From assembly GCA_947472885.1 (NCBI GenBank), contig CANJBX010000005.1, forward strand, positions 1-64,000: 64,000 nt of DNA, in the 5' to 3' direction. The DNA comes from Hyphomicrobiaceae bacterium. Lineage in GTDB: Bacteria > Pseudomonadota > Alphaproteobacteria > Rhizobiales > Xanthobacteraceae. The notes beneath the pieces are model-generated. The model made no database searches. It was not told where the DNA came from and worked only from the letters and a program-made list of their open reading frames with translations. Each line of letters opens with the position of its first letter. Position 1 is the stretch's first letter. Positions 1 through 64,000 of the stretch are shown one piece after another. Position numbers and translations under genes: made by a program.

Positions 1-264
1 ACCCCGGAAACCGGCTCAACCTGCATGTATTTCTGGAGTTTGATGCGCAATTACAAACTCCAGGACCAGTCGCTGACGACCTTCCTGCGCGAGGCCAATG
101 CCACGATATTTCTGGAAGATCAGGTCGTCGTCGAGGCCCAGCAAATAATGTTGGACGCGCAGCCCGGCCATGGACTACGAAACCTCAATATCGACGCAGA
201 TTCGATGCGGACACGCCGCATCATCGAAGATATGATCGCGAGCGAGAAGCGGAGCGCGGCCTGA
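1..264 (+). CDS. Rieske aromatic ring-hydroxylating oxygenase, C-terminal fragment (5' end outside window)
   Basis: The frame is open from base 1 and ends at a TGA at 262-264, so only the last 87 residues are present. They begin with TPETGSTCMYFWS and end with a NLNIDADSMRTRRIIEDM segment, which resembles the C-terminal catalytic domain of VanA/phthalate-type oxygenases (TPET...YFW, then a conserved D..s...RRI helix). The Rieske domain and iron ligands lie upstream and cannot be checked. It is followed after 120 bases by an FAD aromatic hydroxylase on the same strand, which fits an aromatic-degradation operon. The ORF track start at 25 is an internal Met, not the real start. The substrate is unknown. 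Confidence 0.8.
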   Translation, partial: TPETGSTCMYFWSLMRNYKLQDQSLTTFLREANATIFLEDQVVVEAQQIMLDAQPGHGLRNLNIDADSMRTRRIIEDMIASEKRSAA

Positions 265-384
265 ACGGGCGCGGCGCGTTTCCCGGAAATAGCGGCATCA
301 CAGGGAAGTTCGTCGTTCCGGCATTGCCAGCAGTGGCAACCGGGGGCGAGCATTTTGCAGGTTCGGAAGTGACGGGTTTGAAGC

Positions 385-1569
385 ATGGCGAAGCATAAAA
401 TTCTTATCGCGGGCGCGGGTCTGGGCGGACTGGCGGCAGCATCCTGCCTCCTGAAGGCCGGCCACGATGTCGAAGTTTACGAACAGGCCCCGGCGCTCGG
501 CGAAGTCGGCGCGGGCATTCAGGTCAGCGCCAACGCCCAGCATGTGCTGCGCTACCTCGGCCTCGGCCCGCAGATCGACAAGGTCGGCGTGAAGCCTGGC
601 GCCTATGTGTTCCGCACCTACGACACCGGCGAACTGATCCAGCAGTTTCCGCTCTCGGAAGAACACGAACGCCAGAACGGCGCACCCTACACGCAGATGC
701 ATCGCGCGGACTTCCACGAGATGCTTGCCAACAAGGCGCGCGAATTCAAGCCGGACGTCATCCATCTCAATCGCCGCATCACCGGCTTCACGGAAACCGA
801 AAACGGCGTCGAACTGCATTTCGCCGACGGCACTTCAGCCAAGGGCGACATGCTGGTCGGCGCGGACGGATTGAAGTCCGCCGTACGCCATCAGATCGCC
901 GGCGACGCGCCCGCGACCTACACCGGCGATGCCGCATGGCGCGTCACGGTGCCGGTCGAACGCCTGCCGGAGAATTTTCTGGACAAGGTGATGTCGTTGT
1001 TCATCGGCGGCGGCGGCCACGCCGTCTGCTACTACGTGCGCGGCGGCAAGCTGCTGAACTTCGTCGGCATCGTCGAAACCGACGATGTGCAGGAAGAATC
1101 CTGGACGGTAAAGATGCCGTGGGAACAGCTCAAGGCCGACTTCAAGGGCTGGCATCCCATCGTCCAGCGCGTGCTGGACGAAGCCGACCATGACCAGTGC
1201 TTCCGCTGGTCACTGTTCTACCGGCCACCGATCGATAACTGGAGCACCGGGCGCGCCACGCTCCTGGGCGACTCGGCTCACGCCACCCTGCCCTATCTTG
1301 CGCAGGGCGCGGTGATGGCGATCGAGGACGGCGCGGTTCTGGCGCGCGCGCTCGACATGTCCCCGACGGTTGCCGAAGGCTTGCAACTCTATCAGCGCAA
1401 CCGTATTGCCCGCACCGCGAAGATCGTCACACAATCGACGGAAAACCGCCGGCTGTTCCATCTGCGTTCGCGCGAGGAAGTCTTCGCCGAGTTCGGCAAG
1501 CGCGACGAGGGCCAGGACCGCAACACGTGGCTGTATTCGTACAATCCGATGACGGTCGAGCTTAAATAA
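385..1569 (+). CDS. FAD-dependent aromatic monooxygenase (salicylate / 3-hydroxybenzoate hydroxylase-like)
   Basis: A 394-residue flavoprotein of the PHBH fold, the usual length for single-component aromatic hydroxylases. The N-terminus has the Rossmann motif GAGLGGLAAA (residues about 10-19). The middle has the GADGLKSAVR (DG) motif, and the C-terminal part has GDSAHATLPYLAQGA, the second FAD-ribose site. Such enzymes use NAD(P)H and O2 to hydroxylate, often with decarboxylation, an aromatic acid such as salicylate, 3-hydroxybenzoate or 6-hydroxynicotinate. The substrate cannot be fixed by eye. Being next to a Rieske oxygenase end supports a catabolic role. The following gene is convergent and its stop directly abuts this one. 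Confidence 0.88.
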   Translation: MAKHKILIAGAGLGGLAAASCLLKAGHDVEVYEQAPALGEVGAGIQVSANAQHVLRYLGLGPQIDKVGVKPGAYVFRTYDTGELIQQFPLSEEHERQNGAPYTQMHRADFHEMLANKAREFKPDVIHLNRRITGFTETENGVELHFADGTSAKGDMLVGADGLKSAVRHQIAGDAPATYTGDAAWRVTVPVERLPENFLDKVMSLFIGGGGHAVCYYVRGGKLLNFVGIVETDDVQEESWTVKMPWEQLKADFKGWHPIVQRVLDEADHDQCFRWSLFYRPPIDNWSTGRATLLGDSAHATLPYLAQGAVMAIEDGAVLARALDMSPTVAEGLQLYQRNRIARTAKIVTQSTENRRLFHLRSREEVFAEFGKRDEGQDRNTWLYSYNPMTVELK

Positions 1570-2337
1570 TTACAGCCACCGCCGGGCAAAAAACGCCGCG
1601 GTCATCACGACCGACAGCACGATGACGCCCATCCTTATGTGCTGATGGCTGAGCCTCCGCGCGCCATGCGCGCCGGCAAAGCCGCCGATCACCGCGCCGG
1701 CGATCATCACCGCCGTCTCGATCCACCACACCTGCCCGGAAAACAGAAACAGCGCGACCGCCGTCGTGTTGGCGCCCGCGACCACCACAGTGCGCGTCGG
1801 CCCCATGACTTTCAGGTTGGCTTCGCTCATCAGGCTCCATGCCGCCATCATGAGGATACCGACCGCGCCGCCGAAGTAGCCGCCGTAGATTGCCAGCACG
1901 AACTGCACAACGAGGACCGCGACCGGCCCGATATGTACGTAGCGGCGCAGCGCCAGCCCGGCTTCGCGTCCGAACACGAATGCCAGGGTCGCCGCCAGCA
2001 ACAGCCACGGCACGATGCGGTCGAAGGCCGCCGCCGGCGTGTAAAGCAGTAGCAGGGCACCAACGCCGCCGCCGATCACGCTGACGATGAACAGTGGCTT
2101 CAGCGGCACCGGCCCGAAGGCCCGAAAATCGTTGCGATAGGCCCAGGCGCTCGCCAGCGCCGCAGGCCACATCGCCACCGTACTGGACACATTGGCCGAC
2201 AGCGCCGGCAATCCGAGAAACACCAGCACGGGAAACGTCACGAACGAACCGCCGCCGGCAGCCGCGTTCATGGCGCCCGCGATGAATCCCGTCGCGGCGA
2301 GGATAAGGAAATAGATCACGCACCGACATTCCGGCAC
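1570..2337 (-). CDS. TSUP (TauE/SafE) family membrane transporter
   Basis: A 255-residue, very hydrophobic protein with about eight predicted membrane segments and the N-terminal GFIAGAMNAAAGGGSFVTFP motif typical of TauE/SafE (sulfite exporter TauE, DUF81) proteins. Members move sulfite, sulfoacetate or other small organic anions across the inner membrane. The listed start is a GTG; an in-frame GTG six codons later (VIYFLIL) is an alternative that would begin directly in the first membrane helix. Its stop is adjacent to the stop of the convergent FAD hydroxylase. No sulfur genes are nearby, so the substrate is open. The 266-aa ORF overlapping it in another frame is a shadow. Confidence 0.85.
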   Translation of the reverse strand: MPECRCVIYFLILAATGFIAGAMNAAAGGGSFVTFPVLVFLGLPALSANVSSTVAMWPAALASAWAYRNDFRAFGPVPLKPLFIVSVIGGGVGALLLLYTPAAAFDRIVPWLLLAATLAFVFGREAGLALRRYVHIGPVAVLVVQFVLAIYGGYFGGAVGILMMAAWSLMSEANLKVMGPTRTVVVAGANTTAVALFLFSGQVWWIETAVMIAGAVIGGFAGAHGARRLSHQHIRMGVIVLSVVMTAAFFARRWL

Positions 2338-2700
2338 GGCCCGGTGCCGCGCAATGAGTCATTCACGCAGTTCGCCTTCGCCGGAAGCGAAACCGGCGTC
2401 GGCGGCGAGGAAAAAGAGTCCTATTTGCAACGCTCCCGGTGAACTTTTGCCGTTCACGATCTGGACTCTTTGGGCGGAGTCCCGATGCAGGTAGATTGGA
2501 CCGATTCGGGGGCCACCCGCGATCTCGGCTGATGGCGCGTTGACGTGACCATCAGCAAGTCTGGCTACGGCCTCCTCGTGTGATCTGCGTATTTATTTCC
2601 GCCGCGTCTTCGGTCCTGAAAGGACTGCGGATGATCGGCGGATTCGGGCGATTCCGGTGGCGGGGCTTGCTGCCTGCCGGATCGATCAAGGGCTGCGGGA
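2338..2700. promoter_or_regulatory. Intergenic region upstream of divL with six GANTC sites
   Basis: A 363-base gap between the divergent TSUP gene and divL. No convincing ORF is present. Six GANTC sequences (CcrM methylation targets) occur at 2416, 2464, 2477, 2503, 2641 and 2650. The 2464 and 2477 sites form the arms of a small inverted repeat (GGACTC...GAGTCC). In Caulobacter-type cell-cycle control, GANTC methylation state tunes promoters of cell-cycle genes, so the cluster may matter for divL expression. Exact -35/-10 elements are not clear to me. Confidence 0.5.
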
Positions 2701-5187
2701 ATGCGGGTTGCGATCCAATCGATTGGGTCCGGGATTTTCCGGCTGCGCGTCGCGCAGCGCAGCTTCAGCGCCGCCGCATTCACCCTGCTGCCTGTCACCG
2801 CGAAAGCCGAAGGGCTCGACCTTTCCCTGTTCAAGACCACGCTTGCTGCCGCGCATCATGAGTACATCGCCTATTCGGTGATGTTCGGCGTGCTGGTATT
2901 CGGCGTCGTCTGCGCCGCCATGCTGGTGCGCACGCGCAACCACGCCGCCGCCGACCGCGCCGCCGCCGGTATCAAGATCAATGCCCTCAAGGGCGAAATC
3001 GACCGCGCCAACACGCTGCTGCGCATCGAACCGCAGGTGCTGGTGGCATGGCCCGCCGAGGACGGCGAGCCGGAGATCATCGGCAATGCCGCCGTCGTCG
3101 CCGGAAAGCCCGCGGCGATCCTTTCCTTCGATACGTGGCTTGACCCGGAAGCCGCGCGCGAACTCACCGAGGCCGTCGCGGCGCTGCGCGAACACGGCGA
3201 CAGTTTCACGCTGCCGATGACCGTCTCCGTGGGCCACCAGATCGAGGCCGATGGCCGTGCGGTCGGCGGACGCGCCGTATTGCGGCTGCGGCAGGTCAGC
3301 GGCATTGCCCAGCAATTGGCGAAAGTCACCGCCGAACACCGCCAGCTGCAAAAGCGCGTCGAAGCGCTGCGCGTGCTGGTCGAGACGGTGCCGTCGCCGA
3401 TCTGGCTGCGCAACGAAGCCAACGAGCTGGTGTTTGCCAACAAGGCCTATGCCGACGCCGTCGAGAGCAATCCGGCCGACGCCGTCGCAAACCACACCGA
3501 ACTGCTCGATCACAGCGCACGCGAGGAACTCCGCCTCGGCATCGCCAACGGCAGCTTCTATGCCAAGCGCCTGCCCGCCGTCGTCGCCGGCGAGCGCCGC
3601 GTCCTCGACGTGTTCGGCGTGCCGACCGCCAACGGCAGCGCCGGCATCGCCATCGACGCCACCGAAGCGGAAGCGCTGCGCGCCAGAATGATGCGCATGC
3701 TCGACGCGCACCGCTCGACGCTCGACCAGCTTGCCACCGCCGTTGCGATCTTCGACGCCCAGCGCCGCCTGACGTTCTACAACGCCGCCTACGCGCTGCT
3801 TTGGGAACTCGACGCCGGGTTCCTCGATCAGGCCCCGAGCGACTCGCAGATCCTTGAACAGCTACGCGCCGCGCGCCGCCTCCCCGAGCAACAGGACTTC
3901 CGGGCGTGGCGCACGCAACTCCACGAGGCCTATCAGGCCGTCGAAGCGCGCCAGCACGAATGGCACCTGCCCGATGGCCGCACCTTGCGCGTCGTCACCA
4001 CGCCGAACTCCGAAGGCGGCGTCACCTATCTGTTCGACGACGTCACCGAAAGCCTCGACCTTGCGCGGCGCTTCGATGCGCTCATCCGCGTGCAGGGCGA
4101 AACACTCGACAACCTCGGCGAAGCCGTCGCGGTGTTCGGCAGCGACGGCCGCCTGCGGCTTTCCAATCCGGCCTTCGCGCAGATGTGGCGGCTTGAAATT
4201 CCCGAACTCACCGAACGCCCGCATATCGAAAGCATCATCGCCCGCTTCCGCACACTCACCAACGACGAGACGATGCTGCAGGAACTGCGCGCGTCGGTCA
4301 CGGCGCTGGAAGTCCGCCGCCCGGCCGACCTTCGCATCGAGCGCGTCGATGGCGCGATCCTCGATTGCTCGGCGCAGCCGCTGCCGGATGGCGCAACGCT
4401 GGTGACGTTCATCGACATCACGGCCTCGGTGAATGTCGAACGCGCGCTGGTCGAGAAGAACGAGGCACTGGTCGCCGCCGACCATCTCAAGGAAGCGTTC
4501 CTGCAGCACATGTCCTACGAGCTGCGTTCGCCGCTGACCAACATCACCGGCTTCGCCTACTTCCTCGACGACGAGAAGACCGGCCCGCTCAACGAGCGCC
4601 AGCGCGAATACCTCGGCTACATCACCTATTCGACCAATGCGCTCCTCGCCATCGTCGATAATATTCTCGATCTCGCCACCATCGACGCCGGCGTCATGAA
4701 GCTCGATCTCGGCCCGGTCGAAATCCGCCGCACCATGCAGGCGGCGGCGGAAGGCGTGCAGGACCGCGTCGCCAAGGACGGCATCCATCTCGAACTGCGC
4801 GCCGCGCCCGACGTCGGTACCTTCGTCGCCGACGAGCGCCGCGTCCGTCAGGTGCTGTTCAATCTCCTGTCCAATGCCATCGGCTTCTCGCCGCAGGGCA
4901 GCACGGTCACACTCACCGCCGAAAGCCGCTCCGACGCCGTGGTGTTCACCGTCAGCGATCAGGGCCCCGGCATCGCCGAGGACCGCAAGGACAAGGTGTT
5001 CGACTCGTTCGAGACCCAGTCCGTCGGCTCGCGCCATCGCGGCGTCGGCCTCGGCCTGTCGCTGGTGCGCTCCTTCGTCGAACTGCACGGCGGCTCGGTC
5101 CGTATCGATTCCGTCGCAGGACAGGGCACCACCGTCACCTGCATCTTCCCCCACGAACACGAAGCAGCCCGCACCGCCGCCGAATAG
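2701..5187 (+). CDS. divL: DivL-like pseudo-histidine kinase (PAS-rich cell-cycle regulator)
   Basis: An 828-residue membrane-anchored kinase-like protein. Residues about 56-76 form one transmembrane segment. Several PAS-like repeats follow (about 220-330, 340-460, 465-580), then a HisKA dimerisation domain (about 590-660) and a HATPase domain (about 700-815) with N-box LFNLLSNAIGFSP and G-boxes DQGPGIAED and GVGLGLSLV. The H-box reads MSYELRSPL: Tyr606 stands where His should be, the hallmark of Caulobacter DivL, which regulates CckA rather than acting as an ordinary kinase. Position directly before tsaE matches divL in other Hyphomicrobiales as I recall. The start is uncertain because the N-terminal 50 residues are weakly conserved in character. 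Confidence 0.85.
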   Translation: MRVAIQSIGSGIFRLRVAQRSFSAAAFTLLPVTAKAEGLDLSLFKTTLAAAHHEYIAYSVMFGVLVFGVVCAAMLVRTRNHAAADRAAAGIKINALKGEIDRANTLLRIEPQVLVAWPAEDGEPEIIGNAAVVAGKPAAILSFDTWLDPEAARELTEAVAALREHGDSFTLPMTVSVGHQIEADGRAVGGRAVLRLRQVSGIAQQLAKVTAEHRQLQKRVEALRVLVETVPSPIWLRNEANELVFANKAYADAVESNPADAVANHTELLDHSAREELRLGIANGSFYAKRLPAVVAGERRVLDVFGVPTANGSAGIAIDATEAEALRARMMRMLDAHRSTLDQLATAVAIFDAQRRLTFYNAAYALLWELDAGFLDQAPSDSQILEQLRAARRLPEQQDFRAWRTQLHEAYQAVEARQHEWHLPDGRTLRVVTTPNSEGGVTYLFDDVTESLDLARRFDALIRVQGETLDNLGEAVAVFGSDGRLRLSNPAFAQMWRLEIPELTERPHIESIIARFRTLTNDETMLQELRASVTALEVRRPADLRIERVDGAILDCSAQPLPDGATLVTFIDITASVNVERALVEKNEALVAADHLKEAFLQHMSYELRSPLTNITGFAYFLDDEKTGPLNERQREYLGYITYSTNALLAIVDNILDLATIDAGVMKLDLGPVEIRRTMQAAAEGVQDRVAKDGIHLELRAAPDVGTFVADERRVRQVLFNLLSNAIGFSPQGSTVTLTAESRSDAVVFTVSDQGPGIAEDRKDKVFDSFETQSVGSRHRGVGLGLSLVRSFVELHGGSVRIDSVAGQGTTVTCIFPHEHEAARTAAE

Positions 5188-5252
5188 CCGCGATTGTTAT
5201 GTCCGTACAAGGCGGATAAAAGCCAACAACAGCAGGACATCTGCGACACGAC

Positions 5253-6809
5253 ATGTTCGCGAATACGCCCGACGGAAAATCCTTCACGCTTGAAATCGCC
5301 AGCGAAGGCGAGTTGCGTCCGCTCGCCGCCATGCTCGCCACGGTACTGGAGCGCGGCGACGTGGTCGCGCTGTCGGGCGACCTCGGCGCCGGCAAGACCA
5401 CCTTCGCGCGCACGATGATCCGCGAACTCACGGCGAACCCCGCGCAGGAAGCGCCGAGCCCGACCTATACATTTTTGCAGACCTATGAGGCCAAGAGCTT
5501 CACCATCGTCCACGCCGACCTTTACCGGCTGACCAGCCCGGACGAACTTACTGAACTCGGCTTCGACGACCTCCCCGAAGGCGCGGTGCTGCTGGTCGAA
5601 TGGCCAGAACGCGCACCCAGGTTGCTGCCGGACAATTACTGGGAAGTCACCCTCGCGGTGCTGCCCGAACGCAGCGACGGCCATCGCACGTTTTCGCTGA
5701 TCGGCCATGGCGCCTATGCCGGGCGTCTGGAGCGGATTATTTCAACGCGGCGCTTCCTCGAAGAAAACGGCTTCGGCGGCGCACAGCGCGAACGCATGGC
5801 GGGCGACGCCTCCAGCCGCAGCTACGAGCGGCTGTTGTTCGAGGGCAAGCAGTTCATCCTGATGAATTCGCCGAAGCGGCCCGACGGCCCGCCGGTCAAG
5901 GACGGCAAGCCCTATAGCGCGATTGCGCATCTCTCCGAAGATATCCAGCCGTTCGTCGCGATCTCGCGAACACTGCACGACAAGGGTTTCTCGACGCCCG
6001 AGATTTACGCCGCCGACCTTTCCGACGGCTACATCGTGCTGGAAGACCTCGGCAACAACGCCGTCGTCTCCGGCACGCCGCCGGCGCCGGTCCGCACCTG
6101 CTATGAAGCAGCCGTCCATGTGCTGATCGCGCTGCACAAGCAGATATTGCCCGATGCGCTGCCGGTCGCGCCGCATGTGGCCTACAGCCTGCCGTCCTAC
6201 GACATGGACGCCTTCCTGATCGAAGCCGAACTGCTGCCGGACTGGTACCTGCCGTTCCGCAATGCACCGGCATCGGACGTGGCGCGCGGCGAATACGTCG
6301 CGATCTGGCGGGAAATTCTCGCACCCGCTGTCGCGGCCCGCGAGACCTGGGTGCTGCGCGATTTCCATTCGCCGAATCTGCTGTGGATGCCGGAGCGTCG
6401 CGGCATTGCCTGCATGGGCATTCTGGATTTCCAGGATGCCGTGATCGGCCCCGCCGCCTACGACCTCGCTTCGCTGCTGCAGGACGCACGCGTCGATGTG
6501 CCGGAAGCGTGGGAAATGGAAATGCTCACGAGCTATATCCGCGCGCGCTCCATCGACGATCCGAATTTCGACATGCAGCAATTCGCCGCGCTCTACTCGA
6601 CCATGGCGGCGCAGCGCGCGACTAAAATTCTAGGGATCTTCGCGCGGCTCGACCGCCGCGACGGCAAGCCGCAGTATCTTCGACACCTGCCGCGCATCTG
6701 GAACTATGTGCAGCGCGCGCTGGTGCATCCGGCACTCGCGCCGCTCGCCGAATGGTACAAGGCCAATGTACCGCCGCCGCCCGGCGTCGAGGTCATGTTT
6801 CGCCCGTAA
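5253..6809 (+). CDS. TsaE-AmgK fusion: t6A biosynthesis ATPase + anomeric MurNAc/GlcNAc kinase
   Basis: A 518-residue two-domain protein. Residues 1-150 are TsaE, the ATPase of tRNA N6-threonylcarbamoyladenosine synthesis, with P-loop GDLGAGKTT (42-50), PTYTFLQTYE and HADLYRL motifs. Residues about 160-518 are an aminoglycoside-phosphotransferase-fold kinase like AmgK, with catalytic LRDFHSPNLLW (Asp370) and metal-binding LDFQDA (Asp392). AmgK phosphorylates MurNAc and GlcNAc at C1 for peptidoglycan recycling. The next gene is a MurU-like uridylyltransferase, AmgK's partner, which supports the kinase assignment. The two activities are usually separate adjacent genes in other proteobacteria; here no stop separates them. 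Confidence 0.88.
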   Translation: MFANTPDGKSFTLEIASEGELRPLAAMLATVLERGDVVALSGDLGAGKTTFARTMIRELTANPAQEAPSPTYTFLQTYEAKSFTIVHADLYRLTSPDELTELGFDDLPEGAVLLVEWPERAPRLLPDNYWEVTLAVLPERSDGHRTFSLIGHGAYAGRLERIISTRRFLEENGFGGAQRERMAGDASSRSYERLLFEGKQFILMNSPKRPDGPPVKDGKPYSAIAHLSEDIQPFVAISRTLHDKGFSTPEIYAADLSDGYIVLEDLGNNAVVSGTPPAPVRTCYEAAVHVLIALHKQILPDALPVAPHVAYSLPSYDMDAFLIEAELLPDWYLPFRNAPASDVARGEYVAIWREILAPAVAARETWVLRDFHSPNLLWMPERRGIACMGILDFQDAVIGPAAYDLASLLQDARVDVPEAWEMEMLTSYIRARSIDDPNFDMQQFAALYSTMAAQRATKILGIFARLDRRDGKPQYLRHLPRIWNYVQRALVHPALAPLAEWYKANVPPPPGVEVMFRP

Positions 6810-6958
6810 AATCACGCAAAACCCGCATGGTTAGCGAAATCTTAACGCGCCGCCGCTACCACAACTCCCAGCATCCGCACCTTATTGCTGCGGCGGTTTG
6901 TGCGTAACACGCTGTCGCCTGAGTGTTACACTCCCCCGATAACTGTCGCTGTAACGCA

Positions 6959-7708
6959 ATGACCCGTTCGAACGATTCCCCGCACCCCGCCAATACTCCT
7001 CGCCACGCCATGGTGATGGCGGCCGGCCTTGGCACGCGCATGCGCCCACTCACGGACAACATGCCCAAGCCGCTGGTGCCGGTGGCAGGCAAGCCGCTGA
7101 TCGACTTCGTGCTGGACAAGCTTGCCAATGCGGGCGTCACCACCGCCGTCGTCAACGTCCATTACTTCGCCGACCAGATCGAACAGCATCTTGCCGCGCG
7201 CAAGGAGCCGAACATCGTGATCTCGAACGAGCGTCCGCGGCTCCTCGGCACCGGCGGCGGGGTCGTCAATGCGCTGCCGCAACTGGGCGGCGGGCCGTTC
7301 TTTCACGTCAATTCCGATACGCTGTGGCTCGATGGCGTGTCGCCCAATCTCGACCGCCTCGCCGCGACCTTCGATCCCGCGCGCATGGACGCGCTGCTGC
7401 TGCTGGCCGCGACCGCCAACAGTATCGGCTATTCCGGCCGCGGCGACTACGCCATGACGCCGGACGGTGCGCTGCGCCGCCGCGGCGAACGCGATGTGGT
7501 GCCGTTCGTGTTTGCTGGCGTCGCGATCCTCTCGCCTGCCCTGTTCAAGGATGCGCCCGCCGGCGATTTCTCGCTGACCACGCTGTTCGACCGCGCCAGC
7601 GAGGCCGGACGGCTCGCGGGCCTGCGGCTCGATGGCCTGTGGATGCACGTCGGCACGCCCGATGCCGTCACCGCCGCCGAAACCGCCATTCGCGCCAGTG
7701 CGGCGTGA
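6959..7708 (+). CDS. murU: MurU-like N-acetylmuramate-1-phosphate uridylyltransferase
   Basis: About 249 residues with the sugar-nucleotidyltransferase signature MAAGLGTRMRPLTDNMPKP near the N-terminus and a LLGTGGGVVNAL segment. MurU converts MurNAc-1-phosphate plus UTP to UDP-MurNAc, letting cells rebuild peptidoglycan precursors without MurA and giving some fosfomycin tolerance in organisms with this route. The ATG at 6959 (MTRSND) is preferred to the ORF-track start at 6923, since the extra 12 residues look like leader; an ATG at 7010 is also possible. It follows the TsaE-AmgK fusion by 149 bases and precedes addB by 42, so it may share a transcript with them. Confidence 0.82.
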   Translation: MTRSNDSPHPANTPRHAMVMAAGLGTRMRPLTDNMPKPLVPVAGKPLIDFVLDKLANAGVTTAVVNVHYFADQIEQHLAARKEPNIVISNERPRLLGTGGGVVNALPQLGGGPFFHVNSDTLWLDGVSPNLDRLAATFDPARMDALLLLAATANSIGYSGRGDYAMTPDGALRRRGERDVVPFVFAGVAILSPALFKDAPAGDFSLTTLFDRASEAGRLAGLRLDGLWMHVGTPDAVTAAETAIRASAA

Positions 7709-7750
7709 TCTGATCCCTCTTCATTTGCCGCCGGTGCTACACTGACCGGC

Positions 7751-10700
7751 ATGATTCCGGGTTCCCCCTCAGCCTCGAAGCGCGGCCGTGTTTTCACCAT
7801 TCCGGCGTCGGTGCCGTTCCTGCCGACGCTGGTGAAGGCGTTGCTCGACGGCACGCTGGTCGCAGGATTTGCGCCGCGCGGCCAACCGCTGGAACTGGCG
7901 CGCGCCACCATCTACCTGCCGACCAAGCGTTCCTGCGTGCTGGCGCGTCAGGCTTTCCTCGACGAACTTGGCACCGATGCCGCTGTGCTGCCGCGCATCG
8001 TCCCCATCGGCAGCATCGACGAGGACGAATTCGCTTTCGCGGAGACTGCTAACGCAGACGCACTGGATTTAAAGCCATCCATCGGCGGCTTTGAGCGCCG
8101 CGCGCTGCTGACGCAGTTCATCCTGAAGTGGGCGGCGTCGCCCGGCGTGCGCAGCGCGGAAGGCACGCCACTGGTCGCCACATCTCCAAGTGCGGCGCTC
8201 GCCCTGGCCGACGACCTCGCGCGGTTGATGGACGACATGACCACCCGCGAAGTGCCGTGGTCGAAGCTCGATACGCTCGTGCCGGAGAGCATGGACAAAT
8301 ACTGGCAACTCACGCTCGATTTTCTCAAGATCGCGCGCGAACACTGGCCGGCCCTGCTCAGGGAGCGGCAAGCCATCGAACCGGCCGAACACCGCGACCG
8401 TTTGATCGCCGCTGAAGCTGAACGCCTGAAGACACGCCCGGACGGTCCGGTGATTGCCGCTGGCTCGACCGGCTCGATGCCGGCGACGGCGAAGCTGATC
8501 GCAACGATTGCAAAATTGCCGCATGGCGCGGTGGTGCTGCCGGGCCTCGACACCGACCTCGACGAACCCTCGTGGAGGCTGATCTCCGGCGAGAACGACA
8601 ACACGCCCGCCGCGGGCCACGCCCAGTTCGCGCTGCATGGCCTGCTGGCGCGCATGGAAATCGAACGCGGCGCGGTCGATACACTGGGTACTCCATCAGA
8701 GGAAGGCCGCGAGACGCTGGTGTCGGAGGCGCTGCGCCCCGCGCAGAGTACGCACATCTGGCCACAGCGGCTGGACGACAGGGACATCGCCGCGCGCATC
8801 GCGGCGGGACTTTCCAACCTGACCCTGATCGAGGCCGCCAACGCGGAAGAAGAAGCGCTGGCCATTGCGATTGCGCTGCGCGAGGCAGTGAATACGCCCG
8901 GCAAGACCGCCGCGCTGATTACGCCCGACCGTGCGCTGGCGCGCCGCGTCACCGCCGCGCTGCAACGCTGGCACATCGACGCCAACGACACTGGCGGCGA
9001 CCCGCTGGGCAACACGCCCGCCGGGGTGTTCGCGCGGCTCGCCGCCGAAGTCGCGCTCGATGGGCTGCCGCCGGTCTCACTGCTGGCGCTGCTCAAGCAT
9101 CCACTGTTCAGGCTGGGCGACGGCAACAGCGTCGCCGCACTGGAACGCGCCGTGCTGCGCGGGCCACGTCCGCGTGGCGGTAGCGCGGCACTGGCGAGCG
9201 CCGTGAAGAATACGCGCGCCGAGTGGGACAAGCTCCAGCGCAAGGAGCGCTCGTCGATCCATCGGTTCGACCCGCAGGCGGCGCTGACGGCGGCTGACTT
9301 CGACCATGCGGCGGCGCTGGTCGATAAAATTTCCGCCGCGCTCAAGCCGCTGGAAGAAATCGCCCGCAGCAAACCGCTGCCGTTCGGCGAGATGGCGAAG
9401 CGTCATCGCGAGGTCATCGCGCATCTCAGCACTGAGGGCGACAACGCAGCCGCATTCCTGCGCGAGGACGGCAAGAAGCTCACGGAGACGTTCGAGGAAA
9501 GCGAAAGCCAGACCGCGGATTCGGATATCGCGCTGTCGCCCATCGACTACGCCGAATTTTTCCTGACCGCGATTGCAGGCACCGTCGTGCGCTGGCAGGA
9601 GAACCCTGCGGCACGCGTGCGTATCTATGGTTTGCTCGAAGCGCGACTGACCGACACCGACCGCGTCGTACTCGGCGGACTGGCGGAAGGCGTGTGGCCG
9701 CCGGAAGTACGCGGCGATCCGTGGCTCAGCCGTCCGATGCGCCATCAGCTCGGACTGAACCTGCCGGAGCTGCGCATCGGCCTTACCGCACATGACTTCG
9801 CGCAGCTCCTTGGCGCGCGCGAAGTGTTTCTCACCCGCGCCACCAAGCTCGGCGGCGCGCCGACGGTGGCTTCCAGATTTCTGCAACGGCTCGGCGCGGT
9901 CGCCGGCGAACGCTGGACCGAGGTCGCGGCGCGCGGCGAGAACTATCTCGCGTGGGCGCGCAATCTCGATCATCAGGCACAAGAAGCAAAGCCGGTTGCG
10001 CGTCCCCAACCCAGGCCACCGCGCGCGGCGCGGCCGCACCGGCTGTCCGTCACCGATATCGAGAACTGGCGGCGCGATCCCTATTCGATCTACGCCGGCC
10101 ATATTCTCCGCCTGCGGCCGCTGGAGGACATCGACACGCCGCCCGGCGCACGCGACCGCGGCACGCTTATTCATGGCGCCATCGGCGAATTCACCGATAT
10201 CTACAAGGACAGGCTGCCGCCCGATGCGGAGCGTGTGCTGATCGGCATCGGCGAGCGGCATTTCGAGCCGCTGAAGGACTTTCCCGAGGCGCGCGCGTTC
10301 TGGTGGCCGCGCTTCCTGCGCATCGCCAGGTGGTTCGCGCAATTCGAGACCGCGCGCCGCCCCGACATTGAAACGCTTTACACCGAGCTTTCGGGCACCC
10401 GCGAGTTTCCGCTTGGCGATGCCACCTTCACGTTACGCACGCGCGCCGACCGTATCGAGCGCCGCAAGGACGGCTCCTACGTCATTCTCGACTACAAGAC
10501 CGGAACGCCGCCGACGACGCCGCAGGTGCAGACCGGCCTCTCGCCGCAGCTCACGCTTGAAGCCGCGATCCTGCGCGGCGGCGGCTTCGAGAACATCGAC
10601 CCCCATTCGCCGGTGACGCAACTCGCCTATATCCATCTGCATGGCGGGCCGGATGGCGGCGCCGACAAGCCCGTCACATTCAAGAGCAGCACGGCAGACA

Positions 10701-10891
10701 CCGAGGCCGATCTGGCGTGGCAAAGGCTCATCATGTTTGCCACGCGCTTTGACAACGACACTACCGGCTATCTTTCGCGCGAGACGCCGATGTTCGCGCG
10801 GCGCGGCGGCGGCGACTACGACCATCTTGCGCGCGTCAAGGAATGGTCGCTGTCCGGCGGCGCGGATGACGGCGAAGGAGGCGGCGAATGA
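7751..10891 (+). CDS. addB: AddB, double-strand break repair helicase-nuclease subunit
   Basis: A 1046-residue protein of usual alphaproteobacterial AddB length. The N-terminal part is a degenerate superfamily 1 helicase fold. The C-terminal part holds a PD-(D/E)XK nuclease with a visible VILDYKTGTPP motif near residues 910-918. AddAB processes double-strand ends and loads RecA at Chi-like sites, replacing RecBCD. The gene overlaps addA by ATGA (10888-10891), indicating translational coupling of the two subunits. The ORF is uninterrupted and its codon use matches its neighbours. Confidence 0.93.
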   Translation: MIPGSPSASKRGRVFTIPASVPFLPTLVKALLDGTLVAGFAPRGQPLELARATIYLPTKRSCVLARQAFLDELGTDAAVLPRIVPIGSIDEDEFAFAETANADALDLKPSIGGFERRALLTQFILKWAASPGVRSAEGTPLVATSPSAALALADDLARLMDDMTTREVPWSKLDTLVPESMDKYWQLTLDFLKIAREHWPALLRERQAIEPAEHRDRLIAAEAERLKTRPDGPVIAAGSTGSMPATAKLIATIAKLPHGAVVLPGLDTDLDEPSWRLISGENDNTPAAGHAQFALHGLLARMEIERGAVDTLGTPSEEGRETLVSEALRPAQSTHIWPQRLDDRDIAARIAAGLSNLTLIEAANAEEEALAIAIALREAVNTPGKTAALITPDRALARRVTAALQRWHIDANDTGGDPLGNTPAGVFARLAAEVALDGLPPVSLLALLKHPLFRLGDGNSVAALERAVLRGPRPRGGSAALASAVKNTRAEWDKLQRKERSSIHRFDPQAALTAADFDHAAALVDKISAALKPLEEIARSKPLPFGEMAKRHREVIAHLSTEGDNAAAFLREDGKKLTETFEESESQTADSDIALSPIDYAEFFLTAIAGTVVRWQENPAARVRIYGLLEARLTDTDRVVLGGLAEGVWPPEVRGDPWLSRPMRHQLGLNLPELRIGLTAHDFAQLLGAREVFLTRATKLGGAPTVASRFLQRLGAVAGERWTEVAARGENYLAWARNLDHQAQEAKPVARPQPRPPRAARPHRLSVTDIENWRRDPYSIYAGHILRLRPLEDIDTPPGARDRGTLIHGAIGEFTDIYKDRLPPDAERVLIGIGERHFEPLKDFPEARAFWWPRFLRIARWFAQFETARRPDIETLYTELSGTREFPLGDATFTLRTRADRIERRKDGSYVILDYKTGTPPTTPQVQTGLSPQLTLEAAILRGGGFENIDPHSPVTQLAYIHLHGGPDGGADKPVTFKSSTADTEADLAWQRLIMFATRFDNDTTGYLSRETPMFARRGGGDYDHLARVKEWSLSGGADDGEGGGE

Positions 10892-13800
10892 CACGCGCCC
10901 CGATCCCGGCCGGACTGATCGACCGGCAGCACCGCGCCTCCGATCCCGCCGCATCGGCGTGGGTGTCGGCCAATGCGGGCGCGGGCAAGACCCATGTGCT
11001 GGCGCAGCGCGTGATCCGGCTTTTGCTCAACGGCACCGATCCGGCGAAAATTCTCTGCCTGACCTTCACCAAGGCTGCCGCCGCCAACATGGCGAACCGC
11101 GTGTTCGGCACGCTCGGCAAATGGATTTCTTTGAAAGACGAGGAATTGGCGGCGGCAATTCGCGAAACCGGCGCAGCCAAGACCGATGCGCAGTCGCTGG
11201 CGCTGGCACGCCGCCTGTTTGCCTCGGCGCTGGAAACACCGGGCGGTCTCAAGGTGCAAACCATCCATGGCTTCTGTACGCGATTGCTGCAACAGTTCCC
11301 GTTCGAGGCCAATGTGGCGGCGCGCTTCGCCGTGCTGGACGATACGCAACAGCACCAGATGCTGGAGCGTGCGGAAATGACCGTGCTGCTGGAAGCCGTC
11401 GGCAAGCCGGACGGTGCGCTTGGGCGGGCACTGGCTGCCGCAACACTCGCGACCAGCGACCAGACCTTCAAGGGCGCGCTGCGTGAGGCGATTTTCATGC
11501 GCGACAAGGTCGCGGCATGGACGGCGGGCGATAACGACCTTGCGCGCGCGGCGTCCGAACTGACCCAGATGCTCGGGCTTGGCGCAGGCGACACCACGGA
11601 GAGTATCGAAGAAGCATTCTTCCAGAGCACCATCATCCCGCTGTCGCAATTGCCGGGCCTGATGGCCGCGCTGGCGCTCGGCTCCAAGACCGATGCCGAA
11701 CACATCAAGCGTCTGGAGATTGCTCAAACAACGACCGGCAACGAGCGCCGCGACGCCTACATCGCGATTTTCTGCACCGGCAAGCTTGAACCGCGCAAAT
11801 CCATCGTCACCAAGACGATCGCAACGGCAAATCCTTCGCTTGCCGAAAGGCTCGTGCAGGAACAGCAGCGCGTCTGCGGGCTGATCGCCAGGCGCAACGC
11901 CGTTGTGATCCGCGACCGCACCATGGCACTCGTCACCATCGCCACCGCGATGATGAGCCACTACCAGCACGACAAGGAACGCCGCGGACTGCTGGACTAT
12001 GAAGACCTGATCGCCCGCACGCGCGACCTCTTGACCCGCGTCGAGGCCGCATGGGTGCACTACAAGCTCGATCTCGGCATCGACCACCTGCTGATCGACG
12101 AAGCGCAGGATACCAGCCCCGATCAATGGGAGATCATCAAGCCGCTGGTGGCGGAATTTACCGCCGGCGCGGGCGCGCGCGGCAACGTCAAGCGTTCGAT
12201 CTTCGCGGTCGGCGACGACAAGCAATCGATCTTCTCGTTCCAGGGTGCAGCGCCTGCGGAATTCGCGGAGATGCGTGACTTCTTCGAGCGCGCGCATAAG
12301 GACACCGGGACGGAATTCCGCGCCATCGAATTCCAGCACTCGTTCCGCTCGGTCACCGCCGTCATCGACGCTGTCGATATCGTGTTCAGGCGTCCGGAAG
12401 CGCACGCCGGGCTTTCGCGCGACGAGAAACAGACCGCGCACGCTGCCGTGCGGACGGCAGCGCCGGGCCTTGTCGAACTCTGGCCGCTGGTCGCGCCGGA
12501 AGACCGTCCCGAAGTCGATCCGTGGGATGCACCATTCGATACGACCTCACAGACCAGTCCGCGCGTGAAACTCGCGCGGCGCATTGCGGCGGCGGTCAAG
12601 GTCTGGACCAGTAGCGATCATTATGTCGGCGACGACGACAAGCGCCACAAGGTGACGCCGGGCGATGTGCTGATCCTGTTGCGCCAGCGCGGCCCGCTGT
12701 TCGAAGCCATCATCCGCGCACTCAAGAACGCGCATGTCCGCGTCGCGGGCGCCGACCGGCTGGTGCTGACCGAACATATCGCGGTGATGGACCTGCTGGT
12801 GCTTGCCGACGCCATCCTTCTGCCGCAGGACGATCTCGCGCTCGCAACCGTGCTGAAGTCGCCGCTGTTTGGCCTGAGCGAAGAAGCATTGTTCGAGCTG
12901 GCATGGGATCGCAAGGGCACCTTGCGCGCCGCACTACGCGAGAAGCGTGCCGACATCGCCGGCCGTCTCGACGATATTTCGAAGGATGCGCGGGAACTTT
13001 CACCATTCGCCTTCTATGCAAAACTGCTCGGCGCGGGCAAGGCGCGCGAAATGCTGCTGGCGCGGCTCGGCAACGAAGCTAACGACGCGCTCGACGAATT
13101 CCTCAACCTCGCGCTCGACTACGAAGCGCGCGAAGTGCCATCGCTGCAGGGTTTCGTGTCGTGGCTGCGCACCGCCTCGGCCTCCATCAAGCGCGACATG
13201 GAGATCGCCCGCGACGAGGTGCGCGTCATGACCGTGCATGGCGCCAAGGGCCTCGAAGCACCCATCGTCATTCTGGCCGACACCACCACCGCGCCTGCCG
13301 GCCCCGCGCATCATCAGCCGCGCCTGCTCGCATTGCCACCGCACAACGCCGGCCTGAATACGCCGGACCGTCTTGCCTGGATGCCGAGCAAGGCCGACGA
13401 CGTCGCCGCGACCGCCGCCGCGCGCCAGACCGCGCAGAACGCCGCCGAGGACGAGTACCGCCGCCTCCTCTACGTCGGCATGACCCGCGCGGCGGATCGC
13501 CTGATCGTGTGCGGCGCAGTCGGCCGGAACGCGATGCCCGCCGGTTGCTGGTACGATCTTGTCGCGCAGGGGCTTGAGGCCAGCGGCGAACTGACCGAAG
13601 CGCCGGCAGACTACGGCGAGCCTGCGAAGGACGAAGCGCCAGAAGACTATATGGTCAAACGCTTCCAGAAATTCGCGGCGCCGTCATCCGAGCCACCCGC
13701 TGCTGCTCCCATTGCTGCCCATGCAGCGCCCAAGCAAGCGTGGCTTGCGCAGGACGCGCCCGCAGAACCAAAGCACAAAACCATCACGCCATCGTCCGAT

Positions 13801-14373
13801 GATGCACCCCCAAAAACTCTCACCGCCGTCAGCCGCGAAGCCCGCCGCGCCGCCATGCTGCGCGGTTCGCTCATCCATCGCCTGCTGCAATCGCTGCCTG
13901 ACGTTGCGCCGGAAAGCCGCCGCGCCAGGGCGGAGAACTTCCTGAAGAATTCCGCTGCGGATTTCTCCGCCGCCGAGCAGAATGAAATGCGGGCACAGGC
14001 TTTCGCCATTCTCGACGACGCGCGCTTCGCTGCATTGTTTGCGCCCGGCAGCCGCGGCGAAGTGCCGATTGTCGGGCGCATCGTCATCGCCGGAAAACCG
14101 TCAACACTCGTCAACGGCCAGATTGATCGCATCGCGGTGACGGACACCGAAGTCCTGATCGCCGACTACAAGACGAATCGGCCCGCACCCAAACGGCTGG
14201 AAGACGTGCCGCCGTCCTACCTGCGGCAATTGGCGCTTTACCGGGCGCTACTCGCGAAAATTTATCCTGCAAAACGCATCAAGGCCGCGCTGATCTGGAC
14301 AGATGTGCCTGATCTCATGGAACTTTCGGATAGTGTGCTGGACAAGGCGCTTAGCGAATTCACCTCTGCGTGA
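10888..14373 (+). CDS. addA: AddA, double-strand break repair helicase-nuclease subunit
   Basis: An 1161-residue UvrD/RecB-like helicase. The Walker A motif is ANAGAGKTHVLAQRV near residues 29-43. Walker B/motif II is IDEAQDTSPDQWEI, motif III is VGDDKQSIFSFQGA, and motif VI is LYVGMTRAADRL. A C-terminal RecB-family nuclease domain has IADYKTNRPAP near residue 1092. With AddB it forms the end-resection machine for homologous recombination. Its start lies inside the addB stop. The 265-base gap to trxA means trxA may have its own promoter. Confidence 0.95.
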   Translation: MTRAPIPAGLIDRQHRASDPAASAWVSANAGAGKTHVLAQRVIRLLLNGTDPAKILCLTFTKAAAANMANRVFGTLGKWISLKDEELAAAIRETGAAKTDAQSLALARRLFASALETPGGLKVQTIHGFCTRLLQQFPFEANVAARFAVLDDTQQHQMLERAEMTVLLEAVGKPDGALGRALAAATLATSDQTFKGALREAIFMRDKVAAWTAGDNDLARAASELTQMLGLGAGDTTESIEEAFFQSTIIPLSQLPGLMAALALGSKTDAEHIKRLEIAQTTTGNERRDAYIAIFCTGKLEPRKSIVTKTIATANPSLAERLVQEQQRVCGLIARRNAVVIRDRTMALVTIATAMMSHYQHDKERRGLLDYEDLIARTRDLLTRVEAAWVHYKLDLGIDHLLIDEAQDTSPDQWEIIKPLVAEFTAGAGARGNVKRSIFAVGDDKQSIFSFQGAAPAEFAEMRDFFERAHKDTGTEFRAIEFQHSFRSVTAVIDAVDIVFRRPEAHAGLSRDEKQTAHAAVRTAAPGLVELWPLVAPEDRPEVDPWDAPFDTTSQTSPRVKLARRIAAAVKVWTSSDHYVGDDDKRHKVTPGDVLILLRQRGPLFEAIIRALKNAHVRVAGADRLVLTEHIAVMDLLVLADAILLPQDDLALATVLKSPLFGLSEEALFELAWDRKGTLRAALREKRADIAGRLDDISKDARELSPFAFYAKLLGAGKAREMLLARLGNEANDALDEFLNLALDYEAREVPSLQGFVSWLRTASASIKRDMEIARDEVRVMTVHGAKGLEAPIVILADTTTAPAGPAHHQPRLLALPPHNAGLNTPDRLAWMPSKADDVAATAAARQTAQNAAEDEYRRLLYVGMTRAADRLIVCGAVGRNAMPAGCWYDLVAQGLEASGELTEAPADYGEPAKDEAPEDYMVKRFQKFAAPSSEPPAAAPIAAHAAPKQAWLAQDAPAEPKHKTITPSSDDAPPKTLTAVSREARRAAMLRGSLIHRLLQSLPDVAPESRRARAENFLKNSAADFSAAEQNEMRAQAFAILDDARFAALFAPGSRGEVPIVGRIVIAGKPSTLVNGQIDRIAVTDTEVLIADYKTNRPAPKRLEDVPPSYLRQLALYRALLAKIYPAKRIKAALIWTDVPDLMELSDSVLDKALSEFTSA

Positions 14374-14638
14374 CAAAACCTTGACGCTGCAGGGCAGCGT
14401 CCATAGGTTCTCGGCGCACCACAGACCTGCCCGCGATTCCACCCCGCAGCGCCCGGCCTGACACTTCAAGCTCCGGTGATATCTGGACTATTCCGGTTCG
14501 GTTTCCGGGTTATTCCGGATGTAACGCCCGGTTATCCCAAGCCGGTCTATCTATCTGGTGCTACCGTTTCGCTGCTACGATTCTCTCACGTTTTCTGGCT
14601 CGCATCCGCAGCCGTTCTCGCATGACATGAGGTGCCCC

Positions 14639-14959
14639 ATGGGCGTTGGTAAAGTTTCAGATTCGACCTTCGAGACCGAAGTGTTGCAGTCCGCCGAGCC
14701 GGTCGTGGTCGATTTCTGGGCCGAATGGTGCGGACCCTGCAAGATGATCGCGCCTGCCCTTGAGGAAATTCAGACCGCGCTCGGCGCGAAGGTGAAGATC
14801 GTCAAGCTCAACGTCGATGAAAATCCGGCGACCGCGCAGAAGTACGGCATCATGTCGATCCCGACCCTGATGCTGTTCAAGAACGGCGAACTCGCCTCGC
14901 GTCAGGTCGGCGCCGCGCCGCGCCAGAAGCTCGAGCAGTGGATCACGTCGGAAACCTGA
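14639..14959 (+). CDS. trxA: Thioredoxin
   Basis: A 106-residue thioredoxin with the active site WCGPCKM (Cys31/Cys34), the cis-proline segment [11 protein letters not shown] and normal length. It is the cytoplasmic disulfide reductant for ribonucleotide reductase, PAPS reductase and others. The start at 14639 (MGVGKV) is chosen because GAGG precedes it by about six bases and the protein then has the standard length; the ORF-track start at 14558 adds 27 unlikely residues. It follows addA in the conserved addBA-trxA order, and a strong hairpin terminator lies just downstream. Confidence 0.95.
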
Positions 14960-14987
14960 TCCGCGCTGATCGAACGTAATTACAAAC

Positions 14988-15018
14988 GGCCGGTGGAAAC
15001 ACCGGCCGCTTTTGTTTC
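14988..15018 (+). terminator. Rho-independent terminator after trxA
   Basis: A perfect 8-bp stem GGCCGGTG / CACCGGCC with a GAAA tetraloop is followed by GCTTTTGTTT. It starts 29 bases after the trxA stop and should end the + strand block. Confidence 0.85.
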
Positions 15019-15019
15019 C

Positions 15020-15107
15020 GTCATTGCGAGGAGCGCGCAGCACAACGAAGCAATCCCGGTCAGGCGTGCACACATGACCGGGATTGCTTCGCTTCGCTCG
15101 CAATGAC
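15020..15107. repeat. Palindromic intergenic repeat (GTCATTGCGAG type)
   Basis: The left arm begins GTCATTGCGAGGAGCG and the right arm ends GCTTCGCTCGCAATGAC. Inner arms AAGCAATCCCGGTCA and TGACCGGGATTGCTT pair around a short loop. The whole element can fold as one long hairpin. The consensus is widespread between genes in Bradyrhizobium-like genomes. It lies between the convergent trxA and folC. Confidence 0.75.
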
Positions 15108-15116
15108 AGCAAGATC

Positions 15117-16418
15117 TCAAGTCGGCGGCGTGCCGTTCACTTCGAGGATTTCGCCGGCAAGATACAGCGATCCCGTAATCAGGATGCGCGGCGGCGCGGA
15201 AAGATTGAGCTTGCCGACCTTCTCCAACGCTTCCGCTACGTTTTCGGCGACATCCGACGGAATGCCGACGTGGTTCGCCGTGAACGCCACGCCCGACGCC
15301 GGCAGCGTTTTTTCCTGATGGATCGGAATCGCAATCAGCTTGCGCGCCAGCCCTGAGAAATTACGCAGGAAGCCTTCCGCATCCTTGGTCGCCAGCATGC
15401 CGACGATCATCACCAGCGGGCGCGGCACGCGCTCCTCGAGATCCGCAAGCGCAGCAGCGGCAGCGCGTCCGCCGTCCGCATTGTGTCCGCCATCGAGCCA
15501 CAGTTCAGAACCCGCAGGCGCCAGCGCAGGAAGTTTCCCTGTGGTCAGGCGCTGCATGCGCGCGGGCCAGTCAACCTTCAGGATGCCCACTTCGTAGGCG
15601 TGCGGCGGAATATCCAGTCCCGAGATGCGCAGCGCGGCAATCGCGGTGCCGGCGTTGTCGAACTGATGGCGGCCGAACAGCCGCGGCGCCGGCAAATCCA
15701 TCAGGCCCTTGTCGTCCTGATAGACCAGACGCCCGCGCTCCTCGCCGGCCATCCATTCCTGTCCCAGCAGATGCAGCGGCGCACGGATTTCCTGTGCGTA
15801 TTGCGTAATGACTGACAACGGGCCTTCGCCCTGCCGCCCGATGATCGCCGGCACGCCGCGCTTCATGATCGCGGCCTTTTCGGCGGCGATCTTTTCCAGC
15901 GTGTCGCCGAGAAATTCGATGTGGTCGATGGAGATGGGCGTGATGACGCTCGCCAGCGGCCTGTCGACCACATTGGTGGCGTCGAGCCTGCCGCCGAGGC
16001 CGACTTCCAGCAACAGCACGTCGGCCGGCGTGCGCGAGAACAGCAGGAAACCCGCGGCGGTTTCGATCTCAAACACCGTGATCGGCGCATCGCCATTGGC
16101 GCGCTCGCACTCGGCCAGCGCCGCCGCCAGCGCATCGTCGGACACCAGCGTGCCGGCGAGGCGATAGCGCTCATTGATACGGACAAGATTCGGCGAGGTA
16201 TAGGTATGCACGCGCATGCCGGCGGCTTCGAGGATCGCCCGCATAAACGCGACGGTCGAACCCTTGCCGTTGGTGCCGGCAACATGGATGACCGGCGGCA
16301 GGCTGCGTTCGGGATGGCCGAGCGCGCCGAGAATGCGCCAGATGCGGTCGAGCGACAGGTCGATGCGCTTGGGATGCAGCGCCAAGAGCCGCGCAAGGAT
16401 CGCGTCAACCTGTGTCAT
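15117..16418 (-). CDS. folC: Bifunctional folylpolyglutamate synthase / dihydrofolate synthase
   Basis: A 433-residue Mur-ligase family protein with the ATP-binding loop HVAGTNGKGSTVAFM near residue 46 and downstream ligase motifs. FolC adds glutamate to dihydropteroate and then extends the polyglutamate tail of folates. Length is normal. It is the last gene of the - strand trpFBA-accD-folC group; accD ends 33 bases upstream, so the two are probably cotranscribed. Confidence 0.95.
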   Translation of the reverse strand: MTQVDAILARLLALHPKRIDLSLDRIWRILGALGHPERSLPPVIHVAGTNGKGSTVAFMRAILEAAGMRVHTYTSPNLVRINERYRLAGTLVSDDALAAALAECERANGDAPITVFEIETAAGFLLFSRTPADVLLLEVGLGGRLDATNVVDRPLASVITPISIDHIEFLGDTLEKIAAEKAAIMKRGVPAIIGRQGEGPLSVITQYAQEIRAPLHLLGQEWMAGEERGRLVYQDDKGLMDLPAPRLFGRHQFDNAGTAIAALRISGLDIPPHAYEVGILKVDWPARMQRLTTGKLPALAPAGSELWLDGGHNADGGRAAAAALADLEERVPRPLVMIVGMLATKDAEGFLRNFSGLARKLIAIPIHQEKTLPASGVAFTANHVGIPSDVAENVAEALEKVGKLNLSAPPRILITGSLYLAGEILEVNGTPPT

Positions 16419-16451
16419 CTGGAAATCATCGCGCGTGCCGCTGCGTCACGG

Positions 16452-17366
16452 TCACGCGTTGGAGGGAGCCGGCAGCGCCTGACGCTCCGGCGCCGGGGAA
16501 ATGGCCGCGGTGCCCGGCTCAGCCTTGGTCAGCAGGCGGCAAAGATTGGCAAGCGTCGCGCGCAATTCCTGGCGTGGCACGACCATATCGACCATGCCGT
16601 GTTCTTTCAGGTATTCCGACTTCTGGAATCCTTCCGGGAGCTTTTCGCGGATGGTCTGCTCGATCACGCGCGGACCGGCGAAGCCGATCAGCGCGCCCGG
16701 CTCGGCGATGTGCACGTCGCCCAGCATGGCATAGGACGCCGTGACGCCGCCGGTGGTCGGATTGGTCAGCACCACGATGTACGGCAGATGCGCCTCGCGC
16801 AGGCGCTGCACGCCGACCGTCGTGCGCGGCAATTGCATCAGCGCCAGGATGCCTTCCTGCATGCGCGCGCCGCCCGAGGCCGCGAACAGGATAAACGGCG
16901 AGCCCTTGTCGACCGCCGTCTCAAGCCCCTTGATGACCGCCTCGCCTGCGGCCATGCCGAGCGAGCCGCCCATGAAATCGAAATCCTGCACGCCGATCAC
17001 GACCGGCAGCCCGTCAAGCCGGCCATAGCCGAGCTTCACGGCGTCGTTCATTCCCGTTTTGGTACGGGCATCCTTGAGACGGTCGGTGTAGCGGCGCGCA
17101 TCACGGAATTTCAAGGGGTCCAGCGGCACGTCCCGCACGCCGATGTCGAGCCAGGTCTCGCCGTCGAACATCGACTTCAGGCGCGCCGTGGCGCCCATGC
17201 GCATGTGATAGTTCGAGCCGGGAATGACGAACTGGTTGGCCTCGACGTCCTTGAAGAACACGAGCTGGCCGGTCTCCGGACACTTGATCCAGAGGTTTTC
17301 CGGCGTGTCGCGGCGCGCAAGCATGTTGCGGATTTTTGGCCGGACGACGTTTGAAATCCAGTTCAT
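16452..17366 (-). CDS. accD: Acetyl-CoA carboxylase carboxyltransferase subunit beta
   Basis: A 304-residue AccD, the beta half of the carboxyltransferase that transfers CO2 from biotin to acetyl-CoA for fatty acid synthesis. Recognised by [26 protein letters not shown] and [15 protein letters not shown]. The start at 17366 ([11 protein letters not shown]) is the family N-terminus; the ORF track extends 30 residues too far. The N-terminal zinc ribbon, normally two CxxC pairs, is mostly lost: KCPETGQ keeps one Cys and the second pair reads VIPGSNYH. From memory this loss is shared by Bradyrhizobium relatives, so it is probably lineage-wide and functional. Confidence 0.95.
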
Positions 17367-17501
17367 GCGAGATTCCCGCTGCTCTCTCGTTTCGTCATGT
17401 TCGGCCCACGTGTCCCGCCTTTGGCGGGCACAAGGATGAACTCTTATGCCGGGCATCCACGCCTTTGTTGTGGCGCGGCTGCTCTGATTCTCAAATATAG
17501 C

Positions 17502-18341
17502 TTATTCCGCCGCTTTCAACGCCGCGCTACGCACGCCTTTTGCGATCTGCGTTACCAGATCGGTGACGGCGGTAACGGTACGCGCCGTCGCCTTGCCGCT
17601 ACCATCGAGCGAATCCTTGACCGCGCTGACCAGCGCCGAACCGACCGCCACGCCATCGGCATGGCGGGCAATGCCGGCGGCGCTTTCGGCGTTGCGCACA
17701 CCGAAGCCGACGCAGACCGGCAGCTTCGTGTGACGCTTGATGCGCGCGACCGCCTGCCCGACCTTGCCGGCGTCGGGCACGGCCGAGCCGGTGATGCCGG
17801 TGATCGAGACATAATAGACAAAGCCCGACGTGTTCTGCAGCACCATCGGCAGGCGCTTGTCGTCGGTCGTCGGCGTCGCGAGGCGGATGAAGTTGAGGTC
17901 CGCCTTGAGCGCGGGGATGCAGAGTTCGTCGTCCTCTTCCGGTGGCAGGTCCACGACGATGAGACCATCGACACCGGCAGCTTTCGCATCGGCGAGGAAT
18001 TTATCCACGCCGTAGATGTAGATCGGATTGAAGTACCCCATCAGCACGATGGGCGTGTGATTGTCTTCCTCGCGAAACGCCTTCACCAGGGCGAGCGTCT
18101 TGATCATGTTCTGGCCGGCCGCGAGCGCGCGCAGACCCGCAGCCTGGATCGCCGGACCGTCCGCCATCGGATCGGTGAACGGCATGCCGAGTTCGAGCAC
18201 ATCGGCGCCAGCCTTGGGCAGCGCCTTGGTGAGCGCGAGCGAGGTCGCGTAATCCGGGTCGCCCGCCATGGTGAACGTCACCAGTCCGGCGCGGCCTTCG
18301 TCCTTGAGCGCGGCGAAGCGCTTGTCGATACGGGTACTCAT
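17502..18341 (-). CDS. trpA: Tryptophan synthase alpha chain
   Basis: A 279-residue TIM barrel that cleaves indole-3-glycerol phosphate to indole, which is channelled to TrpB. Catalytic Glu region [18 protein letters not shown] and catalytic Asp region [10 protein letters not shown] are visible, as is the phosphate loop GFGVRNAE. It lies downstream of trpB but is separated from it by 508 bases holding an antisense DUF559 gene and its repeats, instead of the usual tight junction. Confidence 0.96.
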
Positions 18342-18363
18342 GCTGACACGCGGGAGGTGCTAT

Positions 18364-18416
18364 ACCTCTCCCCAGTGGGGAGAGGTCGGCCGCGCAGCGG
18401 CCGGGTGAGGGGGATG
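18364..18416. repeat. Left inverted repeat of the DUF559 cassette
   Basis: About 53 bases: hairpin CCTCTCCCC AGT GGGGAGAGG, then a GC-rich hairpin (GGCCGC-GCA-GCGGCC), then GGGTGAGGGGG running into ATG. It matches the reverse complement of 18765-18816 almost throughout. Its inner end supplies the GAGGGGG that acts as ribosome binding site for the DUF559 gene. Confidence 0.85.
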
Positions 18417-18758
18417 GACTGGTTCAAGCGGAAAGCGCGCAAGCTGCGTGCATCCCAGACCAGCGCCGAAGCGCGGCTCTGGCAGGCGCTGCGCAACCGG
18501 CGAATGGCACGCTGGAAATTCCGGCGGCAACATTCCATTGATCGATACATCGTCGATTTCGTTTCATTGGAAGGCAAACTGATAGTCGAAGTCGATGGCG
18601 CAACCCACGGCACAGATGCCGAAGTTAAACGCGACGCCGAACGAACACATTTGATCGAGACGCTCGGATTCCTGATCGTCCGTGTCACCAATACTGACGT
18701 ATATGAAAATCTCGATGGCGTGCTGGAGATGATCGACCAGACCTTGCGGCCCGATTGA
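18414..18758 (+). CDS. DUF559 family (Vsr-like endonuclease fold) protein
   Basis: A 114-residue protein with MDWFKRKARKLRASQTSAE at the start, then LWQALRNRR, KFRRQHSIDRYIVDFV and LIVEVDGATH, the typical DUF559 pattern related to very-short-patch-repair and restriction-like nucleases (D..V..E.DG). The start is the ATG at 18414, directly after GGGTGAGGGGG. The 453-aa ORF listed from 17397 in this frame is a read-through over antisense trpA. It lies antisense between trpB and trpA, flanked by inverted copies of one palindromic repeat, which suggests it came in as a cassette. Its natural role is unknown; a repeat-associated nuclease is an inference. Confidence 0.85.
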   Translation: MDWFKRKARKLRASQTSAEARLWQALRNRRMARWKFRRQHSIDRYIVDFVSLEGKLIVEVDGATHGTDAEVKRDAERTHLIETLGFLIVRVTNTDVYENLDGVLEMIDQTLRPD

Positions 18759-18764
18759 GAACAG

Positions 18765-18816
18765 CATCCCCTCACCCGCGCGCTGCGCGCGCGACCTCTC
18801 CCCGCCGGGGAGAGGT
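18765..18816. repeat. Right inverted repeat of the DUF559 cassette
   Basis: Starts CATCCCCTCACCCGCG and ends with hairpin CCTCTCCCC GCC GGGGAGAGG. It is an inverted near-copy of 18364-18416, including a GAGGGGATG that faces inwards. Together the two copies bound 453 bases. I see no clear target-site duplication at the outer edges. Confidence 0.85.
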
Positions 18817-18849
18817 AATCCGAGTGCGCGGCAAATTTATGCACCACAC

Positions 18850-20067
18850 TCATTGGCCCTTCTTCTCCAGATACTGTTCCACGCTTGCGAGATCCTTGTC
18901 GCCGCGGCCGGACATATTGACCACCATGATGTGATCCTTCGGCAGCGCCGGCGCGCGCTTGATGACGCCCGCCAGCGCATGGGCGGTTTCGAGCGCCGGG
19001 ATGATGCCTTCAAGCTTGGAGCAAAGCTGGAACGCCGCCACCGCTTCATCGTCGGTCGCGGACATGAACTGCACCCGGCCCATGTCATGCAGCCAGGAAT
19101 GCTCAGGCCCGACGCCCGGATAATCGAGGCCAGCGGAAATCGAATGGCCTTCGTTGATCTGGCCGTCAGGGTCCATCAGCAGATAGGTGCGGTTGCCGTG
19201 CAGCACGCCGGGCCGCCCGCCCGCAATGGACGCCGCATGCAGGCCCGTGAGGCCATATCCCGCCGCTTCGACGCCGACGATCTCGACGGAACGGTCATCG
19301 AGGAACGGATGGAACAGGCCCATCGCATTGGAGCCGCCGCCGATACAGGCGATCAGCGAATCCGGCAGGCGGCCTTCCGCCTTCATCATCTGCTCTCTGG
19401 TCTCGTTGCCGATCACACACTGGAAATCGCGCACCATCATCGGATAGGGATGCGGGCCCGCGACCGTGCCGATGCAATAGAACGTATCGGCGACGTTCGT
19501 GACCCAGTCGCGCAGCGCCTCGTTCATCGCGTCCTTGAGCGTCTTCGCGCCGGACTCCACGGGGCGCACTTCCGCGCCGAGGATCTGCATGCGCATGACG
19601 TTCGGCTTCTGCCGCTCGACATCGACCGCGCCCATATAAACTACACACGGCAGGCCGAACTTGGCGCACAGCGTTGCGGTCGCGACGCCATGCATGCCCG
19701 CGCCGGTTTCCGCGATGATGCGCGGCTTTTTCATGCGGCGCGCCAGCATGATCTGGCCCAGCACATTGTTCACCTTGTGCGCGCCGGTGTGGTTTAGCTC
19801 TTCGCGCTTCATGTAGATTTTTGCGCCGCCCAGATGCTGCGTCAGACGCTCGGCGTAATAGAGCGGCGACGGACGGCCGACATAGGTCGCGAGATGGCCG
19901 TCCATTTCCTTTTTGAACGCCGGGTCGGCCTTGGCCTCGGCATAGGTCTTTTCCAGATCGAGGATCAGCGGCATCAGCGTTTCGGCAACAAAGCGTCCGC
20001 CGAAATTGCCGAAGTGCCCGAGCTCGTCCGGGCCGGTGCGGTAGGAATTGGGCTGCTGGACGGTCAT
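18850..20067 (-). CDS. trpB: Tryptophan synthase beta chain
   Basis: A 405-residue PLP enzyme that condenses indole and serine. The PLP lysine is in [13 protein letters not shown], followed by [14 protein letters not shown], and the phosphate-binding loop is [13 protein letters not shown]. Length and motifs are normal. Its ATG overlaps the trpF stop by four bases, so the two are translationally coupled; downstream the operon is interrupted by the DUF559 cassette before trpA. Confidence 0.97.
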
Positions 20068-20729
20068 GCGTTACTCATCATCGTGGTGGCGGCTTCACGC
20101 GCGGCGCGGATGAAAGCGCGAATTTTATCGGCGTCTTTTTCACCCGGCGCACGCTCGACGCCGGAGGATACATCGACGCCGGGCGCGTGCGTAATCCGCA
20201 GCGCCTCCGCGACATTGTCCGGCGTCAACCCGCCCGACAGCATGTAGGGCAAGGCGAGGTCTAGATTCTCCAGAAGGTGCCAGTCGAACGGCATGCCGAG
20301 GCCGCCCGGCCGCGTCGCATCCTTTGGCGCGCGCGCATCGAACAGGATGCGGTCGGCGGCGTTCAGGTAAGGCGTGACGGCGGCGAGGTCGCTCCCGGTT
20401 TCGACCGCAAGCGCCTTCATCACCGGCAGCTTGAATTTAGTCTTGATGGCGGCGACCCGCTCCGGCGTTTCCTTGCCGTGGAGTTGCAGCAGGTCCGGCG
20501 ACAGCGCCGCGACGATTTCAGCGAGCAGTGCATCGTCCGCATCGACGGTGAGCGCGACCTTTCCGGCGCGGCCCTTCACGCGCGCGCCGAGCGCGCCAGC
20601 AGCATCAATCGAAAGATTGCGCGGCGACGGCGGGAAAAACACGAAGCCGACCATGTCCGCACCCGCATCGAGCGCGACATCGAGGGTTTCCGGCGTCTTG
20701 AGGCCGCAGATTTTGACGATCAGAGACAT
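20064..20729 (-). CDS. trpF: Phosphoribosylanthranilate isomerase
   Basis: A 221-residue TIM barrel for the Amadori rearrangement in tryptophan synthesis, with [20 protein letters not shown] (catalytic Cys), [13 protein letters not shown] and a C-terminal GVDVSSGVE phosphate site. The start at 20729 (MSLIVKICG) is chosen because AAGGG lies about five bases upstream and this is the family N-terminus; the ORF track start at 20846 would run through a palindromic repeat. It is first in the trpFBA-accD-folC group. Confidence 0.95.
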
Positions 20730-20738
20730 ATTACCCTT

Positions 20739-20788
20739 GCGCATGATCTGATCCGAAAACCGGCGACCACTTTTCGGGATCATGCGCC
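20739..20788. repeat. Palindromic repeat (GATCCGAAAACCGG type) in the trpF leader
   Basis: GCGCATGATCTGATCCGAAAACCGG is followed by a mirrored CACTTTTCGGGATCATGCGCC. The arms GCGCATGATC / GATCATGCGC and CCGAAAA / TTTTCGG can pair into a hairpin. This is a very common intergenic repeat of rhizobial genomes. It ends about ten bases before the trpF start codon, so it would be in the trpF 5' leader if the promoter is upstream. Confidence 0.75.
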
Positions 20789-20873
20789 GGTTTATACCCT
20801 GCCCGGCCGGTTTTGTCTTGTCTGGCTTTGGCGCAGGGCTTCCCACTTACTGCATTGATATAACTAGGATATT

Positions 20874-21830
20874 TCAGACTTTAAGGCGCTGCCAGACCAG
20901 CATCGCTGCCGCCAGGTCTTCCAGCGCCGTACCGACCGACTTGAACAGCGTGATCTCGTCTGCCGATGTGCGGCCCCTGGCCGTACCTCGGGTGAGGCCA
21001 AAGAGGTCGCCCTGCACCTGATCGAGCCGCAGCGCACCCGTTTGCAACGGCTGCACGATGTCGCCGCCCTCTTTGGTCGCGCCGGCCATCGTATCGACGA
21101 ACACTCGCGCGCGGGAAACCGCCGCATCGTCCGACTCGCGCATGCCGGGCCGGAAGGCGCCAACGAGATCGAGGTGCACGCCGGGCCTGAGCCATGCACC
21201 GCGCACGAGCGGTTCATTCGACAGTGTCGCGCAGGATACGATATCGGCGTCGCGTACCGCCTGCTCGAGATCGTCCGTCACCGTGACACGCACGCCGGGC
21301 AGCGCGAGTTGCTTCGCCAGCGCATCCGCCCTGGCGCGCGTGCGATTCCACAAGGTCACGCGCGAGATCGGCCGCACGCAGCAATGCGCCCGCACGAGAT
21401 GCGGTGCCAGCGCGCCGGCACCCACCATGACGAGATGGGCTACATCCTCACGCGCGAGATATTTTGCCGCCAGCGCGGAAGCAGACGCCGTGCGCCACGC
21501 GGTCAGCGCCGTGCCGTCCATCACCGCCAGCGGTGCGCCGGTGTCGCCCTGCATCAGGACATAACTGCCGTAAACCGAAGGCCGCGAACTGGCGCGGTTA
21601 TCGGGAAACACCGACACGATCTTGCAGCCCAGATATCGCGGGCCACCGTGGGTCGCCCTGTCGGTCCAGGCCGGCATCAGCAGCAGCGTGGCATCGCGAC
21701 CCGCTTGCGGAATCGTGTGGTGATGGCGCAGCGGCACGGTAATGTCGGCGCGGAACGCTTCCGCCAGCGCGGCGATCAGCGTGTCGTAACTCAGTGCGGC
21801 GTCGATTTCCTCCGCACTGATGCTGCGCAT
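20874..21830 (-). CDS. Ornithine cyclodeaminase / mu-crystallin family protein
   Basis: A 318-residue NAD(P)-binding protein with the family's order: a substrate region near ATLLLMPAW and LGCKIVSVFPDN, then ALTAWRTASASALAAKYLA, then Rossmann motif VMVGAGALAPHL and a C-terminal DEITLFKSVGTALEDLAAA. Members include ornithine cyclodeaminase, alanine dehydrogenase and ketimine reductases, so the reaction is not fixed. It lies between lapA and trpF on the same strand, with eight bases to lapA. Confidence 0.85.
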   Translation of the reverse strand: MRSISAEEIDAALSYDTLIAALAEAFRADITVPLRHHHTIPQAGRDATLLLMPAWTDRATHGGPRYLGCKIVSVFPDNRASSRPSVYGSYVLMQGDTGAPLAVMDGTALTAWRTASASALAAKYLAREDVAHLVMVGAGALAPHLVRAHCCVRPISRVTLWNRTRARADALAKQLALPGVRVTVTDDLEQAVRDADIVSCATLSNEPLVRGAWLRPGVHLDLVGAFRPGMRESDDAAVSRARVFVDTMAGATKEGGDIVQPLQTGALRLDQVQGDLFGLTRGTARGRTSADEITLFKSVGTALEDLAAAMLVWQRLKV

Positions 21831-21838
21831 GGATGATT

Positions 21839-22204
21839 CTACGCTGCCGGAGGGTGCATCAGCCTGGGCTGTTCAACGCGCGACAATGCCGCTGCTTCCG
21901 CCATTTCAGCGCGCCGCCGAAGTTGCTCATTATCATTGCGCAGCTTGCGGGTCTCCGCGTCGAGCGTGCGTGCCGCCCGCCGCCAGTGGGATTGCTTCAG
22001 CCACGTCGCAATGCCGCCGAGGATCACGCCGACGATCACCAGCGCAAAGGAGAGCGCGAACAGCGGCGCCTGGAAATTCAGCGCCGTCGCGGAAATGCCG
22101 AAGGGATCGAGGGTAAAGGCGACCGTCTGCCGGTTCGCGACCGCGAAGGCAACAATCAGCAACGCAAGCGGAATGAGAATAATGGCGCGGAAGAGATTAC
22201 GCAT
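21839..22204 (-). CDS. LapA-domain (DUF1049) inner membrane protein
   Basis: A 121-residue protein with two N-terminal membrane helices (IILIPLALLIVAFAVANRQ and LFALSFALVIVGVILGGIATWL) and a charged coiled tail (RTLDAETRKLRNDNEQLRRRAE). This is the layout of LapA (YciS), which in enterobacteria helps adjust LPS synthesis through LapB/FtsH. Its place next to ihfB and before trpF is a known alphaproteobacterial order. No LapB partner is seen in the window. Confidence 0.8.
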   Translation of the reverse strand: MRNLFRAIILIPLALLIVAFAVANRQTVAFTLDPFGISATALNFQAPLFALSFALVIVGVILGGIATWLKQSHWRRAARTLDAETRKLRNDNEQLRRRAEMAEAAALSRVEQPRLMHPPAA

Positions 22205-22220
22205 GGATTGCCCATTCTTT

Positions 22221-22260
22221 TCCCGGACGCGCTTCGCGCGCGATGCGCGCTCGTCCGGAA
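22221..22260. repeat. Palindromic repeat (CCCGGACG...CGTCCGG type)
   Basis: TCCCGGACGCGCTTCGCGCG with a mirrored GCGCGCTCGTCCGG forms a GC-rich hairpin between lapA and ihfB. Related copies occur at 31571-31622 and 31723-31763. It may also act as a terminator or mRNA-stabilising structure for ihfB. Confidence 0.6.
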
Positions 22261-22303
22261 CACGAGAGCTATATGCGGAGCAGCCAGAAAGCCACGCGGC
22301 GAC

Positions 22304-22594
22304 TTACGCTTCCGCCGTCGTGTTCAGCCGCTCGCGCATTTCCTTGCCGGTCTTGAAGAACGGCACATGCTTCTTGTCGACCGAAACATGCGCACCAGTG
22401 CGCGGGTTGCGGCCGGTGCGGGCCGGACGGTTCTTGACCGAGAAGGCGCCGAAGCCGCGCAACTCGACCCGATCGCCGCGCGCCAGCGCATCGACGATCT
22501 CGCCGAAGATGGCGTTGACGATATTTTCGACGTCACGCTGATAAAGGTGCGGATTCTGTGCCGCGACGCGCTGTACGAGTTCTGATTTAATCAT
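22304..22594 (-). CDS. ihfB: Integration host factor subunit beta
   Basis: A 96-residue HU/IHF DNA-bending protein: [21 protein letters not shown] at the start, then [20 protein letters not shown] and the [10 protein letters not shown] arm with the intercalating proline. The start at 22594 fits the family; the ORF track adds 18 upstream residues. IHF helps sigma-54 activators contact promoters, which may matter for the nas operon promoter here. It follows sppA on the same strand by about 80 bases. Confidence 0.95.
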
Positions 22595-22675
22595 CTGTCG
22601 TCGCCGTTTGCCTTGAGGCCCTGTTGTCTGCCGCGCGAACCTGCCCAAGCCGGAAATATGCGGCAGTGCACATAG

Positions 22676-23662
22676 TTAGTCACGGGACAGAGGGTGCCAA
22701 AGCGCCAACAGGCCGTCAAGGTTCAGTCGGTCGAGAGTTTGCAGCGCCCCGGCCCCGGCGAACCGCTGGGCCAGCGACTTCAGGCCCATGGAATCGAGCA
22801 AGGCCGCCATCCCGAGGTGCAGGAACGACAGGTCGCTGAAACGGTCCTTGAGCTGCCAATCGCGAACCGGGGTTTTTTCTTCGATGCCCTTGGTGGCAAG
22901 CCAGGCCACGGCGGTTTTCTCGTCACCGATCTCGTCGATCAGCCGCAGGTCCACGGACTGCCGGCCGGTGAACACGCGGCCGTCCGCCACGCGATCCAGT
23001 GCCGCGCCGTCGAGCTTGCGGCGGTCGCCGACCATGCCCTTGAACCAGTCGTAGCTGTCGCGCACCAGCGCCTCGATGGCGGCGCGCGCTTCCGGGCTCG
23101 TCGGCTCGAAGCTGTTGGGCGCGGCCTTGAGCGGCGAGGACTTGATCTCCTCGACCTTCACACCGACGGTTTTCATCAGCTCGGTGAAATTCGGGTACTG
23201 GAAGAGGACGCCGATGGAGCCGACCAGCGAGGTCTTCTGCGCGACGATGTGGTCGGCCGCGAGCGCAGCGATGTAGCCGCCCGATGCTGCAAGGCCATCG
23301 ACCACGATGACGGTCGGCTTCGCCTGCGCGACCTGACGCAGCGCATTGTGGAGTTGTTCGGAGCCTGCCGTGGTGCCGCCGGGGCTGTCGATATGAACGA
23401 TCACGCCCTTGGCCTGCGACTTCGCAAGCCGCTCCAGCGCCTCGACGCGGTCGGTGTTGCCCTGGATGATGCCGGAAATGGTGACGCGGGCGATAAAACC
23501 GCTCGTCGTCAGGCTGCTGACGTTGCTGCCGCCTCTACCGAGGAATGCGAAAGCCCCGCCGCCAACGGCGACCAGCGCGATCACAACGGCAAGGACGCGC
23601 CAGCGGGTGAGTTTGCGCCGCAGCCGGCGCTGGTCAACGATTGAGTCTGCGTCGAGCGGCAT
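22676..23662 (-). CDS. sppA: Signal peptide peptidase SppA (short form)
   Basis: A 328-residue membrane protease with one N-terminal transmembrane segment (about residues 20-44, VLAVVIALVAVGGGAFAFLG). The Ser/Lys dyad is visible as VDGLAASGGYIAAL (Ser) and SSPLKAAPNSF (Lys). It degrades cleaved signal peptides in the membrane. The length matches the single-domain SppA of alphaproteobacteria, not the double-length E. coli form. It follows rpsA on the same strand but a terminator separates them. Confidence 0.93.
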   Translation of the reverse strand: MPLDADSIVDQRRLRRKLTRWRVLAVVIALVAVGGGAFAFLGRGGSNVSSLTTSGFIARVTISGIIQGNTDRVEALERLAKSQAKGVIVHIDSPGGTTAGSEQLHNALRQVAQAKPTVIVVDGLAASGGYIAALAADHIVAQKTSLVGSIGVLFQYPNFTELMKTVGVKVEEIKSSPLKAAPNSFEPTSPEARAAIEALVRDSYDWFKGMVGDRRKLDGAALDRVADGRVFTGRQSVDLRLIDEIGDEKTAVAWLATKGIEEKTPVRDWQLKDRFSDLSFLHLGMAALLDSMGLKSLAQRFAGAGALQTLDRLNLDGLLALWHPLSRD

Positions 23663-23684
23663 AGATCAAGTTCTCCATTACGCC

Positions 23685-23719
23685 GAAACAAACCCCGGAC
23701 GCGGCGAACCGCGTCCGGG
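23685..23719 (-). terminator. Rho-independent terminator after rpsA
   Basis: On the - strand an 11-bp stem CCCGGACGCGG / CCGCGTCCGGG with a TTCG tetraloop is followed by GTTTGTTT. It lies between the rpsA stop and the sppA start, so sppA probably has its own promoter or depends on read-through. Confidence 0.8.
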
Positions 23720-23737
23720 TATTGGATGGATAAAGGC

Positions 23738-25462
23738 TTACTCGTCGTCCTTCTCGGCGCGCTTGAGCGCGTGACCGAGAATGTCGCCCAAGGTAGCACC
23801 CGAGTCGGACGAGCCGTATTGAGCGATGGCGTCCTTCTCTTCGGCAACTTCGAGCGCGCGGATCGAGACCTGCACCTTCTGCGCCTTGCGGTCGAACAGG
23901 GTGACGCGGGCATCGACCTTCTGACCGACTGCGTAACGCTCGGGCCGCTGTTCTTCGCGGTCACGGGCGATTTCAGAACGCTTGATGAAGGCCATGAGTT
24001 CGGTGCCGACGATCTTCACATCGAGGCCGGTTTCCTTGACCTCGACGACTTCGCAGGTCACGACCGCGCCCTTCTTGAGATCGCCCGAAGCGCCGCCGGT
24101 ATCCGCGAAGGGATCGCCGGAAAGCTGCTTCACGCCGAGCGAAATACGCTCCTTCTCGACATCGACGTCGAGCACCACGGCCTTGACCATGTCGCCCTTC
24201 TTGTATTCCTCGATGACCTGTTCGCCCGGACGCTTCCAGTCGAGGTCGGAGAGGTGGACCATGCCGTCGATGTCGCCGTCGAGGCCGAGGAACAGGCCGA
24301 ATTCGGTCTTGTTCTTGACTTCGCCTTCGACATTGGTGCCCGGCGGATACTTCTCGACGAACACTTCCCACGGATTGCGCATGATCTGCTTGAGACCGAG
24401 CGAGATGCGGCGCTTGACCGGATCGACTTCCAGGATCTGGACTTCGATTTCCTGCGAGGTCGAGACGATCTTGCCGGGGTGAACGTTCTTCTTGGTCCAC
24501 GACATTTCCGAGACGTGGATCAGGCCTTCGATGCCCGGCTCCAGTTCGACGAACGCGCCGTAGTCGGTGATGTTGGTGACACGGCCCTTCATGCGCATGC
24601 CAAGCGGATACTTGGCTTCGATGCCCTGCCACGGATCGGCCTGAAGCTGCTTCATGCCGAGCGAGATACGGTGCGTCTCGTGGTTGATCTTGACGATCTT
24701 GACCTTCACCTGCTGGCCGATGTTGAGCACTTCGGTCGGGTGATTGACGCGGCGCCACGCGATGTCGGTGACGTGCAGCAGGCCGTCGATGCCGCCGAGG
24801 TCAACGAACGCACCGTAGTCGGTGATGTTCTTGACGACGCCGTCGATGACCTGACCCTCCTCGAGGTTCTGGACGAGTTCCTGACGCTGTTCGGCGCGGG
24901 TCTCTTCGAGAACGGTACGACGCGACACCACGATGTTGCCGCGGCGGCGATCCATCTTGAGGATCTGGAACGGCTGGTTGACGTTCATCAGCGGGGTGAC
25001 GTCGCGGATCGGACGAATATCGACCTGCGAGCGCGGCAGGAACGCCACGGCGCCGTCGAGATCGACCGTGAAGCCGCCCTTGACCTGATTGAAGATGACG
25101 CCCGTGACCTTCTCGTTGGCGGTGAACGCCTTTTCGAGCTTGCCCCAGCTCTCTTCGCGGCGCGCCTTGTCGCGCGAGAGTACGGCCTCGCCGAGCGCGT
25201 TTTCGATGCGCTCGAGATAAACTTCGACTTCGTCGCCGACCTTGAGTTCGTTCGGACGGCCCGGAGCTGCGAATTCGCGCAACGCAACGCGGCCTTCCAT
25301 CTTCAGACCGACGTCGATGATCGCCATGTCCTTCTCGATGGCAACGATGATCCCCTTGACCACCGAACCTTCGTTGAGGCCGTTCGGGCCGCCGAAGGTT
25401 TCATCGAGCATTGCGGCGAAATCGTCGCGCGAGTTCTGTGCAGTAGCGGTAGCAGTAGCCAT
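23738..25462 (-). CDS. rpsA: 30S ribosomal protein S1
   Basis: A 574-residue protein with six S1 RNA-binding repeats, each with a GxVxxIxxYGAFVxL-like core (for example GVVKNITDYGAFVDLGG and GRVTNITDYGAFVELEP). It brings mRNA to the ribosome. The start at 25462 (MATATATAQNSRDDF) is preceded by GGAGACTAC, a good ribosome binding site; the ORF-track start at 25636 is too far upstream. In relatives it follows aroA-cmk, but here an antisense GNAT gene lies between cmk and rpsA. Confidence 0.97.
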   Translation of the reverse strand: MATATATAQNSRDDFAAMLDETFGGPNGLNEGSVVKGIIVAIEKDMAIIDVGLKMEGRVALREFAAPGRPNELKVGDEVEVYLERIENALGEAVLSRDKARREESWGKLEKAFTANEKVTGVIFNQVKGGFTVDLDGAVAFLPRSQVDIRPIRDVTPLMNVNQPFQILKMDRRRGNIVVSRRTVLEETRAEQRQELVQNLEEGQVIDGVVKNITDYGAFVDLGGIDGLLHVTDIAWRRVNHPTEVLNIGQQVKVKIVKINHETHRISLGMKQLQADPWQGIEAKYPLGMRMKGRVTNITDYGAFVELEPGIEGLIHVSEMSWTKKNVHPGKIVSTSQEIEVQILEVDPVKRRISLGLKQIMRNPWEVFVEKYPPGTNVEGEVKNKTEFGLFLGLDGDIDGMVHLSDLDWKRPGEQVIEEYKKGDMVKAVVLDVDVEKERISLGVKQLSGDPFADTGGASGDLKKGAVVTCEVVEVKETGLDVKIVGTELMAFIKRSEIARDREEQRPERYAVGQKVDARVTLFDRKAQKVQVSIRALEVAEEKDAIAQYGSSDSGATLGDILGHALKRAEKDDE

Positions 25463-25980
25463 GTAGTCTCCTGAAGCACCGGCGGTTGGTGTTGCGTTCC
25501 GAACGCGCGGGCTGAAAGCCCAGTGGGCTGTCAGCAACTGCCGATAAGCGGCAGGCCGGCGCAAAAGCCGAGCGATTGGAACGATGATTTTCCGGGGCGC
25601 GGCGGCGGGGCACAGGAGCGGGGCTTGGTCCTCCAACCGCGAGGGCTATACAAGCGCCTCGGCCCGCTCCGGCAGCCTCGACGATTTCGAGTAGCTCCGG
25701 ATCGCGCGGATATAGCCCTAGTGGGCCGTTCCGGCAAGCAAAAACCGCCGATTTAACGCCATTTGGCAGTCATTCAAGCGGAACCTGGTCCGGGCAATTT
25801 CCCTGTGAGGGAGCCCCGGACGATGCGGGTATCGCGAAAAGCCGGCTTATGACCAGGAACGGCCCCCCCTGAACGAGAGGGTATTGTTCATCGATGCATA
25901 AAACGCTTGCGGGCAACTGACATCACAAGATCATCGCTCTACGATCACGCCTGCCGAGGCATTTTACCAGGATTGCCCCC
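25463..25980. other. 518-base intergenic region between rpsA and the divergent GNAT gene
   Basis: No supportable gene is seen; the ORFs listed here are short and compositional. The part next to rpsA must hold its promoter and leader. GC falls around 25740-25930, where GNAT promoter elements could lie, but no clear -35/-10 pair stands out. CATTTTACCAGGATTGCCCCC just before 25981 has an AGGA that can serve as the GNAT ribosome binding site. Confidence 0.5.
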
Positions 25981-26883
25981 ATGCCCATCGTGTACCGGCC
26001 TGCCCGAGAGCAAGATCTGGCACCAGCCCAAGAGCTGGTGGTTCGCAGCGTTAACGACCTCACCGAACGGCATGGCTTTGGACCCATGGCATCGTTGCGT
26101 CCGACGCTGTTTCAGTCGTTTTCCCTGAAGGACGACCCCGACGGTCTGTGGGTGGCCGAGGATGCCGGTGAGATTCTCGGCTTTGCCTTCAGTTGGGTCT
26201 GTGGCGACCTGTGGTTCCTCGCGGAGCTGTTCGTGTCGCCCGATCATCAGGGCCGGGGCATTGGTCAGGAGTTACTGAAACGCACGTCGGATCATGCGCA
26301 GAAAAATGGCGCGATCCACAGGGCGCTGATCACCTTCACGTTCAATACCGTGTCGCAAGGTCTCTACATCCGGCACGGCATGTTTCCCCGGCTTCCACTT
26401 CATAATTTCAACGTCACGCGCGAGGTTTTGCTCAAGCGCTTGCCGGAAGCACAATTGCGCCATGCGCCGCTTGAGGACACCGCCTCACACTTGCAGAGCC
26501 TGGCCCACATCGACGCGCAAACCCTCGGAGTGTCACGCGCCAAGCATCACAGGCATCTGATCAATGAAAGCGGTTTGAACGGTGTCGCCTTTTACGCCGG
26601 GGACGATTGCGTCGGCTACGCCTACATTTCTCCGGGCGGTCATATCGGCCCGCTGGGCGTTACTCAGCCGGAGTTCATCGGCGCTGCATTCAAGACCGCA
26701 CTGCATCTGGCTGCACATAGCGGCAGCGCGAACATATCGGCGTTCATTCCCGGCACCAGCGACGCCACCCTTCGCATCGCCGTTGAACACGGGATGCGTA
26801 TTACGCTTCCGATGGTGCTGGTATCGACGCACGACTTTGGAAATTGGTCGCAGTATTTGCCCCGCAACCCGGGCTTCATGTAA
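25981..26883 (+). CDS. GNAT family N-acetyltransferase (two-module)
   Basis: A 300-residue protein. The N-terminal module (residues 1-150) has the acetyl-CoA motif PDHQGRGIGQELLKRT near residue 91 and the typical FTFNTVSQGLYIRHGMFPRL end (N..s..lY...GF). The C-terminal half looks like a second, degenerate acetyltransferase-like module without a clear Q-x-x-G-x-G loop. The substrate is unknown. It is antisense to and between cmk and rpsA, genes that are usually adjacent, so it is probably an insertion in this lineage. Confidence 0.85.
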   Translation: MPIVYRPAREQDLAPAQELVVRSVNDLTERHGFGPMASLRPTLFQSFSLKDDPDGLWVAEDAGEILGFAFSWVCGDLWFLAELFVSPDHQGRGIGQELLKRTSDHAQKNGAIHRALITFTFNTVSQGLYIRHGMFPRLPLHNFNVTREVLLKRLPEAQLRHAPLEDTASHLQSLAHIDAQTLGVSRAKHHRHLINESGLNGVAFYAGDDCVGYAYISPGGHIGPLGVTQPEFIGAAFKTALHLAAHSGSANISAFIPGTSDATLRIAVEHGMRITLPMVLVSTHDFGNWSQYLPRNPGFM

Positions 26884-26957
26884 TCGCGGCGTCTCCGCGC
26901 GTGGCGCTTATAGGTCCGGTTGAGGTCGGCAACGACCATTCCGTGGTAACGCGGCAA

Positions 26958-27593
26958 TCAGGGATTGCGGCCGGCGCGCGCACGCTCGACCAGCGCAATT
27001 GCCGCATGCATCGCACCATCGACATCGAGCGCCGTGGTATCGAGCACATGGGCGTCTGGCGCAGCCTTGAGCGGTGCAGCGGCACGGCTGGTGTCACGCG
27101 CGTCGCGCTTGAGGATATCGGCAAGGATGTCGGCCTGCATCACCGGAAGCCCCTGCGCCTTGAATTCAAGGTAGCGCCGGGTGGCGCGCACTTCCGGCGT
27201 CGCCACAACAAAGATTTTTACATCGGCGTCCGGGCAGATCACCGTGCCGATGTCGCGGCCATCGAGTACCGCGCCCGGTGGGCTTGCCGCGAAATCCTGC
27301 TGAAACTTCAGCAGCGCCGCGCGCACCTGCGGTATCGCGGAAACAATCGACGCCACTTCGCCGACGCGCGCGCTTTTGAGTTCAGGATTGCTGAAGCTGT
27401 CAATATCGAGCGATTTTGCGGCATGTTCCGCGCGCACAACGTCGGTCAATGGATGGCCGCCCTCAAGCATCGCCAGCGCCACCGCGCGATAGATCAGCCC
27501 GGTGTCGAGATGGCGCAGGCCGTAATGCGCGGCGAGCTTCTTGCCGAGCGTGCCTTTCCCTGACGCAGCGGGGCCATCGATGGCGATGATCAT
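26958..27593 (-). CDS. cmk: Cytidylate kinase
   Basis: A 211-residue nucleoside monophosphate kinase with P-loop [18 protein letters not shown] at the start, [13 protein letters not shown] and [15 protein letters not shown] (substrate-binding Arg/Asp). It phosphorylates CMP and dCMP. Its ATG overlaps the aroA stop by four bases (27590-27593), showing translational coupling. Confidence 0.96.
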
Positions 27594-28921
27594 TTAAAAC
27601 TCGCGCCCAGCCCTCGCATCATCGGCGCGAAGGTCGGGAAGCTGGTGGCGATGAAGCTCGTATCGTCCGCCGTCACCGGCTTGTCGGCCGCCAGGCCCAT
27701 CACCAGCGCCGACATGGCGAGGCGATGATCCATGTGGGTTGCGACAAGGCCGCCGCCGGGCGCGCGGCCTTTGCCATGCACGATCAGGTCGTCGCCGACG
27801 ACTTCGACTTCTACGCCGTTGACGCGCAGCATGTCGGCGGTCGCGGTGAGGCGATCGGATTCCTTGATGCGCAATTCCTTCAGGCCGCGCATGGTCGTGA
27901 CGCCTTCGGCAAAGGCCGCCGCCACCGCCAGGATCGGATATTCGTCGATCATCGCCGGGGCGCGTTCCGGCGGCACTTCGACACCGCGCAGCGTTGATGT
28001 GCGCACGCGCAGGTCCGCGGTATCCTCGCCGCCGTCGCTGTTCTGCGCCAGCGTTTCGATGGAAGCGCCCATCTCCTTCAACGTCTGCAACAGTCCCGCG
28101 CGCAGTGGGTTGGTCATCACGCCTTCAAAAATAATTTCCGAACCTGGCACCAGGAGCGCGCCGACCAGCGCGAATGCCGCAGAAGAAGGGTCCGCCGGCA
28201 CCTTGATGTCGGCCGGCACCAGTTCGGGCTGGCCCTGCAAGGTGATCCTGCGGCCGTGACCAACGACCTCGACGGAAATGTCAGCGCCGAAGTGGCGCAT
28301 CATCCGTTCGGTATGGTCGCGGGTGGCTTCCTTCTCGATCACCGTCGTTGCGCCCGGCGCGCCGAGGCCCGCGAGCAATGCGGCGGACTTGAGCTGGGCG
28401 GAGGCCGCGGGCGGTTCATAGACAATCGGGATCGGATCGCGCGCGCCGGCCAGCGTCAGCGGCAACCTGCCGCCATCGGCCATCATCACGGCCCGCGCGC
28501 CCATGCGCACCAGCGGATCGAGTACGCGCTGCATCGGCCGCTTGCGCAGCGAGGCATCGCCATCGAATGTCGCGGTGATCGGACAGCCCGCAACCGCACC
28601 GATCATCAGCCGGCAGCCGGTGCCGGAATTGCCGAAATCCAGGGTATCGCGCGGCTGGGCGAAACCGGAAACGCCAACCCCGTCCACATGCCAGACGCCC
28701 TCGCCGACCCGCTCGACCGTTGCACCGAGGAGGCGCAGGACTTTGGCGGTATTCAGCACGTCTTCACCCTCCAGCAGCCCGGAAATCCGGGTGCGGCCGA
28801 CCGCAAGCGCGGCCAAAATCAGGGCGCGGTGGGAAATGGACTTGTCGCCGGGGGCGCGGACACGGCCTTTGAGCGGCCCGCTACGGGCGGAGGTCATTGG
28901 AATCGCGGTTTCTGAATACAT
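27590..28921 (-). CDS. aroA: 3-phosphoshikimate 1-carboxyvinyltransferase (EPSP synthase)
   Basis: A 443-residue shikimate-pathway enzyme joining PEP and shikimate-3-phosphate. Motifs: [50 protein letters not shown] and [18 protein letters not shown], SAQxK and RxHxE are the class II (CP4-like) signatures, but NPLR replaces class II NxTR, and the glyphosate-critical position is Gly as in sensitive enzymes (CP4 has Ala). The start at 28921 (MYSETAIPM) is accepted; Met9 (28897) is possible. It leads the aroA-cmk unit. Confidence 0.95.
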
Positions 28922-29078
28922 GGCGGGGTCGTCCTACCATGCGGCGGCTTTCCCCGTCACTTGACAGTTGTGCGCCCTCGGCAGTCCGTGGCCCACATTC
29001 ACCCGGCTATTGACAGCCGCCCCGCGACCCGCCAAGGGGAAGGCCCTTTTTTCAATCGCTCCGTGAGGATTGCGCTTC

Positions 29079-29507
29079 GTGGCAAAACCCGAGCTTGGTA
29101 CGAAACGTCTCTGCGCTGGCTGCGGCGTCAAATTCTACGATTTGAGCAAGACGCCGCCGGTGTGTCCGTCGTGCGGTACTGTGTTTGAAATCGTTATTCC
29201 GGTGTCGCGTGCGCGGCCTGATACGGCGGCGCGTGCTGCCGCTGCGGCTGCTGCCGCCCGTACGGCCGAGGCTGAGACCCCGGAACCGGCAGAGGCCGAA
29301 CTGATTTCGCTTGAGGACGCTGATGCCGAGGCAACCGGCAAGAAAAAGGTTGCTGGCGACGGTTCCGAGGCTGCTGACGGCGTGGATGGCGATGAAGCCA
29401 TCGACGACGAGGATGAGGACGAGACCTTCATCGAGCAGGAAGAAGACGAAGACACCGACGTTGCCGAAATCATCGGCGGTGATATTGAGAACGAAGAAGA
29501 AACCTAG
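29079..29507 (+). CDS. TIGR02300 family (FYDLN_acid) protein
   Basis: A 142-residue protein. The N-terminus has two CxxC pairs (RLCAGCGVKFYDLSK and VCPSCGTVFE), a likely zinc ribbon, with the FYDL motif naming the family. The middle is Ala-rich and the C-terminus is extremely acidic (DEDEDETFIEQEEDEDTD). The start is the GTG at 29079, nine bases after GAGGA; the ORF track begins at a TTG three codons earlier. The family is found almost only in alphaproteobacteria and its function is not known to me. It lies just before tRNA-Ala. Confidence 0.88.
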   Translation: MAKPELGTKRLCAGCGVKFYDLSKTPPVCPSCGTVFEIVIPVSRARPDTAARAAAAAAAARTAEAETPEPAEAELISLEDADAEATGKKKVAGDGSEAADGVDGDEAIDDEDEDETFIEQEEDEDTDVAEIIGGDIENEEET

Positions 29508-29558
29508 TTTCTGTAAGTTACGTTCGGACGCGGCAACCCACTACCGCGTCGGTTAAAT

Positions 29559-29634
29559 GGGGCCATAGCTCAGCTGGGAGAGCGCCTGCATGGCATGCAG
29601 GAGGTCAGCGGTTCGATCCCGCTTGGCTCCACCA
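29559..29634 (+). tRNA. tRNA-Ala (anticodon GGC)
   Basis: A 76-base cloverleaf with encoded CCA. The acceptor stem is GGGGCCA/TGGCTCC (one G-U), the D arm GCTCAGCTGGGAGAGC, the anticodon stem CCTGC/GCAGG around loop ATGGCAT, and the T arm AGCGGTTCGATCCCGCT. Anticodon GGC reads GCC/GCT alanine codons. No integrase or duplicated 3' end is seen nearby, so it does not appear to be used as an integration site here. Confidence 0.98.
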
Positions 29635-29778
29635 ACCCTTCGCCTGCGGGCTACGGGCGTTCCTGAATTGAGGGATTTCAGTTTGCGTTGCACACGAGTG
29701 ACGCTTCAGCACCTTGACGCTGGCACCCTCCCCTCGCAAGAATCCCCGCCTTATTCGAAATAACGACCGGGACGACGA

Positions 29779-30561
29779 ATGACCGACAAGATCGCGCTCA
29801 AGAAACTGACCGACCATATCGTTTCGGCCATCGCAGCGGCGAGCAAGGTCGAGCGGCCGTTCTATCATCTCGAGTTCGGCAACATTTTTCCGGATGACGT
29901 TTACGCACAGATGCTCGATGCGATGCCGAAGTCGTCGGACTATCGCGCGCTGCCCGGCCGCAATGGCGGCAACCTGCGCGCCGACGGCACCTCGACCCGC
30001 GTCAAGATCGACCTGTTTCCCGAATATATCCGCCACCTGCGCGAGCCCAAGCGCACGACCTGGGACCTCGTCGGCTGCGCGCTGACATCGGCTGCGGTTC
30101 AGGATGCGTTCGTCGAGGCGCTGGCGCCCGGCCTTGAAAAGCGGTTCGGCAAGGATTTCCGCGACACCGGCATGTATCCGATCCCGGTGCTGACCCGCGA
30201 TATTCCGGGCTATCTCATCACGCCGCACACCGACACCCGCTGGAAGGGCATCACCGTGCAGCTCTACTGCCCGCGGGATGACAAGGCGACGCATATCGGC
30301 ACCATCTTTCATGGCCGCCTGCCCGACGGCTCGCTGCCGAAGGTGACGAAGATGAAGTTCGCGCCGAATTCCGGCTACGCTTTCGCTGTCGGCACCGACA
30401 CCTGGCATTCTGCCGACCCGGTCGACAATTCCGTCGAGACGCGCGACTCGATTCTGCTGACCTATTTTGTCGATGCCGGGCTGCTGCGCTTCCTGCGCAA
30501 CCGCGGCAAGCGCGTCGGCAACTTCGTGCTGAACGAAGCACGGCATATTACGCGGCAGTAG
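29779..30561 (+). CDS. 2-oxoglutarate/Fe(II) oxygenase-like protein
   Basis: A 260-residue protein with a plausible facial triad: HTD at residues 150-152 (ITPHTDTRWKG), a distal His210 (DTWHSADPV) and Arg222 (ETRDSI) in place to bind 2-oxoglutarate. This is the double-stranded beta-helix pattern of prolyl-hydroxylase-like oxygenases. The substrate is unknown; related proteins occur in glycan or secondary metabolite loci, but none is seen here. It stands alone between tRNA-Ala and the heat-shock operon. A hairpin (CCGGCC tgg GGCCGG) near 30625-30640 may terminate it. Confidence 0.7.
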   Translation: MTDKIALKKLTDHIVSAIAAASKVERPFYHLEFGNIFPDDVYAQMLDAMPKSSDYRALPGRNGGNLRADGTSTRVKIDLFPEYIRHLREPKRTTWDLVGCALTSAAVQDAFVEALAPGLEKRFGKDFRDTGMYPIPVLTRDIPGYLITPHTDTRWKGITVQLYCPRDDKATHIGTIFHGRLPDGSLPKVTKMKFAPNSGYAFAVGTDTWHSADPVDNSVETRDSILLTYFVDAGLLRFLRNRGKRVGNFVLNEARHITRQ

Positions 30562-30650
30562 CAGCCGGTCGCCATTGCCGGCGCTACGGCCCTTGCACAT
30601 CCCTCTGTAATTCCTGGATAAATCCGGCCTGGGGCCGGTATTTCGGGATT

Positions 30651-30679
30651 CTTGAACCCTTAACCGATCACCCCCATAT
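30651..30679 (+). promoter_or_regulatory. Sigma-32 (RpoH) type heat-shock promoter
   Basis: CTTGAA at 30651-30656 and CCCCATAT at 30672-30679, separated by 15 bases, match the classical heat-shock consensus (CTTGAA / CCCCATnT) almost perfectly. It lies 95 bases upstream of the hsp20 start and gives an expected leader of about 85-90 bases. Confidence 0.85.
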
Positions 30680-30724
30680 TAATAGCAACCCAGCGCGGGA
30701 AGGCACGTTGCACCTTCGCCGGGT

Positions 30725-30767
30725 TCGGACGCCGCAAGGGTCCGACAAAGTCGCCGAAAAGGGCTTT
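30725..30767 (+). promoter_or_regulatory. Hairpins in the hsp20 5' leader, possible RNA thermometer
   Basis: Two hairpins can form: TCGGAC/GTCCGA (30725-30745) and AAAGTC/GGCTTT (30747-30767, with a G-U pair). The second pairs part of the GGG (30761-30763) that is the likely ribosome binding site ten bases before the ATG. This weak helix could melt on heating. It lacks the U(U/C)GCU box of classical ROSE elements, so it is only ROSE-like in layout. Confidence 0.4.
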
Positions 30768-30773
30768 GCCACC

Positions 30774-31199
30774 ATGTCGCGCGTACCGTCGCTATCAAGT
30801 CCGTTCCTGCTCGGTTTCGATGAAATCGAGCGCGTCCTCGACCGGGTCTCAAAGGCCGCGGACGGCTATCCACCCTACAATATCGAGCGGGTGGGACGCG
30901 GAGAACGAAATCCCGAATGCCTGCGCATCACGCTGGCAGTCGCAGGATTCACCCGCGATCAACTCGACGTCACCGTCGAGGAAAACCAGCTCGTCATTCG
31001 TGGGCGGCAACAGGACGACAAGACCCGCCACTACCTGCATCGCGGCATCGCCGCGCGGCAGTTCCAGCGCACATTCGTGCTGGCGGAGGGAATGGAAGTC
31101 CTGGGAGCCGATTTGAAGAACGGCCTGCTGTCGATCGATCTCGAGCGTCCCGAACCGGAACGTCTCGCCAGATCGATTGCAATTACTGAAGAAGAATAG
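30774..31199 (+). CDS. Hsp20 / alpha-crystallin small heat-shock protein
   Basis: A 141-residue small chaperone with the alpha-crystallin domain (YNIERVG... to LLSIDLERPEPE), including ITLAVAGFTRDQLDVTVEENQLVI and the HRGIAARQFQRTFVLAEGMEV core. It binds unfolding proteins in the cytoplasm, as IbpA does. The start at 30774 (MSRVPSL) fits the family and follows GGG by ten bases. It has a strong RpoH-type promoter and precedes a DUF1150 gene, a common alphaproteobacterial pair. Confidence 0.94.
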   Translation: MSRVPSLSSPFLLGFDEIERVLDRVSKAADGYPPYNIERVGRGERNPECLRITLAVAGFTRDQLDVTVEENQLVIRGRQQDDKTRHYLHRGIAARQFQRTFVLAEGMEVLGADLKNGLLSIDLERPEPERLARSIAITEEE

Positions 31200-31268
31200 G
31201 CGTGAAACAGAAACGAGCCTCAAGGCGTTCGATGCATAAGCAAATGGTCGAGTAAGGAGTTGAGGGCT

Positions 31269-31562
31269 ATGAAGAACGAAAACGTGTTCGAGAAATTCAT
31301 CCCGGACGAAGCCGTCGCCGCCGGCGATGTCGTCACCCCGGAAGCCCTGGCCCGCCTTGGCGGCGGCCGGCTTGCATACGTGACGCCGATCCGTTCGGAA
31401 GACGTGCAATCGATGTTCCCGCAGGCGCCGGATATTGCGCCGGGCATCGAATTGTTTGTGCTGCATGCTGCCGACGGCACGCCGATCATGCTGACCGACA
31501 GCCGCGAGGCCGCTGTTGCGAACGCATGGAGCAACGAGCTTGAAATGGCGAGCGTGCACTAA
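31269..31562 (+). CDS. DUF1150 family protein
   Basis: A 97-residue protein (MKNENVFEKFIPDEAVAAG... IELFVLHAADGTPIMLTDSREAAVANA) matching DUF1150, which is typically encoded right after hsp20 in alphaproteobacteria. The start at 31269 follows AAGGAG by about ten bases. It lies 69 bases after hsp20 with no terminator seen between, so it is probably part of the heat-shock transcript. Its function is unknown. Confidence 0.88.
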   Translation: MKNENVFEKFIPDEAVAAGDVVTPEALARLGGGRLAYVTPIRSEDVQSMFPQAPDIAPGIELFVLHAADGTPIMLTDSREAAVANAWSNELEMASVH

Positions 31563-31570
31563 CGCTCTCG

Positions 31571-31622
31571 TGTCCCGGACGCGTGAAGCGTAGCGCAGCT
31601 ACGCGGAACAAGATCCGGGACC
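31571..31622. repeat. Palindromic repeat (GTCCCGGAC type), copy 1
   Basis: GTCCCGGACGCGTGAAGCGTAGC with mirrored GATCCGGGAC ends and an inner GTAGCGCAGCTAC palindrome, directly after the DUF1150 stop. Related to 22221-22260 and 31723-31763. Confidence 0.65.
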
Positions 31623-31665
31623 CAGCGCAACAATTGCGAAGCACAAATCGCTTTCACTGAAAACG

Positions 31666-31692
31666 AAACGCGGCCTAGCGGCCGCGTTTTTA
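31666..31692. terminator. Bidirectional terminator between DUF1150 and ptsN
   Basis: AAACGCGGCC TAGC GGCCGCGTTT forms a perfect stem with A and T runs on its two sides, followed by TTTTTATTTT on the + strand. It can end transcription from both convergent genes, though the - strand side is separated from ptsN by a repeat. Confidence 0.85.
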
Positions 31693-31722
31693 TTTTGTGG
31701 TTGAATATGTCCGTGAAGCTCT

Positions 31723-31763
31723 GGGTCCCGGATCATCGCGCGCGATGCGCGCTCGTCCGGGAC
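31723..31763. repeat. Palindromic repeat (GTCCCGGAC type), copy 2
   Basis: GGGTCCCGGATCATCGCGCG is mirrored by CGCGCTCGTCCGGGAC. Same family as copy 1, in inverse orientation around the terminator. Confidence 0.65.
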
Positions 31764-31783
31764 ACGAGACCTTTACTGGAGCT

Positions 31784-32257
31784 TCAGCTCGCGTTCTTGA
31801 TTTCCGTCGGCGCCGACATCGCCAGCACCGCGTAGATCGCTTCCGCGTCGCGCGCATCGCGCAGCTTGTTGGCGAAATCGGTGTCGCGCAACATGCGCGC
31901 AATTCGCGCCAGCGCCTTGAGGTGATCGGCGCCCGCCTGTTCCGGCGCCAGCAGCACGAAAATCAGATCCACCGGCTGGCCGTCCAGCGCCTCCAAATCG
32001 ATAGGCCGGTCGAGCCTGGCAAATAGTCCGAAAATCTTTTCGATCTTGGGCAGCTTGCCGTGCGGAATGGCAATGCCGTTACCGATGGCGGTCGAGCCGA
32101 GTTTCTCGCGCTGCATCAGCACGTCAAAAATTTCGCGCTCGGAGCGCCCGGTCGACTCGGAAGCCTTCGCTGCAATTTCCTGCAGCGCCTGCTTCTTGTT
32201 GTTGACCTTGAGCGCCGGAATGACCGCTTGCGGCGCGACGAGATCGGTAATCGGCAT
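31784..32257 (-). CDS. ptsN: PTS IIA-like nitrogen regulatory protein PtsN (EIIA-Ntr)
   Basis: A 157-residue IIA domain protein of the nitrogen phosphotransfer chain (EI-Ntr, NPr, EIIA-Ntr). The phosphorylated His is in GNGIAIPHGKLPKI. It signals nitrogen and potassium status to other regulators. The start at 32257 (MPITDLVAPQAV) is the family start; the ORF track adds 26 residues. Usual partners rpoN or hpf are not adjacent here; the upstream neighbour is the divergent nasT. The link to nitrogen genes next door is suggestive but unproven. Confidence 0.93.
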   Translation of the reverse strand: MPITDLVAPQAVIPALKVNNKKQALQEIAAKASESTGRSEREIFDVLMQREKLGSTAIGNGIAIPHGKLPKIEKIFGLFARLDRPIDLEALDGQPVDLIFVLLAPEQAGADHLKALARIARMLRDTDFANKLRDARDAEAIYAVLAMSAPTEIKNAS

Positions 32258-32612
32258 GAAACTTCCGGTAATGGTGAAAGAGCCCGGGCACGCGCTGCGG
32301 CTCAATGGGCGGCGGCACCATAGGGAGCGGCCCATTGGCCGTCAATAGCCGCCAGTGGCCGATTTCCGGCGAATTGCCGCGCGCGGCCGGCGGCTGAAAA
32401 ACAGGCGTAATCAGGCTTAATATGACAGCCTATCTGGCTCCAGGTCACGACTTGAGCCACGACCTGGAAGCAATGGAACTTCCGCTATTGATTGTATACC
32501 AACGCACGCATTGACCGCGGCGGTTAACGCCGCCTTGATAGCCTTCGCATTCGCCGGGCAATGACGCCGACATCTAACTCCGTGGCAGCGAAGCCAAGAT
32601 CGTCCAACACCG
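32258..32612. promoter_or_regulatory. Divergent ptsN-nasT intergenic region with an inverted repeat
   Basis: A 355-base gap without a supportable gene. An inverted repeat CCAGGTC (32440-32446) / GACCTGG (32461-32467) with a 14-base spacer could be an operator or a weak hairpin. I see no clear sigma-54 box ahead of nasT. Confidence 0.4.
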
Positions 32613-33197
32613 ATGGACCCCACGCTTAAAATCGTCATCGTCGATGAAAACCCGATCCGGGCGGCCATTCTCGAGGACGGCCTGCAGGAAGCCGGCTTTA
32701 CGCAGGTGGTGCGTATTGCGGAAATGACCAACCTGCTGTCGCGCATCTACGCGCTCGATCCCGAAGTCATCCTTATCGACCTGGAAAATCCGAGCCGCGA
32801 CGTGCTGGAGCAGATGTTCCAGGTCAGCCGCGTGGTGAAGCGGCCGATTGCGATGTTCGTCGATAGCAGCGATTCCGCTTCCATTCAGGCTTCCGTCGAT
32901 GCGGGCGTTTCCGCCTATATCGTCGATGGCCTGAAAAAAGAGCGCATGAAACACATCCTCGATCTGTGCATCTCGCGCTTCAATGCGTTCTCGCGCATCC
33001 AGGGTGAACTCGAAAAAACCAAGACGCAGCTTGAAGAGCGCAAGGTGATCGACCGCGCCAAGGGCATCCTGATGAAGGCCAAGAACTTGACCGAGGAACA
33101 GGCCTACGCCCTCATGCGCAAGACAGCCATGAACGAGAACAAGAAGATCGCCGAGATCGCACAGTCTATTGTGATGGCTTCGGACCTGCTGAAGTGA
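32613..33197 (+). CDS. nasT: NasT-like ANTAR response regulator (transcription antiterminator)
   Basis: A 194-residue protein with a receiver-like domain (residues 1-120, IVIVDENPIRAAIL and VILIDLENPSRD with Asp in the acceptor place), a coiled-coil linker, and a C-terminal ANTAR RNA-binding domain (VIDRAKGILMKAKNLTEEQAYALMRKTAM). NasT binds paired hairpins in nas leader RNAs and prevents termination; NasS holds it back when nitrate is absent. Its stop overlaps the nasS GTG by four bases. A matching hairpin and terminator lie upstream of nrtA. Confidence 0.93.
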   Translation: MDPTLKIVIVDENPIRAAILEDGLQEAGFTQVVRIAEMTNLLSRIYALDPEVILIDLENPSRDVLEQMFQVSRVVKRPIAMFVDSSDSASIQASVDAGVSAYIVDGLKKERMKHILDLCISRFNAFSRIQGELEKTKTQLEERKVIDRAKGILMKAKNLTEEQAYALMRKTAMNENKKIAEIAQSIVMASDLLK

Positions 33198-34360
33198 GCA
33201 CGGAAATGAACGAGCGTTTGCGCATAGGCTTCATTCCGCTGTGCGACGCAGCGGCGCTGATGATCGCAGTCGACAAAGGCTTCTGCGCGCAGGAGAAGCT
33301 CGACGTCGAATTGATCCGCGAAGTGTCGTGGTCGAACGTGCGCGACAAGCTCAACATCGGCATTTTCGACGCTGCCCATCTCATCGCGCCGATTGCCATC
33401 GCGTCGAGCCTCGGCCTCGGGCACGTCAAGGTGCCGATCATTGCGCCCGTCGCGCTTGGCATCAACGGCAATGCCATCACGGTTTCGCCCGCGCTTTATC
33501 GCGCGCTGGCGGCAGAAGCGGGTGACGGCATCATCGATCCGCTCAAGACCGCGCAGGCGCTGGCGCGGCTGGTGGCGGAGCGCAAGCGCAAGGGCGAAGC
33601 GCCGTTCACCTTCGGCATGACGTTTCCCTACTCGACGCACAATTATCATTTGCGCTTCTGGATGGCCGCGGGCGGCATCGACCCAGACGAAGACGTGCGG
33701 CTGGTGGTGTTGCCGCCGCCCTACATGGTGGATTCGCTCGCCAGCAAGCAGGTCGATGGCTTCTGCGTCGGCGCGCCCTGGAATTCGGTCGCGGTCGATC
33801 AGAACGTCGGCCACATCCTGCATTTCATGTCCGACATTCTGGCCAGCGCCAGCGAGAAGGTATTGGCGCTGCGCCAGACCTGGGCAAATGAAAATCCCGA
33901 TGTCGTGACGCGGCTCATTCGCGCGCATCACCGCGCCGCGCAATTCGCGGACGACCTCGCCAACCGCGACGAAGTCTGCAACATCCTCGCGGCCCCGAAC
34001 CGCATCGGCATCGCCGCCGAAGTGATCCGCCGCACCCTGGACGGCAAGCTGAAAGTCGCACCCGACGGCACGACGCGCGAGAGTACGCGCTATCTGCAAA
34101 TCGGCAGGAATGGCGCTGCCCGCCCGAACCCGGTCCATGCCGCGTGGCTCTACGCCCAGATGGTGCGCTGGCGGCAGGCGCCGCTGTCGGCGGCGTTGCT
34201 CGCGCAGGCCAGGGCCGTGTTCCGGCCGGACCTATATGATGCCGTCACCGGCACGTCCGCCCAGCCCGCCACAGGCGAACCGGCCGACAGCGTCGGGGCT
34301 TTCGCAGGACCCGCCTTCGATGAAGGCGATCTCGCCAAGTACCTCGCCGCCTGGCGGTAA
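33194..34360 (+). CDS. nasS: NasS-like nitrate sensor (NrtA/CmpA family, cytoplasmic)
   Basis: A 388-residue protein homologous to NrtA substrate-binding proteins (RIGFIPLCDAAALMIAVDKGFCAQEKLDVELIREVSW; TFPYSTHNYHLRFWMAAGGIDPDED) but without a signal peptide, as expected for cytoplasmic NasS. NasS binds NasT and releases it on binding nitrate or nitrite. The GTG start at 33194 overlaps the nasT stop. The nasT-nasS order differs from the nasS-nasT order of some species. It is followed by the regulated leader of nrtA. Confidence 0.92.
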   Translation: MSTEMNERLRIGFIPLCDAAALMIAVDKGFCAQEKLDVELIREVSWSNVRDKLNIGIFDAAHLIAPIAIASSLGLGHVKVPIIAPVALGINGNAITVSPALYRALAAEAGDGIIDPLKTAQALARLVAERKRKGEAPFTFGMTFPYSTHNYHLRFWMAAGGIDPDEDVRLVVLPPPYMVDSLASKQVDGFCVGAPWNSVAVDQNVGHILHFMSDILASASEKVLALRQTWANENPDVVTRLIRAHHRAAQFADDLANRDEVCNILAAPNRIGIAAEVIRRTLDGKLKVAPDGTTRESTRYLQIGRNGAARPNPVHAAWLYAQMVRWRQAPLSAALLAQARAVFRPDLYDAVTGTSAQPATGEPADSVGAFAGPAFDEGDLAKYLAAWR

Positions 34361-34397
34361 ATACTTCTTGCCGCTTAACTTTTGGGCCCCTGCCTAA

Positions 34398-34416
34398 TTT
34401 TGTGCATTGCACAAAA
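34398..34416. promoter_or_regulatory. Perfect 19-base palindrome upstream of the nas operon
   Basis: TTTTGTGCA T TGCACAAAA, nine-base perfect arms with one central base. It starts 38 bases after the nasS stop and lies about 120 bases upstream of the sigma-54-like promoter, a distance typical for activator sites. The half-sites contain GTGCA/TGCAC as NtrC sites do but in opposed order, so the protein is not certain. Confidence 0.45.
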
Positions 34417-34532
34417 ATCGCGCAACCTGCCTCCACCCAGCGCGGCATCCAGTGGCAAACAGGCCTGTGCCCAGTTTCTATACTTGGCACCTAAGCTACT
34501 GATTTTCATTAGAAAAGACCCAAAAAACCGAA

Positions 34533-34549
34533 TTGGCACGGCCTTTGTA
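34533..34549 (+). promoter_or_regulatory. Sigma-54-like promoter of the nas operon
   Basis: TTGGCACGGCCTTTGTA matches the -24/-12 consensus (TGGCACG-N4-TTGCW) except for GT instead of GC at -12. The expected start, near 34560, is right at the beginning of the leader hairpins. This fits nitrogen control of nrtABC-nir-nas expression. Confidence 0.65.
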
Positions 34550-34556
34550 TAGGGAA

Positions 34557-34668
34557 GGACAGCGGACCTCTCAAAAAGGTCTGCGGTCCAACGAAGGACC
34601 ACGACCGCACGCCGCGATTGGGAGGAGCGCGCTGCAGCGCCTCACGACGCGGCTTTTTGTTTTTTGCA
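34557..34668 (+). promoter_or_regulatory. ANTAR-type leader RNA with attenuator ahead of nrtA
   Basis: Three structures are visible. P1 (34562-34584): GCGGACCT / AGGTCTGC around a 7-base loop. P2 (34585-34600): GGTCC / GGACC around hexaloop AACGAA, with A at position 1 and G at 4 as ANTAR proteins require. The terminator (34612-34668): GCCGCG...CGCGGC with an inner GCGC hairpin, then TTTTTGTTTTTT. GGAC at 34557-34560 can also pair with GTCC at 34586-34589, extending P1 and excluding P2. NasT binding is expected to favour read-through into nrtA. Confidence 0.7.
34612..34668 (+). terminator. Intrinsic terminator (attenuator) in the nrtA leader
   Basis: GCCGCG at 34612-34617 pairs with CGCGGC near 34648-34653. 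An inner stem (GAGGAGCGC...GCGCCTC) strengthens it. A TTTTTGTTTTTT tract follows and nrtA starts 45 bases later, so the terminator precedes its own operon, as in nitrate-controlled attenuation. Confidence 0.75.
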
Positions 34669-34712
34669 CCTGACACGACCGCCAAACCCGATCACCGAAA
34701 GGACCCAGGTCA

Positions 34713-36032
34713 ATGACGACCGAGACCAAGACCCCAGCAGCCGGCACCTTCAGCCGCCGCAAATTCCTCAAGGCAGGAGCAAGCACTGCCGCTCTGCTAA
34801 GCGCAGCCAGGTTCAATTTCCCCGGCGGCGCGTTTGCGCAGACCGCAGGCCCGGAGGTCAAGAAGGCAACGCTCGGCTTCATCGCCTTGAGCGATGCCGC
34901 TCGCCTGTTCATCGCAAAGGAAAAGGGCCTGTTCACCAAGTACGGCATGCCGGACGTTGAAGTCGCCAAGCAGGCATCGTGGGGCGCGACGCGCGACAAC
35001 CTCGTACTCGGCGGCGAAGGCAACGGCATCGACGGCGCGCACATCTTGTCGCCGATGCCCTACCTCATCAGCGCCGGCAAGGTGACGCAGAACAATGCGC
35101 CGACGCCGATGTATATCCTCGCGCGCCTTAACCTCGATGCACAGTGCATCTCGGTCGCCAAGGAATACGAAGACCTCAAGATCGGTGTCGATACCGCGCC
35201 GCTGAAGATCGCCTTCGACAAGAAGAAGGCGACGGGCAAGCCGGTCAAGGTCGCGATGACCTTCCCCGGCGGCACCCACGACCTGTGGATTCGCTACTGG
35301 CTCGCTGCCGGCGGCATCGATCCCGACAAGGACGTCGAGACCATCACCGTTCCGCCGCCGCAAATGGTGGCGAACATGAAGGTCGGCACCATGGACGCGT
35401 TCTGCGTCGGCGAACCTTGGCCGGGCCAGCTCGTCCATCAAGGCATCGGCTACACCGCCATCAACACCGGCGAACTGTGGGCCAAGCACCCGGAAAAATC
35501 GCTCGGCATGCGCGCCGACTGGGTCGACAAGAATCCGAAGGCTGCTCAGGCCATCCTGATGGCCGTGATGGATGCCCAGATGTGGGCCGACAAGATGGAA
35601 AACCGCGAAGAAGTTGCGGCGATCTGCGCCAAGCGCCAGTGGATCAACTGCCCGGTGGAAGACGTCACCGACCGCATGAAGGGCAGGTTCGACTACGGCA
35701 TTCCCGGCAAGGTCGTCGAGAACTCGCCGCACATCATGAAGTATTGGCGAAATCACGCGTCCTATCCGTTCCAGAGCCATGACCTGTGGTTCATGACCGA
35801 GGACATTCGCTGGGGCAAATATGACGCCGGCTTCGACAGCAAGGCGCTCATCAAGAAGGTCAATCGCGAAGACCTTTGGCGCGAGTCGGCCAAGACCCTT
35901 GGCGTTGCCGCAGCCGACATTCCGGCTTCGACCTCGCGCGGCAAGGAAACGTTCTTCGACGGCAAGGTATTCGACCCGGAAAATCCGGCCGCCTACCTCA
36001 AGAGCCTCACCATCAAGCGCGTCGAGGTTTGA
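34713..36032 (+). CDS. nrtA: Nitrate ABC transporter substrate-binding protein (NrtA/CmpA family)
   Basis: A 439-residue periplasmic protein with a twin-arginine signal (FSRRKFLKAGASTAALLSAA, cleavage near AFAQ). The mature part (ATLGFIALSDAARLFIAKEKGLF; VAMTFPGGTHDLWIRYWLAAGGIDPDKD; FCVGEPWPGQLVHQG) is the NrtA nitrate/nitrite-binding fold, also shared with bicarbonate-binding CmpA. Nitrate is preferred because of the nas context. It is the first gene after the attenuator leader and is separated from nrtB by a 213-base region with palindromic repeats. Confidence 0.93.
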   Translation: MTTETKTPAAGTFSRRKFLKAGASTAALLSAARFNFPGGAFAQTAGPEVKKATLGFIALSDAARLFIAKEKGLFTKYGMPDVEVAKQASWGATRDNLVLGGEGNGIDGAHILSPMPYLISAGKVTQNNAPTPMYILARLNLDAQCISVAKEYEDLKIGVDTAPLKIAFDKKKATGKPVKVAMTFPGGTHDLWIRYWLAAGGIDPDKDVETITVPPPQMVANMKVGTMDAFCVGEPWPGQLVHQGIGYTAINTGELWAKHPEKSLGMRADWVDKNPKAAQAILMAVMDAQMWADKMENREEVAAICAKRQWINCPVEDVTDRMKGRFDYGIPGKVVENSPHIMKYWRNHASYPFQSHDLWFMTEDIRWGKYDAGFDSKALIKKVNREDLWRESAKTLGVAAADIPASTSRGKETFFDGKVFDPENPAAYLKSLTIKRVEV

Positions 36033-36068
36033 TGTGACTCGGCGCATGCACAGCGAAAGATCTTCTTC

Positions 36069-36153
36069 CACCTCTCCCCAGCACAAGGGCGTTCACGCCC
36101 GTCTTCGACGGGCTTTGCGGGGAGAGGTCGCGCCGAAGGCGCAGGTGAGGGGG
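36069..36153. repeat. REP-like palindromic repeat in the nrtA-nrtB gap, copy 1
   Basis: CCTCTCCCC ... GGGGAGAGGTCGCG, an inner GCCCGTCTTCGACGGGC hairpin, then GCGCCGAAGGCGC and GTGAGGGGGA. Same family as the DUF559 inverted repeats and 46147-46234. The structure may shield the nrtA mRNA end or reduce downstream expression. Confidence 0.7.
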
Positions 36154-36183
36154 ACCATCGCTGGCGTGCGCTGCCAAGAAATT

Positions 36184-36222
36184 CCCCTCACCCCAACCCT
36201 CTCCCCGCAAGCGGGGAGAGGG
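36184..36222. repeat. REP-like palindromic repeat in the nrtA-nrtB gap, copy 2
   Basis: CCCCTCACCCCAACC followed by hairpin CTCTCCCC GCAA GCGGGGAGAG. Inverted relative to copy 1. It ends 23 bases before nrtB. Confidence 0.7.
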
Positions 36223-36245
36223 AGCGCCAACAGTGAGATCGCCTC

Positions 36246-37145
36246 ATGACCATGACCGTGCTGAAAACCGAACCGGCCTCCGTCCTGCCGCCCGCAGCGG
36301 CGGCGAAGGTGCTGCCGTTGCCCAAGCCGGAGCGCGCGTTTTTCAAGACGAGCGTGCTGCCGAAACTCAAGGGCTTCGCCACCAGCGTGGTGCCGCCCGC
36401 CGTCGTCATCTGCCTCCTGCTCGCGGTCTGGGAAATACTCTGTCGCAAGGCAGGCGCGACCTTGCCGCCGCCCTCGCGCGTCAATGCCGATACCAGGGAA
36501 CTCATCTTCGATCCGTTCTTCGACCGCGGCGGCCTCGACAAGGGCCTGTTCTGGCATCTCTCCGCGAGCTTGCAGCGCGTGGCGCTCGGCTATGCCATCG
36601 CCGCCGTTTGCGGCGTCGCGCTTGGCACACTGGTCGGCCAGTCGATGTGGGCGATGCGCGGCCTCGATCCGATCTTCCAGGTGCTGCGCACCGTGCCGCC
36701 GCTGGCGTGGCTGCCGCTCGCGCTTGCCGCTTTCCGTCAGGGCCATCCGTCGGCGATCTTCGTGATCTTCATCACCTCGATCTGGCCGATCATCATCAAT
36801 ACCGCGGTCGGCATCCGCAATATTCCGCAGGACTACCGCAATGTCTCCGCCGTGCTGCGGCTCAATCCGATCGAGTTCTTCTACAAGATCATGGTGCCGT
36901 CGGCCGCGCCCTACATCTTCACCGGCCTGCGTATCGGCATCGGCCTGTCATGGCTCGCCATCGTCGCCGCTGAAATGCTGATCGGCGGCGTCGGCATCGG
37001 CTTCTTCATCTGGGACGCCTGGAACTCCTCGCATATCAGCGAAATCATCCTGGCGCTGATCTACGTCGGCATCATCGGCTTCCTGCTCGACCGCATCGTG
37101 GCCACGCTCGCCAACATCGTCACCCGCGGCACCGCGTACAACTGA
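36246..37145 (+). CDS. nrtB: Nitrate ABC transporter permease
   Basis: A 299-residue inner-membrane permease with about six helices and the EAA-like loop IRNIPQDYRNVSAVLRLNPIEFFYKIMVPSAAPYI. The C-terminal half is the BPD_transp_1 fold (GIGLSWLAIVAAEMLIGGVGIGFFIWDAWN). It forms the channel with NrtC. The start ATGACCATG at 36246 is accepted; Met3 is equally possible. It is followed 11 bases later by the ATPase gene. Confidence 0.93.
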   Translation: MTMTVLKTEPASVLPPAAAAKVLPLPKPERAFFKTSVLPKLKGFATSVVPPAVVICLLLAVWEILCRKAGATLPPPSRVNADTRELIFDPFFDRGGLDKGLFWHLSASLQRVALGYAIAAVCGVALGTLVGQSMWAMRGLDPIFQVLRTVPPLAWLPLALAAFRQGHPSAIFVIFITSIWPIIINTAVGIRNIPQDYRNVSAVLRLNPIEFFYKIMVPSAAPYIFTGLRIGIGLSWLAIVAAEMLIGGVGIGFFIWDAWNSSHISEIILALIYVGIIGFLLDRIVATLANIVTRGTAYN

Positions 37146-37156
37146 GGGAACACATC

Positions 37157-37951
37157 ATGGCCTATCTTCAGATTGACCACGTCGACAAGACCTTTAGGCG
37201 CGGCGCGGTCGAAACCAGCGTACTCAAGGACATTACCCTGATCATCGAGAAGGGGGAATATGTCTCGATCATCGGCCACTCCGGCTGCGGCAAGTCCACG
37301 CTTCTCAACATCGTGGCCGGCCTGACGCCGGCGACCGTCGGCGGCGTCATTCTGCAGAACCGCGAAGTCAATTCGCCGGGGCCGGATCGCGCCGTCGTGT
37401 TCCAGAACCACTCCCTGCTGCCGTGGCTCACGGTCTACGACAACGTGCGGATCGGCGTCGATAAGGTGTTCGGCCGGACCAAGACCCGCACTGAGCGCAA
37501 CGCCTGGACGATGCACAATCTCGAACTCGTGCAGATGACCCACGCCAGGGACAAGCGCCCCGGCGAAATCTCCGGCGGCATGAAGCAGCGCGTCGGCATC
37601 GCTCGCGCGCTCGCCATGGAGCCCAAGGTGCTCCTCCTCGACGAACCTTTCGGCGCGCTCGATGCGCTGACCCGCGCGCACCTGCAGGACTCGGTGATGG
37701 CGCTGCACCAGAAACTCAACAACACCGTGATGATGATTACCCACGACGTCGATGAGGCCGTGCTGCTGTCGGACCGCATCGTCATGATGACCAACGGCCC
37801 GTCGGCGCAGATCGGCGAAATTCTCGACGTGACACTGCCGCGGCCGCGCAAGCGGCTCGAGGTGGCAACCTCTCCCGCCTACCTCAAGGCGCGCCAGCGC
37901 GTGCTGGAGTTCCTCTACGAACGCCACGCCTACATCGAATCGGCGGCGTAA
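37157..37951 (+). CDS. nrtC: Nitrate ABC transporter ATP-binding protein (NrtC/NrtD type)
   Basis: A 264-residue ABC ATPase. Walker A IIGHSGCGKSTLL, Q-loop VVFQNHSLLPWLTV, signature ISGGMKQRVGIARAL, Walker B LLLDEPFGALDALT and the switch His in MITHDVDEAVLL are all intact. It lacks the NrtA-like C-terminal domain of cyanobacterial NrtC, so it is closer to NrtD in size. It powers NrtAB. nirA starts 35 bases later. Confidence 0.93.
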   Translation: MAYLQIDHVDKTFRRGAVETSVLKDITLIIEKGEYVSIIGHSGCGKSTLLNIVAGLTPATVGGVILQNREVNSPGPDRAVVFQNHSLLPWLTVYDNVRIGVDKVFGRTKTRTERNAWTMHNLELVQMTHARDKRPGEISGGMKQRVGIARALAMEPKVLLLDEPFGALDALTRAHLQDSVMALHQKLNNTVMMITHDVDEAVLLSDRIVMMTNGPSAQIGEILDVTLPRPRKRLEVATSPAYLKARQRVLEFLYERHAYIESAA

Positions 37952-37986
37952 CGGGTTTTGCCGTCCTTAATGCCGATGGATGCAAT

Positions 37987-39759
37987 ATGTCGAACGATTT
38001 TACTGCGGAGCAGAAACGGTATCTCGAAGGCTTCATGTTAGGCCTTCAGGTCGCGCGTGTCGGCCGCAAGCCGGGCGCAGCAGCCATCAGCGGCGGAAAT
38101 GCAGAGCCGACCGGACCTGAAGCCGCACACCTCAAGGCGCAGCAGGCGACGGTCGCGCGCGGCGGCAAGCTCGTCGATCAGGAGAAGTGGAAGCGCGGTC
38201 TGCCGCATCCGTTCGATGCTTACGGCACGTTGAAAGATCAGGCGGACAAGAACGAACCGCCGAAGCCGATGGATAATTTCCGCTGGCGCTATCACGGCCT
38301 GTTCTATGTAGCGCCGGCACAGGAGTCCTACATGTGCCGGATGCGGATGCCGAACGGCATGCTCAAGCACTGGCAGATGGCGGGTCTTGCCGATGTCGCG
38401 GAGGATTTCGCCGGCGGCTTCTCCCATGTGACGACGCGCGCCAACCTGCAGATCCGTGAAATCCTGCCCAGGAACGCAATCAACGTCCTTGAAGGCATCA
38501 CGGACCTGGGCCTGACAGCCCGCGGCGCAGGCGCCGACAACATCCGCAACGTCACCGGCAGCTCCACCGCCGGCATCGACCCGCTGGAATTGCTCGACAC
38601 GCGGCCTTATGCCCGCGAATGGCACTATCACATTCTCAATGACCGCTCGCTTTACGGGCTGCCGCGCAAATTCAACGTGGCGTTCGACGGCGCGGGAGCG
38701 CTGGCGACGCTGGAAGACACCAACGACATCGGCTTCCAGGCAGTCGATGTGCGCGAAGGCTTCGATGCCGAACCCGGCATCTGGTTTCGCCTGACACTTG
38801 GCGGCATCACCGGCCACAAGGACTTCGCGCGTGACACCGGCGTGATCGTGAAACTCAACGAGGCGACGAAAGTCGCCGACGCCGTCGTGCGCGTGTTCAT
38901 CGACCACGGCAACCGCACCGACCGCAACAAGGCGCGGCTGAAGTATGTCCTCGACGACATGGGATTCGAAAAATTCCTGTCGCTGATGGAGGAGAAGCTC
39001 GGCGCGCCGCTCACCCGCATCCCGGCGGAAGCCATCAACCCGCGCCCGCAGTTCGACCGCCTCGCGCATATTGGCGTGCACCGGCAGAAGCAGGAAGGCC
39101 TCAACTGGGTCGGTGTCGTGCTGCAGACCGGCAAGCTCACCGTCGAGCAGATGCGTGGCATTGCGAAGATCTCAGCTGATCTCGGCGACGGCGATATCCG
39201 CCTCACGGTCTGGCAGAATCTGCTGATCTCCGGCGTCGCCGACGACAAGGTTGAACTCGCGAAAGCCGCGATCTCCGCCATCGGCCTGACGACCGATGCC
39301 ACTACCATCCGCGCTGGCCTTGTTGCCTGCACCGGCAACGCCGGCTGCAAGTTCGCCGCCTCCAACACCAAGCGCCATGCCGAAGACATCGCACAATGGT
39401 GCGAGCAGCGCGTGCAGATCGACACACCGATCAATATTCACCTCACCGGCTGCCACCATTCCTGTGCGCAACACTACATCAGCGACATCGGCCTCATCGG
39501 CGCGCGCGTCGCGGTGTCCGACGAAGGCGACACGGTCGAGGGCTACCACATCTTCGTTGGTGGCGGCTTTGGACCGCAGGCCGGCGTCGGTCAGGAAATC
39601 TTCCATGACGTAAAAGCGCCCGATGTGCCACAGACCGTCGAAAGCCTGCTGCGCGCCTATCTTACCCATCGCGAAGCCGATGAGACATTCCTCGCTTTCA
39701 GCCGCCGCACCACGGTCGATGCATTGAAGGCCATGTGCGCCGGGGAGATCGCGGCATGA
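37987..39759 (+). CDS. nirA: NirA-type siroheme nitrite reductase
   Basis: A 590-residue siroheme/[4Fe-4S] reductase with two NIR_SIR ferredoxin-like and catalytic halves. The cluster ligands are C-x5-C in ACTGNAGC and C-x3-C in GCHHSC. The N-terminal 70 residues are a family-specific extension (AEQKRYLEGFMLGLQVARVG). It reduces nitrite to ammonium with six electrons. Ferredoxin is the donor in classical NirA; here the next gene is a flavin reductase that may feed it. The start of that gene overlaps this stop. Confidence 0.9.
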   Translation: MSNDFTAEQKRYLEGFMLGLQVARVGRKPGAAAISGGNAEPTGPEAAHLKAQQATVARGGKLVDQEKWKRGLPHPFDAYGTLKDQADKNEPPKPMDNFRWRYHGLFYVAPAQESYMCRMRMPNGMLKHWQMAGLADVAEDFAGGFSHVTTRANLQIREILPRNAINVLEGITDLGLTARGAGADNIRNVTGSSTAGIDPLELLDTRPYAREWHYHILNDRSLYGLPRKFNVAFDGAGALATLEDTNDIGFQAVDVREGFDAEPGIWFRLTLGGITGHKDFARDTGVIVKLNEATKVADAVVRVFIDHGNRTDRNKARLKYVLDDMGFEKFLSLMEEKLGAPLTRIPAEAINPRPQFDRLAHIGVHRQKQEGLNWVGVVLQTGKLTVEQMRGIAKISADLGDGDIRLTVWQNLLISGVADDKVELAKAAISAIGLTTDATTIRAGLVACTGNAGCKFAASNTKRHAEDIAQWCEQRVQIDTPINIHLTGCHHSCAQHYISDIGLIGARVAVSDEGDTVEGYHIFVGGGFGPQAGVGQEIFHDVKAPDVPQTVESLLRAYLTHREADETFLAFSRRTTVDALKAMCAGEIAA

Positions 39760-41438
39760 ACCAGTCCGTGTTTCCCCCCGCCATCTCCCTGATCCCGGAC
39801 ACTGCGCCATTCACCGCCGAACAGCGCACCTGGCTCAACGGCTTCCTCGCGGGTCTCGTCTCACTCGATGGCGCAGGCGTGACCGCGCTGTCGCCGGATC
39901 AATCTGCCGCGCTGCTGCCGAACGCACCGTCCGCGCCGAAAGGTCCGCTGGACGATGGCGATGACGGCGAAGCGCCGTGGCACGACCAGACCATGCCGCT
40001 CGACGAGCGCATGAAACTAGCCGCCGGCAGGCCATTGCGCCGGCGAATGATGGCAGCAATGGCGCAACAGGACTGCGGACAATGCGGATACAACTGTTCC
40101 GACTATTCCGACAAGCTGGTCCTTGGCGAGGAGACGCGGCTGAATCTCTGCGTTCCCGGCGGCAAGGAAACGCTGCGAATGTTGAAGACGCTGCAGCCCG
40201 AGATCGGCAGCTCGCCGGCACCATCTCGGCCTTCGCCAGCGGAAGCAAAAGCGCCGACAACGATGCCGGGTGCCGGTGCTACGGCTGCACCAATGTCCGG
40301 CTCGGTCTCGCCAAGCGCACCAACACCCGGCACTTCGCGCGAAGCTCCGGCTGACGCGATCTTCCGCGCCCGCACCAGGCTGACCGGAGAAGGTTCCGAA
40401 AAAGACACCTACCATATCGAAATCGACCTCGCCGGCAGCGGCATCGACTATGCCGTCGGCGATGCTTTCGGACTTTATCCGCGCAACGATCCGGGTCTGG
40501 TTTCAGCCGTCATTTCCGAACTCGGTGCACAACCCGACTTCGAGATCAACGGCCGCACCCTGCGTCAGGTGCTGACCGACAACGTCTCGCTGTCGCTCGC
40601 GCCCGATGTGCTGTTCCAGTTGTTCTCCTACATCACCGGCGGCGACCGCCGGCAGAAGGCCAAGCTGCTGGCCGACGGCGGCGACCCGGACGGCGACGCC
40701 GCGACGCTCGACGTGCTGGCGGCGCTGCAGAAGTTCAGGGGCGTGCGCGTCGATCCCGAAGCCTTCGTGGAAGCGCTCGATCCGCTCCAGCCGCGCCTCT
40801 ATTCGATCTCGTCGTCGCTCAAGACCTCGCCGAACGCCGTGACGCTCACGGTCGATACCGTCCGCTATGAAATCGAAAGGCGGCAGCGCCTCGGTGTCGC
40901 CTCGACCTTCCTCGCCGACCGCATCACCACCGGCGACAAGATCAGGGCCTATGTCCAGAAGGCCGGCCACTTCAACCTGCCGGAAGATCCGGCGACGCCG
41001 ATCATCATGATCGGACCCGGCACCGGCGTCGCGCCGTTCCGCGCCTTCCTGCATGACCGCATGGCGTCGGGCGCAACCGGCAAGAACTGGCTGTTCTACG
41101 GCCACCGCCGCCGCGACACCGATTTCTTCTACGAGGACGAGTTCCTCGACATGAAGGCGAAGAACGTGCTGACACGCCTGTCGCTCGCATGGTCGCGCGA
41201 CACTGCCGAGAAATTCTATGTGCAGGATCGCATGCGGCAGGTCGGCCGCGACGTCTGGGCCTGGCTCTCCGAAGGCGCGCACATCTATGTCTGCGGCGAC
41301 GCCAAGCGGATGGCCAAGGACGTTGAGCGTACGCTGGTCGATATTGTTGCGCAGCATGGCGTGCGCACGCTCGAGGAAGCCGTCGCTTTCGTCGGCGCGC
41401 TCAAGAAGCAGCATCGCTATCACCAGGACGTTTACTGA
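39756..41438 (+). CDS. FAD/NAD(P)H reductase with RnfB-like Fe-S domain (CysJ-like C-terminus)
   Basis: A 560-residue protein. The N-terminus repeats the NirA-like extension (FTAEQRTWLNGFLAGL). Residues about 110-150 hold four Cys in QDCGQCGYNCSDY and LCVPGG, like the Fe-S domain of RnfB (PF04060 type). A Pro/Ala/Ser linker follows, then a CysJ-like FAD domain (RLYSISSS) and a NAD(P)H domain (MIGPGTGVAPFRAFL, YVCGDAKRMAKDV). There is no FMN flavodoxin domain. Usually named sulfite reductase alpha, but context points to electron supply for NirA or NasA. The start at 39756 overlaps the nirA stop. Confidence 0.85.
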   Translation: MNQSVFPPAISLIPDTAPFTAEQRTWLNGFLAGLVSLDGAGVTALSPDQSAALLPNAPSAPKGPLDDGDDGEAPWHDQTMPLDERMKLAAGRPLRRRMMAAMAQQDCGQCGYNCSDYSDKLVLGEETRLNLCVPGGKETLRMLKTLQPEIGSSPAPSRPSPAEAKAPTTMPGAGATAAPMSGSVSPSAPTPGTSREAPADAIFRARTRLTGEGSEKDTYHIEIDLAGSGIDYAVGDAFGLYPRNDPGLVSAVISELGAQPDFEINGRTLRQVLTDNVSLSLAPDVLFQLFSYITGGDRRQKAKLLADGGDPDGDAATLDVLAALQKFRGVRVDPEAFVEALDPLQPRLYSISSSLKTSPNAVTLTVDTVRYEIERRQRLGVASTFLADRITTGDKIRAYVQKAGHFNLPEDPATPIIMIGPGTGVAPFRAFLHDRMASGATGKNWLFYGHRRRDTDFFYEDEFLDMKAKNVLTRLSLAWSRDTAEKFYVQDRMRQVGRDVWAWLSEGAHIYVCGDAKRMAKDVERTLVDIVAQHGVRTLEEAVAFVGALKKQHRYHQDVY

Positions 41439-41444
41439 GCCGCC

Positions 41445-44274
41445 ATGAACGCACCGCTGCACACACCTGCGCCGGTTCGCACCACCTGCCCCTATTGCAG
41501 GGTGGGCTGCGGGCTCAAGGTGCAGCCGGGCGCGGTCGGCAAGACGACGGTCGCCGGCGACGAGGACCATCCGGCGAATTTCTCACGGCTGTGTTCAAAG
41601 GGCGCAGCGCTCGGCGAAACCCTCGGCCTCGATGATCGCCTGCTGTATCCGCTGATGGTCGGCGCGGACGGTGCGCGTGCGCGCACCACCTGGCCCAGGG
41701 CGCTCGATGCGGTCGCCGACGGCTTCAAGCGCATCATCGGCGAGCATGGCCCCAACGCTGTCGCGTTCTATCTCTCCGGGCAATTGCTGACCGAGGATTA
41801 CTACGTCCCCAACAAGCTGATGAAGGGCTTTATCGGCTCGGCCAATGTCGATACCAACTCGCGCCTCTGCATGGCGTCGTCGGTCGTCGGCCACAACCGC
41901 GCGTTCGGTTCGGACACGGTCCCCGGCGCGTATGAAGACCTCGACTCCGCGGACCTCATCATCCTGGTCGGCTCCAACACCGCATGGTGCCATCCGGTTC
42001 TCTATCAGCGCATAGTGAAAAACCGCAACGAACGCGGCGCCAAGATCGTCGTCATCGACCCGCGCCGCACCGCGACCTGCGAAGACGCCGACCTGTTTCT
42101 CCCCGTCGCGCCCGGCACCGACACCATTTTATTTTCAGCGCTGCTGGCACACCTCGCCGACACGCTCGCCATCGACTTCAGATATATCGACAGCCACACG
42201 ACCGGGTTCGAGAACGCGCTGGCGCGCGCGAGAGAGATCGCGCCGAACATCATCTCCGCCGCCAAGGCATGCGGCATCGTCGCCGAAGACCTCGCGCGCT
42301 TCTGCAACCTGTTCCGCAGGACCGCCAAGGTCGTCACCTGCTACTCGCAGGGCGTCAACCAGTCGGCGCAGGGCACCGACAAGGTCAACGCCATCATCAA
42401 CTGCCACCTTGCGACCGGCCGCATCGGCAAGCCGGGCATGGGGCCGTTCTCGCTGACCGGCCAGCCGAACGCCATGGGCGGCCGTGAGGTCGGCGGTCTT
42501 GCCAATCAGCTCGCTGCCCACATGAAGTTCAACGACGCCGACATCGACCGCGTACAGCGGTTCTGGCACGCGCCGAACATGGCGAAGCGCGAAGGGCTGA
42601 AGGCTGAAGGCTGTCGATATGTTCGACGCCATTGCACGCGGCGAGATCAAGGCGCTGTGGGTAATGGGAACCAATCCGGCGATGTCGCTTCCCCGCGCAA
42701 GCGCCGTGCGCGAAGCGATGAAGAAACTAGAGTTGTTCGTCGTGTCGGAAAACGTGTTGTCGAACGACACCGTCAATTCCGGCGCGCATATTCTCCTTCC
42801 TGCCGCCGCCTGGGGCGAGAAGAACGGCACCGTCACCAATTCGGAGCGCTGCATCTCGCGCCAGCGTTCGTTCCTGCCGCTGCCGGGCGAGGCCAAACCC
42901 GATTGGTGGGCGGTGGCGCAGGTCGCGCAGCGCATGGGTTTCACAGATGCGTTCGCCTACACCTCGGCGGCGCAGGTTTTCCGCGAACACGCCGCGTTGT
43001 CGGGTTTCGAGAACAACGGCACGCGCGATTTCGACATCGGCGGGCTTGCTGAAATCACCGACCGCGAATTCGATGTACTGGCGCCGGTGCAATGGCCGGT
43101 TCTTGCTGATCCCTCCCCTGAAAGGGGAGGGTCCGCGCAGAGCGCGGGGGTGGGGTCTTCTTTCGCAACGACGACCCCCACCCGCTTGCCTGCGCTCGCT
43201 GCGCGAGCTGCGGCAATCGACCTCCCCCTTGCAGGGGGAGGTATGAGCAAAGCCAAACGCTTCTTTGCCGACGGCAAGTTCTACACGCCCGATGGCAAGG
43301 CGCGCTTCATCGCACCGGAAATTCCGCAGCTCGGCGAAAAGCAATCCGAAGCATTCCCGCTGCGGCTCAACACCGGCCGCGTCCGTGACCAGTGGCATTC
43401 GATGACGCGCACCGGCAAGAGCGTGCGGCTTGCGTCGCATGTCGCCGAGCCTTTTGTCGAAGTGCATCCCGGGGATGCGCAGGCCGCCGGCATCAGTGAC
43501 GGCAGCTTTGCAAGGCTCACAACGGCCTATGGCGCGTGCGTACTCAAGGTCATCGTCACCGACGGCCAGCGCCAGGGTTCGCTGTTTGCGCCGATCCACT
43601 GGAGCGATGCGACCGCCTCCTCGGCGCGCATCGGCGCACTGGTGACGCCGCGGACCGACCCGCATTCCGGCCAGCCGGAAATGAAGGCGACGCCAGCCGC
43701 GATCTCGCCGGTTGAATTGCCGGTGCGCGGATTCCTGCGCTCACGGCGCAACATCGCACTGCCGGAAGATACATGGTGGGTCCGCATTGCCACCGCACAT
43801 GGACCGGAACTGCGCATTGCCAGCAAGCGCGATGTCCTGTTCTGGCATGAGTTCGCGCAGCACACGCTTGGGCAGGACGCGCAGCTGGTCGAAACCATCG
43901 ACTCCGCGCAGGGTATCTATCGCGCAGCCGCTTTCATCGACGGTGAATTCGATGGTTGCCTGTCGGTCGGCCCCGGCGACGTTGCGCTGCGCTGGGAAGG
44001 ACTGTCATCGCTGATCGCCGCCGGCGTACCCGCAGATGGATCGGCAGTCACAGTGTCGTTGAGTACCGCAATCGAGGACACCAACGACGGCCCGATGGTC
44101 TGCGCCTGTGTCGGCGTCGGACTTGAAACCATCCGCACCTGCCTGCGCTCAGGCCATGCCGCGAGCGTCGCCGATGTCGGCAAGGCAACCGGCGCCGGCA
44201 GCAACTGCGGCTCGTGCCTGCCCGAACTCAAGCGCATCGTGGCGCGGGAAAAACACGCTTCGGCAACCGCGTGA
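41445..44274 (+). pseudogene. nasA: Assimilatory nitrate reductase NasA, frameshifted by a 7-bp tandem duplication
   Basis: The first part (frame of 41445) is a molybdopterin nitrate reductase with N-terminal cluster ligands CPYCRVGCG and a later Cys in RLCSKG, good to about residue 385 (MAKREGLKA). The frame then fails. The rest continues in the frame of the 42619-44274 ORF (MFDAIARGEIKALWVMGTNPAMSLP) to a C-terminal BFD-like [2Fe-2S] domain (CACVG, CGSCLPEL). At 42597-42612 the seven bases CTGAAGG occur twice; with one copy the protein reads AKREGLKAVDMFDA and would be 940 residues. A palindromic repeat near 43110-43242 is also inserted in frame. A sequencing error cannot be excluded. Confidence 0.85.
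43110..43242. repeat. Palindromic repeat inserted in frame in nasA
   Basis: Three hairpins follow each other: CCCTCCCC TGAAA GGGGAGGG, GGGTGGGGTC...GACCCCCACC, and CCTCCCCC TTGCA GGGGGAGG. The element encodes a Pro/Ser/Ala-rich stretch (DPSPERGGSAQSAG... AAAIDLPLAGGG) between VQWPVL and KRFFADGKFYTPDG, which normally are close together. It keeps the reading frame open. Confidence 0.8.
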
Positions 44275-44457
44275 TGGCCGCCATCGCCCCAGCCGCGGTT
44301 TTGGCGCGAACAGGCGTAGCGTCAGGGCGTCGCCAGACAGCACATAATTTATCCTATCGATCTCAGAAGGCCAGTAATTTTCTTATTTCCATCCGCTCAT
44401 TGCAGCCCTTTAATAGAATATCCTACTATCTGGTCATTCCCCAGCGGAGCCATGACC

Positions 44458-44577
44458 ATGTCGCCCCAGTTCCCGGATTCGCCCGTATTCAACCGCCTCG
44501 CCACCGGCGCGGTTGTCGCGGCCTTCGTCTTCATCGGCTTGTTGACTGTGGGCATCGTGCCCGGTGGCCTGCGCTGA
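44458..44577 (+). CDS. Small single-helix membrane protein (hypothetical)
   Basis: A 39-residue ORF, MSPQFPDSPVFNRLATGAV followed by VAAFVFIGLLTVGIVPGGLR, with one predicted membrane helix. GGAG lies eight bases upstream of the ATG at 44458 (an in-frame ATG at 44452 is also possible). It is too short for the ORF track. It sits between nasA and cysG, same strand. I do not recognise a family. Confidence 0.45.
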   Translation: MSPQFPDSPVFNRLATGAVVAAFVFIGLLTVGIVPGGLR

Positions 44578-44674
44578 CGGCACCGCCGATGCCGGGCAGC
44601 AACGTCAGCAACGCACTCGCAAAGACTGACGCCGAACCGCCTGTTCCCGGTCACGAGCTAAGGTAAAAGAGTTC

Positions 44675-46141
44675 ATGACCGACACCCGCAAACCCGCCGA
44701 GACACGCCCCGCCCGCATGGATGCGCTGGCGCGGCTGCCGGTGTTCTATGCGCTGGCGGGCAAGCGTGCGCTGGTCGTCGGCGGGCGCGGACCTGCGGCG
44801 TGGAAGGTCGAACTGCTTTCCGCCACCGGCGCTGCGGTCGATGTAATCGCTCACAATATTTCCGACGAGATGCGCGACGTGATTGCCGGCGCGCCGAACG
44901 GACCTGTCACCTTGCATGAACGCGCGTGGCGCGCGGAGGACATTTCCGGTGCCGCCATCGCCATCGGCGATTTCCCCGATGAGGAAGAAGCCGCGAAATT
45001 CGCCGCCGCCGCACGCGCCGCCGGCGTGCCGGTCAACGTCATCGACAAGCCGAAGTTCTGCGACTTCGCCTTCGGCGCCATCGTCAACCGCTCGCCGCTG
45101 GTCATCGGCATTTCGACCGACGGCGCGGCGCCCGTGTTCGGCCAGGCCATTCGCGCCAAGTTAGAGGCAATCCTGCCGCAAGGCTTCGCGCTGTGGGCTG
45201 CCGCTGCGCGGCGCTGGCGCGACCATGTGAAATCTTCCGGCCTGTCGTTCGAAGCGCGCCGCCGCTTCTGGCACCTGTTCACCGCACGCGCGATCCGCGA
45301 ACCCAACCACGCGCCTGCCGATGCCGATTTCGACACGCTGCTCACTGAGACGCGCAACCAGGCGCAGGCGGCGGAGGCCGGCTCCGTCACACTGGTTGGC
45401 GCAGGCCCCGGCGATCCCGAATTGCTCACGCTGAAAGCCGTGCGCGCGCTGCAATCCGCCGATGTCATTCTCTATGACGATCTGGTCGCGCGCGAAGTCC
45501 TCGATTTCGCGCGCCGCGAAGCGCGCAAGATGCTGGTCGGCAAGACCGGCTATGGCCCGTCGTGCAAACAGGAAGAAATCAACGCGCTGATGGTGCAGCT
45601 TGCGAAAGCCGGCCGCCGCGTCGTGCGCCTCAAGGGCGGCGACCCGCTGATCTTCGGCCGCGCCACGGAAGAAATCGACGCCTGCCGCAATGCCGGCATT
45701 GCGCTGGAGATCGTGCCCGGCATCACCTCGGCGCAGGGCGCTGCCGCACGGCTCGGCGTTTCGCTCACCGAACGCGCCACCGCGCGCCGCGTGCAATACA
45801 TCACCGGCCATGACCGCAAGGGCGCGCTGCCCGACGACATCGACTGGCAGAGCATCGCCGACCCCTCGACGACAACCGTGGTCTACATGCCGAAGAAGAC
45901 GCTCGGCGAACTCGCTGCCCGCGCCATCGCGCAGGGCCTCGACCCGGCGACGCCCGCGGTTGCGATTGCAGGCGCGACGCGCGCCAATGAAGTCGTAATC
46001 GCCGCACCGATTTCGCAGCTTGCGGAGAAGATCGCGCAGACAAGGCTTGAAGGCCCGGCGCTGGTGCTGATCGGCAAGGCCATGGCGGGGGCGATGGTGA
46101 AAAGCGATCCGCAAGCTGAGACGCAGCAGGCTTCGGCTTAA
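44675..46141 (+). CDS. cysG: Siroheme synthase (CysG type)
   Basis: A 488-residue trifunctional enzyme. The N-terminal third is precorrin-2 dehydrogenase/ferrochelatase (ALVVGGRGPAAWKVELLSATGA, dinucleotide site). The C-terminal part is uroporphyrinogen III methyltransferase (VTLVGAGPGDPELLTLKAVRAL; VVRLKGGDPLIFGRATEE; VVPGITSAQGAAA-like; YITGHDRKG). It makes siroheme, needed by NirA, which explains its place at the end of the nas cluster. The start at 44675 is 97 bases after the small membrane ORF. Confidence 0.95.
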   Translation: MTDTRKPAETRPARMDALARLPVFYALAGKRALVVGGRGPAAWKVELLSATGAAVDVIAHNISDEMRDVIAGAPNGPVTLHERAWRAEDISGAAIAIGDFPDEEEAAKFAAAARAAGVPVNVIDKPKFCDFAFGAIVNRSPLVIGISTDGAAPVFGQAIRAKLEAILPQGFALWAAAARRWRDHVKSSGLSFEARRRFWHLFTARAIREPNHAPADADFDTLLTETRNQAQAAEAGSVTLVGAGPGDPELLTLKAVRALQSADVILYDDLVAREVLDFARREARKMLVGKTGYGPSCKQEEINALMVQLAKAGRRVVRLKGGDPLIFGRATEEIDACRNAGIALEIVPGITSAQGAAARLGVSLTERATARRVQYITGHDRKGALPDDIDWQSIADPSTTTVVYMPKKTLGELAARAIAQGLDPATPAVAIAGATRANEVVIAAPISQLAEKIAQTRLEGPALVLIGKAMAGAMVKSDPQAETQQASA

Positions 46142-46146
46142 CTTAA

Positions 46147-46234
46147 CATACCCCTCACCCCGCGCTGCGCGCGACCCTCTCCCTCAAGGGGAGAGGGTGG
46201 ACGCGAACACAGTGAGCGGCCGGGTGAGGGGTAT
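46147..46234. repeat. REP-like palindromic repeat pair after cysG
   Basis: CCCCTCACCCCGCGCTGCGCGC, hairpin CCCTCTCCC TCAA GGGGAGAGGG, then GCGGCCGGGTGAGGGG mirror the same unit. It fills the gap between the convergent cysG and the MetE-like gene and may end both transcripts. Same family as the DUF559 inverted repeats. Confidence 0.75.
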
Positions 46235-47356
46235 CTAACCCCGCATCACTTCCAGCAGCACGCCTTCCGCCTTGCGGTGATCTTCAAGGATAATCGCAAT
46301 CGGGTCTGCCGCCTTGCTGCCGTCGTCGGTTATGAGATTGCCCGGCCGGTCGGGTGCGCGGCCGAAGCCACACGGCGCGCCGATGCCAAATTTCGGCAGA
46401 TACTTTTTGATCGCCTCGAGCTGCGGGCGAATGCCCTTCGGCCCGTGCAGGTGGTGGATCGCACCCATGTAGACGCGCGCGCCGTCATGCTTGAGATCCT
46501 TCAGCGGCGCGAAGAACGAATCCTCCGCAGAACCCAGCGTTGGAATATGCAGGAACTCGACCTGCCGCCCGGACGCCGCGGCTGCCGCATTCGACAGGAT
46601 CACCGCACCCTGCAGGCTCGGCGGCTGGCGTGACGGCCAGCCCGACAGCGTGCCGAAGCACATGTGATGGCCGAGATGCACCGCCTTCGGCATCCACGCG
46701 CAAACATCATGCGCCGGCGCACAGACGCGGGCAGCTTCTTTCTTCGCAGCCTCGACGCCATGCTCGGCGAGCGCCACATCGACCAGACGATTCTCGATGG
46801 CCAGATCCCACTGGATGGCGAGATCGTCATTCGGGATCATCTCGACGATCTTCTCGACTTCCGCGCGCAGCGCCTCGGTAAATCCCGGCGCGACCTTTTC
46901 GACGTCTTCATCGGGGAAGAAATAACGCACCGAGCTGTAGGTCAGCGGAATGCAGACCTGAAAGCGCACCCGCTGCGGAATGGTGCCGTCCTTCTTCATA
47001 TACTTGAACAGCGCGTAGGAATTGATGGCGTCGCGCGCAAAGCCAAGCCGCCAGCCCGGATCGCCAAACTTCACTTTCGTAACGCCGGGCTTCACGCGAA
47101 AACCAAACTCGTCGTGGCGGCCGCGCGGCCACCATTGCTCAACGCCGTTTTCCGGGGCGGGATACTTGATGGTCTCGAGATCAGGATGGCCGTTGAACAC
47201 CCGAAACGCGATACCATCGATCCAGTAACGCCGCGTACCGACTTCGCCGTCCGGCAGGTAGTCGAGCCATTGCCCGAGAGCGCCGCCAAAAATTCGAAAA
47301 GATTGCTCCGCAGTGTCGCATGGCAGGCTGCCTGGCAGGAAAAGTTCACCCGACAT
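46235..47356 (-). CDS. MetE/UROD-fold protein, stand-alone methyltransferase-like
   Basis: A 373-residue protein, annotated by motif only. It keeps candidate zinc ligands in MetE order: His231-x-Cys233 (HHMCFGTLSGWP), Glu267 (QVEFLHIP) and Cys329 (GAPCGFGR). The segment IQWDLAIEN is the substrate-side motif of this fold. It lacks the N-terminal MetE half. It may move methyl groups from an unknown donor to a thiol. No methionine gene is nearby. A second, diverged member of the fold is at 56834-57880. Confidence 0.6.
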   Translation of the reverse strand: MSGELFLPGSLPCDTAEQSFRIFGGALGQWLDYLPDGEVGTRRYWIDGIAFRVFNGHPDLETIKYPAPENGVEQWWPRGRHDEFGFRVKPGVTKVKFGDPGWRLGFARDAINSYALFKYMKKDGTIPQRVRFQVCIPLTYSSVRYFFPDEDVEKVAPGFTEALRAEVEKIVEMIPNDDLAIQWDLAIENRLVDVALAEHGVEAAKKEAARVCAPAHDVCAWMPKAVHLGHHMCFGTLSGWPSRQPPSLQGAVILSNAAAAASGRQVEFLHIPTLGSAEDSFFAPLKDLKHDGARVYMGAIHHLHGPKGIRPQLEAIKKYLPKFGIGAPCGFGRAPDRPGNLITDDGSKAADPIAIILEDHRKAEGVLLEVMRG

Positions 47357-47427
47357 TTCATTCCCCTTGAGTTACTTTTTTATATTTCACGCCGAACCCG
47401 GCGCGATAGCAAAGCTGTTTCGGCAGA

Positions 47428-47889
47428 CTATAGCCGCCTTTGTTGCGCACGGCGAAACGCCAGCACCAGACCCAGCGGAAAAATCCCGAACACCCAAAGC
47501 ATGTTGAAGCCGATCTGGCCCAGGAACACGTAGTCGCAGTTGGGACACCCCGCCTCGCCTGGAACGAAATAATTTTTCCGGTAAAGCACGACGGTGAGCA
47601 GCGTCAACGCCGTCACGCCCGTGATGTAGATCACGCACAATGACCGTCGGCGCAGCCGCAGTGCCGCGACCGAGGTCAGCATCGCCGGGAACGCCACCGC
47701 GAGCGAGATCATGGAAAGTACGCCAAGCTGCGAGAGCGGCCGCGACGCCTCGCACACGCGCGGCGTAATGCCTGCCTCGCTGCAAACCTGCACGAAGCTG
47801 ATCATCCAGAGGATCGCAAAGTTCAGCGCGTAAACCGCCATCGCCCATATCCACGGACGTTCCGGCAACAGGCCTTGCATAAAATTCAT
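47428..47889 (-). CDS. Four-helix membrane protein of unknown function
   Basis: A 153-residue hydrophobic protein with four predicted helices (WIWAMAVYALNFAILWMISF; LGVLSMISLAVAFPAMLTSV; LCVIYITGVTALTLLTVVLY; IGFNMLWVFGIFPLGLVLAF). Two Cys pairs (CSEAG..VCEA and CPNC) face the loops. Its ATG is directly after the stop of the upstream lipoprotein gene, so they form an operon. I do not recognise the family. Confidence 0.65.
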   Translation of the reverse strand: MNFMQGLLPERPWIWAMAVYALNFAILWMISFVQVCSEAGITPRVCEASRPLSQLGVLSMISLAVAFPAMLTSVAALRLRRRSLCVIYITGVTALTLLTVVLYRKNYFVPGEAGCPNCDYVFLGQIGFNMLWVFGIFPLGLVLAFRRAQQRRL

Positions 47890-48408
47890 CTAGCTTCCCA
47901 ACTTCTCAAGCTCGGGGAACGGCTGATAGACAGCATCGCTGCACCTGTCAGAAGACGATTCCTCAAACACTTCCCCGGCCCTTGCCGGCGTCCGTTCGGG
48001 CGCCGCCTCGCCGAACTGATCGAGCTTGCCACGGCGAAAGACCGCGATCCGCGCCTTGTTCCCGGTATAGCGGCCATCCATGTTCATGGCATTAAACCGC
48101 ACACACACCACGTAGCGTTCCCCGCGGCCCACGGATTTCAGTACCGGCGCGGAAATGGCCGCCTCACGGATATTGCGCGGGTTGTTCACATAGGAGCGGA
48201 CGGCGGCCAGAACATCGCTTTTATAGTCGGCTGGAACCGTATTGCCGGGTTCTGCATTAGCCAGCTGCCTGCTGTAGCCGTAGCGGAACATGTCTCCCCC
48301 GCAGGCCGCCAGCATGCCCGCCAGCACGAGCAGCACTACGCCGCTCGCCAGCCGGCGGACGGGTGGGCAGAAGATGTGGGAACGTAAGGATTGATGGCCT
48401 TGGGACAT
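47890..48408 (-). CDS. Small lipoprotein of unknown function
   Basis: A 172-residue protein with a lipoprotein signal: hydrophobic LASGVVLLVLAGMLAACGG with lipobox LAAC near residue 36. The mature domain (PADYKSDVLAAVRSYVNNPRNIREAAISAPVLKSVGRGERYVVCVRFNAMNMDGRYTG) resembles small alphaproteobacterial outer-membrane lipoproteins of unknown role. It abuts the membrane protein gene downstream. An earlier Met could alter the signal length slightly. Confidence 0.75.
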   Translation of the reverse strand: MSQGHQSLRSHIFCPPVRRLASGVVLLVLAGMLAACGGDMFRYGYSRQLANAEPGNTVPADYKSDVLAAVRSYVNNPRNIREAAISAPVLKSVGRGERYVVCVRFNAMNMDGRYTGNKARIAVFRRGKLDQFGEAAPERTPARAGEVFEESSSDRCSDAVYQPFPELEKLGS

Positions 48409-48733
48409 GCTGGCTTGGAAGTCTTGGGTCCGGCGTTAGTTTCAAGTGTGACACTTCGATTGTGGATGATGCGCGACAAAGCGCGCGCTGTCACCAAGAC
48501 GTTACCAATACCCGCGAATCTGTCTCCCAAGGCATCTGCTTTGTACCCGGCCCGCGTGCGTGGATTAAATCCCCGTAATCCGATGCCCCGAAACCGCCAT
48601 GCCGATGAACCGTACCTAAATACACGATCAACGGCGCGTTCAGCCGGCAAGGCGAATACTGACACCCTCGCAGCACAGCCGCGCACGCTGCTATCTCTTG
48701 AAGGTCAGCGGCGCTACTTGATGGAGCTGCAAC
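48409..48733. other. 325-base intergenic region
   Basis: Lies between the divergent lipoprotein gene and the small zinc-finger ORF. The short ORFs in the track here have no recognisable features. I see no promoter or repeat that I could support. Confidence 0.4.
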
Positions 48734-49009
48734 ATGTTCCCGCAACGTGACGTGATGGAGACCGAAGCTGGCATCGCGCCAGCCGGCACCATGCCTTTCA
48801 TCCTGCTGTCGTCTTGCCGCAAGGCGAGATCAACCTCGCACTATCTCGTCAGCGGCGCACCGACACGCTGCGCCGAATGCACCCAGGATTTCCCGGCGCA
48901 AGGCGAACACGCCGAATGCTGGCACGGCGACGACAACCGCTATTACTGCAGCGAGGTCTGCGCGGCCAAAAGCAAGGCGCGCCGCAGGCAGACAAGGAAA
49001 GCGGCGTAG
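48734..49009 (+). CDS. Small Cys-rich (zinc-finger-like) protein
   Basis: A 91-residue ORF with GGAG seven bases before its ATG. The C-terminal half has CAEC and CSEVC pairs separated by about 25 residues, plus His and Cys between (GEHAECWHGDDNRYYC), a likely zinc site, then a basic tail (KSKARRRQTRKAA). The N-terminal 35 residues are unremarkable. It ends three bases before the convergent FadJ-like gene. No family is recognised with certainty. Confidence 0.6.
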   Translation: MFPQRDVMETEAGIAPAGTMPFILLSSCRKARSTSHYLVSGAPTRCAECTQDFPAQGEHAECWHGDDNRYYCSEVCAAKSKARRRQTRKAA

Positions 49010-49012
49010 GCG

Positions 49013-51085
<2,073 letters not shown>

Positions 51086-51156
51086 TGGGAAACTCCGGTT
51101 TAATATTCGTGACTGGGATCAATTCTTGCGGCGGCAGTCATCGCAGCGGGGGCGGA

Positions 51157-51768
51157 TCAGTCTTCCGGTCCACCCTGCCAGCGCCGGACGCCGGTTTCGA
51201 TGTCAAAGAAATCCAGCAAGCGCCCAACCGTGTGGTTGACGATATCGTCCACGGTCTTCGGCTTTGAATAGAACGCCGGAACAATCGGCGCGAGGACAGC
51301 ACCGATGTCCGACAGCGTCACCATGGTGCGCAGGTGCCCGCCATGCAGCGGCGTTTCACGCACGGCGAGTACGAGCCGGCGCTTTTCCTTCAGCACGACG
51401 TCCGCCGCGCGCGAGACGAGCGAACTGGTCACGCCCGTCGCAATCTCGCTCATGGTGCGGATCGAGCACGGCACAATCACCATGCCCATGGTCTTGAACG
51501 AACCCGACGAGATCGACGCACCGATATCGCCGGCCGCATGCGTCACGGACGCGAGCGCCCTGACATCTTTGGTCTTGAGATTGGTTTCATACGCCAGCGT
51601 CATCTCCGCCGACTTGCTCATCACGAGATGCGTCTCGATATCCATGCCGCGCAGGATTTCCAGCATCCGCACGCCATAGATCACACCGGACGCGCCGGAG
51701 ATGCCGACGATCAGCCTTCGCGGCTGCGCCGAAGATTTGACAGATGGCTTGGCAGGCTTACTTGCCAT
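51157..51768 (-). CDS. ubiX: Flavin prenyltransferase UbiX
   Basis: A 203-residue flavoprotein with GISGASGVIYGVRMLEIL at the N-terminus, PCSIRTMSEIATGVTSSL and RRLVLAVRETPLHGGHL, the UbiX/Pad1 motifs. It makes prenylated FMN, the cofactor of UbiD-type decarboxylases in ubiquinone synthesis and aromatic degradation. No UbiD is in the window. The first 15 residues are a low-complexity extension. It overlaps the TIGR02444 gene by 11 bases. Confidence 0.94.
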   Translation of the reverse strand: MASKPAKPSVKSSAQPRRLIVGISGASGVIYGVRMLEILRGMDIETHLVMSKSAEMTLAYETNLKTKDVRALASVTHAAGDIGASISSGSFKTMGMVIVPCSIRTMSEIATGVTSSLVSRAADVVLKEKRRLVLAVRETPLHGGHLRTMVTLSDIGAVLAPIVPAFYSKPKTVDDIVNHTVGRLLDFFDIETGVRRWQGGPED

Positions 51769-52273
51769 CGGTTGCTGCCTTCAATGCCCGCACGAAACCA
51801 TCGACGGCGGCCTGCGGAAATGTCTTTCCCGTCGCGCTCTGGAACGCCGAGAGATTATCACGCGCGGCGGCTTCCGGCGATGCCGCCATGGACGACTTCA
51901 AGCCTTCGGACAGTTTCGCCATGGCATTGAGTTGCAGCTGCTCACCCTCGAGTTCGAGCGCCTGCACCTTCTTGCGGAACGCCAGCGCGGCTTCCTGCTC
52001 GACCAGCGGCGCGTTTTCCTTCAGCAGGCGGCGCACGCCGCGCACCGGCACGACCACATCATGCTGCCAGCCGATGGACTTCTCGCTGACCGCCTTCGCC
52101 TCGGCGACGCCAAGCGTGCGCTTCTGCGCCGACAGCCACATCAGGAACAGGATCATGTTGACGTCGATGCCGGCGGAATCCTGCAGCGTGATGGCGGCTT
52201 CGGACACGCCCTGCTGACGATAGTAACCGAGGACGAAATCCCAGATCGGCGAGGCGCTATTTTCGGTGGTCAT
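51758..52273 (-). CDS. TIGR02444 family (DUF2390) protein
   Basis: A 171-residue protein: SPIWDFVLGYYRQQGVSEAAITLQDSAGIDVNMILFLMWLSAQ at the start is the family signature (W.F....Y...GV...C..LQD..G.DVN..LF..W). The rest is mostly helical. The function is unknown. Its stop overlaps the ubiX start by 11 bases, so the two are coupled on the - strand. Confidence 0.85.
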   Translation of the reverse strand: MTTENSASPIWDFVLGYYRQQGVSEAAITLQDSAGIDVNMILFLMWLSAQKRTLGVAEAKAVSEKSIGWQHDVVVPVRGVRRLLKENAPLVEQEAALAFRKKVQALELEGEQLQLNAMAKLSEGLKSSMAASPEAAARDNLSAFQSATGKTFPQAAVDGFVRALKAATDGK

Positions 52274-52553
52274 GCAGTTCCTTCAAGGGCTGTAAGCGAG
52301 CGTTGTCCGCTCTTGATATGCGTTGCCTTGGTTTCCGGCCAGCAGTTTCCGATTTCGCGGTGCAATGGGCAATATAGCCCCGCGGCCTTCGGCCCGTGCG
52401 GCGGGCGCATATGGGCGGCCGGATTGCGCACTGGCAGAGCCCCCGCAAAGCATATAAAACGCGGCAGCATCGGGGTTCCCGGGTCATGATGGACCGGGGA
52501 ACCCGGCAACAGAAGCGCCGGCTTGCCGGCATCACGTTTTGAGGAAAGCGATC

Positions 52554-53438
52554 ATGACCGACACGACCCTGCGCACGGCGCTGGCCGATTATTCCTTCAC
52601 CAAGCCGCTCAAGAGCGGCGCGCAGACCATTCCGGGCGTGACGCTGCAGTTCGAGGAAATCAAGCCGGTCAACCGCGCCTTCGCGCCAATGGCTCGCGAG
52701 CAGAAATTCGACGTTTCGGAAATGGCGATCGTCACCTATCTGCTGGCCAAGTCTTTCAACAAGCCGATCATCCTGCTTCCCATCGTGATGATGGGCCGCT
52801 TTCAGCACAACACGATGGTCTACTCGAAAGAGCGCGGCAAGATTACCCTGCCGGACCTGCTGACGCGCCGGCTTGGCGTGCGTTCCTACACCCAGACCAC
52901 CGGCGTGTGGATTCGCGGCATTGTGCAGAACGACTACGGCGTCGATCTCAACAAGGCGAGCTGGACCGTGCAGGAAGCCGCTCACGTCCTTGAGTATCAG
53001 GACCCGCCGGAACTCAAGCGCATCGGCATGGAACACGACCTCATGAAGATGCTGCTCTCCAACGAAGTCGATGCGGTGATCTACGGCGCCGATCTGCCGG
53101 ACGATCCGCGCCTCGACACCGTGATCGAGAATCCCAAGGCCGAAGCGATGAAGTGGTACGAGAAGCACAAGTGCGTGCCGATCAATCACATGGTCTGCGT
53201 CACCGAGAAACTCGCCAGGGAAAATCCAGGCGCGGTGAAAGCCGTCTACGAGGCGCTGGTGAAGGCCAAGCAGGCCAACCCGCCGAAGCCGGGCGAACCG
53301 GATACCGCACCTTATGGCTTCGATGCCGTGCGCCCCGGCGTCGAGCTGATCGCCGAATACGCCTATCAGCAGCGCATCACGCCGAAGCGTTTTTCGTTCG
53401 ACGAAATCTTTGCGGATGCGAAGAAGATATTGGGCTGA
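52554..53438 (+). CDS. 4,5-dihydroxyphthalate decarboxylase-like / substrate-binding-fold protein
   Basis: A 294-residue protein without a signal peptide, with features like YSFTKPLKSGAQTIPGVTLQFEEI, MAREQKFDVSEMAIVTYLLAK, and GVRSYTQTTGVWIRGIVQNDYGVDL, the pattern of the DHP decarboxylase (Pht5) and periplasmic-binding-protein-like group. In phthalate degraders this enzyme makes protocatechuate. The start at 52554 (MTDTTLRTAL) follows GAGG; the ORF track begins five codons earlier. Neighbouring Rieske, Bug and ring-cleavage genes support an aromatic role. Confidence 0.75.
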   Translation: MTDTTLRTALADYSFTKPLKSGAQTIPGVTLQFEEIKPVNRAFAPMAREQKFDVSEMAIVTYLLAKSFNKPIILLPIVMMGRFQHNTMVYSKERGKITLPDLLTRRLGVRSYTQTTGVWIRGIVQNDYGVDLNKASWTVQEAAHVLEYQDPPELKRIGMEHDLMKMLLSNEVDAVIYGADLPDDPRLDTVIENPKAEAMKWYEKHKCVPINHMVCVTEKLARENPGAVKAVYEALVKAKQANPPKPGEPDTAPYGFDAVRPGVELIAEYAYQQRITPKRFSFDEIFADAKKILG

Positions 53439-53462
53439 GACGGATCAAATCCGACAAGTTGA

Positions 53463-53508
53463 AAGCGGCGCGGCTAGCCATCTCGGATAGCCGCGCCGCT
53501 TCAATTTC
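53463..53508. terminator. Bidirectional terminator
   Basis: A 14-bp perfect stem AAGCGGCGCGGCTA / TAGCCGCGCCGCTT (53463-53476, 53488-53501) with an 11-base loop and CAATTT downstream. It lies between convergent genes ending at 53438 and 53517. Confidence 0.8.
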
Positions 53509-53516
53509 GAAGCCAA

Positions 53517-54491
53517 TCAAGTCTGCGGAATCTTGGCCACCCGCACATACTCGCCCCATTCCGGGATCGCCTTCATGAACATCGCCTGGGTCTGTTCCGG
53601 CGTGCGGATCAGCGGGTCCGCACCCGACAGCGCGAGGAATTTCTTGGTGTCCTCGGTGCTGGCGATGTCGGAGAACCACTTGTTGATCTTGTCGGCGACC
53701 GGCTTCGGCGTGCCCTTCGCGACCATGACGCCCCACCACAGATTGAGATCCATCGGGACACCGGATTCCTTCATGGTCGGAATGTGCGACGCCGCCTTGA
53801 GCCGCTCGGCAGTCGAGACGGCGAGAATGCGCATGCGGCCCTCGCGCTCCTGCGCCAGCCCGAAGATCGGATCGTGGATCGCGTAGTCGAGCTTGCCGCT
53901 CTGCATTTCGTTCATGCAGTCCGACGCATTCTTGTAAAGCACCTCGACGGATTGGAGCCCCGCCGTGTTCTTGTAGAGCGTACCCATGATGATGCCGGGA
54001 TTGGCGGCGACGGCGTAGGTCGCCTTGTCGCCCTTCTGCTTCATCGCGGCTGTCAGTTCGGCAACGGTCTTGTAAGGGCTCTTGGGATCGACCATCAGCA
54101 TGAAGGCAAGGTTGCTGGTGGTGGCGATGGCATCGAGCGTCTTGCCCGGATCGACCGGCGGATTCTTGAACAGCGCCATGGTCGCGGCCACCGTCGTGCC
54201 CGCGAACAGATAAAGCGTGTAGCCGTCGGGCTTGGAGCGCGCGACATATTCAGTCGCGATGTTGCTGTTGGCGCCGGGCCGGTTCTCGACGACCACGTTG
54301 CGGCCGGAAACCACACGCAGCTTTTCGGCGAAGTAGCGCACGAAAATATCCGCGCCGCTGCCGGGTGGGAAACCGCAGATCATGTGAATATCCTGGCTCG
54401 GATATTCCTGCGCCTGCGCGCCGCGCACGCCAAAGGCGGTTGCGAGGCCGAGCGCGCCGGCCGAATACAAAAACTCTTTACGGTTGATCAT
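53517..54491 (-). CDS. Bug/TctC family tripartite tricarboxylate transporter substrate-binding protein
   Basis: A 324-residue periplasmic protein with an N-terminal signal (FLYSAGALGLATAFGVRGAQA, cleavage before QEYPSQ). Family motifs are CGFPPGSGADIFVRYFAEKL, VENRPGANSNIATEYVARS and PDGYTLYLFAGTT. Bug proteins bind carboxylates, often aromatic acids, for TctAB transporters or for sensing. No TctA/TctB genes are adjacent. It could take up the substrate of the nearby Rieske oxygenase. Confidence 0.9.
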   Translation of the reverse strand: MINRKEFLYSAGALGLATAFGVRGAQAQEYPSQDIHMICGFPPGSGADIFVRYFAEKLRVVSGRNVVVENRPGANSNIATEYVARSKPDGYTLYLFAGTTVAATMALFKNPPVDPGKTLDAIATTSNLAFMLMVDPKSPYKTVAELTAAMKQKGDKATYAVAANPGIIMGTLYKNTAGLQSVEVLYKNASDCMNEMQSGKLDYAIHDPIFGLAQEREGRMRILAVSTAERLKAASHIPTMKESGVPMDLNLWWGVMVAKGTPKPVADKINKWFSDIASTEDTKKFLALSGADPLIRTPEQTQAMFMKAIPEWGEYVRVAKIPQT

Positions 54492-54712
54492 GTTTTTCTC
54501 CCTGGCTGGCGGTCGCCGCGTTCAAAAGCGGCGGCTTGGGCGGCAGCTTGACCGGAATGCTAGCTCATACGCCGGAAAATTAGAATATCCGGGCACCGCT
54601 TTCGCAACCGCCAGCCGCGCGGCAAAGATACGCGGACGGACAGGATCGTGGGACTTCCGGGACATTCCGATCCGGCCTAGAGTTGTTCAAAATCTGACTC
54701 AGGGAGAACGGC

Positions 54713-55759
54713 ATGGGCGGCTCCTATTTCCTGCGCAACCACTGGTATATCGCGGCGCATGGTTTTGAACTTGTCGGCAAGAAGCCAGTCAAGCGCACCA
54801 TCTGCGACGAAGCCGTCGTGATTTTCCGTGGCGAGGACAACAACATCGGCATCCTGAGCGACCGCTGCCCGCACCGCTTTGCGCCGCTCTCCACCGGCGA
54901 AGTCTGCGGCAACGACATCCAGTGCGGCTATCACGGCATCCGCTTCAACCGCGACGGCGACTGCACGCATATTCCTGGCAACCTCGAAGTGCCGCACGGC
55001 TTTCGCGCCAGGCGTTACCCGGCCGTCGAGCGCCATGGCTTCGTCTGGATGTGGATGGGCGAGAAAGAAGCCGACCCATCCCTGATCCCGGACTTCCGCG
55101 AGAACAGCGATCCGGGCTGGGCGCCGGTGCCGGGCTATCTCAACATCGCCTGCAACTACCAAATCATGGTCGATAACATTCTGGATCTCACCCATGTCGT
55201 GTTCGTGCACAAGACGACGCTGGCCGGCGGCGGCGTCACCGACACGCCGCTGGAAGTGAAAGTCGAGGGCGACAGCGTGAAGGCGCAACGCGTGATGATG
55301 AATGTCGATACCGCGCCGATCTATCGCGCCGCGCGCGGACTGAACGGCAAGATCGACCGCTGGCAGATTTTTGAATCGCTGCCGCCCTGTTACGTCAAGA
55401 TCGTGCTGGGTGCGCGCGAGGCGGGCGCGACGACACCGCTCGGCGAGCCGGTGCACATGGTACTCAACGGCTTCACGCCGGAGAGCGAGAAGCGCCACCA
55501 CTATTTCTGGTCAACGACGCGGCCCTGGGCGCTCGGCGACAAGAAGGTGGACGAACTCTACAAGGGCATGATCGACCTCGCCTTCAACGAGGACAAGGAG
55601 ATCGTTGAGGAACAGCAGAAATTCATCGACGCCGATCCGGAGAATTCCCACTTCACGAATTTCGCGTTCGACCGCGCAGGCCAGTCGGCACGGCGCATCC
55701 TTCGCCGCCTGATCGACGAGGAGCAGGCGGCGGACAAGAAACTTGAGGCGGCGGAGTAG
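54713..55759 (+). CDS. Rieske aromatic ring-hydroxylating oxygenase, alpha subunit
   Basis: A 348-residue VanA/phthalate-type oxygenase. The Rieske ligands are CPHRFAPLSTG and CGYHGIRF (C-x-H...C-x2-H). The mononuclear iron region includes MVDNILDLTHVVFVHKTTL (two His). Members demethylate or hydroxylate aromatic acids with a separate reductase, which is not seen adjacent. The fragment at 1-264 belongs to the same broad family. A terminator follows and the next gene is convergent. Confidence 0.9.
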   Translation: MGGSYFLRNHWYIAAHGFELVGKKPVKRTICDEAVVIFRGEDNNIGILSDRCPHRFAPLSTGEVCGNDIQCGYHGIRFNRDGDCTHIPGNLEVPHGFRARRYPAVERHGFVWMWMGEKEADPSLIPDFRENSDPGWAPVPGYLNIACNYQIMVDNILDLTHVVFVHKTTLAGGGVTDTPLEVKVEGDSVKAQRVMMNVDTAPIYRAARGLNGKIDRWQIFESLPPCYVKIVLGAREAGATTPLGEPVHMVLNGFTPESEKRHHYFWSTTRPWALGDKKVDELYKGMIDLAFNEDKEIVEEQQKFIDADPENSHFTNFAFDRAGQSARRILRRLIDEEQAADKKLEAAE

Positions 55760-55810
55760 CGCCGAAAACCTGCCAGCTTTTTACAATATGTAGATCGCGC
55801 AGCGCCCATA

Positions 55811-55836
55811 CCCTCGTCCCTTGTGGGAGAGGGTGT
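55811..55836. repeat. Short CCCTC/GAGGG palindrome (REP-like remnant)
   Basis: ACCCTCGTCCCTTGTGGGAGAGGGTG is a short version of the CCCTCTCCC palindrome seen elsewhere in the window, after the Rieske gene. Confidence 0.45.
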
Positions 55837-55878
55837 TCGAGCAAGCCACACGGCACCAAAGACAACGCCAGAAAAAGA

Positions 55879-55906
55879 AAATGGCCGGGAAATCCCGGCC
55901 ATTTTT
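55879..55906. terminator. Bidirectional terminator
   Basis: AAATGGCCGG GAAATC CCGGCCATTTTT is a perfect GC-rich hairpin with A and T tracts. It separates the convergent Rieske gene and intradiol dioxygenase gene. Confidence 0.85.
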
Positions 55907-55926
55907 ATTACGTTGAATTAAGAGAT

Positions 55927-56805
55927 CTACGCCGCCTTCGCCTGCGACAACTTCTGCAGCGTGAAATCGTAATGCACGACATAGAACGGCGTGGTCATCA
56001 CTTCGCCGCCCGGAGCCTTCTCGCCGGTCTTCTTCTTCACGAACTCGACGATCAGCGGCTCCTTCACGCCATAAACCACATCGGTTTCGATGTATTGATC
56101 GCCCTTCTGGAAAAGGTGCGTGATGATGCGATGGAAGCCCGGCGAATCCAGCAGGAAGTGGATGTGCGCAGGACGATACGGGCTGATGTTGGTCTTGCCG
56201 AACAGCCCGCCGACCGTACCGTCGAGCGGAATGGTGTAGCCGATCGGGGCCACCGTGCGGACGACATACGAGCCGTCCGCCTTGCTGTGATAGATGCCGC
56301 GCATGTAGGCGTTCGACGCCTCCACCTGCGCCTCGTAAAGCCCCTCGCCGTCCGTCTGCCAGACATCGAGCATGACATTGCCAAGCGGCTTGCCGTCGAA
56401 ATCCATCACCTTGCCTTCGACGAAGCACGGAATGCCCGGCGCATCGCCCGACATGCTTTGCCCATCGGCGATTTCGGGCGAGTCATGAATATGGAACGGG
56501 CCGGTGACGGTCGTCGGCGTCGCCTTGCTCGAAAGACGATGATTGATCGAGTCAACCAGCATCGAGACGCCGAGCGTATCCGACAGCAGGATGAATTCCT
56601 GGCGCTTGTCGGTGCAGATCTTGCCGGTCTCGGTCAGGAAGTTGACCGCGGCGATCCACTCTTCCTCGGTCGGCTCGATGTCACGCACCCAGCCGTGCAG
56701 ATGCTTGACCAGCGAGGTCATGATCTTGCGCAGGCGCGGGTCGGGAATGTTGCTCCAGCGTTCGACAGCGAGATCGGTCAGGTTTTCTTCGGTAGAAAAG
56801 GGCAT
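55927..56805 (-). CDS. Intradiol ring-cleavage dioxygenase (hydroxyquinol 1,2-dioxygenase-like)
   Basis: A 292-residue non-haem Fe(III) dioxygenase with the helical N-terminal dimerisation domain typical of catechol/hydroxyquinol dioxygenases. Catalytic-domain motifs: VTGPFHIHDSPEIADG, GKPLGNVMLDVWQTDGEGLYEAQ, and RPAHIHFLLDSPGFHRIITHLF (iron His pair), with Tyr ligands near YEAQ and MRGIYHSKADGSYVV. It cleaves a 1,2-diol aromatic ring between the hydroxyls. The start at 56805 (MPFSTEENL) follows AGAGGAAAC; the ORF track adds 21 residues. It follows the MetE-like gene on the same strand by 28 bases. Confidence 0.88.
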   Translation of the reverse strand: MPFSTEENLTDLAVERWSNIPDPRLRKIMTSLVKHLHGWVRDIEPTEEEWIAAVNFLTETGKICTDKRQEFILLSDTLGVSMLVDSINHRLSSKATPTTVTGPFHIHDSPEIADGQSMSGDAPGIPCFVEGKVMDFDGKPLGNVMLDVWQTDGEGLYEAQVEASNAYMRGIYHSKADGSYVVRTVAPIGYTIPLDGTVGGLFGKTNISPYRPAHIHFLLDSPGFHRIITHLFQKGDQYIETDVVYGVKEPLIVEFVKKKTGEKAPGGEVMTTPFYVVHYDFTLQKLSQAKAA

Positions 56806-56833
56806 GAGCAGTTTCCTCTGAAGGTCGGTTCCC

Positions 56834-57880
56834 TTAAGCCAGTTCTTTGCGAACGATCTTGGCGCCATCGACCATCGCCTTCATTTTGCTGAAGGCGACT
56901 TTACGCGGCAGGTACTTCATGCCGCAGTCGGGAGCGATGACGAGCCGTTCCGCCGACACATACTTTAGCGCGCCGCGGATACGTTCGGCTACCTCTTCGG
57001 GAGTCTCGATTTTCATGTCGCCGAGGTTCAGGACGCCGATGATGAGGTCCTTTTTCTTGATCTCCTGCAATGAGGACAGATCGAGCTTGGGCTCGGCCGT
57101 CTCAATGGAAATCTGGTCGGCGCCGGAATCCTCAAGTTCAGCGAAGAATTCGTAGCGGTTCGGCTTGTTTTTCACGACGTGGGAGTAACCAAGGCACAGG
57201 TGCACCGCGACCTTGCAGGACGGGCGCGGTTTGACGCCCTCGATGGCGCGATTAAGGGCCTTGATGCCGAATAAGCGCGCCTGATCGGAAAACGAGACCA
57301 TCCACGGCTCATCGAGCTGCACGATGTCCGCGCCGGCGGCGAACGCGTCCATGATTTCTTCCTTCACCACGGCGGCGAAGGCATAGGCGAGTTCTTCCTT
57401 GTCCTTGTAGTAGTCGTTCTGCGCCATCACGGCCTGGGTGCACGGACCGGGGATCGTCACCTTCACCTTGCGGTCGGTGTTCTTGCGCACGACCTCGACG
57501 GAGTGCTTCTCCATCGGGTGCTTGCGCTTGATCGCACCATAGACGCGCGGCACCGGAATGAGCTTGCCGAAACGGTTGGGCGCTTCGCCGGGCTTATCGA
57601 CGTCGACGCCGTCGAGACCTTCGGCGAAATGATTGGAATAGCTTTCGCGGCTCTGTTCGCCATCGGTGATAATATCGAGACCAGCGCGTTCCTGATCATG
57701 AACAGCCAGCAGCGTTGCATCGTCGAACGCCTGCTGACGCAGTTCCTTCGGAATGCGCCACAGATGGTCCGTACGCGTGCGCACCACGGATTTGACGAGT
57801 TCCGGCCGGTCGATCAGCCACTCGGGTTGCGGATAGGAACCGACAAGGGCGGTTGGCAGCAGGACGGAATCGTTGGGCAC
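56834..57880 (-). CDS. MetE C-terminal-domain-like methyltransferase
   Basis: A 348-residue stand-alone version of the catalytic half of cobalamin-independent methionine synthase. Zinc ligands are visible as His227-x-Cys229 (AVHLCLGYSH), Glu260 (ISIETAEP) and Cys319 (IAPDCGMKYLPR), with ADIVQLDEPW as the substrate site. The N-terminal MetE half is missing. It is cotranscribed with the ring-cleavage dioxygenase, so a role in taking methyl groups from methoxylated aromatics is possible but is inference only. Confidence 0.75.
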   Translation of the reverse strand: MPNDSVLLPTALVGSYPQPEWLIDRPELVKSVVRTRTDHLWRIPKELRQQAFDDATLLAVHDQERAGLDIITDGEQSRESYSNHFAEGLDGVDVDKPGEAPNRFGKLIPVPRVYGAIKRKHPMEKHSVEVVRKNTDRKVKVTIPGPCTQAVMAQNDYYKDKEELAYAFAAVVKEEIMDAFAAGADIVQLDEPWMVSFSDQARLFGIKALNRAIEGVKPRPSCKVAVHLCLGYSHVVKNKPNRYEFFAELEDSGADQISIETAEPKLDLSSLQEIKKKDLIIGVLNLGDMKIETPEEVAERIRGALKYVSAERLVIAPDCGMKYLPRKVAFSKMKAMVDGAKIVRKELA

Positions 57881-58026
57881 GCATTAACTCCCGTATGTTT
57901 TCTTCGGCTTCTCACGAACTGTCCGCCGATGCGGCAATCTGTTGAGCCGGACGATTTATCCCAACCCGCGACGAGCGGCGCAAGCCGCGTGTTGACGCTA
58001 CGGTGCGCGCCTTTTCGGGAATTGGC

Positions 58027-59367
58027 CTATTTCGCCAGCAAATCGTACAGCCATGCGGACATTGCAAAGGCCTCTGCGTCACGGTCGGCAAAGCCGATGA
58101 ACTGCAGGCCCAGCGGCAAGCCCTCTGCCTGCAAGACAGGCAGCGACAGGGCGGGTACGCCGAGGAGCGACGCCGGAACCGCCAGCTGCGGATTGCCCGT
58201 CGATGCGATACCCACCGGCGCCGCGCCCGGCGCGGCCAGGGTGATGCAGCCGTCACAATCAGTGGCAAGCTCATTGTAGCCCGCGCGGATTTCGTCGCGG
58301 GTGATGAGCGCCGCACGATAATCCTCAATCGTCAGCTTCTCGGCGACCTTGAAGCGCTCGCGCACCGGCGCGGAGAGTTTTTCGGCGTCGCGGTCGGCCA
58401 ATGTGCGAATGAAGCCACGCATTTCCCAATCGCTGAAGATCATCGAAAAATTCATGGCGTCGGCGATATCGGCCTCGACCGCATCGACGATGGCGTGGTT
58501 GCAGCGGTCGATGATCTCGACACCCTTAGCCTCGATGCGTTCGACGGCGGCGGCGAAGGCACGCTTGGCCTCATCGGTTGCCGTCGCCCATCCGGCGGTT
58601 TCAAGCAGGGCCAGCCGCTTGGGTATTTTCGCCGCAGGTAATTTGTTCGGTCCAACGATACCCGGAAAGCCCGGATCGCCGCCGGCGCGCACGACGATTT
58701 CGTAGGCGACCTGCCAGGTGTCTTCGAGCGTCGCGGCGATCACCGCCGTACAGCTCTGGCTTTGCGGATCGTGGCTGCCGGTGCGGTTGATGCCGTGGAC
58801 GCTGGGCTTGAAGCCGAATGCGCCGCAATAGCTCGCCGGCCGCAATCCCGATCCGATCACCTGCGTGCCGAGCGCGGCGGTGACGATGCCTGCGCCGACG
58901 GCCGCCGCCGAACCGCTGCTCGATCCGCCGGGGGTGCGGCTGGCGTCATGGGGATTGCGCGTCTTGCCGTGCGGGTACGACATCGCGAATTCCGTCGTCA
59001 CCGTCTTGCCCAGAATGACCACCCCTGCCGCACGCAGCGCGGCAACCGACGCGGAATCCTTCCCGGAATGCCAGCCATCGAACAACGGCGAACCGAATTG
59101 CGTCGGCATGTCGGCAGTCTCGATAATGTCCTTGATCGCGACCGGCATACCATCGATGGGCGACACCGGCGTGCCAGCGGCCCAGCGCGCGGTCGAACGG
59201 TCGGCGGCGGCGCGCGCACCCTCGATGTTCAGCGTCACGAAGGCCGCGATCTGCGGCTCCCAGTGATCGAGTGCCGCAAGACTGCGTTCCAGAAATTGCC
59301 GCGGCGTGTCCGCGCCGGTGCGGAATTTTTCAGTCGCCGCGAGGAAAGGACGCAAGACTAGCTTCAT
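58027..59367 (-). CDS. Amidase-signature family hydrolase
   Basis: A 446-residue amidase. The catalytic Lys is in PVAIKDIIETADMPT, the cis-Ser in TPGGSSSGSAAAVGAG, and the nucleophile Ser in GTQVIGSGLRPASYCG (IGS in place of the usual GGS). Such enzymes hydrolyse aryl or alkyl amides, allophanate or related bonds. The substrate is unknown. It is upstream of the MetE-like gene on the same strand, with 146 bases between. Confidence 0.9.
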   Translation of the reverse strand: MKLVLRPFLAATEKFRTGADTPRQFLERSLAALDHWEPQIAAFVTLNIEGARAAADRSTARWAAGTPVSPIDGMPVAIKDIIETADMPTQFGSPLFDGWHSGKDSASVAALRAAGVVILGKTVTTEFAMSYPHGKTRNPHDASRTPGGSSSGSAAAVGAGIVTAALGTQVIGSGLRPASYCGAFGFKPSVHGINRTGSHDPQSQSCTAVIAATLEDTWQVAYEIVVRAGGDPGFPGIVGPNKLPAAKIPKRLALLETAGWATATDEAKRAFAAAVERIEAKGVEIIDRCNHAIVDAVEADIADAMNFSMIFSDWEMRGFIRTLADRDAEKLSAPVRERFKVAEKLTIEDYRAALITRDEIRAGYNELATDCDGCITLAAPGAAPVGIASTGNPQLAVPASLLGVPALSLPVLQAEGLPLGLQFIGFADRDAEAFAMSAWLYDLLAK

Positions 59368-59510
59368 TTAAGATGGCCTTACCACGTGGGCAGCAGCGCG
59401 GTCGCGCGATAGGACATGACTGTAATGCCCGTTTCATGGGCGCGTCGAGACTGGCGAAACGCATGCGCGGCCTGTATGAAATGGCGAGCATAAAACGGGA
59501 CGGAGCGCAC

Positions 59511-60464
59511 ATGCAGTATCGGACACTCGGCAACTCGGACCTCAAGCTCTCAGTCCTGGGCATCGGCTGCAACAACTTCGGCCCGCGCGCCGACCTTGAG
59601 ACCACGCGGCGCGTGATCCATCACGCCGTCGATACCGGCGTAAACCACTTCGATACCGCCGATATCTATGGCGGCGAAGGTACGTCCGAGAATTTCATGG
59701 GCCAGGTGATGGGCGACAAGCGCAAAAAGATCATCCTTGCGACCAAGTTCGGTCTGCCGATGGCTGCCGGCAAGGGTGGCTCGCGCAACTATGTCGCAAC
59801 TGCCATTGAAGGCAGCCTGAAGCGGCTGCGCACCGACTACATCGACCTTTATTATCTCCACAAGCCCGATCCGAGCGTGCCGATTGCCGAGACGCTGGGC
59901 GCCCTCGACGACCTCAAGAAGCAGGGCAAGATCCGCTGGATCGCCAACTCCAACATGGATGCTGCGCAGATCGACGAAGCCGATGCGGCGGCGAAGAAAA
60001 ATGGCTTTGCACCGTTTGTCGCGGCGCAGGACGAACTCAGCCTCATCAAGCGTGGCACCGAGCGCGAGCGCATTCCGGCGATGCTCAAGCATGGCCTTGT
60101 CTTCATTCCCTACTTTCCGCTGGCGAGTGGTCTCCTTACCGGCAAATACAAGCGCAATGCGCCGATGCCGGCCGGCACGCGCCTTGCGACCGCCGGCCGT
60201 CTCGCCGACGTATTCGTGAACGACCAGAACCTCGAACTCACCTACAAGCTCGACGAATTCTGCACCCGGCAGAAGCTCAACATGCTGGATGTCGCCTTCG
60301 CCTGGCTGCTGACGAAGCCCTACATCACCAGCGTGATCGCGGGCGCGGTGAAGACCGACCAGATCGACGCCAACATCAAGGCGACCGACTACAAGCTGTC
60401 GGCGTCGGACATTGCGGAACTCGACAAGATCACCGCACAAGCGGTGCAGTCGCAGCCGCATTAA
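59511..60464 (+). CDS. Aldo/keto reductase
   Basis: A 317-residue (alpha/beta)8 NADPH oxidoreductase. The tetrad is visible in order: NHFDTADIYGGEGTSE (Asp, Tyr), LATKFGLP (Lys) and DLYYLHKPDPSVP (His). It reduces aldehydes or ketones. The start at 59511 (MQYRTLGNSDLKLSVLG) follows GGAG by six bases; the ORF track start at 59271 runs into the divergent amidase gene. A perfect 11-bp hairpin (60482-60507) lies downstream. Confidence 0.92.
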   Translation: MQYRTLGNSDLKLSVLGIGCNNFGPRADLETTRRVIHHAVDTGVNHFDTADIYGGEGTSENFMGQVMGDKRKKIILATKFGLPMAAGKGGSRNYVATAIEGSLKRLRTDYIDLYYLHKPDPSVPIAETLGALDDLKKQGKIRWIANSNMDAAQIDEADAAAKKNGFAPFVAAQDELSLIKRGTERERIPAMLKHGLVFIPYFPLASGLLTGKYKRNAPMPAGTRLATAGRLADVFVNDQNLELTYKLDEFCTRQKLNMLDVAFAWLLTKPYITSVIAGAVKTDQIDANIKATDYKLSASDIAELDKITAQAVQSQPH

Positions 60465-60481
60465 CCTCATCAGGCTAACTG

Positions 60482-60507
60482 CACCTGCGGCGAAATCGCC
60501 GCAGGTG
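60482..60507 (+). terminator. Stem-loop after the aldo/keto reductase gene
   Basis: CACCTGCGGCG AAAT CGCCGCAGGTG, perfect 11-bp stem. No strong T tract follows (AATTGATT), so it may be a weak or Rho-assisted terminator. Confidence 0.6.
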
Positions 60508-60644
60508 AATTGATTAACGCGCGCGCACGCCCGCGCTGTTAACGCCAGCATTAACCCGTCCTTGATCGCAAGTGGCATCGTCACCTACGAAAGCGGATGT
60601 AGCCGGAATCTTCAACCGGCATTGGCATGAGGCGGGCGACGCGC

Positions 60645-61874
60645 ATGAAAACCGATACGCTGAAATTCAAGAGCCTGCGGCTTGCCGCTGCGGGCGCAGC
60701 ATTGCTTGTCACGACAAGCGCGGCACTGGCTGCCGTTCCCTGCCGCACCAACGGGCCGTTCCCGGCCTGGCTCGCGCAGGTGAAGAAGGAAGCGCAGGCG
60801 CAAGGCATCTCGCCCCGCGCACTCGCGCAAGCCGAACCCTTCCTCACCTACGATGCGCGCATCGTAGGTATCGACCAGGGCCAGCGCGTCTTCACACAGA
60901 CCTTCATGGAATTCTCCCAGCTTCTGGTACCGCCGTCTCGCATCGCCAACGGCCAGGGACAACTGAAGCAACATGCCGCGATCTTCGCGCGCGCCGAAAA
61001 GGAATATGGCGTGCCGGCATCGGTCATCGCCGCGTTCTGGGGCCTTGAAAGCGATTTCGGCGCCAACATGGGCAAGGAGCAATCCATTCGCTCCATCGTC
61101 TCGCTTGCTTACGATTGCCGCCGCGCGGAAATGTTCCGCGGTCACCTGTTTGACTCACTGCGTCTTCTGGATCGCGGCGATCTGCAAGCCTCCGAAATGA
61201 TCGGCTCGTGGGCCGGCGAGCTCGGCCAGTCGCAGATGATGCCGACCGAATATTTCAAATACGCCGTCGACTATGACGGCGACGGCAAGCGCAACCTGTT
61301 GCGCAGCCCTGCCGACGTGATCGGCTCGACCGCGAATTATCTCCAGCACCTTGGCTGGAAGCGTGGCCAGCCGTGGCTTCAGGAAGTGAAAGTGCCGGCG
61401 AATTTCCCGTGGAAGGAAGCCGGGCTGGATGTGAAGCATTCGCGCAACGAATTCGCGAAAATGGGCGTCACCTATGTCGACGGCCGTCCGCTGCCGAAGG
61501 ACGACATGCCGGCGAATGTGTTGCTGCCGATGGGCCGCTTCGGACCGGCATTCATGGTCTACGACAATTTCCAGGTTTACATCGTGTGGAACAACTCCCT
61601 CGTCTATTCGACAACGGCCGCCTACTTTGCCACGCGCCTCAATGGCGCAGGCCCGATGCGTTCACCGACGCAGGCTGTCCCGACGGTTTCGCCGGAACAG
61701 GCCAAGGAAATGCAGACCATCCTGACCAAAATGGGCTTCGACGTCGGCGGCATTGACGGCAAGCTCGGCCTCGCCTCGCGCACCGCGATCAAGCAGGTGC
61801 AGATCAAGTTCGGCATGCCGGCGGATTCCTATCCGACGCCGGAACTGCTGGATCGGTTGAAGGCGGGGAAGTAA
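60645..61874 (+). CDS. Lytic murein transglycosylase (MltB family) with peptidoglycan-binding domain
   Basis: A 409-residue exported enzyme. The N-terminus is a signal peptide (LRLAAAGAALLVTTSAALA, cleavage before AVPCR). The catalytic domain has AAFWGLESDFGANMG (catalytic Glu), IGSWAGELGQSQMMPTEYFKYAVDYDGDG and RSPADVIGSTANYL. The last 65 residues are a PG_binding_1 repeat (MQTILTKMGFDVGGIDGKLGLASRTAIKQVQ). It cleaves peptidoglycan to 1,6-anhydroMurNAc in the periplasm. An ATG at 60627 in frame is an alternative start; GAGGCGGG supports 60645. Confidence 0.92.
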   Translation: MKTDTLKFKSLRLAAAGAALLVTTSAALAAVPCRTNGPFPAWLAQVKKEAQAQGISPRALAQAEPFLTYDARIVGIDQGQRVFTQTFMEFSQLLVPPSRIANGQGQLKQHAAIFARAEKEYGVPASVIAAFWGLESDFGANMGKEQSIRSIVSLAYDCRRAEMFRGHLFDSLRLLDRGDLQASEMIGSWAGELGQSQMMPTEYFKYAVDYDGDGKRNLLRSPADVIGSTANYLQHLGWKRGQPWLQEVKVPANFPWKEAGLDVKHSRNEFAKMGVTYVDGRPLPKDDMPANVLLPMGRFGPAFMVYDNFQVYIVWNNSLVYSTTAAYFATRLNGAGPMRSPTQAVPTVSPEQAKEMQTILTKMGFDVGGIDGKLGLASRTAIKQVQIKFGMPADSYPTPELLDRLKAGK

Positions 61875-61919
61875 GCTCCGGGTCACGCCCTGAGAGACTT
61901 TTTTCCGCCGGAACAAGAA

Positions 61920-62096
61920 ATGTTCGAGCCCATAGCAGGGAAAGTTGTACACGTTCGAGATCCTCTCCCGGGCGTGGAAGTGTTCCTCCGTGGCCTGCCT
62001 GACCATGAAAAGCTCGTAATCATTCAATTTCCAGACGGCCGCAGCTTTTCTTTCGTTATCCTAATCGAACAAAATTTCGTGAACCCACAGCCGTAA
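61920..62096 (+). CDS. Small ORF of unknown function
   Basis: A 58-residue ORF (MFEPIAGKVVHVRDPLPGVE ... SFSFVILIEQNFVNPQP), too short for the ORF track. GGAACAAG lies just ahead as a weak ribosome binding site. GC is clearly lower here than in flanking genes. There is no recognisable family. It may be a remnant or a recently acquired gene. Confidence 0.3.
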   Translation: MFEPIAGKVVHVRDPLPGVEVFLRGLPDHEKLVIIQFPDGRSFSFVILIEQNFVNPQP

Positions 62097-62131
62097 ACTA
62101 CGACTTGCCCAACCCACCCGTTCGAATTCAA

Positions 62132-62347
62132 ATGGGCGACCTCAATCTGGTAGCAAAGTCCGTCGGCGGCACCTTGGAAGAGAATACAGAAGTAATAAAG
62201 CTGATGTTGGCTGGGCTTTCGAACATCAACAAGCAATGGCCGTTATTTAAAAATCCAATTTTCTACAGTGATCGGGATCGTTACAAGGGACAAGAAAGCC
62301 GATTTTCTTTCGTTCTGCCAACGGAAGAAGAAATATCCGCTCTTTAG
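62132..62347 (+). CDS. Small ORF of unknown function
   Basis: A 71-residue ORF from the ATG at 62132 (MGDLNLVAKSVGGTLEENTEV ... FSFVLPTEEEISAL); the ORF track starts at a TTG at 62105. Composition is AT-richer than the neighbours, with AAA and AAT codons that are rare elsewhere. It follows the 58-residue ORF by 35 bases. I do not recognise it. Confidence 0.4.
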   Translation: MGDLNLVAKSVGGTLEENTEVIKLMLAGLSNINKQWPLFKNPIFYSDRDRYKGQESRFSFVLPTEEEISAL

Positions 62348-62372
62348 TCCGTATGTGCCAAGCAGTTGGTAA

Positions 62373-62415
62373 CAAAAAAAGGCGCCACTGAAATTCAGCG
62401 GCGCCTTTCGTTTTT
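62373..62415. terminator. Bidirectional terminator
   Basis: AAAAAAA GGCGCC a CTGA aat TCAG c GGCGCC TTTCGTTTTT: an 11-pair stem with one mismatch, A tract on one side and T tract on the other. It ends both the small + strand ORF and the FAH gene on the - strand. Confidence 0.85.
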
Positions 62416-62432
62416 GCAATGCGTGATCAAGG

Positions 62433-63347
62433 TCAGATCATCTTGTTGCTGATCGTGCCGATCTGGTCGATCTCGATCTTCACGACATCGCCCGACTTCA
62501 GGAATGTACCCTTGCCGGCGCCGACGCCTGCCGGCGTGCCCGTCATGATGACGTCGCCGGGGTGCAGCGTGATGCCGCTCGACAGGTGCGCGATCTGCTC
62601 GGCGGCGGTGAAGATCATCTTGCCCGAATTCGAATCCTGCTTGAGCGTATCGTTGACCCACAGTTTCATCGGCAGGTTGGCCGGGTCCTTGATGTATTCC
62701 GCCGGCGTGATCCACGGACCCAGCGGACACGAACCCTCGAAGCTCTTGTGACGGATCCAGTCGGCCTTGAACGGCGAGGTATCCGGCACGTTCGGGCGTG
62801 GGCCAAGGTCACGCGCCGACAGGTCGTTGCCGCAGGTATAGCCGGCAACGCAGGACAGCGCGTTTTCAATCGACAGATTGCGCGCCTTGCGGCCGATCAC
62901 GACCGCGAGTTCGATTTCCCAGTCCATTTTCTTGGAGTAGCTGGAAATCTGCACATCCACGCCGGTGCCGACGACAGCATGCGGCGACTTGATGAAGAAC
63001 CACGGCTTGAGGCCAAGATCGTGCGGATCTGGCTCGGGCGGACGGCCCGCGGCCTTCCACATTTCCTCGGCATGGTCCTGATAATTCGCGCCGGCGCAGT
63101 AGATCACCGGCGGCAGCGGCAGCGGCGCCAGCACCTTGGCCTGCGCAACCGGCGTGCCCTGACCCTTGGGCGACCTGGAAGCGGCGTCGAGCGCCTTGTG
63201 CGCGGCGTCCCAGTCATTGAGGACATCCTGCACGCTGACGTATTTCGCCTGACCCGTGAGGGCGGCAACGTCGTAAATCTGGTCGCCAATCAGCGCACCA
63301 GCGCGCGGACCCTGAGCGGTTTGCACCGTCGCCAATTTATAAGCCAT
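62433..63347 (-). CDS. Fumarylacetoacetate hydrolase family protein
   Basis: A 304-residue FAH-fold enzyme with the metal site Glu pair in MDWEIELAVVIGRKARN, GYTCGNDLSARDLG, and the C-terminal LHPGDVIMTGTPAGVGAGKGTFL. Members hydrolyse or decarboxylate beta-diketo or 2-oxo acids that arise after ring cleavage (FAA, HHDD, acylpyruvates). The window's ring-cleavage dioxygenase and Rieske oxygenase make an aromatic role likely. The start at 63347 (MAYKLATVQ) fits the family. Confidence 0.92.
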   Translation of the reverse strand: MAYKLATVQTAQGPRAGALIGDQIYDVAALTGQAKYVSVQDVLNDWDAAHKALDAASRSPKGQGTPVAQAKVLAPLPLPPVIYCAGANYQDHAEEMWKAAGRPPEPDPHDLGLKPWFFIKSPHAVVGTGVDVQISSYSKKMDWEIELAVVIGRKARNLSIENALSCVAGYTCGNDLSARDLGPRPNVPDTSPFKADWIRHKSFEGSCPLGPWITPAEYIKDPANLPMKLWVNDTLKQDSNSGKMIFTAAEQIAHLSSGITLHPGDVIMTGTPAGVGAGKGTFLKSGDVVKIEIDQIGTISNKMI

Positions 63348-63514
63348 GCCGTCCTCCCTGATTTTTTAGCTTGGCGGAAGTATCGCATTTTGGGCTGGCT
63401 GCCTACTGCCTGCCGTGAATGCCTGTCGTGCCGCGATGCCGCGCGATGAGACTTGACCGGCGCCGCCGCGACCTTTTCAAGTCATGGCTGAAAAGACGGG
63501 AAGGAACGCCTGAC

Positions 63515-64000
63515 GTGAAGGCCATGGTTATCCGGGAATTCGGCGCGCCGGGCGTCATGAAGTTCGAGGACGTGCCGACGCCAGAGCCCGGTCCGGGCGA
63601 AGTGCTGGTCGCGGTCCATGCGGTGTCGGTCAACCGGACGCTCGATCTTGTGGTGCGCGCCGGGAAATACGCACGTTCGCCTGCCCTGCCCCATATTCTC
63701 GGCGTCGATCCTTCGGGCGTGATCGCCAGGGTCGGCGAAGGCGTCACCAGCCGCAAGGTCGGCGACCGGGTCGTCACCACGATCCGCGTGAACAAGCCGC
63801 ACGAACCGCCGCGCATGCTGGGCATCCAGATGTGGGGCGGTTATGCGGAATACGTGAAACTCCCCGCGGACAAGACTTTTCTGGTGCCGGACGGCCTCGA
63901 CTTCATTACCGCCACCGTCGTTGCGCGCCACGCGCCGACGGCGTTCCACCTGCTGCGCGACCGCGCCAAGGTGAAAGCCGGCGAATGGGTGCTGGTCATG
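63515..64000 (+). CDS. Zinc-type alcohol dehydrogenase / quinone oxidoreductase family protein (3' end outside window)
   Basis: The first 162 residues of an MDR-superfamily oxidoreductase: MKAMVIREFGAPGVMKFEDV, PGEVLVAVHAVSVNRTLDLVVRAG, ILGVDPSGVIARVGEGV and VGDRVVTT are the N-terminal GroES-like domain motifs. The zinc-binding Cys of true ADHs is replaced (SVNRTLD), pointing to a quinone-oxidoreductase-like subgroup. The GTG at 63515 after GGAAGGA is chosen; ATG at 63524 is an alternative. The Rossmann domain lies beyond 64000. Confidence 0.88.
   Translation, partial: MKAMVIREFGAPGVMKFEDVPTPEPGPGEVLVAVHAVSVNRTLDLVVRAGKYARSPALPHILGVDPSGVIARVGEGVTSRKVGDRVVTTIRVNKPHEPPRMLGIQMWGGYAEYVKLPADKTFLVPDGLDFITATVVARHAPTAFHLLRDRAKVKAGEWVLVM

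Follow-up and report, generated by a model that had tools for sequence, protein, structure and literature searches.

The nitrate reductase gene nasA of this genome is broken by an exact tandem duplication of seven bases, and a recent spontaneous loss-of-function mutation is the best explanation, to which we assign a probability of about 70%. The gene is located in the window analysed here (G000:C5:1-64000, the whole stretch of 64,000 nucleotides), which is part of a draft genome of 3.88 Mb in 128 contigs with a completeness of 99.4%. The closest relatives among the compared genomes are Pseudolabrys, Rhodopseudomonas, Bradyrhizobium and other Xanthobacteraceae. As stated in the original prediction, the unit CTGAAGG is present twice in direct repeat and is followed by CT (42597-42603 and 42604-42610, forward strand). 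The entire period-7 run covers 19 bases or 2.7 units (GGCTGAAGGCTGAAGGCTG, 42595-42613). Lag-7 runs of at least 12 matches are expected by chance at ~0.03 per 64 kb, and none was found in a further 400 kb of the genome. The 16-base core pattern of the duplication has a single occurrence in the 3.88 Mb.

In nasA as assembled there is no single translatable frame for NasA. The correct frame extends over 386 codons from 41445 to 42602 on the forward strand and encodes the Fe4S4 domain and the larger part of the molybdopterin domain; the frame opened at 41445 then goes on out of register to its stop at 43052 (tail at 42611-43052, same strand). The 3′ part is encoded one frame over on the same strand at 42611-44274, listed as ORF 42619-44274, and holds the remainder of the molybdopterin domain, followed by the dinucleotide-binding and BFD-like [2Fe-2S] domains. 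The expectation of a good NasA frame before the repeat and a shifted one after it was thereby borne out. A codon-usage HMM, which makes no use of homology, placed the frame change at 42602/42604, and the Pfam molybdopterin profile is divided between the two frames at its positions 261/251, with positions 1-261 in the 5′ frame. All domains of NasA (Fe4S4, molybdopterin, dinucleotide-binding and C-terminal BFD-like [2Fe-2S]) were found across the two frames and, if the frame change is ignored, the protein is colinear with its relatives over the full length. Removing one 7-base unit rejoins the two parts, as had been proposed: the junction reads AKREGLKAVDMFDA, and the one-unit gene is open over 940 codons without a stop.

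The comparison with related loci indicates that the break is particular to this genome. All loci of a first set of 99, in which NasA was aligned across the duplication site, cross this site in one frame, as variants of GLKAVxMF. The 99 relatives, which are at most 74% identical, the value for the N-terminal part of NasA, all have the one-unit length there. In 92 of them a single frame stays open for 900 residues or more; the remaining seven end at a locus or contig edge. When the set was enlarged to 199 loci, which represent 184 distinct proteins (some genomes are included under two ids), no frame shift was detected in NasA. Close relatives with the same two-copy sequence and a frame kept intact by another route had been named beforehand as evidence that would speak against the prediction; among the more distant relatives compared here, the repeat pair itself is missing in 99 of the 99 loci. 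A different defect was seen in a MAG labelled Rhodopseudomonas (L028, identical to L174; 6001-6075), where an in-frame TAG at codon 17 of NasA falls between the first two Fe-S cysteines of an otherwise open gene. For the gene studied here, a programmed frameshift or a split gene was rejected, as no stop is located at the site, the abandoned frame continues for 447 bases and no relative is split. The 3′ ORF was likewise rejected as a gene of its own: its ATG at 42619, which follows AAGG, could serve as a start, but the product would have no Fe-S domain and little of the molybdopterin domain.

The sequence around the site suggests how the duplication may have arisen. In the one-unit form (GGCTGAAGGCTG) the five bases GGCTG occur twice as a direct repeat, 7 bases apart. 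Such a pair at this distance is enough for a slipped-strand duplication and is a normal substrate of replication slippage. An exact tandem copy together with a direct repeat that spans the unit in the one-unit form, two marks of the slippage type, are both present, and they support the original view of a single, precise 7-bp slippage event. The ancestral nasA would have carried GGCTG twice at this spacing; during replication the new strand would have slipped back by one repeat, so that 7 bases were copied twice and the frame shifted after about codon 386. Translation would then yield about 386 correct residues followed by about 149 wrong ones, in a product that lacks the last part of the molybdopterin domain and all of the dinucleotide-binding and C-terminal [2Fe-2S] domains. 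With these losses, the two-unit allele is not expected to yield an active nitrate reductase. Loss of one unit by the same route may occur as a rare reversion. Elsewhere in the genome (L155, G000:C4:20001-40000), an 8-base tandem repeat with about four copies of CGTGACCC was observed at about 9098-9128, where a coding segment whose start resembles DnaA/Hda ends or has just ended; this non-triplet repeat could be variable in length.

The surroundings of nasA are those of a nitrate assimilation operon, with a nitrate transporter, a nitrite reductase and a siroheme synthase all nearby on the forward strand. Upstream are genes for an NMT1-like substrate-binding protein of a nitrate-type ABC transporter (34713-36032), a nitrate ABC transporter permease (36246-37145, TIGR01183) and ATP-binding protein (37157-37951, TIGR01184), a NirA-family nitrite reductase (37987-39759, NF007126) and a CysJ-like flavoprotein reductase (39735-41438, NF004859), the probable electron donor of the pathway; the siroheme synthase gene cysG follows downstream (44675-46141, NF007922). 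All of these genes are open, and permease, ATPase, NirA, reductase and CysG score above the curated cut-offs of the families given. Upstream of the transporter, at 32610-34351 of the window, a response-regulator-like gene is followed by a gene for a substrate-binding-protein-like product. The family matches are only general, and the arrangement is consistent with a NasT/NasS regulatory pair. A search of the genome for a second nitrate reductase revealed no other NasA and no NarG or NapA above cut-off; the matches in C66 and C32 share 29-34% identity and were rejected as distant molybdopterin oxidoreductases. With none of these enzymes recognised beside the broken NasA, the cells should be unable to reduce nitrate but keep the genes for uptake and nitrite reduction. 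If the break is real, the genome has to be recorded as being without a working nitrate reductase despite its complete-looking nas operon, which is a trap for pathway annotation built on gene lists.

The gene had further been described as otherwise intact. This holds in so far as there is no other stop or frame shift, but a palindromic repeat element of ~138 bases is read through in frame in the 3′ half (43108-43245, forward strand, approximate boundaries), so that nasA is not plainly intact. The element forms GC-rich hairpins (fold z-score -6.9) and was scored as non-coding by the codon-usage HMM. Related repeats are present elsewhere in the genome (C65, C1) and in 22 of 41 genomes of the family. 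In the protein, the element extends the linker between QWP and RFFADG to 53 residues vs a median of 10 in the relatives. All insertions of at least 18 residues among the 184 distinct NasA proteins are located in this same linker, and each of them is palindromic at the DNA level. They were found in this genome, in L019, in L091 and in a Mesorhizobium group (L079 and L090), and L101 has a shortened form. The inserts belong to three sequence types: that of this genome, the related ones of L019 and L091, and that of Mesorhizobium. According to the NasA tree, they go back to at least four independent events, at least three of which took place in other lineages. Insertions of 15-17 residues were also observed in another loop of the Competibacter-type NasA of L057 and L067, near their own residue 522; these are of the PLPGG/PLEEGRGEG style and are possibly remnants of palindromic repeats. 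A simple explanation is a linker that tolerates insertions, combined with selection removing insertions elsewhere, and a target preference of the palindromic elements for the NasA linker is conceivable. The linker is a clear case of dispersed repeats turning into protein sequence in free-living bacteria, and this finding may matter more than the duplication, which is ordinary as a mutation.

An assembly error had been named among the possible causes, and it remains the alternative to be taken most seriously. The two-unit sequence would then be a consensus artefact or the minority allele of a mixed sample in which most cells have one unit, and it would have entered the contig because an overlap was wrongly merged or a rare variant was chosen. 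A variant that arose in culture is a related possibility. The draft state of the genome with its 128 contigs leaves room for such an event, and a real break in the only recognised nitrate reductase, which is open in all relatives, would be costly where nitrate matters. We nevertheless regard this explanation as unlikely. A scan of 464 kb (the 64-kb window and the further 400 kb, with 447 coding segments) contained 84 neighbouring frame changes on the same strand, and only in nasA does the abandoned frame continue far (447 bases). Three weaker candidates with 48-78 bases turned out on reading to be ordinary gene ends and starts. In the absence of a second read-through frame break in the 464 kb, the assembly does not appear to be generally frame-damaged. 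The longest repeated word around the duplication has 12 bases, so that k-mer graphs with k of at least 13 are free of loops at the site and a repeat error of such a graph is unlikely. Exact 7-base tandem copies are also an unusual error of the common sequencing methods, which counts against an artefact. These points make an artefact less likely, and the cells probably carry the two-unit allele.

A reversible switch and an older pseudogene are both far less probable. As a phase switch, the 7-base unit would be gained and lost often, turning nitrate assimilation on and off in the population, so that some cells would forgo nitrate reduction and still retain uptake and the nitrite step. A non-triplet tandem unit in an otherwise open gene can revert in principle, and short tandem duplications give rise to capsule phase variation in pneumococci according to Waite et al., as cited in PMC4022640. 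However, there are just two units in nasA, and a review assigned tracts with two to four short units to a low-rate, proto-mutable class (PMC4235727); in pneumococci, insertions no longer than 9 bp were expected to revert with a frequency of at most ~1e-5 (PMC4022640). Contingency loci have tracts which are long enough for frequent slippage and are kept in related strains or species, and neither applies to a run of 2.7 units that is shared by 0 of the 99 relatives. There, the longest lag-7 match at the site is 3, so the site is not a kept hot spot. Moreover, the one-unit nasA contains 34 comparable pairs whose duplication would break the frame (at least 5 bases, distances of 4-14), eight of them at distance 7. 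With the pair lacking in relatives and comparable pairs being common, the site shows no mark of selection for switching, and the suggestion of an on/off switch found no support. It is just as improbable that nasA had already been inactivated, for example by the palindromic insertion or by changes at conserved residues, and that the duplication followed as a neutral event. The in-frame element in the 3′ half and changes at four of 201 near-invariant NasA residues (G19R, G47S, A122P and G232A, all in the 5′ half) are in line with this, and the 5′-half changes including G19R, which adjoins the Fe-S cysteines, would also fit an enzyme impaired before the duplication. Yet four changes are not clearly above the 2.3 expected for the branch length, as similar branches show one to five; in the neighbouring genes, near-invariant changes number zero in NirA, zero in NrtC and two in the reductase. 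Similar palindromes are found in the same linker of relatives with open genes. The 940 codons are without any other stop or frame shift, and the absence of other stops caps neutral substitutions at about 4.5% per site (95%). A long decay of nasA is thus unsupported, and without clear signs of a long period of relaxed selection, the duplication is probably recent.

A spontaneous loss-of-function mutation in nasA has a well-known counterpart in slippage duplications between direct repeats that lead to spontaneous frameshifts; the nasA case is the same, and only the gene is particular. Our literature search on nasA frameshifts and on microhomology duplications in bacteria yielded nothing directly on point. 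The capsule genes cap3A, cap8E and tts of S. pneumoniae, as described by Waite et al. (cited in PMC4022640), share with nasA a short duplication within an open reading frame that switches the gene off and can be reverted when one copy is lost. In contrast to nasA, for which there is one sequence with a 7-base unit and no sign of recurrence, phenotype and reversion were measured in the cited pneumococcal work. The linker element has a counterpart in Rickettsia, whose protein genes can contain palindromic elements in frame (PMC10969869, a review). Common to both is a dispersed palindromic repeat of ~140 bases which is translated within an ordinary enzyme. The nasA element differs in its sequence and in its occurrence in the order Hyphomicrobiales, and here several unrelated repeat types have entered the linker of one protein.
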